Below, piece by piece: positions 1 through 64,000 of a DNA stretch of 64,000 nucleotides (within the stretch, counting starts at the first letter, position 1; every line of letters begins with the position of its first letter). The translations under genes were made by a program, and so were the position numbers. Under the pieces are notes generated by a model, which did not search any database, was not told the DNA's origin, and was given only the letters and a program-made list of their open reading frames with translations. The DNA is from an uncultured Porphyromonadaceae bacterium (GTDB lineage Bacteria; Bacteroidota; Bacteroidia; Bacteroidales; Muribaculaceae), in the NCBI GenBank assembly GCA_947643165.1, contig CANRVB010000002.1, forward strand, positions 124,001-188,000, in the 5' to 3' direction.

Positions 1-2192
1 CCGCTATCAAGAAGTATGAGAGCGGTGAACTCGATAAGGAGGGTACCAACTGGTGGGATGAGACCTTCAAGAGCCACGGCACTGAGACCTCTCATACAGT
101 TCAGATCAACGGTGGTTCTGCCAATACTACCTACATGGCTTCTCTCGGCTATCTCTATCAGGGTGGTATGCTGTCGCAGACCGACTACAACCGCTATAAC
201 GTCCGCTCCAACCTCGACTCCAAGATCAGACCCTGGCTCTCTGCTGGTCTTCAGATCGCTTTCGACCGTGGTATCTCAAAGGACGGTAATACCGGTTATG
301 CAAGCATCGTTCAGCATGTCAACCGTCTGAACGCCACTCTGCCGGTATATACCGAGGATGGTGGTTTCGCTTCTCCCGGTTCTATGCAGAACCCTGTTGC
401 CGAGGCTCAGAAATATGCTACCGGTATTTCGCGTCGCACTACCGACAATATGAATACCAACATCTACCTCAATATCACCCCTATTGAGGGCTTGAGCATC
501 CGTCCGCTTTTCTCTTGGCGCTATAATTCTCAGGATTACTTCGCATTCAAGAAGACTCTTTACTACGACAATACCTGGAATGCGGGTGATAACAGTACCC
601 GTAGCGGTAGTCACAACTACTACAACTACAACTGGATGACCTATCAGGCTGTAGCAAGCTACATGAAGACGCTTGCCGAGAATCACAATATCAACCTGAT
701 GGCTGGTTACGAAGCTCAGCACTACACCTACCGTTACACTATCTCGACCCGCGAGGGTGGTGGTGACAACGCTCTTGATCAGGTACTTGATGCTTTGGCA
801 ACTTCTTCTATGAAAAATAATGACAACGGTGATGAGCTCAACCGTCGTTCATGGTTCGGCCGTGTGCAGTATGACTACGCAACACGCTATCTCTTTGAGG
901 CCAACTTCCGTGCCGATGCTTCCAGCCGCTTCCCCAAGGACAACCGTTGGGGTTACTTCCCCGCTTTCTCTGCCGGTTGGCGTATCAGTCAGGAAAGCTT
1001 CATGGAAGGTACCCGCGATTGGTTGGATCAGCTGAAGCTTCGTATCGGTTGGGGTAAGACCGGTAACGAGGAGCTTAACGAATACTATCCGGCTGTTGCA
1101 ACATACGCTTACTTTAACTCTTACATCGGTCACAACCAATATGCTTCTCTCTACGAGAGCCGTTACGTGAATCCCAACCTCAAGTGGGCTACCGTGACCA
1201 ACTATGAGTTTGGTATCGAGGCTTCGATGTTCAACAACCGTCTGTCTTTCGAAGGATCTGTTTACCATCGCAATACCTCCGACATGCTTCTTAATCTCCC
1301 GATCCTGACAGTGCTTGGTGTGGGAGCACCTGCCCAGAATGCAGGTTCGGTTATAAACAATGGTGTTGACATTACCATCAGCCACCGCAACCGCATCAAC
1401 AAGGATTGGAGCTACAGCATTACTGTCAATGCCGGTTACAACCATAACAAGATCTCCAACCTCAGAGGTACGGATGGCCAAGTGCCCAATTCGGCTCCCC
1501 TTTGGTATCTTCAGGGTGAGGCAATCGGTTCTTACTATGGATACATTTGCGACGGTATTTTCAAGGACGAGGCTGAAGTTGAGGCCGGACCGCTCCGCAC
1601 TGGTACTGAAAAACCCGGTAACCTCCGTTTCAAGGACATATCCGGTCCTGATGGTGTGCCCGATGGTAAGATCACTGAGGCTGACCGTGCTGTCATGGGT
1701 AAGATCAACCCGTCATGGATGGGTGGCGTGAATATTGGTGTCAACTTCCGCGACTTCGACCTCTCCATGTTGTGGCAGGGCGCTTTCGACTACGAGCGTT
1801 ACATGACCGGTGAGGCTTCTCAGGCTTTCTATAACAACGGCACTATGAACAAGTGGCAGATGAGAGAGCGTTGGACTCCGGAAAATCCCAACGGAACATA
1901 TCCCCGTCTCTACTCCAACTCTTCAGGCTCGCCCGATGTTATTGCCAACTCATTCTGGTGTGAGGACGCAAGCTATGTCCGCCTGAAGAATCTGACTATC
2001 GGTTATACTCTTCCCCGTGCTCTGACCGAAAAAGCCGGTATCGATCTGGTGCGCGTCTTCTTCAATGGTGAGAATCTCCTTACTTTCTCTAAGATCTACG
2101 ACAAGGGTATCGACCCGGAGGCTCCCGCAGGTCGTGGCGCATACTATGCCAACGTGCGCAAGCTCTCGCTTGGTCTTAAGGTATCATTCTAA
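1..2192 (+). CDS. SusC/RagA-family TonB-dependent outer-membrane receptor (3' part)
   Basis: The reading frame is open from the window edge, so the start, signal peptide and plug domain lie outside; 729 residues are visible. The part seen is rich in aromatic residues and alternating strands, as in the 22-stranded barrel, and ends in a terminal phenylalanine (KVSF) typical of outer-membrane barrels. The NGENLLTFSKIYDKGIDPE region near the end is typical of SusC proteins. It would import an oligosaccharide or other large nutrient using TonB energy. A SusD partner follows after 14 bases. No glycoside hydrolase or regulator is attached downstream, so the substrate cannot be told. Confidence 0.95.
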   Translation, partial: AIKKYESGELDKEGTNWWDETFKSHGTETSHTVQINGGSANTTYMASLGYLYQGGMLSQTDYNRYNVRSNLDSKIRPWLSAGLQIAFDRGISKDGNTGYASIVQHVNRLNATLPVYTEDGGFASPGSMQNPVAEAQKYATGISRRTTDNMNTNIYLNITPIEGLSIRPLFSWRYNSQDYFAFKKTLYYDNTWNAGDNSTRSGSHNYYNYNWMTYQAVASYMKTLAENHNINLMAGYEAQHYTYRYTISTREGGGDNALDQVLDALATSSMKNNDNGDELNRRSWFGRVQYDYATRYLFEANFRADASSRFPKDNRWGYFPAFSAGWRISQESFMEGTRDWLDQLKLRIGWGKTGNEELNEYYPAVATYAYFNSYIGHNQYASLYESRYVNPNLKWATVTNYEFGIEASMFNNRLSFEGSVYHRNTSDMLLNLPILTVLGVGAPAQNAGSVINNGVDITISHRNRINKDWSYSITVNAGYNHNKISNLRGTDGQVPNSAPLWYLQGEAIGSYYGYICDGIFKDEAEVEAGPLRTGTEKPGNLRFKDISGPDGVPDGKITEADRAVMGKINPSWMGGVNIGVNFRDFDLSMLWQGAFDYERYMTGEASQAFYNNGTMNKWQMRERWTPENPNGTYPRLYSNSSGSPDVIANSFWCEDASYVRLKNLTIGYTLPRALTEKAGIDLVRVFFNGENLLTFSKIYDKGIDPEAPAGRGAYYANVRKLSLGLKVSF

Positions 2193-2206
2193 TCAATCAA
2201 GCTTCA

Positions 2207-3916
2207 ATGAAAAACATTTTAACTACTATATTCGCATCGGTGGCGCTGGTTTTCGGAGCAAGCTCGTGTGTTGACCTCGACACTGCGCCTCTCGACCAGA
2301 AATCGACTGCCACTATGTGGCAGACCCCTGAGGATGCCGAGCAGGGTGTTTCGGTTCTCTATGCATATCTTTCAAACCCTATGGATCAGGCATCTTCAGA
2401 TATTTATACTGACAATGCTGTCCATGGTATCAAGTGGGCTGTCGGCCAGCAGGCTCATGGTGTATGGGATCCTGCCGACTTCGGTTGGAGTGGTGAATAC
2501 CAGTACATACGTTGGGCAAATCTCGTTTTTGCTAACATTGATAAAGTTGAGGGTCTGACCGAGTCGCAGCGCAACAATATCCTTGGTCAGGCATATTTCT
2601 TCCGTGGCCTTATCTATTTTGATCTCATTCGCCAGTTCGGTGATGTGCCCTACACCACGGAGCCGCTCGATCTTGATGACCAGGCTGATATTGTCCGCAC
2701 AGACTGGAAGACTGTCTACGACAACGTGATGGCCGACCTCGACCAGGCTATAGCTCTTCTCCCTGCCAATGTGGCTGCTTCCGATGGTCGCGCCGGCAAG
2801 GCTCTCGCCTATGCTGTCAAGGCTCGCGCCGCTCTCTACTTTGCTAATCCCGACTGCCAGCACTATGTTGCCAATGGCTATCAGACAGCTGCCGATTGTT
2901 CCAAGGCTATCATGGACATGGGCACATATGGCCTCTACGAGGGTGACTATGCAGGTACTGCTAAGGATTATACCGGCAATTATGCATCGCTGTTCTGGGA
3001 TCTTAACATCGACAACAGTAAGGAGAGCCTCTTGACCAAATATTACTTCGGTGGTTCGATTCAGAGCACTTATTACATTGGATTCAATGCCTTCCCGACT
3101 CTCGGTTGGGGTGGTACGAACCCCACCCAGGGTTTTGTTGACTGCTTCGAGGACTGCGAAGGTGCTCCTATCTCCGAGTCTAAGATCTTCGATCCTCTCC
3201 ATCCTAATCTGAACCGTGACCCGCGTCTCACAGCCAATGTCTTCTTCTCGGGTGACCACTGGTATGATGTGGAGATTGACACAAAGCCTCTTCCCTCTGC
3301 AGGTGTCCGCGCTCTCTATCCCGTAGGCTGCGGTGATGCTACCCTTACAGGTTATCACACCAAGAAGTGGCTCAATCCTGAGGTTCATCCTCAGGTTGGC
3401 GGTTGGAATCAGTATGATGTCGCCGCTGGTTTTATCCGTTATGCTGAGGTCCTTCTCACTTATGCTGAAGCAAAGAACGAGCTTACTCCGCTCGATCCTA
3501 CTGCCTTTGCGGCTGTCAATCAGGTTCGTGCTCGTGTCGGTATGCCTGCTCTTCAGAATACCGATCCTTCCAAGCCTACCTATTGCGCTACTCAGGACGC
3601 TCTCCGTCAGCGCATCCGCAATGAGTGGCGTGTAGAGTTCTGCTTCGAGGGTGACCACCGTCAGTGGGATGCCCGTCGTTGGAACATCGCTACCGATGTC
3701 CTCAACGCACCGCGTTACACCTACAAGTATACTCTCCGTCAGGATCCTGCTAACGCTAAGCCTGAAGATAACGGCATGGTTTGCGACCTCTATGTTGGTG
3801 AGGCCGAGGAAATCACCAACCAGATTATCCGCTATCAGCCCCACAACTACCTTTACCCGATTCCTCAGGGCGAACTCGATCTCCGCAAGGATCTCGGTCA
3901 GAACCCCGGCTATTGA
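2207..3916 (+). CDS. SusD/RagB-family nutrient-binding lipoprotein
   Basis: A 569-residue surface lipoprotein that would act as the lid and substrate-binding partner of the SusC barrel just upstream. The N-terminus is a short SPII signal ending in GASSC, with lipid-bearing Cys21, followed by LDTAPLDQKST, typical of SusD. The middle is helical and TPR-like. Near the C-terminus RNEWRVEFCFEGDHRQWDARRW, followed by PIPQGELDLRKDLGQNPGY at the end, is the RagB/SusD signature. Length is normal for the family. The gap to SusC is 14 bases, so the two are co-transcribed. Two hairpins follow, which makes this a short SusCD-only unit in the visible region. Confidence 0.97.
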   Translation: MKNILTTIFASVALVFGASSCVDLDTAPLDQKSTATMWQTPEDAEQGVSVLYAYLSNPMDQASSDIYTDNAVHGIKWAVGQQAHGVWDPADFGWSGEYQYIRWANLVFANIDKVEGLTESQRNNILGQAYFFRGLIYFDLIRQFGDVPYTTEPLDLDDQADIVRTDWKTVYDNVMADLDQAIALLPANVAASDGRAGKALAYAVKARAALYFANPDCQHYVANGYQTAADCSKAIMDMGTYGLYEGDYAGTAKDYTGNYASLFWDLNIDNSKESLLTKYYFGGSIQSTYYIGFNAFPTLGWGGTNPTQGFVDCFEDCEGAPISESKIFDPLHPNLNRDPRLTANVFFSGDHWYDVEIDTKPLPSAGVRALYPVGCGDATLTGYHTKKWLNPEVHPQVGGWNQYDVAAGFIRYAEVLLTYAEAKNELTPLDPTAFAAVNQVRARVGMPALQNTDPSKPTYCATQDALRQRIRNEWRVEFCFEGDHRQWDARRWNIATDVLNAPRYTYKYTLRQDPANAKPEDNGMVCDLYVGEAEEITNQIIRYQPHNYLYPIPQGELDLRKDLGQNPGY

Positions 3917-3932
3917 TAATTTAGTATAACAA

Positions 3933-3964
3933 ATGTGCAGGGTGACCCCTGTCACCCCGCACAT
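3933..3964 (+). terminator. Hairpin after susD
   Basis: A 14-base stem with one mismatch (3933-3946 with 3951-3964) and a 4-base loop lies just after the susD stop. It has no clear T-run, so it may be a transcript-end stabilising hairpin in front of the stronger terminator downstream. Confidence 0.6.
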
Positions 3965-4047
3965 GGTTCCTTAGAGTCTTGATCCTTAAGTGTATACCTT
4001 TATTTTTATTTGATAATTGGTTAGGATAGACTGCTGATTATTCAGTG

Positions 4048-4086
4048 AGGGAGGGGCGACGTGTGTCGCTCCTCCCTGATTTTTTA
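4048..4086 (+). terminator. Intrinsic terminator of the SusCD unit
   Basis: A GC-rich stem of about 12 bp (4049-4060 with 4065-4076, one G-T pair) with a 4-base loop is followed by a run of six T at 4080-4085. This is the classical intrinsic form and separates SusCD from the next operon. The 3917-4193 gap otherwise holds only the first hairpin and the next promoter. Confidence 0.8.
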
Positions 4087-4132
4087 TCAACCCGCCCTGT
4101 CCTCCGCTTTTTCCAACTTTAACTACTCAGAT

Positions 4133-4163
4133 TTTGTCACTCCCTCCCTATGTTGTAACTTTG
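4133..4163 (+). promoter_or_regulatory. Bacteroidetes-type promoter for the 4194 gene pair
   Basis: TTTG at 4133-4136, a 19-base spacer, then TAACTTTG at 4156-4163 match the Bacteroidetes -33/-7 form. It predicts a transcript start near 4170, which rules out upstream in-frame starts and selects the ATG at 4194. Confidence 0.8.
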
Positions 4164-4193
4164 TATGTTAAAGCATTATACCGATCTACTGAA

Positions 4194-5702
4194 ATGAATC
4201 GAAACAGACTGTTATGTCCCGTAGTCACCGCCGGACTCACCGCGGCCTATTGGGCTCTCTACAACGGCTGGCTCAGCTACGTGCTCTTCTATCACGACCG
4301 TCACCGCCTCTTCATCTATGCCTCCGACTACATTCGCCGGCGTAGCGCGATCGACGGCTGGACAGAAGTGATCAACGACTTTGTTACACAGTTCTGCCAC
4401 ATACCCTGGCTCGGAGCGCTCATCCTCGCCCTGTTGTGCGCCCTCGTCTACCCCCTCTCGCAGCGCCTCATCCGTCAGCTCACCGGATTCCCCGACATAC
4501 CCATGCTCTCCGTGGCCGCCAGCGTCCTCGTTTTCCTCTCTACCGCATCCATCGCGCATGGACCCACACTCGCCTGGGCTGTCCCCGCAGTTCTCGCAGT
4601 CGCCACCATTCTCGCCGGTATCCTCCTTCCCGCGCGCTGGCTCGACAAAGGCCTCCGGCGCGCCCGCAACGTCCGCAAACTCGTGTGGCTCTCCCTCCTC
4701 CTCGCCATCGCCTATCTTGCCTGCGGTTACGTCTGGCTCTTCAGAAATATCAACCGCTCCGAGCGCACCATGCTCCTTACCGAGCAGGCCATGTCCCGTG
4801 GCGACTGGGACGGCGTTGTCCGCATGGCCGATGCATACCTCAACTCCGGCCGTCAGAACAAACTCATGGTCATGTTCCGCTCCATAGCCCTTGCGCGCAA
4901 AGGCGAGCTCGCCCAGCGCATCATGGACATCCCCCAGGTCTATGGCATCGAAGGCATCTTTATGCCCTGGCGCAGCGACAAGCGCGAGAGCGAATATGGC
5001 TACTACATTTACGAACTCGCCGGACACATCAACGAAGCCCACCGGTGGGAGTTTGAGGCAATGACCGCCTGGGGCCCCACAGCCCCCCACCTTGTCAATC
5101 TCGCCCGCTTCAACATAGCCATGGGCCGCCCGCAGGTCGCCGACCGGTTCCTCCGGCAGCTCGACAAGACCCTCATGTACCGTGGCGAGGCTCGCCGGCT
5201 GCGCGGTGCCCTCGAGGCCGGCAAGGTCGATGGCCTCGTCTACAGGCTGGCCGCCGACACCACCCAGACCAATATGTTCGCAAACGTATTCAACATCACC
5301 TCCGAGCTCATGGCTCTCAACAGCGCCGATCCCGCCGATCCCACTGTCCGCGACCTCCTGCTCGTGTCCCTCCTTCTCTCCAATCGTGTCGAAGACTTCG
5401 TCGACCGGCTCCCTCACGATCTCAACCCCATGCCGCAGCTCTACCAGGAAGCCCTTATGGTCTACAAGCTCAAGGTGGGCGATGAAGCCTTTGCCGCCGA
5501 AGGATGGACCATCAGTCCCGACGTCCAGTCCCGCTTTGTGAGCTACGCCGAAGCCTCCGGCCATACCGATCCCATGAGCCTTGCCGCACGCTACGGCCAC
5601 ACCTACTGGTTCTATCTCAACCACATGAGCCCCTACGGCTCCAAGGCCACACGATTTGCCGATCTCCAACCGACAATACCCACCGATGAAAATACTAAAT
5701 AA
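4194..5702 (+). CDS. Polytopic membrane protein with soluble C-terminal half (DUF6057-like)
   Basis: A 502-residue protein. The first 190 residues hold about five hydrophobic segments (near residues 10-32, 72-90, 103-120, 124-145 and 165-184). The rest is soluble and helix-rich with TPR-like spacing. It resembles the uncharacterised Bacteroidales family DUF6057, from memory. The start at 4194 is preferred because a good promoter lies at 4133-4163; an in-frame ATG at 4134 falls inside it. It overlaps the next gene by 17 bases, so the two are probably translated together and work together. Codons end strikingly often in C, more than in nearby genes. The function is unknown. Confidence 0.75.
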   Translation: MNRNRLLCPVVTAGLTAAYWALYNGWLSYVLFYHDRHRLFIYASDYIRRRSAIDGWTEVINDFVTQFCHIPWLGALILALLCALVYPLSQRLIRQLTGFPDIPMLSVAASVLVFLSTASIAHGPTLAWAVPAVLAVATILAGILLPARWLDKGLRRARNVRKLVWLSLLLAIAYLACGYVWLFRNINRSERTMLLTEQAMSRGDWDGVVRMADAYLNSGRQNKLMVMFRSIALARKGELAQRIMDIPQVYGIEGIFMPWRSDKRESEYGYYIYELAGHINEAHRWEFEAMTAWGPTAPHLVNLARFNIAMGRPQVADRFLRQLDKTLMYRGEARRLRGALEAGKVDGLVYRLAADTTQTNMFANVFNITSELMALNSADPADPTVRDLLLVSLLLSNRVEDFVDRLPHDLNPMPQLYQEALMVYKLKVGDEAFAAEGWTISPDVQSRFVSYAEASGHTDPMSLAARYGHTYWFYLNHMSPYGSKATRFADLQPTIPTDENTK

Positions 5703-7158
5703 AATAGCGCTCCCCGCGCTGCTCGCTCTCGCCCTCTCATCATGTGGCGGAGCTTACACCCCTCCCGACCACCAGGCCGGATCTCCCGCCGATATGTTCC
5801 CCGACTATTCCGGAGTCACCGTGCCACCCAATCTCGCGCCCCTCAACTTCCGCATCCTCAACCCCGCCGACGAGTTTCAGGCAGCCGTTTGGGCCCCCGG
5901 TAGCGATAGCCCGCAGATCGTGGTAACCAGCTCCGACGGCCTCATGGAGATACCCCTCGATGAGTGGCGCGCGTTGCTCTCCGCCCACAAGGGCGACAGC
6001 CTCACCATCACCACCGCCACCCGCGATGGCTCCGGTTGGACCGGCTACACACCCATGACGCTCTATGTTTCGCCCGACACCATCGACGGCTACCTCGCCT
6101 ATCGTCTCCTCTATCCCGGCTATGAGCTCTGGAACGAGATGGGCATCTATCAGCGCGACCTCTCCACCTACACCCAGACTCCCATCATGGAAAACAAAGA
6201 CGTCGACAAGATGTGCATGAACTGTCACAGCTTCTCCGCCGGCGATCCCAACACCATGATGATGCACGTCCGTGGCAAGGATGGCGGCACACTCATCCAT
6301 ACCGATGGCCGCACACGCAAGGTCAACCCCTCACCCGAGGGAATGGCCCACGGAGCCACATATCCCGCCTGGAGCCCCAAAGGCCGCTTCATAGCCTTCT
6401 CCGCCAACGATGTCAGGCAATTCTTCCATCGCTCCGGCACGAAGACTATCGAAGTCTCCGATATGGCCGCCGACCTCATGGTCTACGACACGCAGGACAA
6501 CCGCGCCTTCACCGACTCCGCCATCTGTGGCGACCGCTATATCGAGACATTCCCTACATGGGCCCCCGATGGCGAAACTATTTACTTCTGTCGCGCCGAG
6601 CAAGCCGCCGGTGCCGCTATCGACAGCGTCCGCTACGACCTCTGTCGTGTCAGCTTCGACCCCTCGACAGGCAAGTTCGGCCAGGTTGAGAAAATCTACG
6701 ATGCACGTGCCGAAGGCAAATCAGTCAGCTTCCCCCGTGTCTCACCCGATGGCCGTTGGCTCATGATCACACGTTCCGACTACGGCAACTTCTCCATCTG
6801 GCACCCCGAGAGCTCATTGTGCATCATCGATCTCACCGACATGTCTCTGCGCGAGATGGACGAGGTCAACGCACCCGGTGCCGTCGACAGCTACCACTCC
6901 TGGTCATCAAATGGCAAATGGTTTGTCTTCAGCTCAAAGCGCATCGACGGCCTATGGGCACGCCCCTTCATCGCCGCATTCGATCCCGCCACCGGTCGTG
7001 CCGGCAGTCCCATTCTGCTTCCCCAGCTCGACCCCGACATCTACAAAGAGATGTTGCAGACCTTCAATGTCCCCGAGCTTGTCAGAGGCCACGTCGACTT
7101 CAGCGCCGACCTCCTCGACGCCGTCCACACCCCTCCCTCCCGCGCCGTCATGAACTGA
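5686..7158 (+). CDS. Beta-propeller (PD40/TolB-like) lipoprotein with a CxxCH heme motif
   Basis: A 490-residue lipoprotein: the signal ends in LALSSC with Cys20 as the lipidation site. Repeated PD40/WD40-like blades are visible: YPAWSPKGRFIAFSAND, FPTWAPDGETIYF, FPRVSPDGRWLMIT and YHSWSSNGKWFVFSSK. At residues 177-181 there is CMNCH, a perfect c-type heme-binding motif, sitting before the first blade. The start at 5686 overlaps the membrane protein gene by 17 bases; an upstream in-frame ATG at 5656 would spoil the signal peptide. Predicted location is the outer face of a membrane in the periplasm. A role in electron transfer or sensing is inference only. Homologues are usually annotated just as PD40 or TolB-like proteins. 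Confidence 0.8.
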   Translation: MKILNKIALPALLALALSSCGGAYTPPDHQAGSPADMFPDYSGVTVPPNLAPLNFRILNPADEFQAAVWAPGSDSPQIVVTSSDGLMEIPLDEWRALLSAHKGDSLTITTATRDGSGWTGYTPMTLYVSPDTIDGYLAYRLLYPGYELWNEMGIYQRDLSTYTQTPIMENKDVDKMCMNCHSFSAGDPNTMMMHVRGKDGGTLIHTDGRTRKVNPSPEGMAHGATYPAWSPKGRFIAFSANDVRQFFHRSGTKTIEVSDMAADLMVYDTQDNRAFTDSAICGDRYIETFPTWAPDGETIYFCRAEQAAGAAIDSVRYDLCRVSFDPSTGKFGQVEKIYDARAEGKSVSFPRVSPDGRWLMITRSDYGNFSIWHPESSLCIIDLTDMSLREMDEVNAPGAVDSYHSWSSNGKWFVFSSKRIDGLWARPFIAAFDPATGRAGSPILLPQLDPDIYKEMLQTFNVPELVRGHVDFSADLLDAVHTPPSRAVMN

Positions 7159-7223
7159 CCCCCATCCGACCCGATCACAAACGATTTTCAGGGTTGGAGT
7201 GTTCCTATTTCAGGAGTAATCGT

Positions 7224-7231
7224 TATATTTG
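7224..7231 (+). promoter_or_regulatory. -7 element of the mntA-hepT promoter
   Basis: TATATTTG matches the TAnnTTTG -7 box and lies 19 bases ahead of the mntA ATG, so the leader would be very short. No good -33 element is found at the expected distance. Confidence 0.55.
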
Positions 7232-7250
7232 CACTTGTAAACAGTCGATT

Positions 7251-7556
7251 ATGAAACTGATTGAGCTTAACCTGCAACGCATTATTGATCTGTGCCGTCG
7301 GCACAAGGTCAAGTCGCTTTCTGTCTTTGGTTCCATCCTTACCGATAGATTCAACGACCAGAGCGATGTGGATCTGCTTGTTGATTTTGAACCCATCGAC
7401 CCTGATAAGGAGGACTATGTGCGCAACTACTTCGATTTGCTGGATGCGTTGGAAAGTTTGTTTAGCCGTAAAGTAGACTTGATAGAAGAAAAAGCCCTGC
7501 GCAACAAATACTTCATCGCCAACATCAACCGCACAAAACGTGTGATTTATGGCTGA
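7251..7556 (+). CDS. mntA: MntA-type minimal nucleotidyltransferase antitoxin
   Basis: A 101-residue protein with the MNT-fold signature GS-x10-DxD: Gly27, Ser28, Asp39 and Asp41. In the MntA-HepT system this enzyme AMPylates a tyrosine of the HEPN toxin HepT and so silences it. The next gene overlaps by 8 bases and carries the matching toxin motif, so the pair is complete. The start is the ATG just after a -7 box at 7224-7231. Base composition is more A/T-rich than the preceding operon, which suggests separate acquisition. The antitoxin-first order is common for this family. Confidence 0.88.
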   Translation: MKLIELNLQRIIDLCRRHKVKSLSVFGSILTDRFNDQSDVDLLVDFEPIDPDKEDYVRNYFDLLDALESLFSRKVDLIEEKALRNKYFIANINRTKRVIYG

Positions 7557-7944
7557 TATAGAAATACTCACTTTCCTTCAAGACATTTTGGATGCGATAG
7601 CCGATGTTGAAAGTTTCTTCGATGGCTATCCGATGCGCTTCGATGTTTTTGAAAAAGACTATTTACGCAGAAGTGCCGTTGAGAGAAAAGCGGAGATTAT
7701 GGGTGAGGCGATGAATAGAATAAAAAAAGCGGACCCCACAATAGAGATTCCAAATGCAAGAGACATAATCGATACTCGCAACAGAATCATACACGCTTAT
7801 GACAATGTTCGCCCTGAATTTCTATGGGGTTTGGTTGTGCGCCATATTCCGCAACTTAAAAAAGACGTGTCACAGATCATTGCTGAATACGAGGCCCGAT
7901 ACAATCGTGAGAATAATACGGATTCAGAACACCCTCTTACTTAA
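7549..7944 (+). CDS. hepT: HepT-type HEPN ribonuclease toxin (DUF86)
   Basis: A 131-residue all-helical HEPN protein. It has the exact active-site motif Rx4HxY: Arg77, His82 and Tyr84 (RNRIIHAY), preceded by the usual IIDTRN stretch. In characterised homologues the arginine and histidine cleave RNA and the tyrosine is the target of MntA AMPylation. Its start overlaps mntA by 8 bases, as expected for a coupled toxin-antitoxin pair. The C-terminal tail (NRENNTDSEHPLT) is polar and probably disordered. All key residues are present, so the toxin should be active. Which RNA it cuts cannot be told from the sequence. Confidence 0.88.
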   Translation: MADIEILTFLQDILDAIADVESFFDGYPMRFDVFEKDYLRRSAVERKAEIMGEAMNRIKKADPTIEIPNARDIIDTRNRIIHAYDNVRPEFLWGLVVRHIPQLKKDVSQIIAEYEARYNRENNTDSEHPLT

Positions 7945-7954
7945 CCGGATATAA

Positions 7955-8016
7955 CCACTTATTGGTTTGGTTAGAGTATGTTTATATCTCTAACCAAACC
8001 GATAGGTGGCTGTTTT
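7955..8016. terminator. Long bidirectional terminator between hepT and the phosphoesterase gene
   Basis: A 22-bp stem (7955-7976 with 7988-8009) with only two G-T type exceptions and an 11-base loop lies between convergent genes. A T-run at 8012-8016 follows on the plus strand. It can end both transcripts. Confidence 0.8.
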
Positions 8017-8019
8017 TAC

Positions 8020-9180
8020 TCAGAGAGTCAGCTCATCTACAACGTTGCCGTCTATATCGAGCACCTTGAGTCTCATGTCGTTTCCGCGCTTGGTCAGCAC
8101 AGCCATGCGTGCCGAAGTGTGACGCGGTCCGCCACCTACCATCACAGGAAATGGATTGCCAAGTTCCCCCTTCTGATGCAGACGGTAGCGGTGCGTGTGG
8201 GCCGCAAGATTTATGTCAAACGGTGCCTCCGCGATTATCGGCATCCACAGCTCGTTGCAAGGCTGATACTTGTCCGTGTTGCCCCACAGGGGTATGTGGT
8301 GTATCAGAACATGGCGATTTGCGTTTTTAAACGGCTCCGACGCTATCTCAGCCTTCAGGAAGTCGGCCTGTTCCTGGTGCAGACGGTCAAAGTCGTTCAG
8401 ACCGTAATACACCCACGTGCTGTCAGGCTTGTCCTCGCCGCAGTCAAGGGTCACGAAGCGCGTGTCGCCCCAGTTGAAAGCACCGTAGGTCAGACCGCCC
8501 GGATAGTCAAACAGCGTCGGCATTCCCGATGAATAAGCGTTGCGTATCTCATGGTTGCCACGTATTATGAACGACGGGACCGACGCCAGATTGTAGGCAT
8601 CCGCGAGATCATGTATCGCCTGCAGCGCATCCATGCGGTCCGATGGCTCCGGAAGGCAGTCGCCGTTAAACACTATGAAGTCATGAGGTATGCTTGCGGC
8701 CAGCACAGCCATCGAGTCCACCGTAGGCTTATAGCAGTGGAGATCGTTGAGTATTATCGCCGTGAAGTCAGTGGTATTGTCTGTTGGTGTCGTGAATGAA
8801 TGGAATGGCGACACATAGGTCGAATCACCGAACTCCTTGTGATAGGCTTTGTTGACAGTGATTTCCCTTGCGCCCACACGGTAGTAGTAGCGCTGGCCCG
8901 GCTTCAGGTTCTCCAGACGCACCTTGTGCTCCGCATCGTGGACCACCTCCTGGCCTGCATACAGTTGGCGTTCGCGCAGTCGCTCGCCCGCGACTGTGTC
9001 CGTGGTATACTCTACCCACGATGTCACCGATACAGGGCTTTGATACATGATGGTGACACCCGTAGGACAGATATTCTGAAGATAGGGAGTGCGGTAGATC
9101 AGACTGTCGACCGGAGCTGCGGCAAACCCGCATAGCTGTGACGTGGCGCATACGGCAAGCGCCAGAATGGATTTGTACAT
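8020..9180 (-). CDS. Secreted calcineurin-like metallophosphoesterase with purple-acid-phosphatase-type N-terminus
   Basis: A 386-residue protein with a signal peptide of about 21 residues. An N-terminal fibronectin-III-like domain (PYLQNICPTGVTIMYQS, LKPGQRYYYRVG) precedes a metallophosphatase domain. The dinuclear metal motifs are in order: NDLHCYK, VFNGDCLP, IRGNHEI, LIHHIPLWG and AAHTHRY. The first is NDLH rather than the common GDxH with Asp-Xaa-His, and the last has AHTH for GHxH; both still supply ligands. It would hydrolyse phosphate esters in the periplasm or outside the cell; the substrate is unknown. It follows the phosphoglucomutase gene on the same strand with a hairpin between. 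Confidence 0.88.
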   Translation of the reverse strand: MYKSILALAVCATSQLCGFAAAPVDSLIYRTPYLQNICPTGVTIMYQSPVSVTSWVEYTTDTVAGERLRERQLYAGQEVVHDAEHKVRLENLKPGQRYYYRVGAREITVNKAYHKEFGDSTYVSPFHSFTTPTDNTTDFTAIILNDLHCYKPTVDSMAVLAASIPHDFIVFNGDCLPEPSDRMDALQAIHDLADAYNLASVPSFIIRGNHEIRNAYSSGMPTLFDYPGGLTYGAFNWGDTRFVTLDCGEDKPDSTWVYYGLNDFDRLHQEQADFLKAEIASEPFKNANRHVLIHHIPLWGNTDKYQPCNELWMPIIAEAPFDINLAAHTHRYRLHQKGELGNPFPVMVGGGPRHTSARMAVLTKRGNDMRLKVLDIDGNVVDELTL

Positions 9181-9243
9181 TGTTAAGTTAAATGATTGGT
9201 GTATTTTTTAGAGATAATGATAATGTAATGTGTCTTTAAAAGA

Positions 9244-9284
9244 GCGACCGACTGCTGTGGCGGTTTGCCAGAGAAGCCGGTCGC
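9244..9284 (-). terminator. Putative terminator after the phosphoglucomutase gene
   Basis: A 7-bp GC stem (9244-9250 with 9278-9284) encloses a partly paired 27-base region. On the minus strand it is followed by CTTTAA, only a weak U-tract, so read-through into the phosphoesterase gene is possible. Confidence 0.45.
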
Positions 9285-9304
9285 GCTATGATTGTCTGTT
9301 CTGT

Positions 9305-11059
9305 TTATTCGCCTATATCCTGACGGATAGCCTCGATCTTGGCCTCGGCATCCGCTATAGCCTGGTCATAGCCTTCGGGCGATTCGAGTGTGCCCTTCAC
9401 CTCTATGTAGAACTTTATCTTGGGTTCTGTTCCCGAGGGACGTACGCTTACCTTCGAGCCATCGGCTGTGAACCACTGTAGCACATTGCTTGTCGTAGGC
9501 ATATCAAGCTCTGTCGTGGTGCCCGTTGTGGTGTCGGTCATGCGGAGCGTTCCGTAGTCCTTCACTATTGTCACATTGCTGCCGCCAAGCTCTGTGGGAG
9601 GATTCTCGCGGAATCTCTTCATCATTGCCTGGATCTCTTCGGCGCCGCTCTTGCCCTTGCGAACTACTGAGATACCCTTCTCGCGCGAGAAACCATACTT
9701 CATATAGATATCCTGGAGCATGCCTAAGAAATCAAGACCCTTGTCCTTCGCCCATGCTGCTATCTCGGCCATCAGGCTTATGGCGCTCACGCTGTCCTTG
9801 TCGCGGCAGAAGTCCTCTGCAAGGAAGCCGTAGCTCTCCTCGCCGCCACCCAGATAGCGGGCTGTGCCTTCATGATCGCGGATCACGGCGGCGATCCACT
9901 TGAAGCCCGTGTAGCAGTCAAACATCGGAACACCGCACTTGTCGGCTATCGACTTGATGGTCTCGGTGGTCACGATTGTCTTTACTATATATTCCTTGCC
10001 TGTCAGACGGCCTAACTCCGCGTTGCGGGTCAGGATATAGTTCAGCAGGATCATGCAGATCTGGTTACCGTTGAGCAACACATATTCACCCTGCTTGTTG
10101 CGGATCACAGCACCTATGCGGTCCGCGTCGGGGTCACTGGCTACCACGAGGTCTGCCCCTACCTCCTTGGCCTTGGCTATTGCCATGGCCATCGCCGAGG
10201 GAACCTCCGGATTGGGCGACTCTACCGTGGGAAAATTGCCGTCAGGTATATCCTGTTCCGGAACGTGGATTATGTCCGTGAATCCGTAGCGGCGCAGCGA
10301 ATCGGGCACCAGCTTCACGCCTGTGCCGTGTATCGGGGTATATACTATCTTCAGATCGTGGTGGCGCTCTATGGCCTCGGGACTCAGCGACAGTCCCTTT
10401 ATGGCTGTCAGGAACGCGTCATCTATCTCCTCGCCTATTATCTCGATGAGATCCTTGTTGCCGCCGAACTTTATATCTCCAACTCCGGCTATGGCCTCCA
10501 CCTCATTGATGATGTTCACATCGTGCGGCGCGATTATCTGCGCACCGTCTGCCCAGTATGCCTTGTAGCCGTTATACTCCTTGGGATTGTGGCTCGCCGT
10601 GATGTTCACACCGCTCTGGCAGCCTAAGTGACGTATGGCGAACGAAAGCTCCGGAGTCGGACGGAATGAATCGAACAGATACACCTTGATGCCGTTGGCC
10701 GAGAAGATGTCGGCCACTATCTCGGCGAACTTGCGCGAATTGTTGCGCACATCATGACCCACGGCTACCGAGATCTGGGGCAGATCGGCAAAGGCCTTCT
10801 TCAGATAATTGGCAAGACCCTGGGTGGCCGCGCCTACTGTATAGATGTTCATTCGGTTCGTGCCGGCACCCATTATGCCGCGCAGTCCGCCCGTGCCGAA
10901 CTCCAGGTCGCGGTAGAAGGCATCTATTAGGGCTGTCTTGTCGGGATTGTCGAGCATCTGACGAACTTCGGCACGTGTCTCCTCATCGTATGCGTCCGTA
11001 AGCCAGGCCTGAGCCTTGGCGACTACGCTCTCGATGAGCTGTTGGTTGTTATCTTCCAT
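9305..11059 (-). CDS. pgm: Phosphoglucomutase / phosphomannomutase family enzyme
   Basis: A 584-residue cytoplasmic alpha-D-phosphohexomutase interconverting hexose 1- and 6-phosphates. All four family loops are visible: the phosphoserine loop TASHNPKEYNGY (Ser156), the metal loop DPDADRIG, the sugar loop GGEESYGF and the phosphate-binding loop RPSGTEPKIKFY. Length matches the long bacterial phospho-sugar mutase subfamily. The ATG at 11059 is chosen: an in-frame ATG 15 codons upstream lies almost on the predicted transcript start given by the promoter at 11119-11149. Glucose versus mannose versus deoxyribose preference cannot be told from sequence alone. Confidence 0.93.
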   Translation of the reverse strand: MEDNNQQLIESVVAKAQAWLTDAYDEETRAEVRQMLDNPDKTALIDAFYRDLEFGTGGLRGIMGAGTNRMNIYTVGAATQGLANYLKKAFADLPQISVAVGHDVRNNSRKFAEIVADIFSANGIKVYLFDSFRPTPELSFAIRHLGCQSGVNITASHNPKEYNGYKAYWADGAQIIAPHDVNIINEVEAIAGVGDIKFGGNKDLIEIIGEEIDDAFLTAIKGLSLSPEAIERHHDLKIVYTPIHGTGVKLVPDSLRRYGFTDIIHVPEQDIPDGNFPTVESPNPEVPSAMAMAIAKAKEVGADLVVASDPDADRIGAVIRNKQGEYVLLNGNQICMILLNYILTRNAELGRLTGKEYIVKTIVTTETIKSIADKCGVPMFDCYTGFKWIAAVIRDHEGTARYLGGGEESYGFLAEDFCRDKDSVSAISLMAEIAAWAKDKGLDFLGMLQDIYMKYGFSREKGISVVRKGKSGAEEIQAMMKRFRENPPTELGGSNVTIVKDYGTLRMTDTTTGTTTELDMPTTSNVLQWFTADGSKVSVRPSGTEPKIKFYIEVKGTLESPEGYDQAIADAEAKIEAIRQDIGE

Positions 11060-11118
11060 GTTTTGATAAATTAGATTGTTCAGGATCGTAGGTGCGACAC
11101 GCAAATCGGGTCACACTG

Positions 11119-11149
11119 CAAATATAACCTTTTTTATTAGAAAAACAAA
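11119..11149 (-). promoter_or_regulatory. Promoter of the phosphoglucomutase gene
   Basis: On the minus strand TTTG (11146-11149), 19 bases, then TATATTTG (11119-11126) gives a perfect Bacteroidetes promoter. The predicted transcript start is near 11112. Confidence 0.85.
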
Positions 11150-11160
11150 ATCGACCCGGC

Positions 11161-11736
11161 TCAGTTGCCCTCTGCTTCTCTTTTGATCCTCTTTTTGGTA
11201 CTGTGGTTCAGGTCAAGATCCGTGTATACAGGCCACCCGAACCTTCCTTTTGCCATTGTTACTGATACACAGCTGTTTACGCGCAAACTCGAAAATTTCG
11301 ACGCGCTCACCTGCAGATCTCGCGACTTACCGCCTGGGAAACAGAGAGTTACGTAGTAAACGGTCCGTTTTTGACCCGTCGAAATGTAATGTTTTCCCGC
11401 TCTGCGGCGCACATCTCGCTTCTCCGTATGCTTGCTGATTATCTCTGCCTGCTCCGTGTGGCTCGACTCTTTGTCCGCCCATACATAGTTGATAGTCAGG
11501 ATAATGGCTGCTGCGATACACGTGCCGTACACCACTCCCGCAGTCGCCCGCAATATCCTGTTGTTCTCCGCTTTCACAACAAGCAGAAAACCCGCTAATA
11601 CCCCGATACTCAGCGAGATACCTATTATTACCGCCGGCGGCACAAACGTCCGCCAGTACATCGCAATTGCCTCACCTGCAATGAATAAGAGCAAAAATAC
11701 AGCCCCCACTAAAACCGCTATCCTATATTTTCTCAT
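11161..11736 (-). CDS. Small membrane protein of unknown function
   Basis: A 191-residue protein I do not recognise. Three hydrophobic segments lie in the first 90 residues (about 5-25, 33-53 and 64-84). A soluble domain of about 100 residues follows; it is basic and has two cysteines (LCFPGG and VNSCVSV). A minus-strand TAAATTTG at 11758-11765, 21 bases before the start codon, could be its -7 box. It shares the intergenic region with the divergent M48 peptidase gene at 11844. The stop is about 100 bases from the phosphoglucomutase start on the same strand, but that gene has its own promoter. Confidence 0.7.
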   Translation of the reverse strand: MRKYRIAVLVGAVFLLLFIAGEAIAMYWRTFVPPAVIIGISLSIGVLAGFLLVVKAENNRILRATAGVVYGTCIAAAIILTINYVWADKESSHTEQAEIISKHTEKRDVRRRAGKHYISTGQKRTVYYVTLCFPGGKSRDLQVSASKFSSLRVNSCVSVTMAKGRFGWPVYTDLDLNHSTKKRIKREAEGN

Positions 11737-11757
11737 ACCTCAATGGATTTTGTACCA

Positions 11758-11795
11758 CAAATTTAGCCATTGTTCCCGGAAATTGCGTAATTTTG
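11758..11795. promoter_or_regulatory. Divergent -7 boxes between the membrane protein and M48 peptidase genes
   Basis: Minus-strand TAAATTTG (11758-11765) points to the gene at 11736. Plus-strand TAATTTTG (11788-11795) points to the gene at 11844. Neither has a strong -33 element. Confidence 0.5.
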
Positions 11796-11843
11796 TGCAT
11801 CATTTTCATATTTCACAAACCCCAATACTCTATTACAAAAAGC

Positions 11844-12644
11844 ATGAACAGTATGATGAAGAAATTATCACTGATCTGTATTTGTCTGATTGCGTGCGCA
11901 ATGGGAGCTTCTGCACAGTTCAATCTCAAGAAAGCTGTGAGCGGAGCGGCCAAGGCTGCCCAAGCTGTCACTCTCACCGATGAGCAGATGGCTGCCTATG
12001 TGAAGGAATCCGTTGATTGGATGGACAAGCACAATCCTGTGCTTCCCGATGATGATCCGTATGTGATACGTCTTAAAAAACTGACCGATGGACTGACAGA
12101 AGTAGAGGGTATGCCTCTTAACTTCAAGGTTTACAATGTAATAGATGTGAATGCATTCGCTTGCGCCGATGGCAGTGTGCGTGTGTTCTCGTCGCTGATG
12201 GATATAATGAACGACGATGAGTTGCTGGGTGTGATCGGCCATGAACTCGGTCATGTAGCTAAACATCACAGTAAGAAGGCATTCCGCACGGCTCTTCTCA
12301 CAGATGCTCTGAAGGATGGTGTTTCATCGACAGGTGGTGTGGCTGCGCAACTGTCTGATTCACAGCTTGGTGTACTGAGCGATGCTGTGATCAACGCCAA
12401 ATTCTCTCAGAAGCAGGAATCGGAGGCCGACGAATATGGCTATGATTTCCTGAAGAATCATGGCAAGAACCCGCGCTCAATGGCTGCCGCTTTCGAGCGT
12501 CTGCAGTCGATGGAAGGTGGAGCAGGCAAGCAAAGTGCTGTGGCTAAGATGTTTTCATCACATCCAGATACAGCTACACGTATCAAGAAAATGAATGAGC
12601 GTGCCGACAAAGACGGTATCCCCGCTTTGGAAACCGCTGAATAA
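11844..12644 (+). CDS. Secreted M48-family zinc metallopeptidase (BepA/LoiP-like)
   Basis: A 266-residue exported protease. The signal peptide ends near MGASAQ. The zinc motif HELGH (His133, Glu134, His137) is followed about 50 residues later by ESEADEYGYDFL, which carries the third ligand (Glu of ExxxD). The C-terminal SSHPDTATRIKKM is the typical M48 ending. Such enzymes degrade or mature envelope proteins. The region upstream of the ATG at 11844 holds the -7 box, so earlier in-frame starts are unlikely; ATGs at 11853 and 11856 are also possible. It stands alone between a divergent promoter and a terminator. Confidence 0.9.
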   Translation: MNSMMKKLSLICICLIACAMGASAQFNLKKAVSGAAKAAQAVTLTDEQMAAYVKESVDWMDKHNPVLPDDDPYVIRLKKLTDGLTEVEGMPLNFKVYNVIDVNAFACADGSVRVFSSLMDIMNDDELLGVIGHELGHVAKHHSKKAFRTALLTDALKDGVSSTGGVAAQLSDSQLGVLSDAVINAKFSQKQESEADEYGYDFLKNHGKNPRSMAAAFERLQSMEGGAGKQSAVAKMFSSHPDTATRIKKMNERADKDGIPALETAE

Positions 12645-12671
12645 TATACAGTTAACACATTCGCTGAAAAA

Positions 12672-12700
12672 AGGGCATACCGGGAACCCGGCATGCCCTT
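12672..12700 (+). terminator. Terminator after the M48 peptidase gene
   Basis: A 13-bp stem with one mismatch (12672-12684 with 12687-12699) has an A-tract before it and a short T-tract after it, so it may also work on the opposite strand. Confidence 0.7.
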
Positions 12701-12719
12701 TATAGGCGATTGATATTTA

Positions 12720-12751
12720 CAGGTAGTGGTATTATGATTGTCAACTACCTG
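12720..12751 (+). promoter_or_regulatory. Inverted repeat just upstream of metH
   Basis: An 8-base perfect inverted repeat (12720-12727 with 12744-12751) with a 16-base loop ends 14 bases before the metH ATG and could affect ribosome access or bind a regulator. No cobalamin or SAM riboswitch core is seen here. Confidence 0.4.
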
Positions 12752-12765
12752 ATATATAGTAGAAT

Positions 12766-15700
12766 ATGGCAGTAGATTGCAAATCGAAAGAAGATCTTAG
12801 AAGTGAATTGACCCGCAATATCATCGTGCTCGATGGAGCGATGGGCACCATGATCCAGCGTCTGGGTCTTGAAGAGGCTGATTATCATTGTGATAGGCTT
12901 CCGGCCGACAGGGAGCTGAAGGGATGTAACGACCTACTGGCCATGAGCTGCCCGGAGGTGATCTATGACATTCACCGTCAGTATCTTAATGCCGGTGCGC
13001 GTATCATCGAGACCGACTCGTTCAATGCAAATTCGATATCTCTCGCCGATTACGGTGTGAGTCAGCTGGTTAGCGAGATCAACAAGGCTGCCGCATCGGT
13101 AGCACGCCGGGCGGCAGATGATTTTATGGCGGCAGGCGGAGCGCAGGTATGGGTAGCCGGAAGCATGGGCCCGACAGGTCGCTCGCTTACAATGGCGGGA
13201 GGTCTTGACGATGGTTCGGTGCCCGGAGTTTGTTATGATGACCTTGAGAGTACATATCATGAACAGGCTGTAGCGCTGATAGAGGGAGGAGTCGATCTGC
13301 TGCTTGTCGAGACTGTGTTCGATGGCCTGAATGCCAAGGCCGCCATATCGGCCGCCCGACGTGCCATTGCTACAACCGGGCGTGATGTAGATCTTATGAT
13401 CTCAGTCACGCTCACCGAGAGCGGGCGCACACTGTCGGGTCAGACACTTGCCGCTTTTGTCGAGACCGTGTCACATGCCGAGCCATTGTCGATAGGTCTC
13501 AACTGTGGATTTGGAGCAGAGACAATGCGTCCGTTCATCGAGGCGCTGCAGGGTGTGGGGTGTGCGGTGAGCGTTTATCCCAATGCCGGACTTCCGAATG
13601 AGATGGGCCTGTATGACGAGACTCCAACGACTATGGCAGCCAGGTTGCGTCCCATGGCCGAGGGGGGTATGCTTAATATTATAGGCGGTTGCTGTGGAAC
13701 AACACCCGATCATATATGTGAGATAGCCAAGATGGTTGCCGATATGGCGCCTCGAGTTATTCCCAATACCGTTCCGGCGTTGCGTCTTGCCGGTCTTGAT
13801 GCTACCGTGAGAGGTCGTGAAGACGGGTTCATGGTGATAGGTGAGCGGTGCAATGTAGCGGGAAGCCGTAAATTCTTGCGTCTTATCAAGGAAGGAAAAA
13901 CCGATGAGGCTATCAGTATCGCGGCTGCTCAGATCGAGGCCGGAGCCATGGCTATCGATATCAATATGGATGATGCCATGCTCGATGCCGGGAAAGAGAT
14001 GACTGCATTCTTGCGTAAAATAGCTGTTGAGCCGGAGGTGGCGAAGGTACCGGTAATGATTGATTCCTCTGATTTCAATGTCGTAGAAGCCGCATTGAAG
14101 TGTGTGCAGGGACGGCCTATAGTCAACAGTATAAGTCTGAAGGAAGGCGAGGAGAAATTTGTGGCGCGTGCCAGAATTATAAGTGGCATGGGAGCTGCAA
14201 TGGTGGTCATGGCTTTCGATGAGGAGGGTCAGGCTGATACTTTCGAGCGTAAATGTGAAGTTTGTGGGCGTGCATACCGTCTATTGACAGATGCCGGCAT
14301 TGCTCCCGATGACATTATATTCGATCCAAATGTGCTCGCTGTGGCAACAGGCATAGAGTCGCATGCCGACTATGGCATTGACTTTCTTAGAGCGGTGGAG
14401 TGGATAAAGACAAATCTTCCTGGCGCGCGGGTGAGCGGTGGATTGAGCAACCTGTCGTTCTCTTTCAGAGGAAACAATCAGGTGCGTGAAGCTATGCACG
14501 CCATATTCCTTGATCATGCCATAAGATCAGGTATGGATATGGCCATAGTCAATCCGTCGACAATGATCAGTGTTGACAGTATCGACAAGGATCTGCGCAT
14601 GGCTATAGAGGATGTACTGGTAGGATCGCGGACGCAGGAGGCTACCGACAGGTTGATAGAACTTGCGCAGGATATAGCTGAGAAAGCCGCTGCGGCAAAG
14701 GCATCATCTAAAGGTCAGGCGGGCGATAAAATGCCAGTATCACCGCATCCGGAGCCTGAGAATAGAGATGAACTTGCGGAGGCTGTCGTCAAGGGACGTA
14801 TCGCCGGTCTCGACTCGCTGGTCGATGAGGCTGTGGCACGTATAGGTTCGGCGATGGGCGTCATCGAAGGTCCGTTGATGGCGGGTATGAACAAGGTAGG
14901 TGACCTTTTCGGGCAAGGAATCATGTTCCTGCCTCAGGTTGTCAAGAGCGCCAGGACCATGAAAGTGGCAGTGGAGCGGCTTACTCCGTTGATCGAGGCC
15001 GAGAAGCAATCGAGCGGCGGATCAGGATCGGGAACGGTTGTGATAGCTACCGTGAAAGGTGATGTGCACGACATAGGCAAAAATATTGTGGACGTGATAA
15101 TGAGTTGCAATGGCTATCGCATGGTAGACCTCGGTGTCATGGTGCCGGGTGAGGAGATAGTGGAAAGAGCCATTGCCGAGAATGCCGATTTCATAGGTCT
15201 GAGCGGACTTATCACGCCATCGCTTAACGAGATGTGCAATGTAGCCCGTCTTATGGAGAAGCGCGGACTCAGGATCCCGTTGCTGATAGGTGGTGCCACA
15301 ACTTCAGCGATACATACGGCAGTTAAGATCGCGCCATGCTATGGTGGACCTGTGGTATACACACGCGATGCCGCGGCGTTGCCCGGTGTGACACGCCGAC
15401 TGACAATCGATCCCGACAGTTCGGTGACTGAGATAAGGGATGAGCAGGAGCGTCTGCGTAATTCCCATAATGGAGAGCCGCAGCTTCTTTCTATTGCAGA
15501 AGCGTGTGCGAGAGCTCCACAACTGACATACAATCCTGTGGTTCCGGCCAATATAGGTGTCACTGATTTCTCGTTCGGTATATCCGAACTGCGCCCGCTG
15601 ATCAATCGCAAGGCATTTCTCGCCGCATGGGAGATGGACCGAAAGCATCCTGAGGTGGATCATTCATGTGAGTGCTGCCGGAATATGGCGGATAGCCATG

Positions 15701-16452
15701 AGGCTGAAGTGATGCGGTTGTGGCAGGATGCGATGGATGTCCTTGACTCTTTCCAGCGTGAAGGAATACACACAAGCGCGCGTGTGGTGATACTGCCGGC
15801 CGGCCGCAATGCCGACGGTGATATACTGATCGGTGATCTGTCGTCGGGCAAACCGATGGTCATGCCTGTGCTCCGGCGCCAGACAAAACCGGCCGTCGCC
15901 TATGGACAAGGCAACCTGATAGGTTCGACATGTCCGGCAGTCAGCGACTTTATAGCTCCTGCCGGAGCCGATGGCAGTCTGAACGATTACATCGGTCTTT
16001 TCACGGCGACCGCCGGAACAGATATAAAGTCCATATATGAGAAGGCCAGGGAGAGTGGTGACCAATACAGGGCGTTGCTTATACAGAGCATAGCCGACCG
16101 TCTGGCAGAGGCCTCGACCGAACTTCTCCATCGTCAGGTGGCGGAGCGGATATGGGGATATGCCTCCGATCCCGGTGTGGCGCGTGGCATACGTCCTGCA
16201 TTCGGCTATCCTTCGTTACCCGACCAAAGTCTGGTGCTTCTTGCCGACGCAGTCCTACATTATGACCAGCTCGGAATCACGGTGACAGAAAACGGAGCGT
16301 TGAGTCCGCAGGCTACAACGACAGGTTTCATAATAGCCCATCCGGAGGCATGCTATACATCGGTGGGCCCTGTTGGCGCTGACCAACGCAAGTCGTACAT
16401 CGACCGTCATCCCTTCGGATCCGACCGTATGGAGGCATTTCTGCCGAAGTGA
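12766..16452 (+). CDS. metH: Cobalamin-dependent methionine synthase
   Basis: A 1228-residue enzyme that moves a methyl group from 5-methyltetrahydrofolate through B12 to homocysteine. All modules are present in order. The homocysteine domain starts with [10 protein letters not shown] and has zinc ligands Cys247, Cys309 and Cys310. The pterin domain begins near [12 protein letters not shown]. The B12 domain has [10 protein letters not shown] with the cobalt-binding His768. The reactivation domain ends with [16 protein letters not shown] and [12 protein letters not shown]. Length equals that of E. coli MetH. It depends on B12, which matches the B12 uptake operon at 53406-58870. Confidence 0.98.
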
Positions 16453-16506
16453 GAATGAGATTAACCGACATTAACTTTGCAGGCCGATCTTTTTTGGATA
16501 AAAAGG

Positions 16507-16537
16507 TTGGATGTATGGTTAAATATTATTAATTTTG
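16507..16537 (+). promoter_or_regulatory. Promoter of the sdhCAB operon
   Basis: TTG at 16507-16509, 20 bases, then TAATTTTG at 16530-16537. The predicted start is about 55 bases ahead of the sdhC ATG. Confidence 0.75.
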
Positions 16538-16599
16538 CCGAAAGCAAACAATAGCGTAAAATCTTTTCCAAGAATAATAAACCTAAATTCACAAATCCT

Positions 16600-17430
16600 A
16601 TGTGGTTAACAAGCTCATCTGTAGGACGTAAGCTCGTGATGGCTATCACCGGCGCGTGTCTTGTCCTATTCCTAACGTTTCATGCGTTGATGAACGGTGT
16701 CGCGCTCTTCTGGCCTGCGGCTTACAATGCCATTTGCGCCTTCCTCGGAGCAAACTGGTATGCGCTGATCGCGTCAGCCGGTCTCGCCGCACTGTTTATC
16801 ATTCACATCATCTATGCACTGTGGCTGACGGTTCAAAACCGCAAGGCCCGTGGTAATGACCGCTATGCTGTAAGCAGCAAGCCTGCACAGGTAGAATGGT
16901 CTTCGCAGAACATGCTCGTACTCGGTATCGTAGTAGTGGCATTCCTCGTATTTCACCTTATCCAGTTCTGGGCAAAGATGCAGCTTGCTGAAATCTGCCA
17001 CACTCCGGTTCACGTAAACGGTGAGATCGTAGCTCCCCAGAGCGGTACAATGTTCCTTCAGCTCGCATTCAGCCAGATCATCACTCCCATCGTATATATC
17101 ATTGCGCTGGTAGCACTCTGGTTCCACATGAACCACGGTTTCTGGTCTATGTTCCAGTCGGCCGGTTGGGATAACGACACCTGGCTTCCCCGCCTCAAGA
17201 CTATCTCATGCTGGTGGACCACTATCGTAGTAGGTCTGTTCATCGCTCAGGCTGTAGTATTTACCGTACAGGCTCACCGTGGCGCATATCTTACAGATCC
17301 GCAGCTCGTTGAACAGTACAACGAGTTCAATGCCCACATGGGTGAAGGCTCTATGCAGCCCGCTTATCCCGGCAGCACATGTTCTCTGCCTGCTGAGTGT
17401 GCCAACCCCGAGACCTGCACCAACAATTGA
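16600..17430 (+). CDS. sdhC: Succinate dehydrogenase/fumarate reductase cytochrome b subunit
   Basis: A 276-residue membrane subunit of the Bacteroidetes type with about five transmembrane helices. It starts MWLTSSSVGRKLVMAITG. Histidines suited to diheme binding occur in FHALMN, IIHIIYALW, FHLIQFW and FHMNHGFWS. It anchors SdhA and SdhB and passes electrons to or from menaquinone. The last 35 residues are an unusual tail after the final helix with three cysteines (CSLPAEC, ETC). sdhA starts 54 bases downstream. The promoter at 16507-16537 drives the operon. Confidence 0.93.
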   Translation: MWLTSSSVGRKLVMAITGACLVLFLTFHALMNGVALFWPAAYNAICAFLGANWYALIASAGLAALFIIHIIYALWLTVQNRKARGNDRYAVSSKPAQVEWSSQNMLVLGIVVVAFLVFHLIQFWAKMQLAEICHTPVHVNGEIVAPQSGTMFLQLAFSQIITPIVYIIALVALWFHMNHGFWSMFQSAGWDNDTWLPRLKTISCWWTTIVVGLFIAQAVVFTVQAHRGAYLTDPQLVEQYNEFNAHMGEGSMQPAYPGSTCSLPAECANPETCTNN

Positions 17431-17484
17431 TTGCAGTATCGGCCGTTAATTAATTAGTAATATCTAAACTCCCCATATACTGTT

Positions 17485-19518
17485 ATGGCAGACTACACAA
17501 AGCTCGAGGGCATGATCGATTCAACACCCATAATGAAAGATTATGCCGATATCGAATCAGCCAAACTCCCCGAATTTCAGATTGACTCAAAGATACCGGA
17601 AGGTCCGATAGCTGAGAAGTGGACCAACTACAAGGCTCACCAGAAACTTGTCAATCCGGCCAACAAGCGTAACCTCGACGTTATCGTGGTCGGTACAGGT
17701 CTGGCAGGTGCTTCGGCCGCCTCTACTCTCGGCGAACTCGGTTTCAACGTATACAACTTCTGCATTCAGGATTCTCCCCGTCGCGCTCACTCGATCGCTG
17801 CTCAGGGTGGTATCAATGCAGCTAAAGATTATCAGAACGACGGCGACTCTGTTTACCGCCTGTTCTATGACACTGTGAAAGGCGGTGACTTCCGTTCGCG
17901 CGAAGCCAATGTATACCGTCTGGCAGAGGTGTCGAACAATATCATTGACCAGTGCGTGGCACAGGGTGTACCTTTCGCCCGCGAGTATGGCGGTCTCCTG
18001 GCCAACCGTTCGTTCGGTGGCGCACAGGTAAGCCGTACATTCTATGCCAAGGGTCAGACAGGCCAGCAGCTCCTTCTGGGTGCTTACTCATCGCTCAACC
18101 GTCAGATCAACAAGGGCACAGTGCGTTCGTTCAACCGTCGTGAGATGCTCGATCTCGTTATCATCGACGGCCGCGCACGCGGTATCATTGTCCGCAACCT
18201 CATCACCGGCGAGATAGAGCGCTATGCCGCCCACGCAGTCGTTCTGGCTACCGGTGGTTATGGCCGTACGTTCTTCCTGTCGACAAACGCCATGGGTTGT
18301 AACGGCTCTGCCGCTATCCAGGTGTTCAAGAAGGGCGCTTATCTCAGCAACCTCGCCTTCACTCAGATCCACCCCACCTGTATTCCCGTTCACGGAGAAG
18401 ATCAGTCGAAGCTCACACTTATGAGTGAGTCACTCCGTAACGACGGTCGCATCTGGGTTCCCAAGAAGAAGGAAGATGCCGAGGCTATCCGTGCAGGCAA
18501 GAAGAAACCTACCGATATTCCCGACGAGGACCGCGACTTCTATCTGGAGCGCCGTTATCCGGCATTCGGCAACCTCTGTCCCCGCGATATCGCCAGCCGC
18601 GCAGCCAAGGAGCGTTGTGACGCAGGCTATGGTGTAGGTACAGGCAATGCCGTTTATCTTGACTTCAAGTATGCCATCAACCGTCTCGGCAAGGATGCTG
18701 TGGCCGACCGCTACGGCAACCTCTTCGATATGTATCAGATGATCTCTGATGACAATCCTTATGAGACACCTATGATGATCTTCCCTGCCAGCCACTACAC
18801 TATGGGCGGTATATGGGTTGACTACGAGCTCCAGACCTCTATCAAGGGTCTCTTCGCGATAGGTGAGTGCAACTTCTCGGATCACGGTGCGAACCGTCTG
18901 GGTGCCAGCGCGCTCATGCAGGGTCTTGCCGATGGTTATTTCGTTCTGCCCTACACTATGCAGAACTACCTGAGCGACCAGATCAAGGTGTCGCGCACAA
19001 CTTTCGATACCTCGCACCCCGAATTCGACGAGGCTGAGAAGGCCGTACGTGCACGTATCGAGAAGCTGATGAACATCAAGGGTACCAAGAGCCCCGACGA
19101 GATCCACAAGAAGCTGGGTCACGTGATGTGGAATCTCGTAGGTATGGGACGTACACTCCAGAGCCTTGTCAAGGCTATCGACGAGGTAGAGCAGGTAAGA
19201 AAGGAATTCTATACCGATCTCCGCATCGTGGGCAAGGCTGATGACCTCAATACCGAACTTGAAAAGGCACTGCGTCTTGAAGACTTCATCGTGATGGCCA
19301 AGATGATGGCTATCGACGCTCTTCACCGCAACGAGAGCTGTGGAGCTCACTTCCGCGAGGAATACCAGACAGCCGACGGCGAGGCCGCACGTAACGACCA
19401 GGACTACATGTATGTAAGCTGCTGGAAGTATACCGGCGATACCGAGAAGCCTGTTCTTCTCAAGGAGCCCCTGAAGTATGAGGCTATCAAGGTTCAGACC
19501 CGTAACTATAAGTCGTGA
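17485..19518 (+). CDS. sdhA: Succinate dehydrogenase/fumarate reductase flavoprotein subunit
   Basis: A 677-residue catalytic subunit. The FAD-binding motif [16 protein letters not shown] is near residue 70. [12 protein letters not shown] holds the histidine for covalent FAD. HPTCIPV, with the catalytic region after it, and [23 protein letters not shown] complete the signature. It interconverts succinate and fumarate; in an anaerobe the fumarate-reducing direction is expected. There are about 30 extra residues before the usual start region ([13 protein letters not shown]); the annotated ATG is kept because the frame is open and no better start is seen close by. Confidence 0.97.
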
Positions 19519-19561
19519 TAACTCCCACTTTCCCTAACCCCACATCCAAATTGAACTATCA

Positions 19562-20317
19562 ATGGAAACAACTATAAGCGTAAATCTTAGAATTTGGCGT
19601 CAACGTGGTCCTAAGGAAAAAGGCCAGTTCGTCACCTATCATCTCGACAACGTATCTACAGGATCATCGTTTCTCGAGATGCTCGATATGCTCAACCAGC
19701 AGCTCGTAGAAAAGAACGAGGAGCCGGTTGTGTTCGACAGCGACTGCCGCGAGGGTATCTGCGGTATGTGCTCGCTCTATATCAACGGACACCCTCATGG
19801 TCCCGTTCAGGGCATCACAACCTGTCAGCTCCACATGCGTAAGTTCAACAACGGCGATACTATCACTATCGAGCCCTGGCGTTCGGCTGCGTTCCCTGTG
19901 ATACGCGACCTCATGGTCAACCGTAATGCTTTCGACCAGATCCAGCAGGCCGGTGGCTACGTATCGTTCAACTGCGGAGGCGCCCAGGATGCCAACTGTC
20001 TGCCTATCTCGAAGAAGGTGGCCGACATGGCTATGGACTCTGCTACATGTATCGGTTGCGGTGCTTGCGTAGCTGCTTGTAAGAACGGTTCCGCCATGCT
20101 GTTTGTAAGTGCCAAGGTAAGCCAGTTCGCTCTCCTGCCTCAGGGCCAGGTTGAACGTAAACGTCGCGCACGTGCAATGGTGGCCAAGATGGACGAGCTC
20201 GGATTCGGTAACTGTACCAACACCGGAGCTTGCGCCGCCGAGTGCCCCAAGAATGTGCCTCTGAGCAATATCGCACGTCTCAACCGCGAATTCATCAAAG
20301 CCAAGTGCGCTGAGTAA
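19562..20317 (+). CDS. sdhB: Succinate dehydrogenase/fumarate reductase iron-sulfur subunit
   Basis: A 251-residue protein carrying three clusters. The 2Fe-2S cysteines are in CREGICGMC and TTCQLH. The 4Fe-4S site is [11 protein letters not shown], and the other cluster ligands lie in [14 protein letters not shown]. It links the flavin in SdhA to the heme-quinone subunit SdhC. It is the last gene of the operon, 43 bases after sdhA, and is followed by a perfect terminator hairpin. Confidence 0.97.
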
Positions 20318-20336
20318 TAACTCGGGCACGCTTTAT

Positions 20337-20384
20337 AAAAAGTTAACCGGCCTTGCTCGATTGAGCAAGGCCGGTTAACTTTTT
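20337..20384. terminator. Terminator between sdhB and the convergent barrel gene
   Basis: A perfect 22-bp stem (20337-20358 with 20363-20384) with a 4-base loop, A-rich on the left and T-rich on the right, so it can end transcripts from both sides. Confidence 0.92.
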
Positions 20385-20417
20385 GTGTGTCCCGTTGTGG
20401 CCGGGAGGGGGGAATTT

Positions 20418-21806
20418 TCAGTCGATTGAGAAACGTAGGCCCAGATTAAGGCTGAAATTCCATGGTTTTTCTTTGTATATAGTATTGATAGATGTTCCGT
20501 CATCAAAGAAGTAGCTCACACTTGGCTCTGCGTATATGCCGACATTGTCGGTGATGTTATACTGAGCGCCTATGCCTCCGTTGACCGACCACTGGAGAGG
20601 TTTCTCGCGCAGCGAGTTTGTGGTTGTCTTTTTGGTCAGGCCATACTCTATGTGATGTTCTCTGAGTTTGGCCGACACACACTTGTCGGCCTCTGCGCCT
20701 CCGGTGAGATAGAAGTCGAAGCCTATTACGGAGAATGCCCTGAATTTCACGTTGACAGGAATTCCGATATAGTGCAGCTTCTGGGTGCCGGTCTTATAGT
20801 TTGTCTTGGTGCCCGACTGATAGTCGGTGGTGAGATTGGTGTAGTTGAGACCTGCTTCCAGCGCAATGCGGTCCGACAGGCGGTATGCGAAGCTCAATCC
20901 CATTCTGACAGGCTGGCGGTGATGTTCTTCGGTAGAGTAATAGAGATTGTCGGAATACTCCTGGGCTGCCGCGTCCGACATGGTCGGAACCCTTGTCTGC
21001 AATACGGCGTTGGCCGGATATGACAGGCTGGAAAGCTTGCCGCCGGTGTAGCCTGGCGTTGCGCTGCCCGAATTGAAGGCATAGTTCATGCTGCCCGATG
21101 AGTGCAGATTGATCTCAAGACCGCCTTTGCGCTTGTTCGTGCGCTTGTTGCCGAACAAACGGTTGTCGGCGTATGTGCTTGTATTGCTGCGGTTTCGGGT
21201 GTACAGACTATTGTAAGGTTGAGCGTTGTTGTTGTCGGCCGACAGGCTGTCCCGACCGGCGGGAGCATTTATCTCGGCAAGCATGTCATTGTCCTGACCG
21301 TATTCCGTCGTGGGGTCGGCGATGGCGGCAGTGGATACCGTGGCATTTTCAGGCAGATTGTTTTCCTGTGAGCTTTTGGCCCTTGCACGTATGGCATTGG
21401 CCAGAAAATTGCTTGCATATCTGCTTATGGCATTCTTGCGGTCGGCTGCCGGCTCCTGATCCTGCGGTTGCTGATCGGTATTCTGTGCGTACGATGCGTT
21501 CAGGTTTTCCTCAGCCCGGACAGTATTCACTTTCGATGCTATCTGGGCTGTGTTGATATTCAGATTGTCGTTTGTCGACATGGCGAGATAGCCGGCCGTG
21601 AGGGCAGCTGCGACTATAGCTGCGGCGTCAAGCGACCTATGCAGTATCAAAACCGGCTTCTTTCTGGCAGGCGCGTTCTTCTTGGCCGGGAGCTGTTGCA
21701 TGCCGGCGTTGATGCGGTTCCACAGATCTGCAGGGAGCTCGGTCTCGTAGTCGCGCATCCGGTCCTTTATGTCATCTGTCCATGTATGTTTCATATCGTC
21801 TGTCAT
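20418..21806 (-). CDS. Dma-like trans-envelope anti-sigma protein with C-terminal outer-membrane barrel
   Basis: A 462-residue protein. Residues 1-55 are charged and likely cytoplasmic (DDIKDRMRDYETELPADLWNRI). One hydrophobic helix follows at about 58-76. Then comes a polar, low-complexity linker of roughly 150 residues, rich in Asn, Ala and Gln. From about residue 230 there are amphipathic strands typical of a small outer-membrane beta-barrel, ending in GLRFSID. This matches the dual membrane-spanning anti-sigma (Dma) layout described in Bacteroides. The start overlaps the sigma factor stop by 4 bases, so the two are translationally coupled. The role as the sigma factor's partner is inferred from layout and context; an ordinary PorT-like barrel is the alternative. 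Confidence 0.75.
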   Translation of the reverse strand: MTDDMKHTWTDDIKDRMRDYETELPADLWNRINAGMQQLPAKKNAPARKKPVLILHRSLDAAAIVAAALTAGYLAMSTNDNLNINTAQIASKVNTVRAEENLNASYAQNTDQQPQDQEPAADRKNAISRYASNFLANAIRARAKSSQENNLPENATVSTAAIADPTTEYGQDNDMLAEINAPAGRDSLSADNNNAQPYNSLYTRNRSNTSTYADNRLFGNKRTNKRKGGLEINLHSSGSMNYAFNSGSATPGYTGGKLSSLSYPANAVLQTRVPTMSDAAAQEYSDNLYYSTEEHHRQPVRMGLSFAYRLSDRIALEAGLNYTNLTTDYQSGTKTNYKTGTQKLHYIGIPVNVKFRAFSVIGFDFYLTGGAEADKCVSAKLREHHIEYGLTKKTTTNSLREKPLQWSVNGGIGAQYNITDNVGIYAEPSVSYFFDDGTSINTIYKEKPWNFSLNLGLRFSID

Positions 21807-22360
21807 TGCTGATTTTGATATTGTTTAATCTTGGCTGCAAGCAGGGCCTTGGCCCTGTGCAGTTGCGAGGCTGAGCTGCTTTCTTTTATTCCGAGCAGTT
21901 CGGCAATTTCTTTGTGTGTGTGTTCTTCGATCACGTATAGATTGAAGATAGTGCGATAGCCGTCAGGCAATTCTCTGATGAGTGTGTGTATTACTTCCGG
22001 TGTCAGACCGTCTATTTCCGGTTCTTCATCTGCAGGATGTTCGGTCAGGTCGTTTACGTCAGTCCAGTCGGTCAACCCGTTGTCTTTTATAAACCTGAGC
22101 GATTCGTTTATCACGATTCTGCTCATCCAGCTCCTGAATGATCCCTCACCTCTGTATTCAAAGTTCCCCAACGCAGAAAATATCTTGATGAAGCTGTCCT
22201 GTATCACATCTTTGACATTCTCATCGTTCACGATATATCGCGAACAGATAGCGTATAGACGTCCACCATACAGATCGTATATCGATTTGTATGCGCTCGG
22301 CACACCTTTCATGGCCTGACAGATCAGGTTGAACTCGGTTATGGCAGACTCTTTACTCAT
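21803..22360 (-). CDS. ECF RNA polymerase sigma factor (Das-like)
   Basis: A 185-residue ECF sigma factor. Region 2 is visible as AYKSIYDLYGGRLYAICSRYIVND with VKDVIQDSFIKIF and FRSWMSRIVINESL. An acidic linker follows (ADEEPEIDG), then region 4: LPDGYRTIFNLYVIEEHTHKEIAELLGIKESSSASQLHRAK. It would direct RNA polymerase to a small set of envelope genes. The anti-sigma-like gene overlaps its stop by 4 bases. A NigD-like lipoprotein gene lies upstream on the same strand, separated by a hairpin. Similar trios occur in Bacteroides as Das1, Dma1 and NigD1, from memory. Confidence 0.92.
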   Translation of the reverse strand: MSKESAITEFNLICQAMKGVPSAYKSIYDLYGGRLYAICSRYIVNDENVKDVIQDSFIKIFSALGNFEYRGEGSFRSWMSRIVINESLRFIKDNGLTDWTDVNDLTEHPADEEPEIDGLTPEVIHTLIRELPDGYRTIFNLYVIEEHTHKEIAELLGIKESSSASQLHRAKALLAAKIKQYQNQQ

Positions 22361-22391
22361 TTGTCGTCGAGAGAGCAGGTCTTTTTTTTGA

Positions 22392-22427
22392 AAGCAAGCG
22401 GAATCAGATGATAGATTCCGCTTGCTT
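22392..22427 (-). terminator. Hairpin between the NigD-like and sigma factor genes
   Basis: A perfect 14-bp stem (22392-22405 with 22414-22427) with an 8-base loop. In the minus-strand transcript it is followed by A rather than U residues, so it may be an attenuator or a processing hairpin that splits expression of the two genes rather than a full terminator. Confidence 0.55.
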
Positions 22428-22463
22428 CTGCGTGAAGCTGATTATAATAGAAGTTAGGTTCGG

Positions 22464-23192
22464 TCAGTCGATTTGTTTGAGCGGGCGGAGCGACAGATAC
22501 ATTTCTGCCGTTCGCGGACCTGTCGGCGAAAGCCAGTTGATCTTGATTGTAGCCCGGTTGTCGCTGTTGCCCTCCACTATGTCGTTAAGGTTGAAGGCAA
22601 TCACAGCTTGGCCGTACTGTTGTCCTATCAGATCTCCGTTGGCTTTGTGCCTGAGTTCAAATTCCAGCGGATTATCCGGATTTATATCTCGTATTAGATA
22701 GAATTCGTGTCTTGAAGTTACTGAACCGCTGGTCAGCGCAGTCAGGTGGAGAGTCAGGTATCCATCCTCGGCATTGGTCATCCAATCGTCTATTATGTGT
22801 ACAGGATCGTTTCCATATTGGGCGTTGTTATCTGTCAGAAGATTTGGAACGGTATTTTTTGTCTGGATGCTGTCGATCTCAAGCAATGTCACCTTTTGAA
22901 AGGTCATCTCGTCTTCGGCCTTGATCTCCGACGTTTGCCTTATGGTGGCGATCGCGCGGACTTCCTTATTGCCGAACGGTGAAGTTGCCATGTTGGTGGG
23001 AACGAGGGTATGCGTGCCTGTGAGTTTCATCACGAATCCCCCGTTGTCGTCGGGCACTACTGTCACAACAGCTGTAGCAGTAGTAGGGGATTGCAGATTG
23101 GCGATATCATCATCGTAGTCCTTGCACGACTGGGCCAGCATAGCGGTAATGCTGATTATGGTGGTTAAAAGTATTTTGTGAAATAGTTTCAT
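22464..23192 (-). CDS. NigD-like lipoprotein
   Basis: A 242-residue lipoprotein with the signal ending in MLAQSC (Cys23). The mature part begins KDYDDD, an acidic run often seen in surface-exported Bacteroidetes lipoproteins. The C-terminal half looks like the NigD beta-sandwich, with NPLEFELRHKANGD and a late strand-rich region ending SLRPLKQID. It sits upstream of the ECF sigma factor on the same strand. In Bacteroides a NigD-type lipoprotein belongs to the Das1/Dma1 vesiculation circuit, so this may be the sigma factor's target. Its own biochemical role is unknown. Confidence 0.75.
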   Translation of the reverse strand: MKLFHKILLTTIISITAMLAQSCKDYDDDIANLQSPTTATAVVTVVPDDNGGFVMKLTGTHTLVPTNMATSPFGNKEVRAIATIRQTSEIKAEDEMTFQKVTLLEIDSIQTKNTVPNLLTDNNAQYGNDPVHIIDDWMTNAEDGYLTLHLTALTSGSVTSRHEFYLIRDINPDNPLEFELRHKANGDLIGQQYGQAVIAFNLNDIVEGNSDNRATIKINWLSPTGPRTAEMYLSLRPLKQID

Positions 23193-23489
23193 AATGATTG
23201 TTTGATCGGTTGTCTATATATATAATCAAGCATTCCGCGGAATCTTGCATGACATAACAGAAAAAAAAATCACTTTTTTGCAAAAAAAAATGCATCTGTG
23301 GCTTATGAAAGGTGAATTTTTCAGGCGTCGGTAGGCGTTAGGGCTTCCGGATAAGTGCTTGTTTATAGGTAATATAGATGAGGCTCGCAACCGATTGCCA
23401 CAGTGCGGGCCTTTAGCTTTGCACGCGACAGGTTGCAAGAACAATCGTTAGGCGGTTGTTTGGGTTTGATATATGGCAGCGGGCTGCAC
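23193..23489. other. Intergenic region between the NigD-like gene and menA
   Basis: No gene is seen. A near-perfect dyad sits at 23228-23247 (see findings). A-tracts and T-tracts lie at about 23262-23290. A plus-strand TAGCTTTG is at 23414-23421, without a well-spaced -33. A hairpin at 23440-23460 could end the menA transcript. The rest is unexplained. Confidence 0.5.
23440..23460 (-). terminator. Putative terminator after menA
   Basis: An 8-bp stem (23440-23447 with 23453-23460, one G-T pair) and a 5-base loop lie 30 bases past the menA stop. There is no strong U-tract. Confidence 0.4.
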
Positions 23490-24362
23490 TCAGCTGCAGA
23501 GCGATGCTATTGTGTAGAGCACGGCAACGGCAAGCAGGATCATGGATGTCTTTCCGAGCATAGGGTTGAGCGCGCGACCCTTGAGGGGGAGAATCTTGAG
23601 CCATAATCTGATCACATCGGCTGCGCAACCTATGGCTATGAGCCACCACAGACCGCCCAGTGCGATCAGGGCCGGCAGGATGAGCAGTACTCCGGCTATG
23701 CCGTTCAGCAAGTATAGGAGCATGGTGCGCGGTCGTCCGAGCTTTACGGCCAGGGTGATTTTGCCCACGGCTTTGTCGGCTTTTCTGTCGCGTACGTTGT
23801 TGACAATAAGGACGTTTGCTCCAAGGAGTCCGGCCCCGACGGATGCCGCGGCCACAGTAGCGTTGATCTCGCCGGATTGCAGGTAGTAGGTGAGGCAGAT
23901 AGGTATTATGCCGAAAAAGGCTATTACGGTCACTTCTCCAAGGCAATGACGCGACAACGGATATGGCCCTGCGGAATAGGCCATTGCCATCACTGCTATC
24001 AGTATGCCTACAGGTAGGAGCCACCATCCGGCGAACGGTATGAGACAGCAACCTATGATGGCAGCCGTGCCAAGTGTGGCGTATGTGGCTATGAGCATTG
24101 CCCGTGGGGTGATGTCGCCTTCAGTCACACCCCGGCGCGGGCCTACACGTCCGGGAGAGTCGAGACCGTCGCGATAGTCGTAGTATTCGTTGGCAAAGTT
24201 GCTTGATATCTGGGCAAGCAGTGCGAAAAGCAGGCATAGCATAGCTGGAAGCCAGCGGAACGAGCCTGATGATACAGCGAGACCACATGCAAGAATGACT
24301 CCGGCTACAGACACCGGAAGGGTACGCAGACGTATGGCCTCGATCCAACATTTCAGTTTCAT
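23490..24362 (-). CDS. menA: 1,4-dihydroxy-2-naphthoate polyprenyltransferase
   Basis: A 290-residue UbiA-family membrane prenyltransferase making demethylmenaquinone. The first aspartate-rich motif is NEYYDYRDGLDS and the second is NNVRDRKADKAVGK; both bind the prenyl diphosphate through magnesium. About eight or nine hydrophobic helices are visible. The start MKLKCWIEAIRLRTLP is the family start. The frame stays open far upstream inside the neighbouring gene, but that part has no family features. It lies 8 bases after the ATPase gene and probably belongs to the tsaC operon. Menaquinone is the partner of SdhC. Confidence 0.94.
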   Translation of the reverse strand: MKLKCWIEAIRLRTLPVSVAGVILACGLAVSSGSFRWLPAMLCLLFALLAQISSNFANEYYDYRDGLDSPGRVGPRRGVTEGDITPRAMLIATYATLGTAAIIGCCLIPFAGWWLLPVGILIAVMAMAYSAGPYPLSRHCLGEVTVIAFFGIIPICLTYYLQSGEINATVAAASVGAGLLGANVLIVNNVRDRKADKAVGKITLAVKLGRPRTMLLYLLNGIAGVLLILPALIALGGLWWLIAIGCAADVIRLWLKILPLKGRALNPMLGKTSMILLAVAVLYTIASLCS

Positions 24363-24370
24363 CGTGGATA

Positions 24371-26077
24371 TCAGTTTTTCTGTTGCTTTTTGTCTTTGTG
24401 CTTTGGGTTGTACGGCTTGTTGTGCCGGTTTTGATTCTTTGGTCGGTTGATGCGGACTCCGGAAGCCTGGCGTTGGTCTGTAGCGGTGGTTATGGCGCTG
24501 GTCGGAGTGTCGACAGGTTTGTCCATGCCGAAGCATGCTGTTATGGCTGTGCGGATGCGTGCGGCGCCACGTCCTTCCTGCCGCAGTATGTTCAGTATGG
24601 TCTTGACATATTCGTCTTTGCTCTTGAGTCCGCAAAGACCGGCCACATTGCTGGCGGGAAGCATCGACTTCTGGTTGTAAACCTTGAGTATCGAGGCATA
24701 GTCGTTGGCGGCCACATAGTGACGGAAGTCTCGGCAAAAATTATCATACAGACCCCGGGGATTGATCTCGGTCATCAGCGATGTCAGGTGCTCCTCAAGC
24801 ATGTTGATGTTGGCGAAACGTCCGTCAACCCTGTACTCCATGGTGCGCTTTACGCGATGACGCGTGTGGAGCAACGCCTGTTGCTTAAGATCCTGCCTGA
24901 ACTGCCGGAGTAGGGAAGCCTTGACTTTCTCAAATACGCGTTGTTCGTCCTTGCGGCAGTAGGAGGCTACAGCGCGTACTACCTCCTCAAGCATCAGGAT
25001 ATTCTCTATCTCAGCGACATCCGGCACCATGATGCGTTTTCTACGCAGGTATTCCACTTCTTTCTCATCACGTCGGTCGCGATCTACAATGCCATGACTG
25101 TCAAGATGATGGAATGTGGATAGATCGTTGAACGTACGCGTAGCCTCTATAACTTTGTTGCAGCTGCCAAGTGGCTTCACACTGTAGTCTTTGAATACCA
25201 GCGGATATAGCTGGGCATCGATCGAATGTACACTGTCGCCTTCTATGAATAAGACCGGTTTCCGGGAGCCGATTATCGTGAGGTAGATCTCATCGGTCAG
25301 CTGCGATCCTTGTGGTAGCACTTCATAGTCCCATGCCCGCAGGTCGGCATCAAAACGGCGTACCCATATAAGCAGTGCATCCGATCTTGAGGATGCGAAC
25401 TCAAGGTCGTGTGTGGTGTAGACGAAAGTGCAGTCGGGACGCAACAGTTCTATGCGGTTCCATAGCGACTGCATAAGCTGGGGATGTAGAAACATCTCCG
25501 GACTGTCTACAAATATACGTGCGTTGTGTGGGGCATATAGTGTGGCGGCGATATGATATATCACGGCTTTCTCGCCGGCCGATAGCTTGATGGAGCTGTA
25601 CGATGTGTCGTTGTCATCGTCGCGGCTGAAAAGTATGCTGCCGCTCTCTACAAGCATTTTGTTGCCCGGAAATATTTCCTCCCAGAGCTCCACAACCTTG
25701 TCGAGTCGTGTTGTCGGGAGTGTCGATGGACGCCCGTTGGCCGAGTTGGCTGCCTTATACCTGAATAGGTTGACCATCTCATCGTGTATCAGCAACGACA
25801 TGAGCCGTTCGAGCTGAGTGGACGGATGAGTAGCGTCATAATGTGGCAGACGGGCATACAGATCGTCGAGTGATCCGGGTGTATCCTTGGCCGGACGGTT
25901 GTCATATAGTGCGCGTAGCGCCGAGAGGCGGAAGGGCGGATGGTCATTGGAGTCCTCTGCCATGCTTTCGGCGAACCGGGTTTTTCCTGCACCGTTGGCG
26001 CCGACAATCACTATGCGTTTGACCGGCGGCATTTGTTGGCTTGGCGCACCGTCAATTCGTTTTGGAAGTGTGATCAT
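24371..26077 (-). CDS. ABC/OLD-like ATPase fused to a DUF4435 Toprim-like nuclease domain (PARIS-like)
   Basis: A 568-residue protein. The N-terminal ATPase has Walker A GANGAGKT (26-33), an ABC signature LSAGEK (165-170), Walker B-like IFVDSPE and TTHD. From about residue 275 a Toprim-like domain follows, with acidic residues at Glu279 (FIEGDS) and Asp332/Asp334 (VDRDRR), as in DUF4435 proteins. The C-terminus is a very basic Asn/Lys/Gln tail. AriA (ATPase) and AriB (DUF4435) of the PARIS phage defence have these two domains, sometimes fused. Here the gene overlaps tsaC by 4 bases and precedes menA by 8, a housekeeping setting. Defence or tRNA-related nuclease function is possible; the true role is unknown. 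Confidence 0.82.
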   Translation of the reverse strand: MITLPKRIDGAPSQQMPPVKRIVIVGANGAGKTRFAESMAEDSNDHPPFRLSALRALYDNRPAKDTPGSLDDLYARLPHYDATHPSTQLERLMSLLIHDEMVNLFRYKAANSANGRPSTLPTTRLDKVVELWEEIFPGNKMLVESGSILFSRDDDNDTSYSSIKLSAGEKAVIYHIAATLYAPHNARIFVDSPEMFLHPQLMQSLWNRIELLRPDCTFVYTTHDLEFASSRSDALLIWVRRFDADLRAWDYEVLPQGSQLTDEIYLTIIGSRKPVLFIEGDSVHSIDAQLYPLVFKDYSVKPLGSCNKVIEATRTFNDLSTFHHLDSHGIVDRDRRDEKEVEYLRRKRIMVPDVAEIENILMLEEVVRAVASYCRKDEQRVFEKVKASLLRQFRQDLKQQALLHTRHRVKRTMEYRVDGRFANINMLEEHLTSLMTEINPRGLYDNFCRDFRHYVAANDYASILKVYNQKSMLPASNVAGLCGLKSKDEYVKTILNILRQEGRGAARIRTAITACFGMDKPVDTPTSAITTATDQRQASGVRINRPKNQNRHNKPYNPKHKDKKQQKN

Positions 26078-26691
26078 ATTGTCAGCTGTTTTGGGCCTTC
26101 TCTTAGTATTACAGGATCTGTGGGATCTTCCGAAATGTCGATTACAGCCGAAGGAGTCAGTATACCGCTACCTCCGTCTATGGCGAGATCAATGCGTCCG
26201 TTAAATATCGAGGCGAGCGATTGGGCATCGGCCGATTCCTCTGGAGCGTCCCGGTTGACGGGTACCGATGTCGATAATATCGGTGATCCGAGCGCATCGG
26301 CAAGTGCCAGTGTGATTTCGTTTGACGGAACACGTATCCCTACAGTCTTGCGCCCCTTGAAGAGTTTCGGAAGGCGTGGAGTGGCCGGGAGTACGAATGT
26401 GAAAGGTCCCGGAAGATTGGCACGCATGAGCCGGAAGGCGTTGTTGTCTATCCGGGCATATTCCGATGCTTGCGACAGGTCGGAGCATACGATCGAAAGA
26501 GTCTGTTTGGCCGGATTGAGGTTCTTGATCCTGCATACCCGTTCTATGGCCCGGGCATTGGTTGCATCACACCCGATTGCATACAGCGTATCGGTTGGGT
26601 ATAGTATTATTCCGCCTGAGCGCAGAGCTTCTACGGCCTCGTCTATGAACAGCCGGTTGATATTGGTCGGATAGATACGTAGTATTTTCAT
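26074..26691 (-). CDS. tsaC: L-threonylcarbamoyladenylate synthase (Sua5/YrdC/YwlC)
   Basis: A 205-residue YrdC-domain enzyme that makes threonylcarbamoyl-AMP for the t6A37 modification of ANN-reading tRNAs. The family motifs GGIILYPTDTLYAIGCDA, RVCRIKNLNPAKQ, PGPFTFVLPA, TVGIRVPS and PILSTSVP are all present. The ATG at 26691 begins MKILRIYP; the longer frame upstream covers the promoter and is rejected. Its stop overlaps the ATPase gene start by 4 bases, so the two are translationally coupled. A minus-strand -7 box TAACTTTG lies at 26722-26729. Confidence 0.95.
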   Translation of the reverse strand: MKILRIYPTNINRLFIDEAVEALRSGGIILYPTDTLYAIGCDATNARAIERVCRIKNLNPAKQTLSIVCSDLSQASEYARIDNNAFRLMRANLPGPFTFVLPATPRLPKLFKGRKTVGIRVPSNEITLALADALGSPILSTSVPVNRDAPEESADAQSLASIFNGRIDLAIDGGSGILTPSAVIDISEDPTDPVILREGPKQLTI

Positions 26692-26721
26692 GTCAGTGGG
26701 GTTGAGTGTCCAATCTTTTTT

Positions 26722-26729
26722 CAAAGTTA
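26722..26729 (-). promoter_or_regulatory. -7 box of the tsaC operon
   Basis: TAACTTTG on the minus strand gives a predicted start about 25 bases before the tsaC ATG. It is part of a divergent promoter region with 26740-26769. No clear -33 is seen. Confidence 0.6.
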
Positions 26730-26739
26730 AGTAAAATAA

Positions 26740-26769
26740 TTGAGAATATCCCGCGATGTTGTAACTTTG
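26740..26769 (+). promoter_or_regulatory. Promoter of the HAD phosphatase and aroB genes
   Basis: TTG at 26740-26742, 19 bases, then TAACTTTG at 26762-26769. It selects the ATG at 26793 over upstream in-frame starts. Confidence 0.85.
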
Positions 26770-26792
26770 CATCAAATTCACAACTGATTATC

Positions 26793-27539
26793 ATGTTTGA
26801 AACTCAAATATTAAATTTCTGTCAGAGCAAGCATTACAAGGGCATCATGCCGCGTGCGGCACTGATAGACATGGATGGGACTCTTTATGACTCCATGGGC
26901 AATCATGCAAGGGCATGGCACAGGATGATCACCGAGCTTGGAATAGAGGCTACACCCGAGGAATTCTATCTGTATGAAGGCCGTACCGGAGCCTCCACTA
27001 TCAATATTTTGTTTCAGCGTGCATACGGACGTGATGCCACGCCCGACGAGGTGAAGGAACTCTATCACCGGAAAACGGTATATTTCAGTGAGCTCCCGGC
27101 CGTGAAGCCTATGCCTGGAGCGCTTGAGCTCATGAATCTTTTCAAGGATATGGGCATCATACGGGTGCTCGTCACCGGCTCGGGGCAGCGCACGCTTATC
27201 GACCGACTGGAAGCTGATTTTCCCGGTATATTTACACCCGAATTGATGATATGCGGTAACGATGTCATCCATGGTAAGCCTCACCCCGAGCCATTCATCA
27301 AAGCAATGCAGCGGGCCCGCGTCTCGCCATCGGCTGCTATTGCGGTCGAGAATGCCCCGTTGGGCGTTGAGTCGGCATGCAGGGCCGGAGCTTTTCCGGT
27401 CGCTGTGACCACCGGGCCTATTCCGGTGAAGTGTTTTGAAGATGCCGGGGCTGGCATAATTTTCAGTTCCATGCCCGAAGCTGCCCGCCAGATGCCGGTG
27501 CTTCTGCTGGATATGCTTACCACCCGATTAGAAAGTTAA
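26793..27539 (+). CDS. HAD-superfamily sugar-phosphatase (beta-phosphoglucomutase-like)
   Basis: A 248-residue HAD hydrolase with a helical cap of the subfamily I type. Motif I is DMDGTLYDS, with nucleophile Asp26 and acid/base Asp28. Motif II is VTGSGQRTL, motif III the lysine of GKPHPEPF, and motif IV VENAPLGVESA. It dephosphorylates a small phosphate ester or acts as a mutase; the substrate is unknown. The start at 26793 follows the promoter at 26740-26769. An internal start at 26847 (MPRAAL) is also possible. aroB begins 20 bases downstream, so they probably share a transcript. Confidence 0.9.
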   Translation: MFETQILNFCQSKHYKGIMPRAALIDMDGTLYDSMGNHARAWHRMITELGIEATPEEFYLYEGRTGASTINILFQRAYGRDATPDEVKELYHRKTVYFSELPAVKPMPGALELMNLFKDMGIIRVLVTGSGQRTLIDRLEADFPGIFTPELMICGNDVIHGKPHPEPFIKAMQRARVSPSAAIAVENAPLGVESACRAGAFPVAVTTGPIPVKCFEDAGAGIIFSSMPEAARQMPVLLLDMLTTRLES

Positions 27540-27559
27540 CCTGTTTTTTCCGCGACATT

Positions 27560-28624
27560 ATGAGTCAGACTCTGATTTTTACAAATGACTGTGCCTCTGA
27601 ACTAAATAAATATATCAAGCAAACTGGCATCACTCAGGTGTTTATTCTTGCCGACAGCAATACTGCCGCAGCGGCGGCATTACCTCTGAAGGCTGAATGC
27701 TGGAGCCTTGTTGACGCTCCTCTTATCGTTATTGAGCCATCCGATATCTATAAGAATATCGATTCCCTCTGCCATATATGGAGCGAATTGGTGAAACTTG
27801 GCGCGACGCGCAAGTCTTTGCTGATAAATGTTGGCGGTGGTGTGGTGACCGATATAGGCGGTTTTGCCGCTGCTACATTCAAGCGTGGCATAAAGTTTGT
27901 GAATATCCCCACCACTCTTCTTGCTTCGGTTGATGCGGCGGTTGGTGGCAAGACCGGTATTAATTTCGGTAGCCTTAAAAATGAGGTCGGAGCCTTCTGT
28001 GAGGCGGACGCTGTTATAATATCTACCGATTGGCTGGAAACGCTACCTCCCGAGGAAACCTTGTCTGGCTACGCTGAAATGCTAAAGCACGGATTGATAA
28101 GCAGTTATGAGGCTACTGACCGTCTTCTCGACTATGATATAGAAAAGTGCGACAGGGATCTCCTACTTAACTTGGTGGAAGAGAGCGTGTTAGTCAAGAA
28201 AAGAGTGGTTGAGGAGGATCCTCATGAGCATGGAATAAGGCGTGCGCTCAATCTTGGTCATACCGCCGGTCATGCTTTTGAGTCATGGTCAATGCGTCGT
28301 AACAGGCCTGTGCCTCACGGCTTTGCAGTAGCCTGGGGCCTTGTAGTCGATCTGATACTGTCGCACATGCGTCTCGGATTTGATGCCGCCTTGCTTCGTC
28401 GGGTCGCAGCTTTTGTACGCTCACACTACGGCGTTTTGCCTATCGGATGTGCTGATTATGAGGACCTTATCGCTCTGATGCGCCATGATAAGAAAAATTC
28501 GAGTGCCGACAGCATCAACTTCACACTGCTCGAGGCTCCAGGCATTGTGAAGATCGATTGTATTGTGGATGAGAAGGAAATAGGTGCGGCCCTCGATATA
28601 TTCAGAGATCTCTCAGGCATATGA
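27560..28624 (+). CDS. aroB: 3-dehydroquinate synthase
   Basis: A 354-residue enzyme of the shikimate pathway that turns DAHP into 3-dehydroquinate using NAD and zinc. Key stretches are GGGVVTDIGGFAAATFKRG, PTTLLASVDAAVGGKTGIN, the zinc-binding LNLGHTAGHAFE and HGFAVAWG. Length is normal. It follows the HAD gene by 20 bases. It ends 3 bases before the stop of the convergent muramidase gene, so there is no room for a terminator between them. Confidence 0.96.
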   Translation: MSQTLIFTNDCASELNKYIKQTGITQVFILADSNTAAAAALPLKAECWSLVDAPLIVIEPSDIYKNIDSLCHIWSELVKLGATRKSLLINVGGGVVTDIGGFAAATFKRGIKFVNIPTTLLASVDAAVGGKTGINFGSLKNEVGAFCEADAVIISTDWLETLPPEETLSGYAEMLKHGLISSYEATDRLLDYDIEKCDRDLLLNLVEESVLVKKRVVEEDPHEHGIRRALNLGHTAGHAFESWSMRRNRPVPHGFAVAWGLVVDLILSHMRLGFDAALLRRVAAFVRSHYGVLPIGCADYEDLIALMRHDKKNSSADSINFTLLEAPGIVKIDCIVDEKEIGAALDIFRDLSGI

Positions 28625-28627
28625 TAT

Positions 28628-29392
28628 TCATACGGCCGGTATGAGATTCTGTTGCTTCTTATAGCGGGAATAGGCTGCCGCCATACGTTTGTGATAGCCG
28701 CGGCGGGCATATCCTTTTCCGTTGTAACCTCTGGCAAAAGCCGCCCAGTTCTTGTTTTTCAGGTGTTTGACGTAGCCACATTGTTTTATGAGCGCGGCAA
28801 ACAGCTCAAGCTGCTCGCGTTCGCTTGTCGACATCCGGGTTACAAATTCTTCATAGTCAACAGTGCCGCAAAGATGCCAGTTGAATCCGCCGATCTGGAA
28901 TAGTCCCCAGAATGTAGCGTAAACGGCTGTTTTGCGGTCTATTTCCGAAGCGCCTGACAAGCGCGCGTGCTGAGCTTTCTGATATGAGCCGTAGCGCGAT
29001 GCGTTAGGCTTTGCGAAAACTTCGGGATGGAGCTTCCGGTGGCCGGCGAGTTTTATGCCATGTTGGCCAGCAAATTTGCGGAACATGCTCAGGTCGAAAT
29101 TCACTATAGGTTTGCCTGGTTCCACAAATCCCTTGTGCTCCTTTCCGGCCTCTATCTCCACAATTGCTTTCATTACTGCAACTTCAATACCGAGTTCGGC
29201 AGCAACTTCATCGTAGTCGTGTTCGGTCAGCGAGATTATAGAGTCGCTGAGAATGACTGTCGGAATAGTATCGGATGCGATCGAATCGACCGGAGGTAGT
29301 TTCGGATCATCTGATGCCGGAGTGTTCTGGGCATTTGTAGTGCAACCGGCGAGGCCGAGGCAGGCTCCGGCAAGGATAGTCAACGGCTTCAT
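28628..29392 (-). CDS. N-acetylmuramidase-like lipoprotein (DUF3380)
   Basis: A 254-residue lipoprotein: the signal ends in GLAGC (Cys17), followed by a linker rich in Thr, Asp and Ser. The rest is a complete DUF3380-type muramidase, the fold known from phage endolysins. VMKAIVEIEAGKEHKGF has candidate catalytic glutamates. FDLSMFRKFAG, ASRYGSYQKAQHARL, TFWGLFQIGGFN and FARGYNGKGYARRGYHKRMAAAY are typical of the family. It probably cuts peptidoglycan glycan strands from a membrane-anchored place in the periplasm. The ATG at 29392 is chosen because it gives a proper lipoprotein signal. An endolysin-derived origin is inference. Confidence 0.85.
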   Translation of the reverse strand: MKPLTILAGACLGLAGCTTNAQNTPASDDPKLPPVDSIASDTIPTVILSDSIISLTEHDYDEVAAELGIEVAVMKAIVEIEAGKEHKGFVEPGKPIVNFDLSMFRKFAGQHGIKLAGHRKLHPEVFAKPNASRYGSYQKAQHARLSGASEIDRKTAVYATFWGLFQIGGFNWHLCGTVDYEEFVTRMSTSEREQLELFAALIKQCGYVKHLKNKNWAAFARGYNGKGYARRGYHKRMAAAYSRYKKQQNLIPAV

Positions 29393-29424
29393 GTGAGGAA
29401 TGAGTGATTGGTTATGAAAAAAAT

Positions 29425-29467
29425 ATAGGAAATGGCGGCTCGACGACTTCGGGCCGCCATTTCCTAT
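29425..29467. terminator. Hairpin between pepD and the muramidase gene
   Basis: A perfect 15-bp stem (29425-29439 with 29453-29467) with a 13-base loop ends pepD transcription on the minus strand. It lies in the leader of the muramidase gene. Confidence 0.7.
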
Positions 29468-29521
29468 TGATTTATTGGGCATCCGCAGTTAGCGCGGATG
29501 CGTGGTGATGATGAATGGAAA

Positions 29522-30982
29522 TCACTTTTTGGTATCGGCTACCTTCTTCAAGGTGAGTTTAAGCTGCTCGTAGAAGCGTCCGACAGCCGGGATATTCATC
29601 ATTTCGCTGGGCGAGTGAACGTCGCGCAGTGTCGGGCCGAACGAAACCATGTCGAGGTGAGGATACTTCTGAAGGAACAGACCGCACTCCAGACCGGCAT
29701 GTATTGCCTTGATAGCAGGCTTTATACCGTAGAGTTCCTCGTATGCGTCGCTTGCCATCTTCATGATGGGAGAGTTGAGGTTGGGTTGCCAACCGGGATA
29801 TCCCTCGCCATGCTGTACTTCCGCACCAGCGAGAAGGAAGAGGGCTTCCACACGGTATGCAATATCCCATTTGCGGCTCTCCACAGAGCTGCGCTGTGAG
29901 GTTGTAACGACAATCTTGTTGTCGGGAGCCATCTTGACTGATGCAAGGTTGGTTGATGTCTCTACAAGGCCTTCCAGATCGCGGCTCATTGATATGACTC
30001 CGTGAGGTGCGCTGTAGAGGGCGCGTATAACGTTGGTCGATGTGCCGAGGTCAATGCAGAATTCGGGCTGTTCCACGCTTTCGAGAGTAAGCTCGAGTGT
30101 TGTTTCCAGACCTTTGTACTCGTTTTCGATATCAGCCACATACTGGTTGAATGCAGCAACGATTTCTTCTTTCTTAGAGGTGTGTACGCCAAATACGGCA
30201 TGAGCCGCACGCGGAATAGCGTTGCGCAAGTTGCCGCCGTCCATTTCCGACAACTGTACCTCGTGTTTGCCTGATATATTGAAGAGGAAACGGGCCATGA
30301 GCTGGTTGGCGTTGGCACGTCCCTGATGGATATCTCCACCCGAGTGGCCTCCAAGACCTTTGGCTACACTCATGCGGAAATACTTGAAGTCTTTTGGAGC
30401 GAACGAACGGTTGTAAGAGAATGTAGCTACCGTATCAACACCTCCGGCGCAGCCTACAAAGAGCTCGGCGTCGTCTTCAGAGTCGAGGTTTATCAGGATG
30501 TCGCCATTTATCATGCCTTCACCGAGTCCGAAAGCACCAGTCATACCGGTCTCCTCGTCCATAGTGAAGAGAGCTTCGATAGGACCGTGAACAACTGTCG
30601 GATCTGTGAGCAGGGCAAGCGATGCTGCCACTCCTATGCCATTGTCGGCGCCGAGGGTGGTACCTTTAGTCTTGATCCAATCGCCGTCGATGTATGCAGG
30701 GATGGGTGAGTTCTCGAAGTCGAAAGACTTATCGTTTGATTCGCATACCATATCCATGTGTCCTTGCAGGATCACAGTCGGTGCGTTCTCATGACCTGAA
30801 GTAGCCGGCTTTTCGATCACAACGTTTCCTACTTCATCGGTCTTTGCCGAGAGGTTGTGAGCAGCTGCGAAATCCAGAATGAATTTACGGATTTTCTCCT
30901 CTTTCTTCGAGGGACGCGGAACCTTGGTGATTTCTTCGAAAATTTCAAAGACACGCTTAGGTTCGAGGTCTTTAATGTTCAT
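29522..30982 (-). CDS. pepD: Aminoacyl-histidine dipeptidase / cytosol non-specific dipeptidase
   Basis: A 486-residue M20-family dinuclear zinc peptidase that hydrolyses dipeptides in the cytoplasm. Metal-site motifs are LQGHMDMVCE, LGADNGIGVA, TMDEETGMTGAFGL and, late in the protein, HAGLECGLF. GLGGHSGGDIHQGRANA is the dimerisation-domain signature. Length and start (MNIKDLEPKRVFEIFEEI) match the family. It stands alone with a hairpin after it. The 31000-31140 upstream region has no clear minus-strand promoter of the usual form. Confidence 0.96.
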   Translation of the reverse strand: MNIKDLEPKRVFEIFEEITKVPRPSKKEEKIRKFILDFAAAHNLSAKTDEVGNVVIEKPATSGHENAPTVILQGHMDMVCESNDKSFDFENSPIPAYIDGDWIKTKGTTLGADNGIGVAASLALLTDPTVVHGPIEALFTMDEETGMTGAFGLGEGMINGDILINLDSEDDAELFVGCAGGVDTVATFSYNRSFAPKDFKYFRMSVAKGLGGHSGGDIHQGRANANQLMARFLFNISGKHEVQLSEMDGGNLRNAIPRAAHAVFGVHTSKKEEIVAAFNQYVADIENEYKGLETTLELTLESVEQPEFCIDLGTSTNVIRALYSAPHGVISMSRDLEGLVETSTNLASVKMAPDNKIVVTTSQRSSVESRKWDIAYRVEALFLLAGAEVQHGEGYPGWQPNLNSPIMKMASDAYEELYGIKPAIKAIHAGLECGLFLQKYPHLDMVSFGPTLRDVHSPSEMMNIPAVGRFYEQLKLTLKKVADTKK

Positions 30983-31144
30983 GGTTTAATAACTATATAT
31001 GGAGGTTTTTAAAATTCCCGTTGAGGGGTATGTATATTACTGAATCTGGATGCCGAATGTGTATTAATGTTAAAAAAATAGCGTTCGGCGTGACTAAGTT
31101 ACAAAATAAAATCGGGAAATGGCAAATAATTTCACTATCTTTCT

Positions 31145-31152
31145 TATATTTG
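31145..31152 (+). promoter_or_regulatory. -7 box of the OmpH-like gene
   Basis: TATATTTG sits about 80 bases before the ATG at 31233. The -33 is weak. Confidence 0.55.
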
Positions 31153-31232
31153 CAACGCAAAACGGCTCTTTGCCCATTTTTGATGTGATCAATGAGCCTC
31201 GTTGTCATATTTTCCATATCATTACCATTGAA

Positions 31233-31838
31233 ATGAAAAAACCAGCTTTTGCTGCAACCCTCCTGCTGTTGGCGGCCAGTGTAGCCACCGTATCATGTTC
31301 AGGTGACAAAACGACTCAGAGCGCCCCTCAGGCGGCTGCCGCTGCAGGCGCTGCGACAAGTGCCGCTACCATCAACATCCGCTATATTGACGGTGATTCG
31401 ATTGCTGCTCACTATAATCTTGCCAAAGATTATCAAGAAGTTCAAATCAGAGCTTTCGGCAAACTTGACAACGCTCAGCAGACCCGTGGTGCCGAAATAC
31501 AGCGTTTCGCAGCTCAGATAGAAGAGAAAGCCCGTAACAACGGCTACCTCACAGAAACAAGTTATAACGCCGATATGACCAAGCTCAACCGGATGCAACA
31601 GGATGCCCAGAATGCTCTGGCAGCCATGCAGCGTTCCACCGAGCAGGAGCTTGCCCAGATGCAGCAGGCCATAAACGATTCTATCGACTCGTTTATCAAG
31701 GACTACAATAAGTCGCACGGCTACGATGCCATACTCTATCGTGCAGCAGGTGTATACTTCAATCCTTCTCTTGATATCACAAATGAGGTGGTAGAAGGCC
31801 TGAACGCCCGCTATAACAAGATCAGCGACAAGAAATAA
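31233..31838 (+). CDS. OmpH/Skp-like periplasmic chaperone, predicted lipoprotein
   Basis: A 201-residue exported protein. The signal peptide ends VATVSC, with Cys22 as a likely lipid site, followed by an Ala/Thr-rich linker. The core matches the OmpH/Skp fold: a strand around IRYIDGDSIAAHYNLAKDY, a long coiled-coil with many Gln and Ala (about 75-165), and a closing YDAILYRAAGVYFNPSLDITNEVVEGLNARY. It would hold unfolded outer-membrane proteins. The chosen start gives the signal peptide, and the -7 box lies upstream. It is monocistronic. The lipid anchor is unusual for Skp, but such forms occur in Bacteroidetes. Confidence 0.88.
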   Translation: MKKPAFAATLLLLAASVATVSCSGDKTTQSAPQAAAAAGAATSAATINIRYIDGDSIAAHYNLAKDYQEVQIRAFGKLDNAQQTRGAEIQRFAAQIEEKARNNGYLTETSYNADMTKLNRMQQDAQNALAAMQRSTEQELAQMQQAINDSIDSFIKDYNKSHGYDAILYRAAGVYFNPSLDITNEVVEGLNARYNKISDKK

Positions 31839-31857
31839 GTAGTTATAGACTTGATCC

Positions 31858-31907
31858 GTAACACAATCAGGCCGCCACAGTATGCTGTGGCGGCCTGATT
31901 GTGTTAC
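31858..31907. terminator. Bidirectional terminator between the ompH-like gene and ispF
   Basis: A perfect 23-bp stem (31858-31880 with 31885-31907) with a 4-base loop lies between convergent genes. Confidence 0.9.
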
Positions 31908-31928
31908 GTGGTTTGTGTCTGAGACGCA

Positions 31929-32408
31929 TCAGTCGGTCATTATGAGGGCGGTGGCCTGGGCGGCTATTCCCTCTTTTCTGCCTGTGAAACCGAGATGCTC
32001 GGTTGTCGTGGCTTTGACCGATACATGGTCTATGGGTATGTTGAGGTCTTCGGCGATGTTACTGCGCATTTGCTCGATGTAGGGGAGCATCTTGGGAGCC
32101 TGGGCTATTATAGTTATATCAGTATTGCCTATTCTGAATCCTTGATTGCGTAGCAATGAAACGACGGCACGGAGCAGTATGCGTGAGTCGGCTCCGGCAA
32201 ATTGGGGATCGGTGTCAGGAAAGTGTTTGCCAATATCGCCCATGGCGGCAGCCCCGAGCAGGGCATCGGCAAGGGCGTGCAGGGCTACATCGGCATCGCT
32301 ATGTCCTAAGAGTCCCATTGTGTAAGGTATCTCTACGCCACATATCACCAAACGTCGCTCTGCAGCGAAGCGGTGAACATCAAAACCGTTTCCTATACGT
32401 ATATCCAT
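31929..32408 (-). CDS. ispF: 2-C-methyl-D-erythritol 2,4-cyclodiphosphate synthase
   Basis: A 159-residue enzyme of the non-mevalonate isoprenoid pathway. The metal ligands are Asp10 and His12 in GFDVHRF and His44 in [28 protein letters not shown]. The C-terminal [22 protein letters not shown] is the nucleotide-binding signature. It is the last gene of a long minus-strand series, 23 bases after the AsmA-like gene. The product feeds prenyl chains, including the one used by MenA. Confidence 0.98.
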
Positions 32409-32431
32409 AATTATATACTCAAAATAATGTG

Positions 32432-35400
32432 TCAGTTATCTTCACGGCGTCCTGACTCTTTATCTTTTCCACGCCGCTTGCTTTTTTTCTTTTTTGTTGA
32501 CTTGTCGTCCGGCTGGCCGCCCGTCACTTGACCTATACCGTCATCTGTGTCGGTCATGTCGAAACCTTCGGGCATCGGTATCACACCTTGTTGGATAAGG
32601 AACAATGAATCGGCATGCGTGAGGGTATCGGCTACTTCAAATTCCGCTTCATTCGGGCGTTCAAGTTTCTGGAGATGAGCATTGCGGTGACCGCTCTGTA
32701 CGCCAAATCTGAATATTTTTTCTATCTCATTTACCAGATTCACTCGTGCTGTGTCGGCTATATTGCGTCGTTCGAACGCTGTTTTCTCGTTGAAGTGAGC
32801 TCCACCGAGACTGAATTTCAAATGCCCAGGCTTGCCTTTGATGTTTACACCGAACTTGAATGGAATTGGAGACTTCAGCACGGCTATATGATAGTTCAGG
32901 TTGAAGTCGAGGTCATTGCTTCCGCTTATGCCGAGCTTGTAGCGGTCGAAATCGAATACGAATGGGTATAGACTCAACCGGTTGTCCTTCACTTGAAGTT
33001 CAACGTCCATGTGGTCGATCATGTTTTTGTCCTTATGCTTGAACATAAGCCATTTGCCTATGGTGCGGAATGTCTCGTTATCTATAAGTACCAGACTGTC
33101 ACCTGTAAGCCTCATCACGGCATCGAGAGTGTGGAATTTCAGGTCGAGCAATGAGTCAAGTTCTGTTGTCATTGCCATTTCCGCGGTTACCACGCCTTCC
33201 ACCTCATGAAGCAGCGGCATGAGTTTTTCAAGATCGGGCATCATGTTGAGAAAGCGGCGCAATTGCAGCTTTCTTACAACTATACCGGCGGCAAAACTCA
33301 GATTGTTCATGTCGGGAGCTGAGTACAGAGCAGTCAGATCAATTGAACCTATAGGTGTATAGGCCGCGAATCTGTCAAGATTTATAGCCCCGTCAAGTAC
33401 GCCGATTTTTCCGTCGAGCTGTTGGAACCAAATATCGCTGTACAGTACGTTTGAAGCCTTGAGATTGAGACTTGCGCTGATATTCGACGGAACTATCAGT
33501 GCGGTTGCCGCGGTTGTATCGGTGTTTTCACGGATTATCTTTTCGGCTATCGAGTCGGGCATGTCATCGGAGAGACCCAGGTTGTGCCGTGCTTCCGACA
33601 TCCGCGCAGCGTTCTGCATTGCCGCTGCCGCAAATACGGCTTCGGCAACTTCGTTGATATTTATGGTATCCGCATCTATATTGAAGTTGGCCCTGATCTT
33701 GGCTCTGCTGCTTGTGGTAGCGCGTCGGAGATTGCCTATTCCACCCGATATGTTGAATGAGGATTGTCCGGCTTTTATGCGCATTGTATCGATAGCGATC
33801 GTATCGGTGCTGAAGTGCATCGACAGTCGGCGCACTCGTGTGTCAAGTGGGAAATAGGAACTCATCATACGGCCGCCGAGCGCTGAGATCGAGCATTTTG
33901 CATCGAGCCTTCTCAACCATCCGGAGATAGATGGATCAAGTTCCAGGTCAAGATTGTAGTGGCCGTCAGTTTCGATCTCTGTTACTTTGCGTCTGTTCTG
34001 CCGGTTTATATTGCGTACAAGCGATTTGATAGAGTCCTCAGGCAGATCCGGATATACCGATCTGAGCGAATCCATGCGCTCAAGAGTCCTGGTGGTATAT
34101 TTGGGTTTGGCCCTCGGATGGAAGTCAAGATCTATTTTTGAAGATATCAGACCGATGCGGTTGTCAGGATCCGTGAATCGCAACATGCGTGAGTTGAATT
34201 CCAACATCATCTGTGGGCGACGTGCGTGTCCCTCATATCTCTTCAGAGCGCCGGATGCGGTAATACCCCTCATGCTTATGGTCATGCTGTCGAATTCCGA
34301 GGTCATTTTCAGCATTTTGGCCGTGAGTCTGGCGCCTATTGGATTGATTACGGTAGTATCCGATGTCGACGCTATATTTTTCATTCCTACCCCCATCACG
34401 ATATGCGATCCGGTGAACAGCATATTATCGTCAACACTCACGGCGGCTGTGTCTATACTTACCGAGGCGGTGAGCAGAGAGTCGACTATTGCATCGGGTG
34501 TATTGATGGATGATGATGAGCCGAACTTCAGCTCAACACGGTTGGTAAGTATTTCTACAGAGTTGTTGTCAGTAGCGCCGTGAAAACGTGTGATGTTGGC
34601 TGATCCATTGGCCTTGATCCGGTGATAGCGGGAGGCCGACAAATCGGATATGCGCATTTTCAGTCTTGTGTCCGCTGTCAGCAGTCCCGAGGCTCGGAAT
34701 TTGATATGTTCCCATAGGCGTTGTGGCAGTCGGTCAAGATCGGCGCCTCCTTTGAAGTATAGGTCGATCATCGGATCTGACATCAGCGAGGATACGGTTC
34801 CGCTAACCTCAGCGTTTACGGCATTTCCAGCTGCAAACACACGTTTTATATCAATTGTGGTTTTGTCGGGCGCGTTGCCGTTGATTGACGCATTCACATC
34901 ACATTCAAAGCGGTTGAGGCGGATCCGTTCATACTGCACGCCGCCCTTGGTGCTCAGGCTTATGTCAAGCGATGGCATCAGTCCGGAGTCGGTGTGATAG
35001 GGAGCTGTAAGATTGGCCGATAAATCTATCGTCAGGTTGTCGGAAACGAGTCTGTCAAGCTCACCCATGTAAGATTCGGGAATGAGTTGCAGTATGTCCG
35101 ATAGCTTTTGGCCGGTCATTGTGATCCGCCCCTCATTTACAATCAACTTGTCGCTGAAGTCGATATTTAAGTCGGCAATAGCCGAGACATTGTCAAGCCC
35201 TATGGTCAGATCCTTTACCGACAGCGAGTAGGGGGATTGCGGCGACCAACCGGCACTGCCGTTTAGCGCTATCTGCAGATCTCTGATACTCAGCAGATCG
35301 GTATAGGTGGCAGATGCTCCAGCATCTACGGTTATATTATATATATTTTTATTGTGGTCTTGGGTGAGAAGTGTTGATATCTTTAGCGAAGCATCTATCG

Positions 35401-36025
35401 AGTCGGAGAGACAGAAATAGCTTATCTCCGATTGTCCGTCTATTGAGAACCGGTTGATAGCGATATCAGGGATTGCTGTCACACCATCTGATTCTGTCTC
35501 CGATTGCGGAAAGATAAGATAGTTGGCAGTGGAGTCATCGAGACACACAAGGTTCAGGCGGATCGTGTTGATATCAACGTCGTGCAGGTTTATGCATCCT
35601 GCGCCGATCGATGGAATGTCTATCGATCCACGCATATTGTCCATGCTGAGAAGATGTGATGCGTTAGCCGGCAGGAGATTTGCTTTGGCGTCAGGTAAAT
35701 CGGCTAATGCCCGGCTGTCAATGCGCAGTGAGTCTATCTCGACATGAAGTGTCGGAAAGGTGGACCAGAAGTAAAGTTCGAGTCTCGACGCTGTCACATC
35801 TGCATTGAGATACTTTGAAGCATATTCGGTAGCTATAGGTGTCAGCCGCTCAGGTTTCAGATACAGAACAATGCTTCCGATCAGACCTATTACAAGCAGT
35901 ATGAGTGCCAGTACTGTCAGCAGCAGCGCCCGTACTATTCTGTACGTCACACTATGCCTTTTCCGGGCTGTTTTGCCGGATTGACCATTAGGTTGTGTTC
36001 CGGAGTTGTTTGTATCCTCTGACAT
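32432..36025 (-). CDS. AsmA-family envelope protein
   Basis: A 1197-residue protein with a cytoplasmic basic start, one transmembrane helix at about residues 31-55, and a very long periplasmic part rich in beta strands. The region after the helix ([37 protein letters not shown]) is the AsmA N-terminal domain. The late part ([20 protein letters not shown]) is AsmA-C-like. The tail is charged ([19 protein letters not shown]). Related proteins are thought to be bridges for lipid transport between the membranes. It lies 71 bases after the DUF5715 gene and just before ispF. Confidence 0.85.
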
Positions 36026-36096
36026 TTGTTGATGGTGTATTGTTTTTGTTCGGGAGATTCTGTTCAGTCGCAGGCCCGGCTGCTATATGTAGGGTA

Positions 36097-36888
36097 TCAG
36101 TTTTTGTCGTAAGCGCCCGGGCGTACAGTAATGTGGAAGCAAGGTTGCTTACGTTCGTACTTTATGTAACATTTGCCTTCGGCACGCATATCGCGTAATA
36201 TCTCGGCCAAGACGCCTTTCAGATCATCAAGCGACCGCACAACATCGTTGTCTATTGAAGGTACGAATCTGGCATAGCTGATGTCGACAGTTGTTCCGAG
36301 TTGGTGTACGGATGAATCTACGGCATTCACATTGCGCCGCCGCAGGCGCCTCACGGCATCGGGTGTACGCAACACGCTGGTTATACGGATACGGTATTTG
36401 CCTCCGCCACGGGCCCGGAGGGTGTCGTTAAACCGGGTCCCGATCTCTTTTACCATAGCAGCTGCTTCCGGAACTACGTATGGCACAGAATATGTGAGTG
36501 GCTCCACATAGTACTCTCTGCAAGGTACAAGTTTCACTATAGGGCGTTTCAACTTCCAGTGCGAGCGTGTGTCGGTCAGTGTCCCGAGGCCAATTGAATC
36601 GGCGGCTGCCCAATGCACATAGTTGCTGTCATCGAAAGCCTTTGCATAGCTTCCGAAATGATTCACTTTCATCCGCACCACCGGTCCGTCGGGCATGGGT
36701 ATGTCGTTCTGGTGCTCACTTACAGTGTCGGCAGCTGTCAGCTCGCGTGCATTGGCATATACCTTGTGCATCATGTTCTGGTCGGGTGATCCTGTCTCAT
36801 TACCCGAACACGAGGCTATTACAACCGGCAATACCATAGCGGTAATAGCCGGAAAAATGCTGATGCGTGCTGACAAACCTCTGATCAC
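36097..36888 (-). CDS. DUF5715-family lipoprotein with peptidase M15-like motif
   Basis: A 263-residue exported protein, probably a lipoprotein (VVIASCSG). The start codon is GTG at 36888; an ATG at 36837 is an alternative that would shorten the signal. It carries SSVHQLGTTVDISYA and QPCFHITV, resembling the SxHxxGxAxD and final HxxV metal-binding motifs of M15/LAS peptidoglycan carboxypeptidases. TSVLRTPDAVRRLRRRN before it also fits that fold. It may therefore trim cell-wall peptides, but this is not proven for DUF5715. It sits 6 bases after tonB and is likely in that operon. Confidence 0.75.
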   Translation of the reverse strand: MIRGLSARISIFPAITAMVLPVVIASCSGNETGSPDQNMMHKVYANARELTAADTVSEHQNDIPMPDGPVVRMKVNHFGSYAKAFDDSNYVHWAAADSIGLGTLTDTRSHWKLKRPIVKLVPCREYYVEPLTYSVPYVVPEAAAMVKEIGTRFNDTLRARGGGKYRIRITSVLRTPDAVRRLRRRNVNAVDSSVHQLGTTVDISYARFVPSIDNDVVRSLDDLKGVLAEILRDMRAEGKCYIKYERKQPCFHITVRPGAYDKN

Positions 36889-36894
36889 CTTATT

Positions 36895-37677
36895 CTACTT
36901 GAAGCGATAGGTTATTGTGCCCACCTGCTCGGCAGGAGCGTCCTGATTCACAGAGAATTTTGACTGTGAGGCTGCCTGTTCGCAGCTGCGGCGTGCAGCC
37001 GGATCAGATGATACGGCACCCGATCCGCCTGAGTAAGAGGCTGATGTGACGCGTCCCTGACGGTCCACACGCACCTTGATGATGATAGTGCCTGTAGTTG
37101 TACCCGAAGGACTTGACCACGATTCAAGTGAGCGGCCGCGCAGTGAGTGTCCGGGGCTTCCGGCCAGTGCGCCCGACGTTGAGTTTCCGTTGGGCGAACC
37201 TGCTGTCCCGCTTTCCGAGCTTCCTGATTTCTGGCCTCCGAAGTTCACACGATTGCTTATCTTCTTGGCTGTCTCGGCTTCTTGCTTGGCCTTGGCCTGC
37301 GCCTCAAGCTCTTCGCGCGAAGGTCCTGGCTTCTCGGGCACCGGCTTTTTCGCGATCTTCATCGGCGATTCTTTGGTCGTGGTGACGGTTGCCGGTGGTG
37401 TTTCCGCTACCTGACCGGCATCGGCTATGTCGTCGGCCTCGGCTGCCGGCTTCGGATCGGAAGCGTTGGTCGCAGGGCTCTTCTGCTCGACTCTTGGCTG
37501 AGGAACATCGCCGAGCTTCACATATTCGCCTTCAAGCAATAGCTCGGAAGTGTCTTCCGGGGGCCACACGCGTTTGGTCTCGCCCGTGTAGCGGAGATAT
37601 ATGACGAGCAGCAGCAATAGTACGAGTGCGTGGAATATCACAGTCGAAGCCAAAGCTATGATGCGGGATTTGTTCAC
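36895..37677 (-). CDS. tonB: TonB-like energy transducer
   Basis: A 260-residue protein with an N-terminal membrane helix (about 7-28). A proline/lysine/glutamate-rich middle reaches across the periplasm, and a C-terminal TonB-type domain includes IIIKVRVDRQGRVTSASYSGGSG and ends GTITYRFK. It would pass energy from ExbB-ExbD to receptors such as SusC and BtuB. The genes exbB and exbD lie directly upstream, 36 bases away, forming a complete module. The C-terminal domain is of the short TonB/TolA type. Confidence 0.9.
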   Translation of the reverse strand: MNKSRIIALASTVIFHALVLLLLLVIYLRYTGETKRVWPPEDTSELLLEGEYVKLGDVPQPRVEQKSPATNASDPKPAAEADDIADAGQVAETPPATVTTTKESPMKIAKKPVPEKPGPSREELEAQAKAKQEAETAKKISNRVNFGGQKSGSSESGTAGSPNGNSTSGALAGSPGHSLRGRSLESWSSPSGTTTGTIIIKVRVDRQGRVTSASYSGGSGAVSSDPAARRSCEQAASQSKFSVNQDAPAEQVGTITYRFK

Positions 37678-37713
37678 GTTTAGTCAGAATGTAGATGAAA
37701 GATATATAGCGGT

Positions 37714-38145
37714 TTAGTTGGCCGGTTTTGCCGATGCTGGCGCCGGTTTGGTTGCCAATACCATTTTCAGACCGGTATCGGCACCGAGATTCAGCACCTC
37801 TACCAGTTTGCCGTAGTTGATTGACTCGTCGGCGTAGATTGCAACAAACTCGGTAGAGTCCTGGAGCTGTATAGCCTGAAGGACATTGCGGAGCTGATCG
37901 GTGGCAACCGGTTGCGGCTCGATATCGCCGGTCGATACGTAGATCACAGTGTCTTTGTCAATATATACCCGGGTCGAGGGCTTGATTGCCGTCTGCTCCG
38001 AACTTTGGGGCAGATTGATCTCGAGCGCGGTCGGAAAGACAAACGTACTCGTCACCATGAAGAATATCAGCAGCAGGAATATGACGTCGGTCATGGAGGC
38101 CATGCTGAATATCGACGTCATGTCGAATTGACGCTTTAATGACAT
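37714..38145 (-). CDS. exbD: ExbD/TolR-family biopolymer transport protein
   Basis: A 143-residue protein with one N-terminal transmembrane helix. SMTDVIFLLLIFFMVTSTFV holds the conserved membrane aspartate that carries protons. A small periplasmic domain follows. The ATG at 38145 (MSLKRQFDMTSIF) is the family start; longer in-frame starts would overlap exbB. It is 13 bases after exbB. Confidence 0.94.
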   Translation of the reverse strand: MSLKRQFDMTSIFSMASMTDVIFLLLIFFMVTSTFVFPTALEINLPQSSEQTAIKPSTRVYIDKDTVIYVSTGDIEPQPVATDQLRNVLQAIQLQDSTEFVAIYADESINYGKLVEVLNLGADTGLKMVLATKPAPASAKPAN

Positions 38146-38158
38146 GATTCGGATGGTA

Positions 38159-38884
38159 TTAAGCAGGCTCGTTGAGCAGATCCATGAATTCCATAGTGCG
38201 GCCTTCAAGGCGCGACATGATGCTGTTTATACGGGCTACGAGGTAGTTGTAGGCGAATAAGGCTATAATGCCTACTATCAGACCGGCCACTGTGGTTACC
38301 AGGGCTTCATATATACCGCCTGCAAGAATATCGATGTTGGCTGATGAGCCGGCGCTTGCAAGACTGAAAAATGCCTGTACCATACCGATTACAGTTCCGA
38401 GAAATCCCAGCATCGGGGCTCCGGCTGCGGTAGTCGCGAGCCATGGCAATCCCTTTCCGAGCGATGCTATCTCGATGTTGCCTGTATTCTCTATGGCTAC
38501 GAGCACATCATTCATAGGACGGCCGATACGGCTGATACCCTTGGCTATGAGACGGGCGGAGGGGGTATCGGTGCGTTCGCATAGCTTTGTGGCGCTCTTG
38601 AGCTCTCCCTCGTGTATGTAATCTCTTATACGGTCCATGAAAGAGCGGTCTTCGTGGCCGGCACGATGGAGAACTATGCAACGCTCCACAAATATATATA
38701 TACATATCAGCGACAATATCGCGAGTGGTATCATGATAAATCCGCCTTCCAGGCAGAGTTGCCATACCGACAGCTCTTTCACGGGGGCTGCCTCGGCCTG
38801 CTGGAGTGCTACTGGTACTGTCTGGCTGACAACATTTGAGATAGTGTCGGCTGCTGTTTCTGTGAGAAATTCGGTCTGGATCAT
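38159..38884 (-). CDS. exbB: MotA/TolQ/ExbB-family proton channel protein
   Basis: A 241-residue inner-membrane protein with three transmembrane helices (about 48-70, 148-170 and 195-217) and a long cytoplasmic loop. LAGGIYEALVTTVAGLIVGIIALFAYNYLVARI is the typical channel region, and GLPWLATTAAGAPMLGFLGTVIGMVQAF the other. With ExbD it uses the proton gradient to drive TonB. It starts 29 bases after pdxJ. Confidence 0.95.
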   Translation of the reverse strand: MIQTEFLTETAADTISNVVSQTVPVALQQAEAAPVKELSVWQLCLEGGFIMIPLAILSLICIYIFVERCIVLHRAGHEDRSFMDRIRDYIHEGELKSATKLCERTDTPSARLIAKGISRIGRPMNDVLVAIENTGNIEIASLGKGLPWLATTAAGAPMLGFLGTVIGMVQAFFSLASAGSSANIDILAGGIYEALVTTVAGLIVGIIALFAYNYLVARINSIMSRLEGRTMEFMDLLNEPA

Positions 38885-38913
38885 TCTTATAGTGTGATAG
38901 TGCGGTTAACAAA

Positions 38914-39627
38914 TTATTGAAGACACTCTTTATATCGGCGTATGGTTTCCTGAAGCCCGAGGTAAAGGGCGTCGGAAATCAGCGAGTGGCCTATTGATAC
39001 CTCATCAAGGTAGGGGACACGCTCGTGGAAGAACTTCAGATTGTCAAGGCCGAGATCGTGGCCGGCATTTACGCCGAGTCCGGCATTGTGGGCTGCCTTC
39101 GAGGCTTCGACAAAGGGTGCTACGGCCCCTTCGGGATCGGAGGCGTAATTGTCGGCATAAGGCTTTGTATAGAGCTCCACTCTGTCGGCGCCGACTGTCG
39201 CTGCGGCGCGGATATTGTTGATATCGGTATCTACGAATATGGATGAACGTATGCCAGCCTCACGCAGACGCTCTACTATCTCGGTCAGCATATCGGCGTT
39301 TGCGACGACATCCCAGCCTGCGCTCGATGTGAGTGCGTCAGGCGCATCGGGAACGAGTGTCACCTGTTCCGGCTTTACCTTCAGAACAATGTCCATGAAC
39401 TCGGGTGAAGGGTAACCTTCGATGTTGAATTCAGTCTTGACTATGGGTCTCAGAAGGAATACATCCTTATGCTTTATGTGGCGTTCGTCCGGACGCGGAT
39501 GAATAGTGATACCGTTTGCGCCGAAACGTTCGCAGTCGATCGCGAATTGCTCGACATCAGGCCTATTCTCACCGCGGGCGTTGCGCAGTGTCGCTACTTT
39601 GTTTATGTTAACACTTAGGTTTGTCAT
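38914..39627 (-). CDS. pdxJ: Pyridoxine 5'-phosphate synthase
   Basis: A 237-residue TIM-barrel enzyme that joins 1-deoxyxylulose 5-phosphate and 3-amino-2-oxopropyl phosphate to make vitamin B6. Signature stretches are [39 protein letters not shown] and [14 protein letters not shown], and the C-terminal [13 protein letters not shown]. It heads the minus-strand series leading through ExbB-ExbD-TonB to IspF. A small plus-strand gene diverges from it. Confidence 0.97.
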
Positions 39628-39713
39628 TCGAAATAGTTCTGATACGTGAAATAAACCGTATACTTAAAAAACTTGATGATAATGCGGAGTGTTATTTATC
39701 TAAGAAAAAGTTG

Positions 39714-39721
39714 TAAATTTG
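39714..39721 (+). promoter_or_regulatory. -7 box upstream of the ACT-like gene and nadK
   Basis: TAAATTTG lies 72 bases ahead of the ATG at 39794. There is no strong -33. It excludes an in-frame ATG at 39719. Confidence 0.55.
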
Positions 39722-39793
39722 CACTTCGCAAAATTGACTACAAAAATAGTCAGAAATTCTCTATTCAGAAAGAATTTGGAGGCAAAAGAAAGC

Positions 39794-40195
39794 ATGAGCA
39801 GTAGAAAACATTATTCCAAACAGGCATTGAAGACTGCGGGACATGTGGATGTCGACCGTTTGTTTCCGCCTACCGATGAGGCCAGCGAGCTTCTCGTAGC
39901 TTGTCGGCGCATGGATTATAGCGCTTCGGCTATAGCCAGGGCGGTGGAAGACTGCGATGCTCATCTGCTCAATCTCAATCTGACCGGCGATAGCGCTCCC
40001 GATGGATCGGATGATCTTATGGTGGAACTCAGGGTCGGTTTGAGAAATGCAAACCCGGTGGCGCGTTCACTCGAACGTTACGGCTATCGTGTCATGCTTA
40101 CGCGTCATGGTATGTACAATGGGTACTGTGGCGAAGAAATAGCAGACCCTGCTGTCGAGCGTGTTAAAGGTCTGCTTGCCCAGATCGAAGTGTAA
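39794..40195 (+). CDS. Small protein resembling the C-terminal ACT-like domain of Bacteroidales CBS proteins
   Basis: A 133-residue protein. Residues from about 40 on (MDYSASAIARAVEDCDAHLLNLNL, then a strand-rich part LMVELRVGLRNANPVARSLERYGYRVML) look like the ACT-like domain that ends a CBS-domain protein encoded next to nadK and pdxJ in Bacteroides. No CBS domain is present; the N-terminus is short and basic. This could be a reduced form of that gene. Identity is from memory of the family pattern, so moderate. nadK starts 25 bases downstream and probably shares the transcript. Confidence 0.6.
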   Translation: MSSRKHYSKQALKTAGHVDVDRLFPPTDEASELLVACRRMDYSASAIARAVEDCDAHLLNLNLTGDSAPDGSDDLMVELRVGLRNANPVARSLERYGYRVMLTRHGMYNGYCGEEIADPAVERVKGLLAQIEV

Positions 40196-40220
40196 CATCA
40201 TAACCAACTACCTTACAGAG

Positions 40221-41099
40221 ATGCTAATTACCGTATTTGGCAATGGATATCAGAATCCCCATCTTCAAGAACTTCAGTGCCTTTTTGATCAGCTTGCTGA
40301 TATAGAGGGTATGAAGCTTGTCGTAGAACTGACCTACGGTAATTACCTGTCCGAGCATATATCATTGCCACAAGGTGTGTCGTTGCAGCGTTCCGATTGC
40401 CTTCCTGTTGCCGATCTTGTGCTGAGTATCGGAGGCGATGGCACGTTCCTCCGAACAGCTGCGGCTGTCGCTCCGCTCGAGCTTCCTATAATGGGTATAA
40501 ATTCTGGCCATTTGGGTTATCTTTCGGCGGCCGATATAGCCGACGTCGACAATATAGTGGCCGATATAGCCAGCCGTAATTATATTGTCGAATCACGGTC
40601 AATGCTAAAGGTGTCGACCAACGATATGCTTGATAAATTAGTGCTTTATGCTCTCAATGAAGTTGCTGTGCTTAAGATGGACACTGCATCTATGATCTCG
40701 GCATGCACTACGGTCAATGGAGAGTTTCTTGCCAATTATCAGGCTGATGGACTTGTGATAAGTACACCTACCGGCTCTACCGGTTACAATCTGTCGGCCG
40801 GTGGCCCGATCGTGGCTCCGTCGGCACCAAACTGGATAATCTCTCCGGTTGCGGCCCATTCACTCACAATGCGCCCTCTCGTGGTGAGCGACACTTCGGT
40901 GATTGAAGTCGTTACACATTCGCGGGCCGACTCGTTCAGGCTAAGCGTCGACGGTCGTAGCGTAGAGTTGAGCATACCCACCCCGATTGTCGTTGAAAAG
41001 GCTCCGTTTGTTACAAAGCTTGTCCGTCGCAACGGTTTTAACTTTGCCGACACTCTGCGTCATAAGTTGTTGTGGGGCGTAGGTAATAATACCCTCTGA
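40221..41099 (+). CDS. nadK: NAD kinase
   Basis: A 292-residue enzyme that phosphorylates NAD to NADP. The GGDGTFLRTAAAV motif carries the catalytic aspartate. GINSGHLGYL, LNEVAVLK and ISTPTGSTGYNLSAGGPI complete the substrate pocket. The ATG at 40221 gives the family start LITVFGNGYQ; an in-frame start at 40161 would run into the gene before. Its stop shares one base with the start of the next gene. Confidence 0.96.
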   Translation: MLITVFGNGYQNPHLQELQCLFDQLADIEGMKLVVELTYGNYLSEHISLPQGVSLQRSDCLPVADLVLSIGGDGTFLRTAAAVAPLELPIMGINSGHLGYLSAADIADVDNIVADIASRNYIVESRSMLKVSTNDMLDKLVLYALNEVAVLKMDTASMISACTTVNGEFLANYQADGLVISTPTGSTGYNLSAGGPIVAPSAPNWIISPVAAHSLTMRPLVVSDTSVIEVVTHSRADSFRLSVDGRSVELSIPTPIVVEKAPFVTKLVRRNGFNFADTLRHKLLWGVGNNTL

Positions 41100-41827
41100 T
41101 GATCATATCTCTGCACCATGATGTGTTGGGCGATGTGACAGTCTCATATCGCCGGAACTCACGTAATTATACTGCACGTTGGAAAAATGGTTCTGTATAT
41201 ATGTCTGTACCCTATGGTGCTTCAAGCCGTCAGATTGTAGACATTCTCGATCGTCTGGCCCCACGGCTTGTTGCATCTCGGCCGTCGGAATGCAGCTTGC
41301 ATCCTGGATCAGTACTCGATCTCGACTCACTCACTATTGATATACGTAAGCCTGCATCCTCGTTTTCGGCGCGTACTATGGTCTCATTAAAGCCCCCATC
41401 GGCTGATACGGCGTATAAGTATAGACTCACGTTGACTCTTGCAGACGATGTTGACACATCATCGCCCTCATATCCTGCCTTTGTCAGTCGGGCCATCATA
41501 TCCTCACTTGATCCTGTGGCTGCAGATATCCTTGTGAATCTTGGTAGAAGACATGCCGATAGAGTGGGCGATCATCCGTCGGAGTGGCGTATAGGGCGAG
41601 GTCTGCGGGTGCTTGGTACATGTACACGCTCACGGATCATCACTCTTTCCAAAGCTCTGCTGTTTCTGCCTTCGGAATTGCGCGATTATGTGGTATGCCA
41701 TGAACTGGCACATCTGAAAGTGATGGATCATTCCGAACATTTCCATAGTGTGCTCGGGCATTATCTGCCTGCAGAGCGTAGGTATGCCGCTGAGTTGAGA
41801 CGTTTCAAATGGCCAATAGTGCGTTGA
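41099..41827 (+). CDS. YgjP/SprT-like zinc metallopeptidase
   Basis: A 242-residue protein of the YgjP (DUF45) type. The zinc motif is HELAH (His201, Glu202, His205) followed by LKVMDHSEHFHSVL with the third histidine. RIGRGLRVLGTCTRSRIITLSKALLFLP before it is typical for the family. The substrate is unknown; YgjP-type proteins are often linked to DNA-protein metabolism only by similarity. It starts on the last base of nadK, so translation is coupled. No signal peptide is seen, so it is cytoplasmic. Confidence 0.88.
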   Translation: MIISLHHDVLGDVTVSYRRNSRNYTARWKNGSVYMSVPYGASSRQIVDILDRLAPRLVASRPSECSLHPGSVLDLDSLTIDIRKPASSFSARTMVSLKPPSADTAYKYRLTLTLADDVDTSSPSYPAFVSRAIISSLDPVAADILVNLGRRHADRVGDHPSEWRIGRGLRVLGTCTRSRIITLSKALLFLPSELRDYVVCHELAHLKVMDHSEHFHSVLGHYLPAERRYAAELRRFKWPIVR

Positions 41828-41875
41828 CCGGCAAGTTTTTTCTGTCAATACGATGGCCGATTGATGAAATCTGTG

Positions 41876-41883
41876 TACCTTTG
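41876..41883 (+). promoter_or_regulatory. -7 box of the yqeY-serS-trmH genes
   Basis: TACCTTTG sits 23 bases ahead of the ATG at 41907. The -33 match is poor. Confidence 0.5.
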
Positions 41884-41906
41884 CGGAAATAAAAATATTG
41901 ATTGAA

Positions 41907-42359
41907 ATGGACTTATTCGAAAGAATCAGCGCCGATATAAAATCGGCCATGCTTGCCCGCGACAAAGTGCGTCTTGAGACTCTCCGTGGCATCAAGAAAG
42001 AATTTCTCGAAGCAAAGACCGCCAAGGGTGCTGATGGTACCCTTACTGATGAACATGCTACCAAAATTCTTGCCAAGATGGCAAAACAGCGCCGCGAGAC
42101 GGCACAGATATATGATGAGCAGAATCGTCCTGAACTGCGCGACAATGAGCTCGCTGAGGCGGCTGTAATTGAAGAGTATCTCCCCAAGGCTCTCACCGAA
42201 GAGGAGCTTACAGCCGAACTGCGTGATATCATAGCTCAGGTTGGTGCTACTTCGCCTAAAGAAATGGGCAAAGTTATGGGAGTGGCATCAAAGGCTCTTG
42301 CTGGCCGTGCCGATGGCAAAGCGATTTCTGAGAAAGTAAAGCAACTGTTGGCTCAATAA
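41907..42359 (+). CDS. YqeY/GatB-domain protein
   Basis: A 150-residue protein of the YqeY family, which matches the tail domain of the Asp/Glu-tRNA amidotransferase subunit GatB. Features are ADIKSAMLARDKVRLETLRGIKKEF, ADEGTLTDE-like EHATKILAKMAKQRRE and YLPKALTEEEL, then a helical tail ending VKQLLAQ. Its exact role is unknown, possibly tRNA related, and the next gene is serS, 17 bases downstream. Confidence 0.93.
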   Translation: MDLFERISADIKSAMLARDKVRLETLRGIKKEFLEAKTAKGADGTLTDEHATKILAKMAKQRRETAQIYDEQNRPELRDNELAEAAVIEEYLPKALTEEELTAELRDIIAQVGATSPKEMGKVMGVASKALAGRADGKAISEKVKQLLAQ

Positions 42360-42376
42360 TATAATAACGGAGTAAA

Positions 42377-43648
42377 ATGCTTACCATACAACAGATTAAG
42401 GAGAATCCCCAGCGTGTCATCGAGCGCCTGGCAGTAAAAGGATTCGACGGAAACGAACCGATCAACCGCGTTCTCGAACTTGACAACAACCGTCGTGCGT
42501 TCCAGCTTCAGAACGACAATCTTGCCGCTGAACAGAAACAGTTGGCTGCCCGCATTGGTGCGCTTATGAAGGAAGGCAAGCGGGAGGAAGCCGAAGAGGC
42601 CAAGACTCGTGTCGCTACCCTCAAGGAACAGCAGAGACAGATAGCTGCCGATCTTGCAGCTGCCGAAGGTCAGATAAGAGATATATTGCTCAACGTGCCC
42701 AATCTGCCTTGCGATGCTGTGCCCGAAGGCCGTACCGCAGCTGATAACGTTGTTGAAAAGACAGGTGGCCCGATGCCCGATCTGCCTGCCGATGCCATGT
42801 GTCATTGGGATCTGGCTAAGAAGTACAATATCATTGATTTCGATCTTGGCGTAAAGATCACAGGTGCCGGCTTCCCGGTTTACATCGGTAAAGGCGCCCG
42901 CCTTCAGCGTGCGCTCATTCAGTTCTTCCTGGATGAGGCTGGCAATGCAGGCTATACAGAGATCGAGCCTCCCTATGTTGTCAATGAGGATTCGGCATAC
43001 GGTACAGGACAGTTGCCCGATAAGGAAGCTCAGATGTATCACTGTGAGCTCGACAACCTGTATCTCATTCCGACTGCCGAGGTCCCTGTCACAAATATCT
43101 ATCGTGACGAGATTCTTGCCGGCGATTCACTTCCGCGTAAGAATTGCGCATACAGCGCATGCTTCCGTCGCGAAGCCGGCAGCTATGGCAAGGATGTGCG
43201 TGGCCTGAACCGTCTGCATCAGTTCGATAAGGTGGAGATTGTCCGCATCGAACGTCCCGAAGATAGCTACAATGCTCTTGAGGAGATGAAAGACCACGTC
43301 CAGAGCCTGCTCGACAAACTCGGATTGCCATGGCATATCCTGCGCCTCTGCGGTGGTGACATGAGCTTTACATCGGCCATAACATTCGACTTCGAGGTAT
43401 TCAGCGCAGCTCAGAAGCGTTGGCTCGAGGTTTCATCTGTCAGCAATTTCGAAACATACCAGGCCAATCGTCTTAAGTGCCGTTTCCGCGACTCTGACAA
43501 GAAGATACGTCTCTGCCACACTCTCAATGGATCTGCCCTTGCGCTCCCGCGTATCATGGCTGCCATTCTCGAGAATTACCAGACTCCCGAAGGTATTGTC
43601 GTTCCCGAAGTTTTGCGCCGGTATACCGGTTTCGATATTATTGACTGA
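42377..43648 (+). CDS. serS: Seryl-tRNA synthetase
   Basis: A 423-residue class II synthetase. The N-terminal two-helix coiled arm (about 25-105, rich in Glu, Lys and Gln) contacts the long arm of tRNA-Ser. Motif 2 is FRREAGSYGKDVRGLNRLHQF and motif 3 GSALALPRIMAAILENYQ. The start MLTIQQIKENPQRVIERL is standard. It is followed 9 bases later by the methyltransferase gene, so both are probably one transcript. Confidence 0.98.
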   Translation: MLTIQQIKENPQRVIERLAVKGFDGNEPINRVLELDNNRRAFQLQNDNLAAEQKQLAARIGALMKEGKREEAEEAKTRVATLKEQQRQIAADLAAAEGQIRDILLNVPNLPCDAVPEGRTAADNVVEKTGGPMPDLPADAMCHWDLAKKYNIIDFDLGVKITGAGFPVYIGKGARLQRALIQFFLDEAGNAGYTEIEPPYVVNEDSAYGTGQLPDKEAQMYHCELDNLYLIPTAEVPVTNIYRDEILAGDSLPRKNCAYSACFRREAGSYGKDVRGLNRLHQFDKVEIVRIERPEDSYNALEEMKDHVQSLLDKLGLPWHILRLCGGDMSFTSAITFDFEVFSAAQKRWLEVSSVSNFETYQANRLKCRFRDSDKKIRLCHTLNGSALALPRIMAAILENYQTPEGIVVPEVLRRYTGFDIID

Positions 43649-43657
43649 TAACAGCCG

Positions 43658-44191
43658 ATGCAGAAAAAAACTATCTGGGATCTCAACCGACCTGATATCG
43701 AGCACTACCGTGAACAGGCTAAACTGCCTGTCACGGTGGTGCTCGACAATATCAGATCCCTTAACAATATAGGATCGATATTCCGCACCTGCGACGGCTT
43801 CTCTGTCGAACATATAGCGCTCTGCGGCATAACAGCCACTCCGCCATCGCTCGAGATCCACAAGACTGCGCTTGGCGCCGAAGATTCAGTGGAGTGGAGC
43901 CATCATGACAGCACGCTCGAGTGTGTGCGCCAACTCCAGTCACAGGGATATACCGTGTGCGCTTTGGAGCAAGCCTTTGGAAGTGTCGAGCTGCAGAATT
44001 TCATTGTTGACCCGCACCGCAAGTATGCCATTGTTGCCGGACATGAGGTCGACGGTGTGGATCAGCGAGTTGTTGATGCCGCTGATATATGTCTCGAGAT
44101 ACCGCAGAGAGGCACAAAGCATTCCCTCAACGTGTCCGTATCTACCGGAATTGCCGTATGGCACATCTTCCAGCAAATGCTGACACACTGA
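43658..44191 (+). CDS. SpoU/TrmH-family RNA 2'-O-methyltransferase
   Basis: A 177-residue SPOUT knot enzyme that methylates a ribose in tRNA or rRNA using SAM. Motif 1 is LDNIRSLNNIGSIFRTCDGF, motif 2 IVAGHEVDGVDQRVV, motif 3 EIPQRGTKHSLNVSVSTGIAVW. The usual GNE of motif 2 is GHE here. It lacks an extra N-terminal RNA-binding domain. The target nucleotide cannot be told. It is the last gene of the serS unit and faces porV. Confidence 0.92.
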   Translation: MQKKTIWDLNRPDIEHYREQAKLPVTVVLDNIRSLNNIGSIFRTCDGFSVEHIALCGITATPPSLEIHKTALGAEDSVEWSHHDSTLECVRQLQSQGYTVCALEQAFGSVELQNFIVDPHRKYAIVAGHEVDGVDQRVVDAADICLEIPQRGTKHSLNVSVSTGIAVWHIFQQMLTH

Positions 44192-44224
44192 TTCCACCTT
44201 ACATTACTTATTTGCTTTCCGTTC

Positions 44225-45436
44225 TCAGCGTTTGCCCAGTATCTCCTTCAGGCCATCCATATCAAATGTCAGCGTGAAGCGTAGGGTTTGGTCAAGTGGG
44301 GACGTCTGAGCCGTGGCAAGCATATACGACGCGTCAAGCTTCACCACATTCAGCGAGAAGCCCGCGCCCAGTCCGAAATATTTTCGGTTGCCTTTCATCT
44401 CGCTTTCATGATAATATCCTGCACGCAGGAAAAACTGCCCGTTGTAAGAGTATTCAGCACCCAGCGACCAATTTATCTCCTTGATCTCCTCCGACACACC
44501 CCCCGGAGCATCGCTGAACGATTTGAATATACCTGTGATCGATGACATGTTTTCCCACTTCTCAAGCGCGTCAAGATATTCTTTCTGGCCTTCGGCAGTT
44601 GTCGTGTCATACTGATTCTCCAGAGGACGCGCAGGAACGAGTAGCTTGTTCAGGTCAAGGGCCAGTGTCAGATTATGATAGTCTGCCAGCGGGAATGTGA
44701 ATGCTGTGCCGATCTTCAGATTGGTAGGCAGAAATGCCGGATCCTCCCCATTATTATAAGATATCTTCGAGCCGATGTTCGATGCATTGAATCCGAACGA
44801 CCACTGACACTCATTGCGCCCTATTATCGGATATGTAGTATAGTAGCCCGATATATCGGCTGCAAACGCCGATGCTCCGGTCGACTGATCGCCGGCATAC
44901 GAGTCCGAGAAGCCAAGATCGGAATAGATATAGCGGAACACTACTCCCATTGAGAATTTTTCCGATAGCTTCCTTGAGTAGCCTATGTCAAACGCCATCT
45001 CATACGGATTCAGTATCTCGCCCGACGTCATGCTCGAATTGCTGGTCGTTACCTCGCCGAGCGAGAAATAACGCAACCCGGCGCTTACAGCCTGATTATC
45101 CTCATTTCCTATCTTCCAATATCCCGCCAGATTGGCCAGATATATGTCATTCACTATCTTACGGAGCCAAGGTGTATAGCTGAGCGATACGGCCGCTTTG
45201 CTGTAAGCAAATGCATATTTCGAAGGATTCCAGTACTGGGAATTGGCATCTGGATCAGTTGCGGCGCCAATGTCGCCCATAGCCGTGCCACGTGCGTCTG
45301 GTGCTATGATCAGCGAGTTCACTCCGGTCTGTAGCGGATTGAATTCATCCTTGGGTTTGTCGGCAAATGCTCTTGGAACAGCCGACACTGCAACCAACGA
45401 AGTGAGAAGTATATGTAGTCTATTGCTTGGTTTCAT
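44225..45436 (-). CDS. porV: Type IX secretion system outer-membrane protein PorV
   Basis: A 403-residue FadL-like barrel with a signal peptide of about 25 residues. The early part NPLQTGVNSLIIAPDARG, TAMGDIGAATDPDANSQYWNPSK and VSLSYTPWLRKIVNDIYLANL is the PorV signature, and the rest is strand-rich, ending in a barrel-type tail. PorV shuttles cargo with a type IX signal from the translocon to the attachment complex. Other type IX genes (porU, sprA and so on) are not in the window. It lies 124 bases after the FAH-like gene. Confidence 0.95.
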   Translation of the reverse strand: MKPSNRLHILLTSLVAVSAVPRAFADKPKDEFNPLQTGVNSLIIAPDARGTAMGDIGAATDPDANSQYWNPSKYAFAYSKAAVSLSYTPWLRKIVNDIYLANLAGYWKIGNEDNQAVSAGLRYFSLGEVTTSNSSMTSGEILNPYEMAFDIGYSRKLSEKFSMGVVFRYIYSDLGFSDSYAGDQSTGASAFAADISGYYTTYPIIGRNECQWSFGFNASNIGSKISYNNGEDPAFLPTNLKIGTAFTFPLADYHNLTLALDLNKLLVPARPLENQYDTTTAEGQKEYLDALEKWENMSSITGIFKSFSDAPGGVSEEIKEINWSLGAEYSYNGQFFLRAGYYHESEMKGNRKYFGLGAGFSLNVVKLDASYMLATAQTSPLDQTLRFTLTFDMDGLKEILGKR

Positions 45437-45560
45437 AAAACGGATGATAGGGAATGCTCCTTCTACATAAACTCTCCCGACCGCGATTTATTGTGTGGCA
45501 TAGCGATTCAACTCACCTTATCTCATCTTTGCCACAAGATTTGTAGCGCCGGCCTGCCCA

Positions 45561-46136
45561 TTATTTTATCCTTGCCGACAGACACATCTCATCTCCTATT
45601 CCCGCCGTAAACGTCGAGCCGACGGCTACCTCCATTTCAAGTGGGATTGTGAGCGGACACACCACATCGCCTGTCCTTAGCGATATATATTGCGACAAAG
45701 CTGATATGGCAGCCTCCACGCCAAGCTCTTCGCGGCCTATCTCTATCTTTGTGCCATTGATATCAATATGTATCATCTCCGGCAGGCCGCCCTCTTCAAT
45801 CTGGATCCATTGCCCCATCTGGACGCAGTTGTCAAACGCCGTAGCAAGCGATTGCGGCGCCCCGTTCTCCTTCAGCATTCTCTCAAGATCCACAGGCACG
45901 AGACGCATTATCAGGCTCATGGCATCGAAATACCTCATGGTAAAGCGCTCCGATATACTCTTGCCAAGCCGCGATATACGCACGGCTGGTAGTAATTCCA
46001 TTCTCCACTCATCAGCGAAATCAGGTAGAAACAGAGGCCTTCCTGGCAGTACCAGAGCCGAATCCGGTGCAAGCCACATGGCCGGAGGTGCGGCGATTGC
46101 TTCATCGCGCAGGCGTGTCAGTGCGAGCAGTTTCAT
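45561..46136 (-). CDS. FAH-like fold protein, uncertain activity
   Basis: A 191-residue protein without a signal. The layout resembles the fumarylacetoacetate hydrolase (FAH) fold. ALVLPGRPLFLPDFADEWRMELLPAVRISRLGKSISERF looks like the FAH entry region, with YFDAMSLIMR following. NGTKIEIGREELGVEAAISALSQYISLRTGDVVCP and GIGDEMCLSARI resemble its C-terminal part. The glutamate and aspartate metal ligands are not all clear, so it may be inactive. The stop of rex overlaps its start by 4 bases, which couples it to the redox sensor. I cannot assign a substrate. Confidence 0.6.
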   Translation of the reverse strand: MKLLALTRLRDEAIAAPPAMWLAPDSALVLPGRPLFLPDFADEWRMELLPAVRISRLGKSISERFTMRYFDAMSLIMRLVPVDLERMLKENGAPQSLATAFDNCVQMGQWIQIEEGGLPEMIHIDINGTKIEIGREELGVEAAISALSQYISLRTGDVVCPLTIPLEMEVAVGSTFTAGIGDEMCLSARIK

Positions 46137-46843
46137 TGTTTGTTGCTATTGTAAGGGCGCGAGGCCAGACGGTTGTACATCACAGCCAGATGGCTGTATA
46201 TCGAGGTGTTCTGTATCACTATATCGGGGCGCGTGCGTATTCTGAAAGGGGTGAAGTTCCACAGCGCCTTTATTCCGGCGGCTACTGCTATGTCGGCGGC
46301 ATCCTGGGCCCTGTCTACCGGAACAGCTATCACGGCTATCTCTGCATTCAGGTGTTTCCGCCGCTCGGCCAGTGTCGACATATCAAACACCGGAACCCCA
46401 GCTATGCACCGACCTATTATTTTCGGATTTACGTCAAATCCCGCTACTATGTTCAGGCCATACGACGAAAGTCCCGAGTCCGACAGCAGGGCCGCTCCAA
46501 GCTGACCCACGCCTATCATCACCGCATTATGTACACGCGTGAACCCCAGCAGCTTTGACAGCTCGGTCAGTATGTCGCGCACATCATATCCCACTCGCGG
46601 ACGCCCCTTTATGTGGAGCAGCGACAGGTCCTTTGCCACAAGCGATGAGTCTATGCCGGTCCCTCGGCTTATATCGGTCGACGATACCGATTCCACTCCT
46701 TTGTCATGTATCATCGCCACATACGCCAGATACCAGGGCAGTCGCTTTATTGTTGGCTCCGGCAGAAACGTCGCTTTCGATGAAAATGTATTGTCGGTAG
46801 GATCTGAATGATTCATATCGCAATTGGTCTTGGGTTTGGTCAA
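46133..46843 (-). CDS. rex: Redox-sensing transcriptional repressor Rex
   Basis: A 236-residue regulator. The N-terminal winged helix (PTIKRLPWYLAYVAMIHDKGVESVSSTDISRGTGIDSSLVAKDLSLL) contacts DNA. The Rossmann domain (VMIGVGQLGAALL) reads the NADH/NAD ratio, and WNFTPFRI is the conserved late motif. When NADH rises, Rex leaves its operators on fermentation or respiration genes. It overlaps both neighbours by 4 bases. The far start (46843) is preferred over an internal ATG at 46816 because it gives that overlap. Confidence 0.94.
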   Translation of the reverse strand: MTKPKTNCDMNHSDPTDNTFSSKATFLPEPTIKRLPWYLAYVAMIHDKGVESVSSTDISRGTGIDSSLVAKDLSLLHIKGRPRVGYDVRDILTELSKLLGFTRVHNAVMIGVGQLGAALLSDSGLSSYGLNIVAGFDVNPKIIGRCIAGVPVFDMSTLAERRKHLNAEIAVIAVPVDRAQDAADIAVAAGIKALWNFTPFRIRTRPDIVIQNTSIYSHLAVMYNRLASRPYNSNKQ

Positions 46844-48948
46844 CGCCTTACGTTGCTGGGTATGTAGGCTCCGTTGTTCGGCTTGGGATTAACACGGCCG
46901 CCCCTGCCTATACTCGAGCCGAAGCCTCCGGTCCCGGTGGTTCTCCCGCCGAACGGATTGCCGAAGTCATCTTCATCCTCATCCTCGTCATCCTGTCGCT
47001 CATGTATTTCGCCAGGCTTGAGTTTCGGTTTGTTCTTCTTTATCTCATTAGGCTTCTGTTGGTCGAGAGCCACCGCATATATATCCCACGTCTGCTCTAC
47101 ATCCCAGTTCTTCTTCAGGTTTATGCGTTTCGGGAAATAGGCTGTTTCCTCTGGCTGTATGGAGTCCACTATGCCTATATCGTACACGCCGTTGTCATTA
47201 CTGTCGACAAACAGACGCGCATAATACTTCCCCGGCTCGAGATATGCCAGTTCGGCCGATCCGTCAGGATTTACCGCAGCCTTGGCCACGGGGCTGTCCG
47301 ACGTGCTCAGAAGCTCCACTATCGCATTACGCCCGTTCAGTCCTTCTATATTGAATGTTATCGACGAATACTCATCAAGCGCCCTGGTTGTGAATTCTTT
47401 CTTTATCGTATCTGTAGGAGTGCCGTATATTCCTGCCACCGCCCCCGGGTCGGCGCGGAGCACATACGATGCTTCCGGAAGCCATTCCGTCTCCAGAATC
47501 CATTCCATCGGGCGCATCGAGTCCGGACGATATATGCGCCAGTCATCCACCTTGCTCCATACTGAGTCCTTCTTGGGCATTACGCTCAGTTCAAACGCCG
47601 ATACATCAAATTTCGACGGTGGCTCATTTATCGTGATGGGCAACGGCTTGTTCAGCGTCTGATTGTCTCCCGCCCCTATGGTTATTCCCAGATACTCTAT
47701 TTTGGGCGTCGAGGCCGAATCATCTTCCTCATCGTTCTTGCCTTTTTTCTGCTTTTCCTCCTCCTTGTTCTGCTTTTTGCGTGCGTTTCCACGCAGATTG
47801 AACTTTAGCGTATCCGTCTGCCACGACAGTTGGTCCAGCGAATCCGTCCTTCTGTAGCGGGTCTCTATTAGTAGAGAGTCCAGCGAAGCCACTATCGTGT
47901 CCGATATCCAGTAGTCAAGCGTGTCGCGTGTGGCGGTAGCGTTGAGTATGGCCCACGTGTCATCGGTTCGGCCGTCTGCTGGGCCGCCTATTATTCTCAT
48001 CCTTGGAAGCGAATCCGCCTTTGCACCCATTTCAAGATATATGCGGTTACGCTCCGGACGCTCATACTTGGCCAGATATTGCGGTTTATAGTCCATGTTG
48101 AACCATGTCAGCAATATGTCATTGGGTAGAAAGCGTGTCGCCTCCACAACGCTCACCGAGTCCACCCCCTCTTCCGTATGTATTGTGTCCGAGCGCATAT
48201 ATCGCTCCGTCGTGGGCGATACAGTCACATCATAGAATGCTATGTCCTCGCTACGGTCCCAGTGATAGTCGCGGTTCTTGTCATTCACCGCATATACCCG
48301 GTATGTACCCTCCTTTATGTTCCTTATTGTGAACTGACCGAGCTGGTTGGTCTTCGTCAGGCGTTCAAAGGGCAGTGTGGTTATGGCCGTATCACTCAGA
48401 TTGCTGTATATGCCTACCATCATTCCCTGCGCCGGCTCGAGTGTCCGCGCGTCAAACACCATTCCCGATATCGAGAGCGTGTCTATCGTCGGGCCTGTCG
48501 AGAATGCAAAGCTGAAACCGTCCAGTATATTTCCCTCGTTCAGGTCCGATATCGCATCCGAGAAGTCTATCGTATACGTTGTCGAGTCAACCAGCGTGTC
48601 CATCAGCGTCACGGTCACGTTGCGGCCCACAGCCGATATCGTCGGCATCTCTTTTTGTGCCGGCGACACCACTACCTTGGTCATTATATCCTTTATGTTC
48701 ACATTTTCGTCAAATGTGATGCGGATCCTGTTTTTGTTCACATTCAGCTCCCCGGGCTGCGGATTCGACGTGACGAACACTGGCGGATCTATATCGCGTG
48801 GGCCACCCTCCGGACGACCTATGCTCGCACACGCCGCAAGTACCGCGGCTGTCGCTACGGCTGGCACTGTGCGTAGTGGTATGGAGGGACGCAGGTGGGC
48901 GTGGGCATACGACCCCAGGCGATGTAGAAGTCTGTTTATGCAACTCAT
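46840..48948 (-). CDS. Ig-like (Big_5) domain lipoprotein
   Basis: A 702-residue exported protein. After a basic start, the signal ends VLAACAS, probably a lipoprotein site (Cys40). A Big_5 Ig-like domain follows at about residues 54-150 (NPQPGELNVNKNRIRITFDENVNIKD, TFSDxxxDLNEGN-type). It holds a charged segment (KKQNKEEEKQKKGKNDEEDD) and another acidic run near the C-terminus (DDEDEDEDD) before a glycine-rich tail. Conserved in Bacteroidetes, role unknown; an envelope structural role is likely. rex follows with a 4-base overlap. Confidence 0.78.
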   Translation of the reverse strand: MSCINRLLHRLGSYAHAHLRPSIPLRTVPAVATAAVLAACASIGRPEGGPRDIDPPVFVTSNPQPGELNVNKNRIRITFDENVNIKDIMTKVVVSPAQKEMPTISAVGRNVTVTLMDTLVDSTTYTIDFSDAISDLNEGNILDGFSFAFSTGPTIDTLSISGMVFDARTLEPAQGMMVGIYSNLSDTAITTLPFERLTKTNQLGQFTIRNIKEGTYRVYAVNDKNRDYHWDRSEDIAFYDVTVSPTTERYMRSDTIHTEEGVDSVSVVEATRFLPNDILLTWFNMDYKPQYLAKYERPERNRIYLEMGAKADSLPRMRIIGGPADGRTDDTWAILNATATRDTLDYWISDTIVASLDSLLIETRYRRTDSLDQLSWQTDTLKFNLRGNARKKQNKEEEKQKKGKNDEEDDSASTPKIEYLGITIGAGDNQTLNKPLPITINEPPSKFDVSAFELSVMPKKDSVWSKVDDWRIYRPDSMRPMEWILETEWLPEASYVLRADPGAVAGIYGTPTDTIKKEFTTRALDEYSSITFNIEGLNGRNAIVELLSTSDSPVAKAAVNPDGSAELAYLEPGKYYARLFVDSNDNGVYDIGIVDSIQPEETAYFPKRINLKKNWDVEQTWDIYAVALDQQKPNEIKKNKPKLKPGEIHERQDDEDEDEDDFGNPFGGRTTGTGGFGSSIGRGGRVNPKPNNGAYIPSNVRR

Positions 48949-49303
48949 CTCAACTTATATGTACTTTTTGGTTTGCGGCTTGTTGTTTGCTGTCTCTATT
49001 ACCTTGCAAGGCGTTATGGACATCCATAACCGCTGACCATCTTGATCAGAACAACCCCGGCAACGCCGGAGTTTAACGTCATGTTGCTTAGGTGTTGATA
49101 TGGTCAACATTTATCAATTGTTTTTGATGAGTTCTTTACTCTTTATTTATGTGGTTGCAAATTTACAAAAAAAGCTCAAAACTATAGCCGCCATTGCCTT
49201 AATGGTTGTGAAAGCGAATATATTTGCCTAAATTTGCAATGATGATGCGTGTGCGACTGACTATGCATCAGATCATCAATCTTATACCAAAATAATCAAA
49301 CAC
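48949..49303. other. Divergent intergenic region between the Ig-like and GH20 genes
   Basis: A 355-base region with no convincing gene. The left part (to about 49070) is an unexplained leader of the minus-strand operon and holds a short GC hairpin near 49060-49072. Two minus-strand -7-like boxes (TAAATTTG at 49158-49165, TAGTTTTG at 49177-49184) lack good -33 elements. The right part carries the GH20 promoter at 49206-49236. Confidence 0.6.
49206..49236 (+). promoter_or_regulatory. Promoter of the first GH20 gene
   Basis: TTG at 49206-49208, 20 bases, then TAAATTTG at 49229-49236. A second -7-like TATATTTG lies at 49219-49226. The leader is about 60 bases. Confidence 0.7.
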
Positions 49304-51277
49304 ATGACAGTCAGACAGATGATGAAGGGCACACTTGTAGCGCTCCTTCTGACAGCCCCGGCCGCGCTATTGGCGGTCAATCCCAAGCCTTTTGTTGTCC
49401 CCGAAGTCAGGGAATGGAAAGGTGCCGACGGTATGCTAACCCTTGTGCCCGGTTCTGCCAGGATTTACTACACTTCTCCTTCGCTCGAAGGTGTTGCCGA
49501 TCAGATGGCTGCCGACTATACCAAGCTTACAGGACAGCCTATCCAGGCCGTTAAAGGAAAAGGTGGTAAGGGCGATATTATCCTTACTCTCAAAAACAAC
49601 AAGAAGCTCGGCGATGAAGGCTACCTCATCGATATCACCGACCGTGTGTCTGTCACTGCCTCTACTGTCGAAGGTGCGCGCTGGGGTGCCACGACCATCC
49701 TTCAGCTACGCGATGCTTCTGCCGAACTCCCTAAGGGCAGGATTACCGACTATCCCGACTATGAATTCCGTGGTCTCGTCATCGACGCCGGCCGCAAGTA
49801 CATCCCCATGGACTATCTTTACAAGCTTGTCGATGTGCTCGCCTACCGTAAGATGAACGTGCTCCACGTCCATCTCAACGACAACGGATTCAAGGAATTC
49901 TTCAACAACGACTGGGACCAGACTCAGGCCGCGTTCCGTCTCGAGTGTGACACATACCCCGGACTTACCGCCCGCGACGGTTCTTACACCAAGCAGGAGT
50001 TCCGCGACCTTCAGAAATACGCGCTCCAGCGTGGCGTGGAGATTATTCCCGAGATCGACTTCCCCGCTCACTCACTCGCGTTCACACGCTATATGCCTGA
50101 GATTGCCTGCGACGGTGTCCACAACGACGTCGATCATCTCGACCTCAAGAATCCCAAGACCTACGAATTCATGGACGCGCTCCTCAAGGAATACCTCGAA
50201 GGCCCCGATCCTGTCTTTTCCGGCAAGCGTTTCCACATCGGCACCGACGAATACAAGGGTGACTCGATTGATATGGAGAACTTCCGTGCCCTCACCGCCC
50301 GCTATATCGATTATACCAAGGACTTCGGAAAGCGTCCCGCCGTTTGGGGATCGCTCACCTACGCCAAAGGCTCCACTCCGGTGCCCAGCGATGATGTCGA
50401 CATGTACCTCTGGTATAATGGCTATGCTGATCCCATCGCTATGTTCGAGCAAGGTTTCAAAGGCGTCAGCATTCCCGACGGATATGTTTATATAGTCCCC
50501 GGTGCAGGTTACTACTACGACTACCTCAACACTCCGATGCTTTATGAGAAATGGACACCTGCCAACATCAACGGTATTGAGGTCGAAGAGAAGCATCCGC
50601 AGCTCCTCGGCGGTATGTTTGCCGTCTGGAATGACCATCCCAACAATGGTATAACCGTCCGCGACATTCACCACCGCGTCATGCACGCTCTCCCCACAAT
50701 GGCCGCCAAGACCTGGGACGGAAAGAACGTCACTGTCCCCTTCGAGGAGTTCAATGCCAAGAGTGCCGCACAGAAGGAAGCTCCGGGCGTTAATTACCTC
50801 GCCCGTCATGGTCAGGGCAGGGAAGTGGTCTACGAAGCCCCCTCTGTTACTCCCGGAATGCAGCTTCCCATCGACGAGATCGGCTACAACTATACCATAG
50901 AGTTCGATCTTGAGGGTGCTCCCGAAGCCAAGGGCACAGCGCTCTTCTCAACTCCCGACGCTACCGTCTGGATCAGCGATCCCGTTAGCGGCAATATGGG
51001 CTATAGCCGTGAGAACAAACTCATGAACTATCGTCACGATGTTCGTCCCGGCGAGAAAAACCACTATCGCATCACCGGCGACAACAAGGGCACTAAGCTC
51101 TATATCGACGGCAAGCTTGTCGACGATATGAACATCTCATGGGCTACCTACGGACTCCGTGAGAAAGCCCGTCAGCGTGACATGGCCGATATCAAGACTC
51201 TCGTGTTCCCCCTCCAGAAGGCCGGCGACTTCAAGAGCAAGGTCACAAATCTCAAGGTCAAGAACTACATCGACTGA
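49304..51277 (+). CDS. GH20 beta-N-acetylhexosaminidase, copy 1
   Basis: A 657-residue secreted enzyme. A signal peptide of about 25 residues is followed by an alpha/beta N-terminal domain (PFVVPEVREWKG), then the GH20 TIM barrel from about 150 to 490. The catalytic pair is Asp315-Glu316 in HIGTDEY; the usual glycine is Thr. The C-terminal 130 residues look like a concanavalin-type beta-sandwich (YTIEFDLEG, KLYIDGKLVDD). It would release N-acetylglucosamine or galactosamine from host or dietary glycans. A tandem paralogue follows after a small hairpin. Confidence 0.93.
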   Translation: MTVRQMMKGTLVALLLTAPAALLAVNPKPFVVPEVREWKGADGMLTLVPGSARIYYTSPSLEGVADQMAADYTKLTGQPIQAVKGKGGKGDIILTLKNNKKLGDEGYLIDITDRVSVTASTVEGARWGATTILQLRDASAELPKGRITDYPDYEFRGLVIDAGRKYIPMDYLYKLVDVLAYRKMNVLHVHLNDNGFKEFFNNDWDQTQAAFRLECDTYPGLTARDGSYTKQEFRDLQKYALQRGVEIIPEIDFPAHSLAFTRYMPEIACDGVHNDVDHLDLKNPKTYEFMDALLKEYLEGPDPVFSGKRFHIGTDEYKGDSIDMENFRALTARYIDYTKDFGKRPAVWGSLTYAKGSTPVPSDDVDMYLWYNGYADPIAMFEQGFKGVSIPDGYVYIVPGAGYYYDYLNTPMLYEKWTPANINGIEVEEKHPQLLGGMFAVWNDHPNNGITVRDIHHRVMHALPTMAAKTWDGKNVTVPFEEFNAKSAAQKEAPGVNYLARHGQGREVVYEAPSVTPGMQLPIDEIGYNYTIEFDLEGAPEAKGTALFSTPDATVWISDPVSGNMGYSRENKLMNYRHDVRPGEKNHYRITGDNKGTKLYIDGKLVDDMNISWATYGLREKARQRDMADIKTLVFPLQKAGDFKSKVTNLKVKNYID

Positions 51278-51304
51278 TCAGGTCCTATTTTCCCCATACA
51301 GCAG

Positions 51305-51328
51305 AAGGCCGCTCTTATGCGGCCTTTT
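51305..51328 (+). terminator. Hairpin between the two GH20 genes
   Basis: A perfect 8-bp GC stem (51305-51312 with 51319-51326), a 6-base loop and a short T-tract. It is a likely terminator or attenuator, so copy 2 may be less expressed unless it has its own promoter; none is clear. Confidence 0.65.
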
Positions 51329-51346
51329 GCAAATCATTTAGCCTGT

Positions 51347-53320
51347 ATGAAAATCAATAATATGCTTGCCGCTGCTTTTGCAGCTTTGTCCCTGTCGGTG
51401 CCTGGCGCCGCATCGGCAATCAATGTTAAGCCCTTTGTTGTCCCCGAAGTCAGGGAGTGGAAAGGTGGCGATGGTACGTTTGTTGTCACTCCCGGTTCCA
51501 CCCGTATCTGTTATACCGATACTCTCCTACGGCCTGTGGCCGAGACAATGGCTTCTGATTATGCCGCTCTTACCGGAAACACCCTCGCCGTTGTCAGGGC
51601 TAAAGGTGGAAAAGGCGACATCATTCTTGCCACGAAACCCGACCGCCGCCTGGGCGGCGAAGGTTATACCATCGGTATATCCGACCGTGTCACTGTCTCC
51701 GCCCCTGCTCTCGACGGACTGCGCTGGGGTGCCGCGACCATCCTTCAGCTGTGCGATGGCCGGTCCGGACTCCCTGTGGGTACCATAACCGACTATCCCG
51801 ACTATAGCGTGCGCGGTCTGATGATCGATGCCGGCCGCAAATATATTCCTATGGACTATCTCTACAAGCTTGTCGATGTATTGGCCTATCGCAAGATGAA
51901 CACCCTCCATGTCCATCTCAACGACAACGGGTTTAAGGAGTACTTCAACAACGATTGGAACAAGACGCAGGCCGCTTTCCGTCTCGAGTGCGACACATAT
52001 CCCGGGCTTACCGCCCGCGACGGTTCCTACACCAAGCAGGAGTTCCGGCAATTTCAGAAGTATGCCGCATCGCGTGGTGTTGAGATAATCCCCGAGATCG
52101 ACTTCCCGGCCCATGCTTTGGCTTTCACTCGCTATATGCCTGAGATTGCCTGCGACGGTGTCCACAACGACGTCGATCATCTCGACCTCAAGAACCCGAA
52201 GACCTACGGATTTATCGACGCGCTCCTCCGCGAGTATCTCGAAGGTCCCGATCCTGTCTTTGCCGGAGGGCGTTTCCACATCGGTACCGATGAGTATCAG
52301 GGCGATTCTATCGATATGGAGAATTTCCGCGCTCTTACCGCACGTTATATTGATTACACCAAGCAGTTCGGCAAGCGTCCCGTTGTCTGGGGATCCCTCT
52401 CCCATGCCAAAGGCTCTACCCCCGTCCCCAGCGAAGGTGTCGACATGTACCTCTGGAGCAACGACTATAGCAAACCGCTCCAGATGATGGAACTTGGCTA
52501 TCAGACTATCAGTGTGCCCGATTGGTACGTCTACCTGGTCCCTGGCGCAGGCTACTACTACGATTATCTCGACACCGGTTTCCTCTACAATGAATGGACC
52601 CCGGCTCTCTTCAATGGCCTTCAGCTCGAGGAGAAGCATCCGCAGCTCTCTGGCGGTATGTTTGCCGTCTGGAACGATCATCCCAACAATGGAATCACTG
52701 TTAAGGATATCTATCACCGCATAATGCATGCCTTGCCTGCTATGGCCGCCAAAACCTGGGATGGCAGCAATGTCACGGTGCCTTTCGACGAATTCGATGC
52801 TAAGAGCTCTGCCATGAGCGAGGCTCCCGGTATCAACTACCTCTCACGTCGTGGCAATGGTAATGAGACGGTATTCCGGGCCGAAGTCCTTGAGCCGGGC
52901 ATGGATATTCCTATCGACGATATCGGCTACAACTATACTGTTGAGTTTGATATTGAGGGTGCCGACGAGCCCAAAGGCACCGTCTTGTTCTCCAATCCCG
53001 ATGCAACTGTATGGTTGAGCGATCCCATTACCGGAAATTTAGGTTATAGCCGCGAGAACAAACTTGTCAGTTACCGTCATGACATACGCGGTGGTGAGAA
53101 AGCTCACATTCGTATCACCGGCGACAATCAGGGCACAAAATTGTATGTCAATGGCAAGCTGGCCGACAACAAGAATATATCTTGGGCCGCCTATGGAATC
53201 AGGGAAAAGGCCGTCAAACGCTTTATGGCCGACATCAAGACTCTCGTGTTCCCGCTTAAGCAGGCCGGTCAGTTCAACAGCCGTATCACCAACCTTCAGG
53301 TGAAAAACTACATCGATTGA
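51347..53320 (+). CDS. GH20 beta-N-acetylhexosaminidase, copy 2
   Basis: A 657-residue paralogue of copy 1 with the same length, the same domain order and the same catalytic pair (Asp315-Glu316 in HIGTDEY). The signal peptide ends ASA. Differences cluster around the active-site rim (for example WSNDYSKPLQMMELG against WYNGYADPIAMFEQG in copy 1), suggesting a different substrate range. The ATG at 51347 gives the proper signal; an in-frame start upstream lies inside the hairpin region. It is followed by a strong bidirectional terminator. Confidence 0.93.
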   Translation: MKINNMLAAAFAALSLSVPGAASAINVKPFVVPEVREWKGGDGTFVVTPGSTRICYTDTLLRPVAETMASDYAALTGNTLAVVRAKGGKGDIILATKPDRRLGGEGYTIGISDRVTVSAPALDGLRWGAATILQLCDGRSGLPVGTITDYPDYSVRGLMIDAGRKYIPMDYLYKLVDVLAYRKMNTLHVHLNDNGFKEYFNNDWNKTQAAFRLECDTYPGLTARDGSYTKQEFRQFQKYAASRGVEIIPEIDFPAHALAFTRYMPEIACDGVHNDVDHLDLKNPKTYGFIDALLREYLEGPDPVFAGGRFHIGTDEYQGDSIDMENFRALTARYIDYTKQFGKRPVVWGSLSHAKGSTPVPSEGVDMYLWSNDYSKPLQMMELGYQTISVPDWYVYLVPGAGYYYDYLDTGFLYNEWTPALFNGLQLEEKHPQLSGGMFAVWNDHPNNGITVKDIYHRIMHALPAMAAKTWDGSNVTVPFDEFDAKSSAMSEAPGINYLSRRGNGNETVFRAEVLEPGMDIPIDDIGYNYTVEFDIEGADEPKGTVLFSNPDATVWLSDPITGNLGYSRENKLVSYRHDIRGGEKAHIRITGDNQGTKLYVNGKLADNKNISWAAYGIREKAVKRFMADIKTLVFPLKQAGQFNSRITNLQVKNYID

Positions 53321-53340
53321 TCCCCTGGGTCTGCAAAGAT

Positions 53341-53388
53341 AAAAGAAATTGGCCCGGAAGCGGTACCGCTTCCGGGCCAATTTCTTTT
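53341..53388. terminator. Bidirectional terminator after the GH20 and btuC-like genes
   Basis: A 48-base perfect palindrome (53341-53364 with 53365-53388) with A-rich left and T-rich right ends lies between convergent genes. Confidence 0.92.
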
Positions 53389-53405
53389 ACTCACTGTTTA
53401 TGTTC

Positions 53406-54416
53406 CTATTTGCGGCGGTGGGTCAGTATCCATATCACCACTGGGGCACCTACCAGAGGTGTTACTGCATTCACAGGCAGGATGGAGTTCGACGGAAGCA
53501 CACACACCAGATTGCATGCCAACGTTATGCCGGCTCCTGTAAGCAGGGTGGCGGGCATCAGTATCAGGTGATTGTCTGTCCTGAACATCAGCCTGGCTAT
53601 GTGTGGAACTGCCAGACCGATAAACGATACCGGTCCGCAGAATGCTGTGATTACCGCTGTCAGCAAGCCTGTCGAGAGCAGCAGAAGGTTGCGTACCATG
53701 CGGAGATTAACTCCCAGATTACGTGCATATCCGTCACCTAAAAGCAGCAGATTGAGAGGCTTTACAAGCACTGTCGCTATCGCTATGCCTGCTATGCACA
53801 GCGACGCGTATACTGGCATTTGATCCATCGAGACCCCGTTGAAGCTGCTCATGCCCCACATCACATAGCTCTGCACCCCGTCGGCCGACGACATATAGTT
53901 GAGCAACATTATGGCCGATGATACCAGATACCCTATCATTATGCCGGTTATCAGAAGCATCAGATCGTTCTTTAGCAACGAGGATAGTAGCAGCAGTATC
54001 GCCATGATGAGCATGCTTCCGGCAAACGCGCCCGCTACAACTGCCGCGTAGCCCCCTATGGTGTACGAACCGGCGGTTATCGAGCCCCCGAGAAGCAGCA
54101 TTACCAGGGCGACTCCTAAGCTGGCTCCCGAATTTATTCCAAGAACCGATGGCCCTGCCAGCGGATTGCGGAAGGCTGTCTGGAGCATCAGGCCTGACGC
54201 GGCCAGGCCAGCTCCTGCAAGTGCGGCTGTTATCGCCATGGGTAGACGGCTCCCGAGCACTATGAACTCGGTGGTGTCTCCTTTTCCTCCGCCGGTCAGT
54301 ATTGATAGCACCTCACTCGCAGGCAATGATACCGATCCTGTGAACAGATTCAGCAGGAACAGTACGGCTACTGTGAGTATGACAGCTGTATATCTCATAT
54401 GCGTGTTGTTAGGCAT
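53406..54416 (-). CDS. FecCD/BtuC-family ABC transporter permease
   Basis: A 336-residue inner-membrane permease with about ten hydrophobic helices. GGGKGDTTEFIVLGSRLPMAI, FRNPLAGPSVLGINSGASLG and GPVSFIGLAVPHIARLM are typical of the FecCD family. It stands at the end of a riboswitch-led B12 operon, so cobalamin is the likely cargo and it corresponds to BtuC. No ATPase gene (BtuD) follows; a bidirectional terminator and a convergent gene do. Confidence 0.9.
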   Translation of the reverse strand: MPNNTHMRYTAVILTVAVLFLLNLFTGSVSLPASEVLSILTGGGKGDTTEFIVLGSRLPMAITAALAGAGLAASGLMLQTAFRNPLAGPSVLGINSGASLGVALVMLLLGGSITAGSYTIGGYAAVVAGAFAGSMLIMAILLLLSSLLKNDLMLLITGIMIGYLVSSAIMLLNYMSSADGVQSYVMWGMSSFNGVSMDQMPVYASLCIAGIAIATVLVKPLNLLLLGDGYARNLGVNLRMVRNLLLLSTGLLTAVITAFCGPVSFIGLAVPHIARLMFRTDNHLILMPATLLTGAGITLACNLVCVLPSNSILPVNAVTPLVGAPVVIWILTHRRK

Positions 54417-54428
54417 CCACTTGAAGAG

Positions 54429-55562
54429 CTATCCGGCCAGTGGCGTGAAGTAACGTGGGCGTGTATCCGGTTCAAACAGTTCCGGATGTATCACGAGCAT
54501 TATGTCCCGCAGTAGCCAGTGAGGGTGGAATGGTGTCTCCTCATAGTAGGCTATCTTTTCGGTATTGCAACCATACACTTTCCCTGACTTGAAGGGTGTG
54601 AACATACCGTATATCACGTTGTCTGCGGCGAGTTCGCCGAGTGTCTTGTCCGTGGCCTGGCTGTAGCGTAGCAGCCAGAAATCGGCGTCTCCTCCTTCGT
54701 GAAGTACCTGTTCACCCGACAGGCCTGCGCTTCCCTGGCCGCTGATATGGGCGAACGGGTTGGTGCCTCCGGCATCGGTGATATATGTGCCCATTGTCGA
54801 ACTGCCACGCGGCACATACCATGTGTTGCCATACAGGCGGTCTATTATTACGCTCGGTCTTGTATCTGTTGTTGCGGCTTTCGATTTTAGGGCGAGGTAT
54901 TCATTTTCTATTTCTGCGAACATATCCGATGAGCGCTCCTCGCGGCCGAATAGCAGCCCGTACAGCTTCATCCATTCTGTCCGTCCTAATGGAGAGCTTT
55001 CCATGTAGTCAGCACATTCTATCACCGGTATCCCGAGCTGGCCGAGTTTGCCGTAGTTCCCCGAATTTTCGTATGGCGACAGAAGTATGGCGTCCGGCGA
55101 CAATCCTATTATTTTTTCGAGGTTCGGTGTATAGCTGTTTCCGCAATCCGCTACATCTCCCTGTTTTATACGTGCCAGCAGATCCGGATTGTGGATGTAT
55201 TCGGCATCACATATTCCGCCTATCGATTCCGGTGCGCCGAGATCATATATCAGGGACTGGTGTACCGTGGAGTAGACAAGCGCGTTGCGGAGTGGTATCC
55301 GCACCACAGTCCCCTTTGGCAGGGGAGTGGGAATATCTGTACTGTCGGGTATGAGAATATATGTATGGAGTGTTTTGGTCGTATCCCATGGATTTCTGAC
55401 AGTGGCTCTGTAGTAGCCGTCTACATAATCTATGGTCAGATTGTCGGCATACGTGAGTGCCATGTTTTCGCCTTCGGGCGAAGCGGTGCTGCCGCTCTTG
55501 CCGCACGACACGGCTATGAGCGACAGCACGGATGCCAGAAAAATATTTAGATATTGTCTCAT
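54429..55562 (-). CDS. Periplasmic substrate-binding lipoprotein of the B12 transporter (BtuF-like)
   Basis: A 377-residue lipoprotein (signal ending IAVSC, Cys20). The two-lobe helical-backbone binding fold is visible: a first lobe around VVRIPLRNALVYSTVHQSLIYDLGAPESIGGI, then ALxLSPYENSGNYGKLGQLGIPVIECADYMESSPLGRTEW, a long linking helix around LFGREERSSDMFAEIENEYLALKSKA, and a second lobe. It hands the substrate to the permease encoded 12 bases downstream. Cobalamin is inferred from the upstream riboswitch and btuB-like and btuG-like genes; iron-siderophore proteins share the fold. Confidence 0.87.
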   Translation of the reverse strand: MRQYLNIFLASVLSLIAVSCGKSGSTASPEGENMALTYADNLTIDYVDGYYRATVRNPWDTTKTLHTYILIPDSTDIPTPLPKGTVVRIPLRNALVYSTVHQSLIYDLGAPESIGGICDAEYIHNPDLLARIKQGDVADCGNSYTPNLEKIIGLSPDAILLSPYENSGNYGKLGQLGIPVIECADYMESSPLGRTEWMKLYGLLFGREERSSDMFAEIENEYLALKSKAATTDTRPSVIIDRLYGNTWYVPRGSSTMGTYITDAGGTNPFAHISGQGSAGLSGEQVLHEGGDADFWLLRYSQATDKTLGELAADNVIYGMFTPFKSGKVYGCNTEKIAYYEETPFHPHWLLRDIMLVIHPELFEPDTRPRYFTPLAG

Positions 55563-55580
55563 CGACAGTGCGGACTCGGA

Positions 55581-56630
55581 TTAAATTACGAATGCGGCGG
55601 TATATACGCCCGACTCATACGAACGTACAAAGCTGCCCGATGCTGTATATTCGTTCACTGAGCACGGATCGCTGTAGCTGCCTCCCATTGTCGAGATGAA
55701 CACCTTGCCCGTGGCAGGATCGACTCCTATGGCCTGCGGTGAGACTATCTCCGAGGGTGTGAAAGGTGTCGAGGTTCCCGACGATATCTGATATATCGAA
55801 TAGGTGGTCGGAGCTTCATAGAAGGGGCTGTGCACTGTGTAGAGCTTGTCTCCGTTTATCGCCATCATCGAGGCGTTGAACAGCGGTTCTACTGTGTCGT
55901 CGGCATTGATCCGTTTCAGCATGGCTGGGTTTGCTGCTGTATAGTCGCCCATGGCTATGACAAACACGTCTGTTCCGTTCGATACTATTTTGGTCGGGTT
56001 CATACCTACCTCTATACGCTTTTCCTCGCTGAAGTCCGACAGGCGGATCTTTGATACGGTGTAGCCGTTGGCATACTGGTTGAGGTAGTTCATGCCGTCC
56101 GAATTGGTCACGTAGAGGTAGTCACCCGCTATCGCTATCTGGTCAGGGTTTGGCCCTACCTTTATCTTGCTCTCTATCGACAGTGAGGTGGTGTCAAGAC
56201 GTGCTACATAACCGTCATACAGCGACATATACACTTTGCCGTCTTTTGCGGCGAGGCCGCGCGGTTCTATGCCTTCTCCGGTCAGTTTTATGGTTTTTTC
56301 CGATACCAGGGTGTTCTTGTCTACGATCTCAAGTGTGCTCGACAGATATACGGCTATATACATCTTGCTGCCATATATTATGCCGTCCTGGGGGGTGTCA
56401 CCTACAAGACGTCTGTTGGCCTCCTGAAATACATTCTGAAATGCCTCCCCCTTCTCATAATCGATATTGGTTATGCTGCCTGGTATGTTGTCGTTCATAT
56501 TGCCCTGGTTCAGCGCGAATATGCCTTTGTAGGTTACTGTTTCCTCTGCTGTGGGTTCATCTTTGTCATCGCTGCACGATGTGAACGCCAGCAGTGGCAA
56601 TGCAGCTAAAATGAGTCTGTGTAGTTTCAT
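55581..56630 (-). CDS. btuG: Surface B12-binding beta-propeller lipoprotein (BtuG-like)
   Basis: A 349-residue lipoprotein (signal ending AFTSC, Cys19, then SDDKDEP, an acidic surface-export stretch). The rest is a YncE/DUF5074-type seven-blade propeller: NQGNMNDN, SKMYIAVYLSSTLEIVDKNTL, GLAAKDGKVYMSLYDGYVARLDT, GDYLYVTNSDG and PATGKVFISTMGG are successive blades. BtuG of Bacteroides has this fold, forms a lid on BtuB and binds cobalamin very tightly. The btuB-like gene is directly upstream, 28 bases away, under a cobalamin riboswitch, which supports the call. Confidence 0.85.
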   Translation of the reverse strand: MKLHRLILAALPLLAFTSCSDDKDEPTAEETVTYKGIFALNQGNMNDNIPGSITNIDYEKGEAFQNVFQEANRRLVGDTPQDGIIYGSKMYIAVYLSSTLEIVDKNTLVSEKTIKLTGEGIEPRGLAAKDGKVYMSLYDGYVARLDTTSLSIESKIKVGPNPDQIAIAGDYLYVTNSDGMNYLNQYANGYTVSKIRLSDFSEEKRIEVGMNPTKIVSNGTDVFVIAMGDYTAANPAMLKRINADDTVEPLFNASMMAINGDKLYTVHSPFYEAPTTYSIYQISSGTSTPFTPSEIVSPQAIGVDPATGKVFISTMGGSYSDPCSVNEYTASGSFVRSYESGVYTAAFVI

Positions 56631-56658
56631 CTTTGATTGATTTGGATATTGTCTTTTG

Positions 56659-58689
56659 TTATAATGTGAATTTCAGTGATATGCGCCATGAGCGGCCCGG
56701 CATCGGATAGCGGGCCACTACAGTATACTGCCGGTCAAGAATATTCATCAGGTCGCCGCGCACCTCCATGTCATGTCCCTTTAGATGGAAATTGCGGTAA
56801 GCGGTCAGACCCATGTCCATGTATCCGCCAAGTCGTGTGGCCGGATTGTTGTCGTTGGTTGCATATCTCCAGCCTACGGCCGTAGCGTGTACCGACAGGT
56901 TGACCCATGGGTTTTCATAACCCACGGTCACATTTCCCGAATTCCGCGGTATGTACGCTATCTGTTTGTTGTATTCGCTCGACGATCTGTCTGTCCGGGG
57001 TTGTGCCAGCTGGTAACTGTAGTTTCCCGTCAGCGTTATCTGTTGCTTCCGTCCTATCTCGAACGGTTGGGTCGCCGTCAGGTCAACCCCTATCATGCGC
57101 GCCTTGCCGAGATTGACCACAGTCCATACAAACATGTTGTATGGTATCGCGACGATCTTGTCCGTGACTCGGTTCATATACACGTCCGCCGTAAAAACAC
57201 CCTTTCCCAAGACGGCGCTCCCTTTGGTTTGCAACGTCACCCCTAAGTTCACCTGATGCGCGTTCTCGGGGCGTACGTCCGGGTTGCCGAAATGATAGAA
57301 ATAGGCCTCGTTGAATGTCGGCATTCTGAATATGTTTTTATACGAAAGTCGAACGAACATCTGTCTATCTCCAAAAGGCTGGAAAGATACGCTTGCCGAC
57401 GGTGAAATCTGTTGATAATCAGCGGCTTGTGTGCCCTTTTGGGCACCGCAATCGTATATGGACCCGAGCAGACGTGCGGATACGGTCACCCGATCTCCGC
57501 GATAACGTGCTGTCAGTGACTGAATTACGCTGTGTCTGTATGGGAAATTCTCGGTCGGAAGGTTGCTTGAGAAGTTATTGTAGAAGTAATCGCCCGAATA
57601 GTCGAATGCCCATCTGTAGGCTGGTATCCACAGCAGGCATGCGCTTGCGTAGGCCTCCCGCTGTATGTATCGCTGGTCAAGCTTACCCCCTGGATATTTG
57701 CCACTTACGTCTTCATAATGCGATGATGCCCAGTTGAATTTTGCATGCGTCTGGAGCGATAACTGCGATGAAAGTGTGCTTCTGTACTGTATTTGGGTGA
57801 AGAAATTCCGATCCCGCAGGCTCTCCGTGTTACTGTTGTTGTAATATATCACTGGCCCAGGCAGTTGGCGGTCATTATCGTAATAATATACCTTTCCCGC
57901 CAGGTCCGATCGTGTCGACTTGTGCCATGAAAAATTCATCTCTCCATGCCCGCTGTTCATCCTGCTGTTGTTCCTTCGCTCCCTTGTTTTGTAATCTCCG
58001 TTCGTCAATGTGAATGGATAGTCGTTATCGGCATAGGTATAGTCACCTATTACGTTCATTGACAGCTGGTTGGAGAACTTTCTGCCTATGCGGAAATATG
58101 GATTTACGTATCCGAACGAACCCACTTTCAATTGGGCTGTAAGGTCGAGCGGGGACGTTGCGTCCGATGCCTTGAAGCTTGATATATAGAGAGTTGCGGC
58201 GGAAGCAGCGGCTCGTGCCGGAATAAAGATGTCATCATTGTCGCCGATGATCATGTTCAGTTGCTCCACATTATCAAGCGAATATCTCGACACGTCCACC
58301 TCGCCGCTCTGGCAGTCGCTCAGCACGATACCATCATATATAACTGCCGTATGCGATGCTCCCAACCCTCTGACCGATACGGTTTTAAGTCCGCCTAAGC
58401 CGCCGTAGTCGCGTAAGTTGACTCCGGGTAGCCGGTGCATGGCGTCTGAAATATCTGTTACTCCAAGGCGGTTGAAGTGTTTTTCATCGAGAGTGAATGT
58501 CGGAGCGGTGCTTTTTACTGCTTTAACAGCTTGTGTATGAACCACTTCTACGCTGTCCAGTCTGATGTGGGCCGGGTTTTGCGCGTGCGTGGGTGTCCAC
58601 ATGATGCCTAATATGGTGGGTATCAAGTAGAAAGCGCAAGGTTTGGCTATGGGTATGTATGATGATAGTCTGGCGTTATGTTTTCTCAT
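56659..58689 (-). CDS. btuB: TonB-dependent cobalamin receptor
   Basis: A 676-residue outer-membrane receptor of the BtuB type, without a carboxypeptidase-like N-terminal domain. A plug domain (RLGVTDISDAMHRLPGVNLRDYGGLGGLKTVSVRGLGASHTAVIYDGI) is followed by a 22-strand barrel, ending RISLKFTL. The ATG at 58689 is chosen: a longer frame starting at 58800 would lie inside the cobalamin riboswitch. The signal peptide then ends near THAQN. It imports B12 with TonB energy and works with the BtuG-like lid encoded downstream. Confidence 0.93.
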   Translation of the reverse strand: MRKHNARLSSYIPIAKPCAFYLIPTILGIMWTPTHAQNPAHIRLDSVEVVHTQAVKAVKSTAPTFTLDEKHFNRLGVTDISDAMHRLPGVNLRDYGGLGGLKTVSVRGLGASHTAVIYDGIVLSDCQSGEVDVSRYSLDNVEQLNMIIGDNDDIFIPARAAASAATLYISSFKASDATSPLDLTAQLKVGSFGYVNPYFRIGRKFSNQLSMNVIGDYTYADNDYPFTLTNGDYKTRERRNNSRMNSGHGEMNFSWHKSTRSDLAGKVYYYDNDRQLPGPVIYYNNSNTESLRDRNFFTQIQYRSTLSSQLSLQTHAKFNWASSHYEDVSGKYPGGKLDQRYIQREAYASACLLWIPAYRWAFDYSGDYFYNNFSSNLPTENFPYRHSVIQSLTARYRGDRVTVSARLLGSIYDCGAQKGTQAADYQQISPSASVSFQPFGDRQMFVRLSYKNIFRMPTFNEAYFYHFGNPDVRPENAHQVNLGVTLQTKGSAVLGKGVFTADVYMNRVTDKIVAIPYNMFVWTVVNLGKARMIGVDLTATQPFEIGRKQQITLTGNYSYQLAQPRTDRSSSEYNKQIAYIPRNSGNVTVGYENPWVNLSVHATAVGWRYATNDNNPATRLGGYMDMGLTAYRNFHLKGHDMEVRGDLMNILDRQYTVVARYPMPGRSWRISLKFTL

Positions 58690-58723
58690 CCTCGAAAGAA
58701 AAACACGTTTGTATATAGCCGTA

Positions 58724-58870
58724 GGCAGGTTTTCGGACTTATTCCTGACTCCTGAAGCCTTCCCGAGCAATATGCTCAGTGACATTGTTTTCCGGGTCAT
58801 TAATGGAAATTACCGCAGCGGGACTGTCCGGGATTTTCACCCGGTTCCCTTTATTCACAGTGCGTGAACC
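58724..58870 (-). ncRNA. Cobalamin riboswitch
   Basis: Read on the minus strand, the RNA has the cobalamin aptamer core: GGGAA-ccGGGUGaAAAUCCcgg, then CaGuCCCGCugCgGU, and a closing CCUGCC at 58724-58729. It ends about 35 bases before the btuB ATG, so it likely hides the ribosome site when B12 is bound. It explains why the longer btuB start is wrong. Confidence 0.92.
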
Positions 58871-58948
58871 TATGGCGGTGCGAAATTACTCAAAAATTTT
58901 CGTATTTCGGTGATATTATGGAAAGTTTGTGTAGGTGTGATCAATAAG

Positions 58949-58981
58949 ACAGCCCGGAGGCTACGTGAGTCTCCGGGCTGT
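58949..58981 (-). terminator. Hairpin after asnA
   Basis: An 11-bp stem (58949-58959 with 58971-58981) lies past the asnA stop on the minus strand. It separates asnA from the B12 operon's riboswitch region. Confidence 0.65.
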
Positions 58982-59018
58982 TGTAAATTAAGATGATAGA
59001 AGTGCAATACTCTGGATA

Positions 59019-60053
59019 TCAGAGTATATCTATTCCGGCTTCCGCGCAGGCCTTGATATGATCGTCAGGCCAGATGCTTGCCTGGACCTCACCTATGTGG
59101 GCTTTCTGCAATAAGAACATACACAGGCGGCTTTGTCCTATTCCTCCTCCTATGGATAGAGGATATTCTCCTGCCAGCAGAGCTTTGTGGAAGTTGAGCG
59201 AGGCCCTGTCCTGACACCCGCGTAGCTCAAGCTGATGGGCCATGCTCTCCGGGCTGACCCTTATGCCCATGGATGACAGTTCGAAGCATCTGTCAAGTAT
59301 TGAGTCATAGAGTATTATGTCGCCGTTCAGGCCCGTGAAACCTTCTTCGTTAGGTGTGGACCAGTCATCGTAATCGGGTGCGCGTCCGTCGTGTGGCTTG
59401 CCGTCGCTCAGGTCGCCTCCGATGCCGATAAGGAATATTGCGCCATGCTGACGTGCTGCCATGCTTTCACGTTCGGTAGGCGAAAGATCGGGATACATGT
59501 CGAGCAGTTGCTGCGAGTGTATGAATGTGATTTCTTCCGGCAGGCGCGGGGTGATGTGAGGAAACATACGGTATATCTGCATTTCAAGCTCTTTTACAAC
59601 GGAATAGATCTTTCGTACCGTTTGCTTTAGGTATGCAAGATTGCGTTGGTCGGCGGTGATGCTCTTCTCCCAGTCCCACTGATCGACATATAGCGAATGC
59701 AGGTTGTCGAGATCTTCATCCGCACGTATGGCGTTCATGTCAGTGTAAAGTCCGTAGCCCGGAGCGATATCGTAGGCTGCGAGTTTCGCACGTTTCCATT
59801 TGGCCAGGGAGTGTACTACTTCAGCCTTGCAGTCACCGAGGTACTTGACAGGAAAGCTGACCGGACGTTCCACACCATTGAGATCGTCGTTGAGACCGGT
59901 TCCAGAGATTACAAACAGAGGAGCCGTGACCCTACGCAGGTTGAGTTCCTGAGCCAGTCGTTTCTGAAATGTATCTTTGATGACTTTGATGACTTCTTCA
60001 GTGGTTTCCGGAAGAAGTTTCCGCTTGTAATGCTTAGGAATTATCAGTGGCAT
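59019..60053 (-). CDS. asnA: Aspartate-ammonia ligase
   Basis: A 344-residue ammonia-dependent asparagine synthetase of the class II synthetase fold. Features are LNLRRVTAPLFVISGTGLNDDLNGVERPV, AYDIAPGYGLYTDMNAIRADE, VDQWDWEKSI and late ELRGCQDRASLNFHKALLAGEYPLSIGGGIGQSRL. It is monocistronic, with a strong promoter at 60101-60132. Confidence 0.97.
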   Translation of the reverse strand: MPLIIPKHYKRKLLPETTEEVIKVIKDTFQKRLAQELNLRRVTAPLFVISGTGLNDDLNGVERPVSFPVKYLGDCKAEVVHSLAKWKRAKLAAYDIAPGYGLYTDMNAIRADEDLDNLHSLYVDQWDWEKSITADQRNLAYLKQTVRKIYSVVKELEMQIYRMFPHITPRLPEEITFIHSQQLLDMYPDLSPTERESMAARQHGAIFLIGIGGDLSDGKPHDGRAPDYDDWSTPNEEGFTGLNGDIILYDSILDRCFELSSMGIRVSPESMAHQLELRGCQDRASLNFHKALLAGEYPLSIGGGIGQSRLCMFLLQKAHIGEVQASIWPDDHIKACAEAGIDIL

Positions 60054-60100
60054 AATCGTGCGAAGTATATTTGAATAGTGTAAATAGTATGAAGAAGTGG

Positions 60101-60132
60101 CAAAGATATGTCATATTATTTATTTTTGCAAA
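60101..60132 (-). promoter_or_regulatory. Promoter of asnA
   Basis: On the minus strand TTTG (60129-60132), 20 bases, then TATCTTTG (60101-60108). The predicted start is near 60094, about 40 bases before the ATG. Confidence 0.8.
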
Positions 60133-60345
60133 TAAAATAGTGCATATTGATAGTGATTGTGGGGATATGGTGGTAAAGTGATTTGAGGCTGTGACTAAGC
60201 CCCGGCATATAAAAGCGGACGTATGAGCCGGCAGTAAACATAATGGCCGGTAGGGTTGTTGTTATCAATGAGACGTGAAAAGAACAACGTCCCGCAATTG
60301 ATTCATCTTTCCGGGATTATGACCGGAGTCTAAAATATAATTATT
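60133..60345. other. Leader region of the rubrerythrin gene
   Basis: No gene is seen. The only plus-strand -7-like box, TATTTTTG at 60121-60128, overlaps the asnA promoter and would give a leader of about 210 bases. Some short inverted repeats occur (around 60215-60245), without a recognisable riboswitch. Confidence 0.4.
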
Positions 60346-60939
60346 ATGGCAAAGAAGAAAAGTATCAAGGGCACACAGACCGAAAAAAATCTTGTGATAT
60401 CATATCTGGCGGAATCGACAGCATATACACGTTATACATTCTATGCCCAGCAGGCGCAGAAAGAGAAGTATTTCCCTATCCAGAAGATTTTTGAGGACAC
60501 AGCAGCCAACGAACTCCACCATGCAAAGGTGTTCTTCAAGATGCTTGAGGGAGGTAAGGTATCGGTTCCTATGGACGGCGTTGACGCAGGCGTTATAGGC
60601 GATACAGCTACCAACTTGACAATTGCCATCGCCGAGGAGAAGGCTGAGGGTGTTGAATTCTATACCCAGTCGGCCAAGACTGCACGCGAGGAAGGTTTTG
60701 ATGATATAGCTTCGCATTTTGAGTCGATCGCAGAGGTCGAGCGCACTCATGAGGCCCGTTTCAGCCGTTTCCTGAAGCAGGTACAGGACGGAACTGTATG
60801 GAAGCGTGAGAAACCTGTCATATGGAAGTGTCTTGTATGCGGATACGAGTATGAGGGTACTGAGCCTCCACGTGTATGTCCTGCCTGTGATCATCCCTAT
60901 CAGCACTATATGGCTCTTGAGGCAGAGGATCTGCTCTGA
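60346..60939 (+). CDS. rbr: Rubrerythrin
   Basis: A 197-residue non-heme iron peroxidase that protects anaerobes from hydrogen peroxide. The diiron domain has ESTAYTRYTFYAQQA, ANELHHAKVFFKML and the later EVERTHEARFSRFL helices with their glutamate and histidine ligands. The C-terminal rubredoxin-like site has CLVCG and CPACD cysteine pairs. It is monocistronic and ends with a terminator hairpin. Confidence 0.97.
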   Translation: MAKKKSIKGTQTEKNLVISYLAESTAYTRYTFYAQQAQKEKYFPIQKIFEDTAANELHHAKVFFKMLEGGKVSVPMDGVDAGVIGDTATNLTIAIAEEKAEGVEFYTQSAKTAREEGFDDIASHFESIAEVERTHEARFSRFLKQVQDGTVWKREKPVIWKCLVCGYEYEGTEPPRVCPACDHPYQHYMALEAEDLL

Positions 60940-60959
60940 ATCAATCAGTAAAAATACAG

Positions 60960-60999
60960 ACGAGGGCACTCTCACCAATGGTGGAAGTGCCCTCGTTTC
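60960..60999 (+). terminator. Terminator after the rubrerythrin gene
   Basis: An 11-bp stem (60960-60970 with 60986-60996) with a further short inner stem and a T-rich end. It lies just before the 3' end of the tRNA on the other strand. Confidence 0.75.
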
Positions 61000-61001
61000 T
61001 G

Positions 61002-61073
61002 TACCCCGGAGCAGAATCGAACTGCTATCTAAAGTTTAGGAAACTTCTATTCTATCCGTTGAACTACCGGGGC
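61002..61073 (-). tRNA. tRNA-Arg (anticodon CCU)
   Basis: A 72-base cloverleaf folds on the minus strand. The acceptor stem is GCCCCGG with CCGGGGU (one G-U pair). The D stem GUUC pairs with GAAU. The anticodon stem GAAGU/ACUUU holds the loop UUCCUAA, giving anticodon CCU, which reads AGG. The T arm is AGCAG/CUGCU with loop UUCGAUU. The CCA end is not encoded. Confidence 0.92.
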
Positions 61074-61120
61074 GGATAAGATGCCGGTCTGATTCGGCGG
61101 TGGCAAAGATAGTTATTTTT

Positions 61121-61152
61121 TTTGGAGCTGGAAAAATGTTTTTGTATTTTTG
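61121..61152 (+). promoter_or_regulatory. Promoter of rnz
   Basis: TTTG at 61121-61124, 20 bases, then TATTTTTG at 61145-61152. It selects the ATG at 61192 over an in-frame start inside the promoter. Confidence 0.8.
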
Positions 61153-61191
61153 TTGAACTTCCGCGGTGTAAAATCCGCAGCAAACATTACT

Positions 61192-62130
61192 ATGGATAGG
61201 TTTGACATCAACATATTGGGCTGTGGCTCTGCCAGTCCGTCTTTATATCATCGGCCTTCGGGGCAGATAATAAATCATAGGGAGAGATTGTATATGATAG
61301 ATTGTGGTGAAGGGAGCCAGTTGCAGATGTTCAAGATGCGGCTACCTATGAACCGTCTTACCGACATATTCATCTCTCACATGCACGGGGATCATTGTCT
61401 TGGTCTGCCAGGACTTCTGTCGACACTTGATCTGCATGACCGTGGACCTGCCAGCCCGGTCAATGTTTACCTTCCGGAGCAGGGTGCTGATATAGTGGGA
61501 AGAATGGTGAAATTTTTCTGCGGTGGTGCCGGCTATCCTATCAATATAATCCCCATACCACGTGATGGCGGTCTTCTGATGGAAACGAAGTCGCTCGAGG
61601 TATCGGCCTTCAGGCTATATCATCGTATACCTGCATTCGGATTTCTGTTCAGGGAGAAGCCAAAGCCGAGAAAGCTGCTTGGTGATATGGCTGATTTCTA
61701 CAAGATTCCGCTCAGCATGAGGGCAGATGTGAAGGATGGGGCTGATTTTGTGAAAGATGATGGTACGGTAATTCCAAACAGCCGGCTTACTACATCGGCA
61801 CCACCGTCGTTGAGCTATGCCTATTGTTCGGACACTATGGCCGACAGTCGTGTAGCGCGTGCGGTGGAGGGTGTGGATCTGCTGTATCATGAGGCGACCT
61901 ATCTTGATGAACTGCGGGCGCAAGCCGAGGCCAGAGGCCACTCTACGGCCTTGCAGGCTGCAAGGATAGCTCTTGAGGCGGGCGTCGGTATGCTGATGAT
62001 AGGTCATTACTCGAAGCGCTACAATGATCCTTCTCCGCTTCTTGAGGAGGCGAAGAGTATTTTTCCCAATACCATAGCGGCGCGTGAGCTTGACAGGATC
62101 AGCGTTTCAGCGAAAAAAACGATTTCATGA
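61192..62130 (+). CDS. rnz: Ribonuclease Z
   Basis: A 312-residue metallo-beta-lactamase-fold tRNA 3' processing endonuclease. HMHGDH (His63 to His68) is the main zinc motif, with CGEGSQLQM before it, YCSDTM later, and HEATYLDE and GHYSKRY near the end. It trims the 3' trailer of tRNAs, such as the CCA-less tRNA-Arg next door. The end overlaps the convergent tadA gene by 32 bases. Confidence 0.96.
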   Translation: MDRFDINILGCGSASPSLYHRPSGQIINHRERLYMIDCGEGSQLQMFKMRLPMNRLTDIFISHMHGDHCLGLPGLLSTLDLHDRGPASPVNVYLPEQGADIVGRMVKFFCGGAGYPINIIPIPRDGGLLMETKSLEVSAFRLYHRIPAFGFLFREKPKPRKLLGDMADFYKIPLSMRADVKDGADFVKDDGTVIPNSRLTTSAPPSLSYAYCSDTMADSRVARAVEGVDLLYHEATYLDELRAQAEARGHSTALQAARIALEAGVGMLMIGHYSKRYNDPSPLLEEAKSIFPNTIAARELDRISVSAKKTIS

Positions 62131-62560
62131 TATCGGCGGCTTCCTGAGCCTTCACTCCATGGCATACAGATGCGCGTGGATGAAATGGGGCTGATGTGAA
62201 TGTGGAATAGCCGCGTTTGCTGTCGGGTGTGGCATAGACTATGCGTCCTATCTGCGCCCAGGCGATAGCACCGGCACACATGAGGCATGGTTCGACCGTG
62301 ACATAAAGTGTGCAGCCTTGAAGGTATTTTCCACCGAGTGTCTGTGCGGCTGCCGTTATGGCCTGCATTTCAGCATGGGCGGTGACGTCGGCAAGGGTCT
62401 CCGTAAGGTTGTGGCCCCGGCCTATCACTCGTCCTGCCGGACTGACGATTATCGCTCCGATAGGAATTTCGCCTGCTTCCGCCGCCATTGCGGCCTGGTC
62501 GAGAGCCATATTCATGAAGCGTTCGTCGTCGGCCGGTGTCGCTTTGTAGGGATCCGTCAT
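62099..62560 (-). CDS. tadA: tRNA-adenosine deaminase (TadA-like)
   Basis: A 153-residue cytidine-deaminase-fold enzyme. The zinc site is HAE (His62, Glu64) with PCLMC (Cys92, Cys95). It resembles TadA, which turns A34 of tRNA-Arg(ACG) to inosine, though guanine deaminases are close relatives. Its start overlaps the mutS stop by 4 bases, and its last 32 bases overlap rnz from the other strand. Confidence 0.88.
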
Positions 62561-64000
62561 TTTCCTGTGATTATATGCTTTATATCGTTGAGCTTGGTAA
62601 GGGCGGCGATAGGGGTGAGATTGTCAATATCAATGTTGAGGATCTCATCGCGAATCTGAGTGAGGACAGGATCGTCGAGCTGGAAGAATGACATCTGGTA
62701 GCCTTCGGCAGGGGCTGATGCCTGCTTTATCGCTTCGGCGGTGGCGCGGGATCCATTGCCTGTGGATGCTGCCTTTTCGAGTTGATGGAGTATCTGCTCG
62801 GCCCGTTTGACAATAGGACGTGGCATGCCGGCGAGGCGTGCCACATGGATACCGAAGCTGTGTTCGCTGCCTCCGGGTGCCAGTTTGCGCAGGAATACTA
62901 CCTTACCATCAATCTCGCGTACTGAGACATTGAAGTTCGCCACACGATCGAATGATGATTCAAGCTCATTGAGTTCGTGGTAGTGGGTGGCGAAGAGTGT
63001 CTTCGGATGCAGATCCGGCGTTTCGTGAATATACTCGACTATAGCACGGGCTATAGAGATGCCGTCGTATGTGGATGTGCCGCGTCCGAGTTCATCGAAG
63101 AGTATGAGCGAGCGGCGTGTCATGTTGTTGAGTATGGATGAAGCCTCGGTCATCTCTACCATGAATGTTGATTCGCCACGGGCTATATTGTCGCTTGCCC
63201 CGACACGAGTGAAAACTCTGTCGACAACACCTATATGAGCTTCGGTGGCAGCTACAAACGATCCGCATTGTGCCATGATGACGTTGAGCGCGGTCTGACG
63301 CAGGAGAGCTGATTTACCGGACATGTTAGGACCCGTGATCATCATGATCTGGGTAGATTCATTGGATAGCGATACGGAATTGGTGATATATGGCTCGCCC
63401 GGTGGCAACTCACGTTCTATCACCGGATGGCGCGCATCGGTCAGCTCAAGACTGAGCGAGTCGTTGACTTCGGGACGTACGTATCCGTATTCGATGGCTC
63501 CGGTAGCAAACGAGCTGAGGCAGTCAAGGTTGGCGAGAAGCGAAGCATTGAGCTGAATGGCGCGGATATACTCTCCTGTGCGTGTGATCAGTCCGGCATA
63601 TATTTTGTTCTCGAGTATGGCTATACGTTCCTGAGCGCCGAGTATTTTCTCTTCATACTCCTTGAGTTCAGGTGTTATGTATCGTTCGGCATTGACAAGT
63701 GTCTGCTTTCGCATCCATTCGGAGGGCACCTTATTCTTATGGGCGTTGGTTACTTCGATATAGTAGCCGAACACATTGTTGAATCCGATCTTGAGGCTTG
63801 GGATGCCTGTGCGCTCGCTTTCGCGCGACTGTACCTGCAGGAGGTAGTCTTTGCCTTTGTAGGCTATCTCGCGAAGTTCATCAAGCTCATTGTCGACACC
63901 TTGACGGATAATATCACCTCCACGGTTGAGTGCTGCGGGGGGATCATCGACGAGAGTCTCGGCTATCAGCGTCACTACGTCGCGGCAGTCGTTTATCTGT
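62557..64000 (-). CDS. mutS: DNA mismatch repair protein MutS (C-terminal part)
   Basis: The frame is open to the window edge, so about 480 C-terminal residues are seen. The visible part starts in the core ([27 protein letters not shown]), has the clamp, then the ATPase with Walker A GPNMSGKS, signature [11 protein letters not shown], Walker [12 protein letters not shown] and the helix-turn-helix tail. It repairs replication errors. A GTG at 63975 is internal, not the start. tadA follows with a 4-base overlap. Confidence 0.96.

Follow-up and report, generated by a model that had tools for sequence, protein, structure and literature searches.

How Bacteroidota signal outer-membrane damage to their genes is poorly known, and a bridge made of one protein chain is a leading candidate. 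In the accessible part of the report on the Dma family, these proteins combine an N-terminal anti-sigma domain, a single transmembrane helix, a disordered tether and a C-terminal beta-barrel, and each is encoded beside an ECF21 sigma factor that it binds and represses (PMC13088901). According to the same part of that source, the family is tied to the phylum Bacteroidota, beyond Bacteroides alone; loss of Dma1 in Bacteroides thetaiotaomicron increases vesicle production and this increase requires NigD1, and loss of Dma2 increases vesicles without an increase of nigD1. In Phocaeicola vulgatus, an EcfO-Reo-nigD version is associated with outer-membrane stress and toxin protection in the available portions of two reports (PMC9308784, PMC13114119). 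The pair answers envelope stress and is linked to partial toxin protection and a longer O-antigen (PMC9308784), and its nigD genes depend on EcfO, the function of NigD being called unknown (PMC13114119). EcfO of Bacteroides fragilis is listed with EcfO/Reo as a close known system.

The locus analysed here, in a Bacteroidales genome that is probably of the Muribaculaceae, is related to this Bacteroides stress and vesicle-control system and is very probably a sigma/anti-sigma switch of the Dma/Reo type. A first-pass annotation of the DNA had suggested a vesicle-control circuit outside Bacteroides. Given a Dma family tied to the phylum and the P. vulgatus version, as described in the accessible parts of PMC13088901, PMC9308784 and PMC13114119, any claim to a first case outside Bacteroides was dropped. 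The term vesicle control is also too narrow, since the P. vulgatus system comes with outer-membrane stress and toxin protection. A search of the openly accessible literature returned no paper joining Muribaculaceae, an anti-sigma factor and outer membrane vesicles. A known family gains a member, distinguished from the Bacteroides-like class 1 (see later) by a same-strand nigD, and we add a two-box promoter motif found at nigD in this genome and in many relatives.

Organization of the locus and architecture of its proteins

In the window (the whole 64-kb stretch of DNA that was analysed), the three-gene row proposed initially is real. All three open reading frames lie on the minus strand, in the order nigD (22464..23192, 242 aa), encoding a NigD1/NigD2-family lipoprotein, the ECF sigma factor gene (21803..22360, 185 aa) and the gene of the trans-envelope anti-sigma candidate (20418..21806, 462 aa). 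The last two share four bases (ATGA, 21803-21806), which confirms the overlap claimed earlier. An overlap of exactly this length is present in 25 of the 91 pairs, two of them duplicates of others, in which sigma and anti-sigma genes lie side by side on the same strand in the fetched loci. Met5 of the window protein is the start in 11 of 17 aligned relatives, with starts called mechanically, so that the protein may truly be 458 aa long, without overlap.

The three genes are presumably co-transcribed. The 103-base spacer between nigD and the sigma gene folds at -27.3 kcal/mol (raw value, without shuffle control). An inverted-repeat search found in it a perfect 14-bp repeat (22392..22427, minus strand), with no U-run behind it on the coding strand, which could possibly affect the expression of nigD relative to the sigma gene. 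The same search gave a perfect 22-bp repeat (20337..20384, no strand assigned) with A and T runs at its flanks, likely a terminator common to this operon and the convergent one. The sigma factor carries Sigma70_r2 and Sigma70_r4_2, both above the Pfam cut-offs, and is 34-56% identical to 17 relatives. Neither the Pfam nor the NCBIfam search returned a model named ECF21.

The 462-aa protein has two outer-membrane beta-barrel models above the Pfam cut-offs. The structure prediction called for by the first-pass annotation (AlphaFold2, 14-row alignment, mean pLDDT 55, pTM 0.43) places barrel strands at residues 291-461, with a pLDDT of 74-90 over 291-460; this small modelled barrel matches OmpA, OmpW, OmpX and NspA in Foldseek and is probably eight-stranded. 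A pLDDT below 50 across residues 100-228 and 238-288 corresponds to the long disordered tether of the Dma family. The single transmembrane helix is marked by the hydropathy maximum at residues 52-70 and by a long modelled helix at 52-80, of low confidence because its pLDDT is 41-54. The maximum, 1.62, is at the low end for the 92 rows examined, where every peak is at least 1.6 (median 2.2). The presence of 50 residues ahead of this helix argues against a cleaved signal peptide. The N-terminal part is modelled with helices at 3-23 and 26-37 (pLDDT 47-57) and keeps a pattern of W, M, Y, P and W across aligned relatives. Its sole family match is a weak one to NF052375 (17 bits for a cut-off of 100), and no sequence relative of the anti-sigma candidate was found in the PDB at E 0.1. 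The chain probably extends from the cytoplasm as far as the outer membrane. The Dma-like layout read from the sequence is supported: the protein, whose gene adjoins that of the ECF sigma factor, has the layout described in the accessible part of PMC13088901, and homology links the sigma/anti-sigma pair to pairs of this family in Bacteroides-like genomes.

A predicted promoter motif at nigD and the proposed switch

The window NigD scores 150 bits against NF051862, the NCBIfam model of NigD1/NigD2, for a cut-off of 60, and both NigD_N and NigD_C are above the Pfam cut-offs. This genome, 88.5% complete, has no second NF051862 match, whereas the accessible description of the P. vulgatus regulon has three nigD genes. 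Its AQSC is followed by KDYDDD, an acid-rich stretch resembling a lipoprotein export signal. Such a stretch stands behind the cysteine in 51 of 55 relatives; the four misses, kept in the count, seem to come from a wrong choice of cysteine or start. The accessible part of PMC6222051 links a similar signal to display at the surface and to packing into vesicles, and the window NigD is probably a surface lipoprotein.

Just 5' of nigD, here and in many relatives, lies a two-box motif made of a TGCAAGATT-like box, 11-12 bases and a GATTATA-like box. In the window, the predicted promoter TGCAAGATTC-N12-GATTATA (23221..23249, minus strand) is located 28 bases from the nigD ATG; with no mismatch, it is the sole match in the 64 kb at up to two mismatches, for 0.08 expected. 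Of 40 loci, 26 have the exact TGCAAGRTT 5' of nigD, and seven copies occur elsewhere in 445 kb. The strict two-box pattern occurs in 12 of the 19 relatives having the locus, as one copy each and always at nigD, and is absent from the other seven; these matches are partly built in because the pattern was designed from the same upstream regions, and its telling part is the near-absence away from nigD. It is absent from all 16 genomes that lack a strong NigD, two of which (G036 and G020) have a more distant barrel protein. The Bacteroides-like counterpart, GCA[AG]TATTT, is present in the divergent region on the side of the sigma gene in all 13 cases, and also on that of nigD in six of them. Because of this conserved motif, nigD, named initially as a possible target, is a likely target of the sigma factor, and the position of the motif just upstream of nigD suggests that this gene is probably the first of the operon to which the sigma factor itself belongs. 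One or two additional motif sites found in the genome may point to other targets. Separately, a perfect motif at G000:C11:52018 points to a 19-bp hairpin. At E 0.01, nothing in 33 further genomes of the genus matches this region, and its hairpin part recurs within this genome, so that the site looks like a repeat or terminator, and no small RNA is claimed.

We propose that, in the resting state, the sigma factor is probably held at the inner membrane by the N-terminal part of the 462-aa protein, whose barrel would sit in the outer membrane and whose disordered tether would cross the periplasm. When the outer membrane is disturbed, the signal would travel along the chain and free the sigma factor, which would then read the promoter at 23221-23249 and raise its own operon, with NigD first in line. 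NigD should reach the cell surface, where it could increase vesicle shedding.

Whether such a switch serves vesicle control, with NigD as a vesicle inducer, can be answered only tentatively, and we lean slightly against it. The NigD1 requirement in B. thetaiotaomicron, the membership of the window NigD in the NigD1/NigD2 model and its acid-rich stretch, similar to the vesicle-packing signal, all point in this direction (PMC13088901 and PMC6222051, accessible parts). However, the P. vulgatus pair is described, in what is available of PMC9308784, through envelope stress, toxins and O-antigen, Dma2 loss raises vesicles while nigD1 is unraised (PMC13088901, accessible part), and the sequence itself gives no sign of vesicles. 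Published work is explained at least equally well by an outer-membrane stress response of which NigD is a main output. The locus is compact, with three consecutive genes, a single NF051862 NigD, a predicted promoter and few other close predicted sites, and it therefore makes outer-membrane signalling and NigD function testable outside the genera studied so far.

Descent of the pair and gene neighbourhoods

Bacteroides-like genomes (the genus label is an inferred name) carry two sigma/anti-sigma pairs, class 1 with a divergent NigD and class 2 with the published Dma2 neighbours; class 1 is equated with Dma1/Reo by elimination only. A 16S primer pattern run in 44 genomes matched exactly in G311 and with one mismatch in G206, both of the group given this genus label (f59), but also with two mismatches in G365 of family f3. 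Class labels of the 20 fetched stretches were assigned by the analyst, and one stretch put in class 1 (L225), lying apart in both trees, was left out of the class-1 profiles. The window resembles Das1/Dma1 with NigD1 in its anti-sigma layout, its paired ECF sigma factor and the NigD1/NigD2-family lipoprotein tied to them. However, nigD is divergent from the sigma gene in class-1 loci (11 of 12, from 12 Bacteroides-like genomes) and upstream on the same strand in the window, and the window anti-sigma is about 26% identical to the best class-1 proteins. As in the window, reo, ecfO and a nigD are consecutive in P. vulgatus (M0N98_03760-03762), with a barrel-ended anti-sigma, according to the accessible description.

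It is also conceivable, if unlikely, that the pair is nearer by descent to Das2/Dma2 (BT_1559/BT_1558), which has the same protein layout, than to Das1/Dma1, the NigD neighbour being a separate tie. The sigma tree joins the 42-row window clade to the Dma2 class (99/95), although on long branches, that of the Dma2 class included, and in the anti-sigma tree a branch supported at 92/93, which is under the star mark, parts the window clade from class 1. The profile scores are contrary to the sigma tree: 175.7 bits against class 1 and 149.3 against class 2 for the window sigma, and 185.6 and 101.3 for the anti-sigma. With either protein, all 34 rows, the window among them, score better against class 1, the two scores not being strictly alike because the profiles were built from unequal numbers of rows (13 and 8) and are not of the same length. 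Moreover, neither class joins the window clade in the anti-sigma tree, which groups the Dma2 class with Parabacteroides-type pairs instead. None of eight Dma2-class loci has a NigD within 1.2 kb; their neighbours are DUF4943, DUF4858 and a nitronate monooxygenase (one locus tested). The trees give no support to one-to-one orthology of the window pair with class 1. Proteases commonly cut anti-sigma factors, and a cut in the periplasm would let barrel and anti-sigma part work separately; this is quite unlikely here, the protein and its aligned relatives being single open frames of the same layout, with which cutting after translation is still compatible.

Among the 91 pairs, many chosen by their NigD, NigD is upstream on the same strand in 29, divergent in 19 and downstream in 9, and 34 have none within 1.2 kb. 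Adjacency in the 33 family pairs is biased because these stretches were chosen by their NigD; for the Bacteroides-like and A1 counts, loci were selected by the anti-sigma profile. An NF051862 NigD lies within 3 kb on the same contig in at least 35 of 40 matches of 250 bits or more to this A1 profile (lists compared by eye), 12 of whose 18 rows are family members found through NigD, window included, and in at least 23 of 28 without those 12; a weak NigD may also lie near G120 or G058. A recurring neighbour in three arrangements would be expected if NigD were a dedicated partner docking on or plugging its own sensor barrel, thereby resetting or tuning the switch, but co-regulation alone also explains it, and we hold this partnership to be improbable. 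If true, sensor and sensed part would be made together.

The A1 profile is matched by 64 of 149 genomes; no relative was found in the viral contigs searched. In the window's own genus it is matched by three of ten genomes, and in the Bacteroides-like genus by 78 of 80 (48 of 48 among good-quality genomes). Parabacteroides pairs (L170-L182) also have a sigma gene followed by a barrel-ended anti-sigma gene, 21-26% identical to that of the window. The one following lipoprotein tested (L152) has a NigD_N-like domain (PF22221) but, unlike the window NigD, is downstream and of another family.

Gene layout and protein architecture

The locus lies on the minus strand and consists of a NigD lipoprotein gene (23192-22464), an ECF sigma factor gene (22360-21803) and a gene for a 462-aa protein (21806-20418), in this order, the last two overlapping by 4 bases. 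Pfam matches over the cut-offs were found in all three products, namely NigD_N and NigD_C, sigma regions 2 and 4, and two outer-membrane barrel models, respectively. Moreover, the window NigD scored 150 bits (cut-off 60) against NF051862, the NCBIfam model named for BT4005 and BT4719 (NigD1/NigD2). The reading-frame coordinates and Pfam thus confirm the layout given in the first-pass annotation, an ECF sigma factor coupled by a 4-base overlap to the 462-aa protein and adjoined by a NigD-like lipoprotein.

That annotation had also proposed that the 462-aa protein joins a single inner-membrane helix to an outer-membrane barrel. An AlphaFold2 model was good for the barrel only (pLDDT 74-90 over residues 291-460), with two N-terminal helices and one long helix (52-80) at pLDDT ∼41-57, followed by a disordered stretch. 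The hydropathy profile points to one membrane helix, if weakly for the window protein (1.62 versus a median of 2.2 over 92 rows), and Foldseek matched the model to the small barrels OmpA, OmpW, OmpX and NspA (best E 5e-7), with TM-scores over the target near 0.5-0.6. Together with the Pfam barrels, these results bear out the proposed anatomy, with the reservations that the N-terminal half is modelled at low confidence and that the true start may be Met5.

In the window NigD, KDYDDD follows the lipid-carrying cysteine, and at least two of the six residues after the cysteine are acidic in 51 of 55 relatives. In Bacteroides SusG, an acid-rich stretch at this place is described as necessary for surface exposure and vesicle packing (PMC6222051). 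By analogy, the window NigD is likely surface-exposed.

A perfect 14-bp hairpin (22392-22427) separates nigD from the sigma gene and might lower sigma expression relative to NigD; stable folds are also predicted in this spacer in some relatives. Three plus-strand genes (16600-20317), which by eye resemble those for a fumarate reductase/succinate dehydrogenase (cytochrome b, flavoprotein and iron-sulfur subunits), run convergently into the nigD operon. Between the two operons lies a 22-bp perfect inverted repeat (20337-20384), bordered by runs of A and T, which is likely a terminator common to both.

Distribution and relationship to the Dma and Reo systems

Within the same family, 130 of 149 genomes had some NF051862 match, 72 of them over the cut-off. 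A profile of 18 anti-sigma proteins (A1) matched 64 of these 149 genomes at 1e-20, 58 of 247 in the order at 1e-10, and three of ten in the window's own genus. Among the NigD matches listed, compared by eye and counting the own genome, at least 35 of the 40 family A1 matches of ≥250 bits had an NF051862 NigD within 3 kb on the same contig, and five (G112, G093, G120, G058 and G077) had none within that distance; 12 of the 40 had helped to build A1, and without these genomes the count is at least 23 of 28. The fetched loci contain 91 neighbouring sigma/anti-sigma pairs encoded on the same strand, of which two are duplicates. Many weaker A1 barrel matches in the family (e.g. G119:C69, G130:C2, G017:C37 and G103:C63) lie in open frames of ∼520-655 aa, not 420, which may be Dma3-like fusions with a sigma domain in front.

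One Bacteroides-like genus of the order, which we take to be Bacteroides, has a Bacteroides-group 16S primer site, exact in one genome and with one mismatch in a second. In this genus, A1 matched 78 of 80 genomes, including 48/48 of good quality. The 20 stretches fetched from 12 of them fell into two classes. In class 2 (eight stretches), the gene after the sigma gene encodes a barrel protein of 320-388 aa, and no NigD lies within 1.2 kb. In one of these stretches (L207), Pfam assigned DUF4943, DUF4858 and nitronate monooxygenase to the genes that come next, which are the surroundings of Dma2 given in PMC13088901; two other loci look alike by eye. Class 1 has a divergent NigD in 11 of 12 loci (13 of 14 after adding two loci found earlier through their NigD). 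The Dma proteins of B. thetaiotaomicron named in PMC13088901 are Dma1, Dma2 and Dma3, the last fused to a sigma factor, so class 1 would be Dma1 by elimination. Its adjoining NigD also agrees with the order in P. vulgatus, in which reo, ecfO and a nigD have consecutive tags (PMC13114119).

Profile scores were higher for class 1 than for class 2 for the window sigma and anti-sigma proteins, and for both proteins in all 34 family rows. Both trees run against these scores: the sigma tree places the window clade beside the Dma2 class (99/95), which is on a long branch, and in the anti-sigma tree the window clade joins neither class and a 92/93 branch sets class 1 apart. From these sequence comparisons, we therefore claim membership of the Dma/Reo family with a Dma1/Reo-like make-up, and not one-to-one orthology with Dma1; the likeness to Das1/Dma1 first proposed stands to that extent. 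In addition, nigD is divergent from the sigma gene in class 1, whereas all three window genes share a strand.

A predicted promoter motif upstream of nigD and candidate targets

In many loci of the family, the region upstream of nigD carries TGCAAG[A/G]TT[T/C], 11-12 bases and GATT[A/T][A/T]. In 26 of 40 loci, the exact first box lies in the interval from 200 bases upstream to 40 bases downstream of the called nigD start; both strands of 445 kb held only seven further copies. We derived a strict two-box pattern from these regions and searched 36 genomes with it. Of the 19 relatives that carry the locus, 12 had a single match, in every case a short way upstream of nigD, and the own genome had three; the pattern was absent from all 16 genomes without a strong NigD, and the reversed pattern had no match in the 36. 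In the 64-kb window, a search allowing two mismatches found one copy, with no mismatch, at 23221-23249 upstream of nigD (0.08 expected), and none ahead of the sigma gene. In the divergent region of class 1, GCA[AG]TATTT is present on the sigma side in 13/13 loci, mostly followed by a GCATTTATA-like box, and on the nigD side in 6/13. The simplest reading of these sequences is that, in both groups, the sigma factor would direct transcription of nigD and of the operon that encodes it, using a single promoter in the window family and two back-to-back promoters in class 1. The earlier suggestion that NigD is a target thus gains a conserved motif, whose recognition by the sigma factor we infer. The motif itself may not be new, since the EcfO motif of B. 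fragilis is stated to have been identified (PMC7366714).

The two other strict sites of the own genome differ in context. The first base of one (C36:2359; L242:2359-3308) lies 77 bases upstream of the ATG that starts a lipoprotein gene (290 aa, no Pfam match), located directly after a TonB-dependent receptor gene; this lipoprotein is a candidate second target. The other (C11:52018; L241:3019-3145), a perfect copy, faces the end of a convergent 689-aa gene, whose metallopeptidase matches are all below cut-off, and is followed by a very stable 19-bp hairpin; this may be a small RNA or, more probably, chance next to a repeat. Two more sites came from a looser search: C11:26994 (L253:1501-2326; one mismatch) is upstream of a gene for a probable exported protein of 234 aa, which by eye we take to resemble SIMPL/DUF541 proteins, and C4:14250 (two mismatches) falls within an ORF on the opposite strand. 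Only exact and one-mismatch sites deserve weight, because this search gave seven two-mismatch sites in G053, a genome without an A1 match at 1e-20, versus five matches in the own genome.

Proposed function

The three genes would share one transcript, and the N-terminal part of the 462-aa protein would hold the sigma factor. Outer-membrane trouble would free it, nigD and the operon would rise and NigD would go to the surface. In P. vulgatus, disruption of the anti-sigma gene is reported to give partial protection from two antibacterial toxins and a longer O-antigen, with 15 genes changing by a strict cut-off (PMC9308784). One NigD of this species is described as absent in broth unless reo is deleted or antibacterial stress is met, and as requiring EcfO-Reo in the mouse gut (PMC13114119). 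In B. thetaiotaomicron, loss of Dma1 increases vesicles through NigD1, and loss of Dma2 increases them with nigD1 not raised (PMC13088901). We read the locus as a putative switch that responds to outer-membrane stress and has NigD among its main products, and an increase in vesicles may be one of its effects.

Earlier publications already describe the Dma family, its confinement to Bacteroidota and its link with NigD (PMC13088901, PMC13114119). The present analysis adds the same-strand nigD-sigma-anti-sigma order in the window's family, the promoter motif common to many loci of that family and a few candidate targets. Sigma switches of more than one kind have ties to NigD. In two Parabacteroides-like loci (L102 of G351 and L155 of G252), a further NigD gene precedes the gene for a different ECF sigma factor, after which L102 also encodes a short anti-sigma candidate of ordinary type (172 aa).
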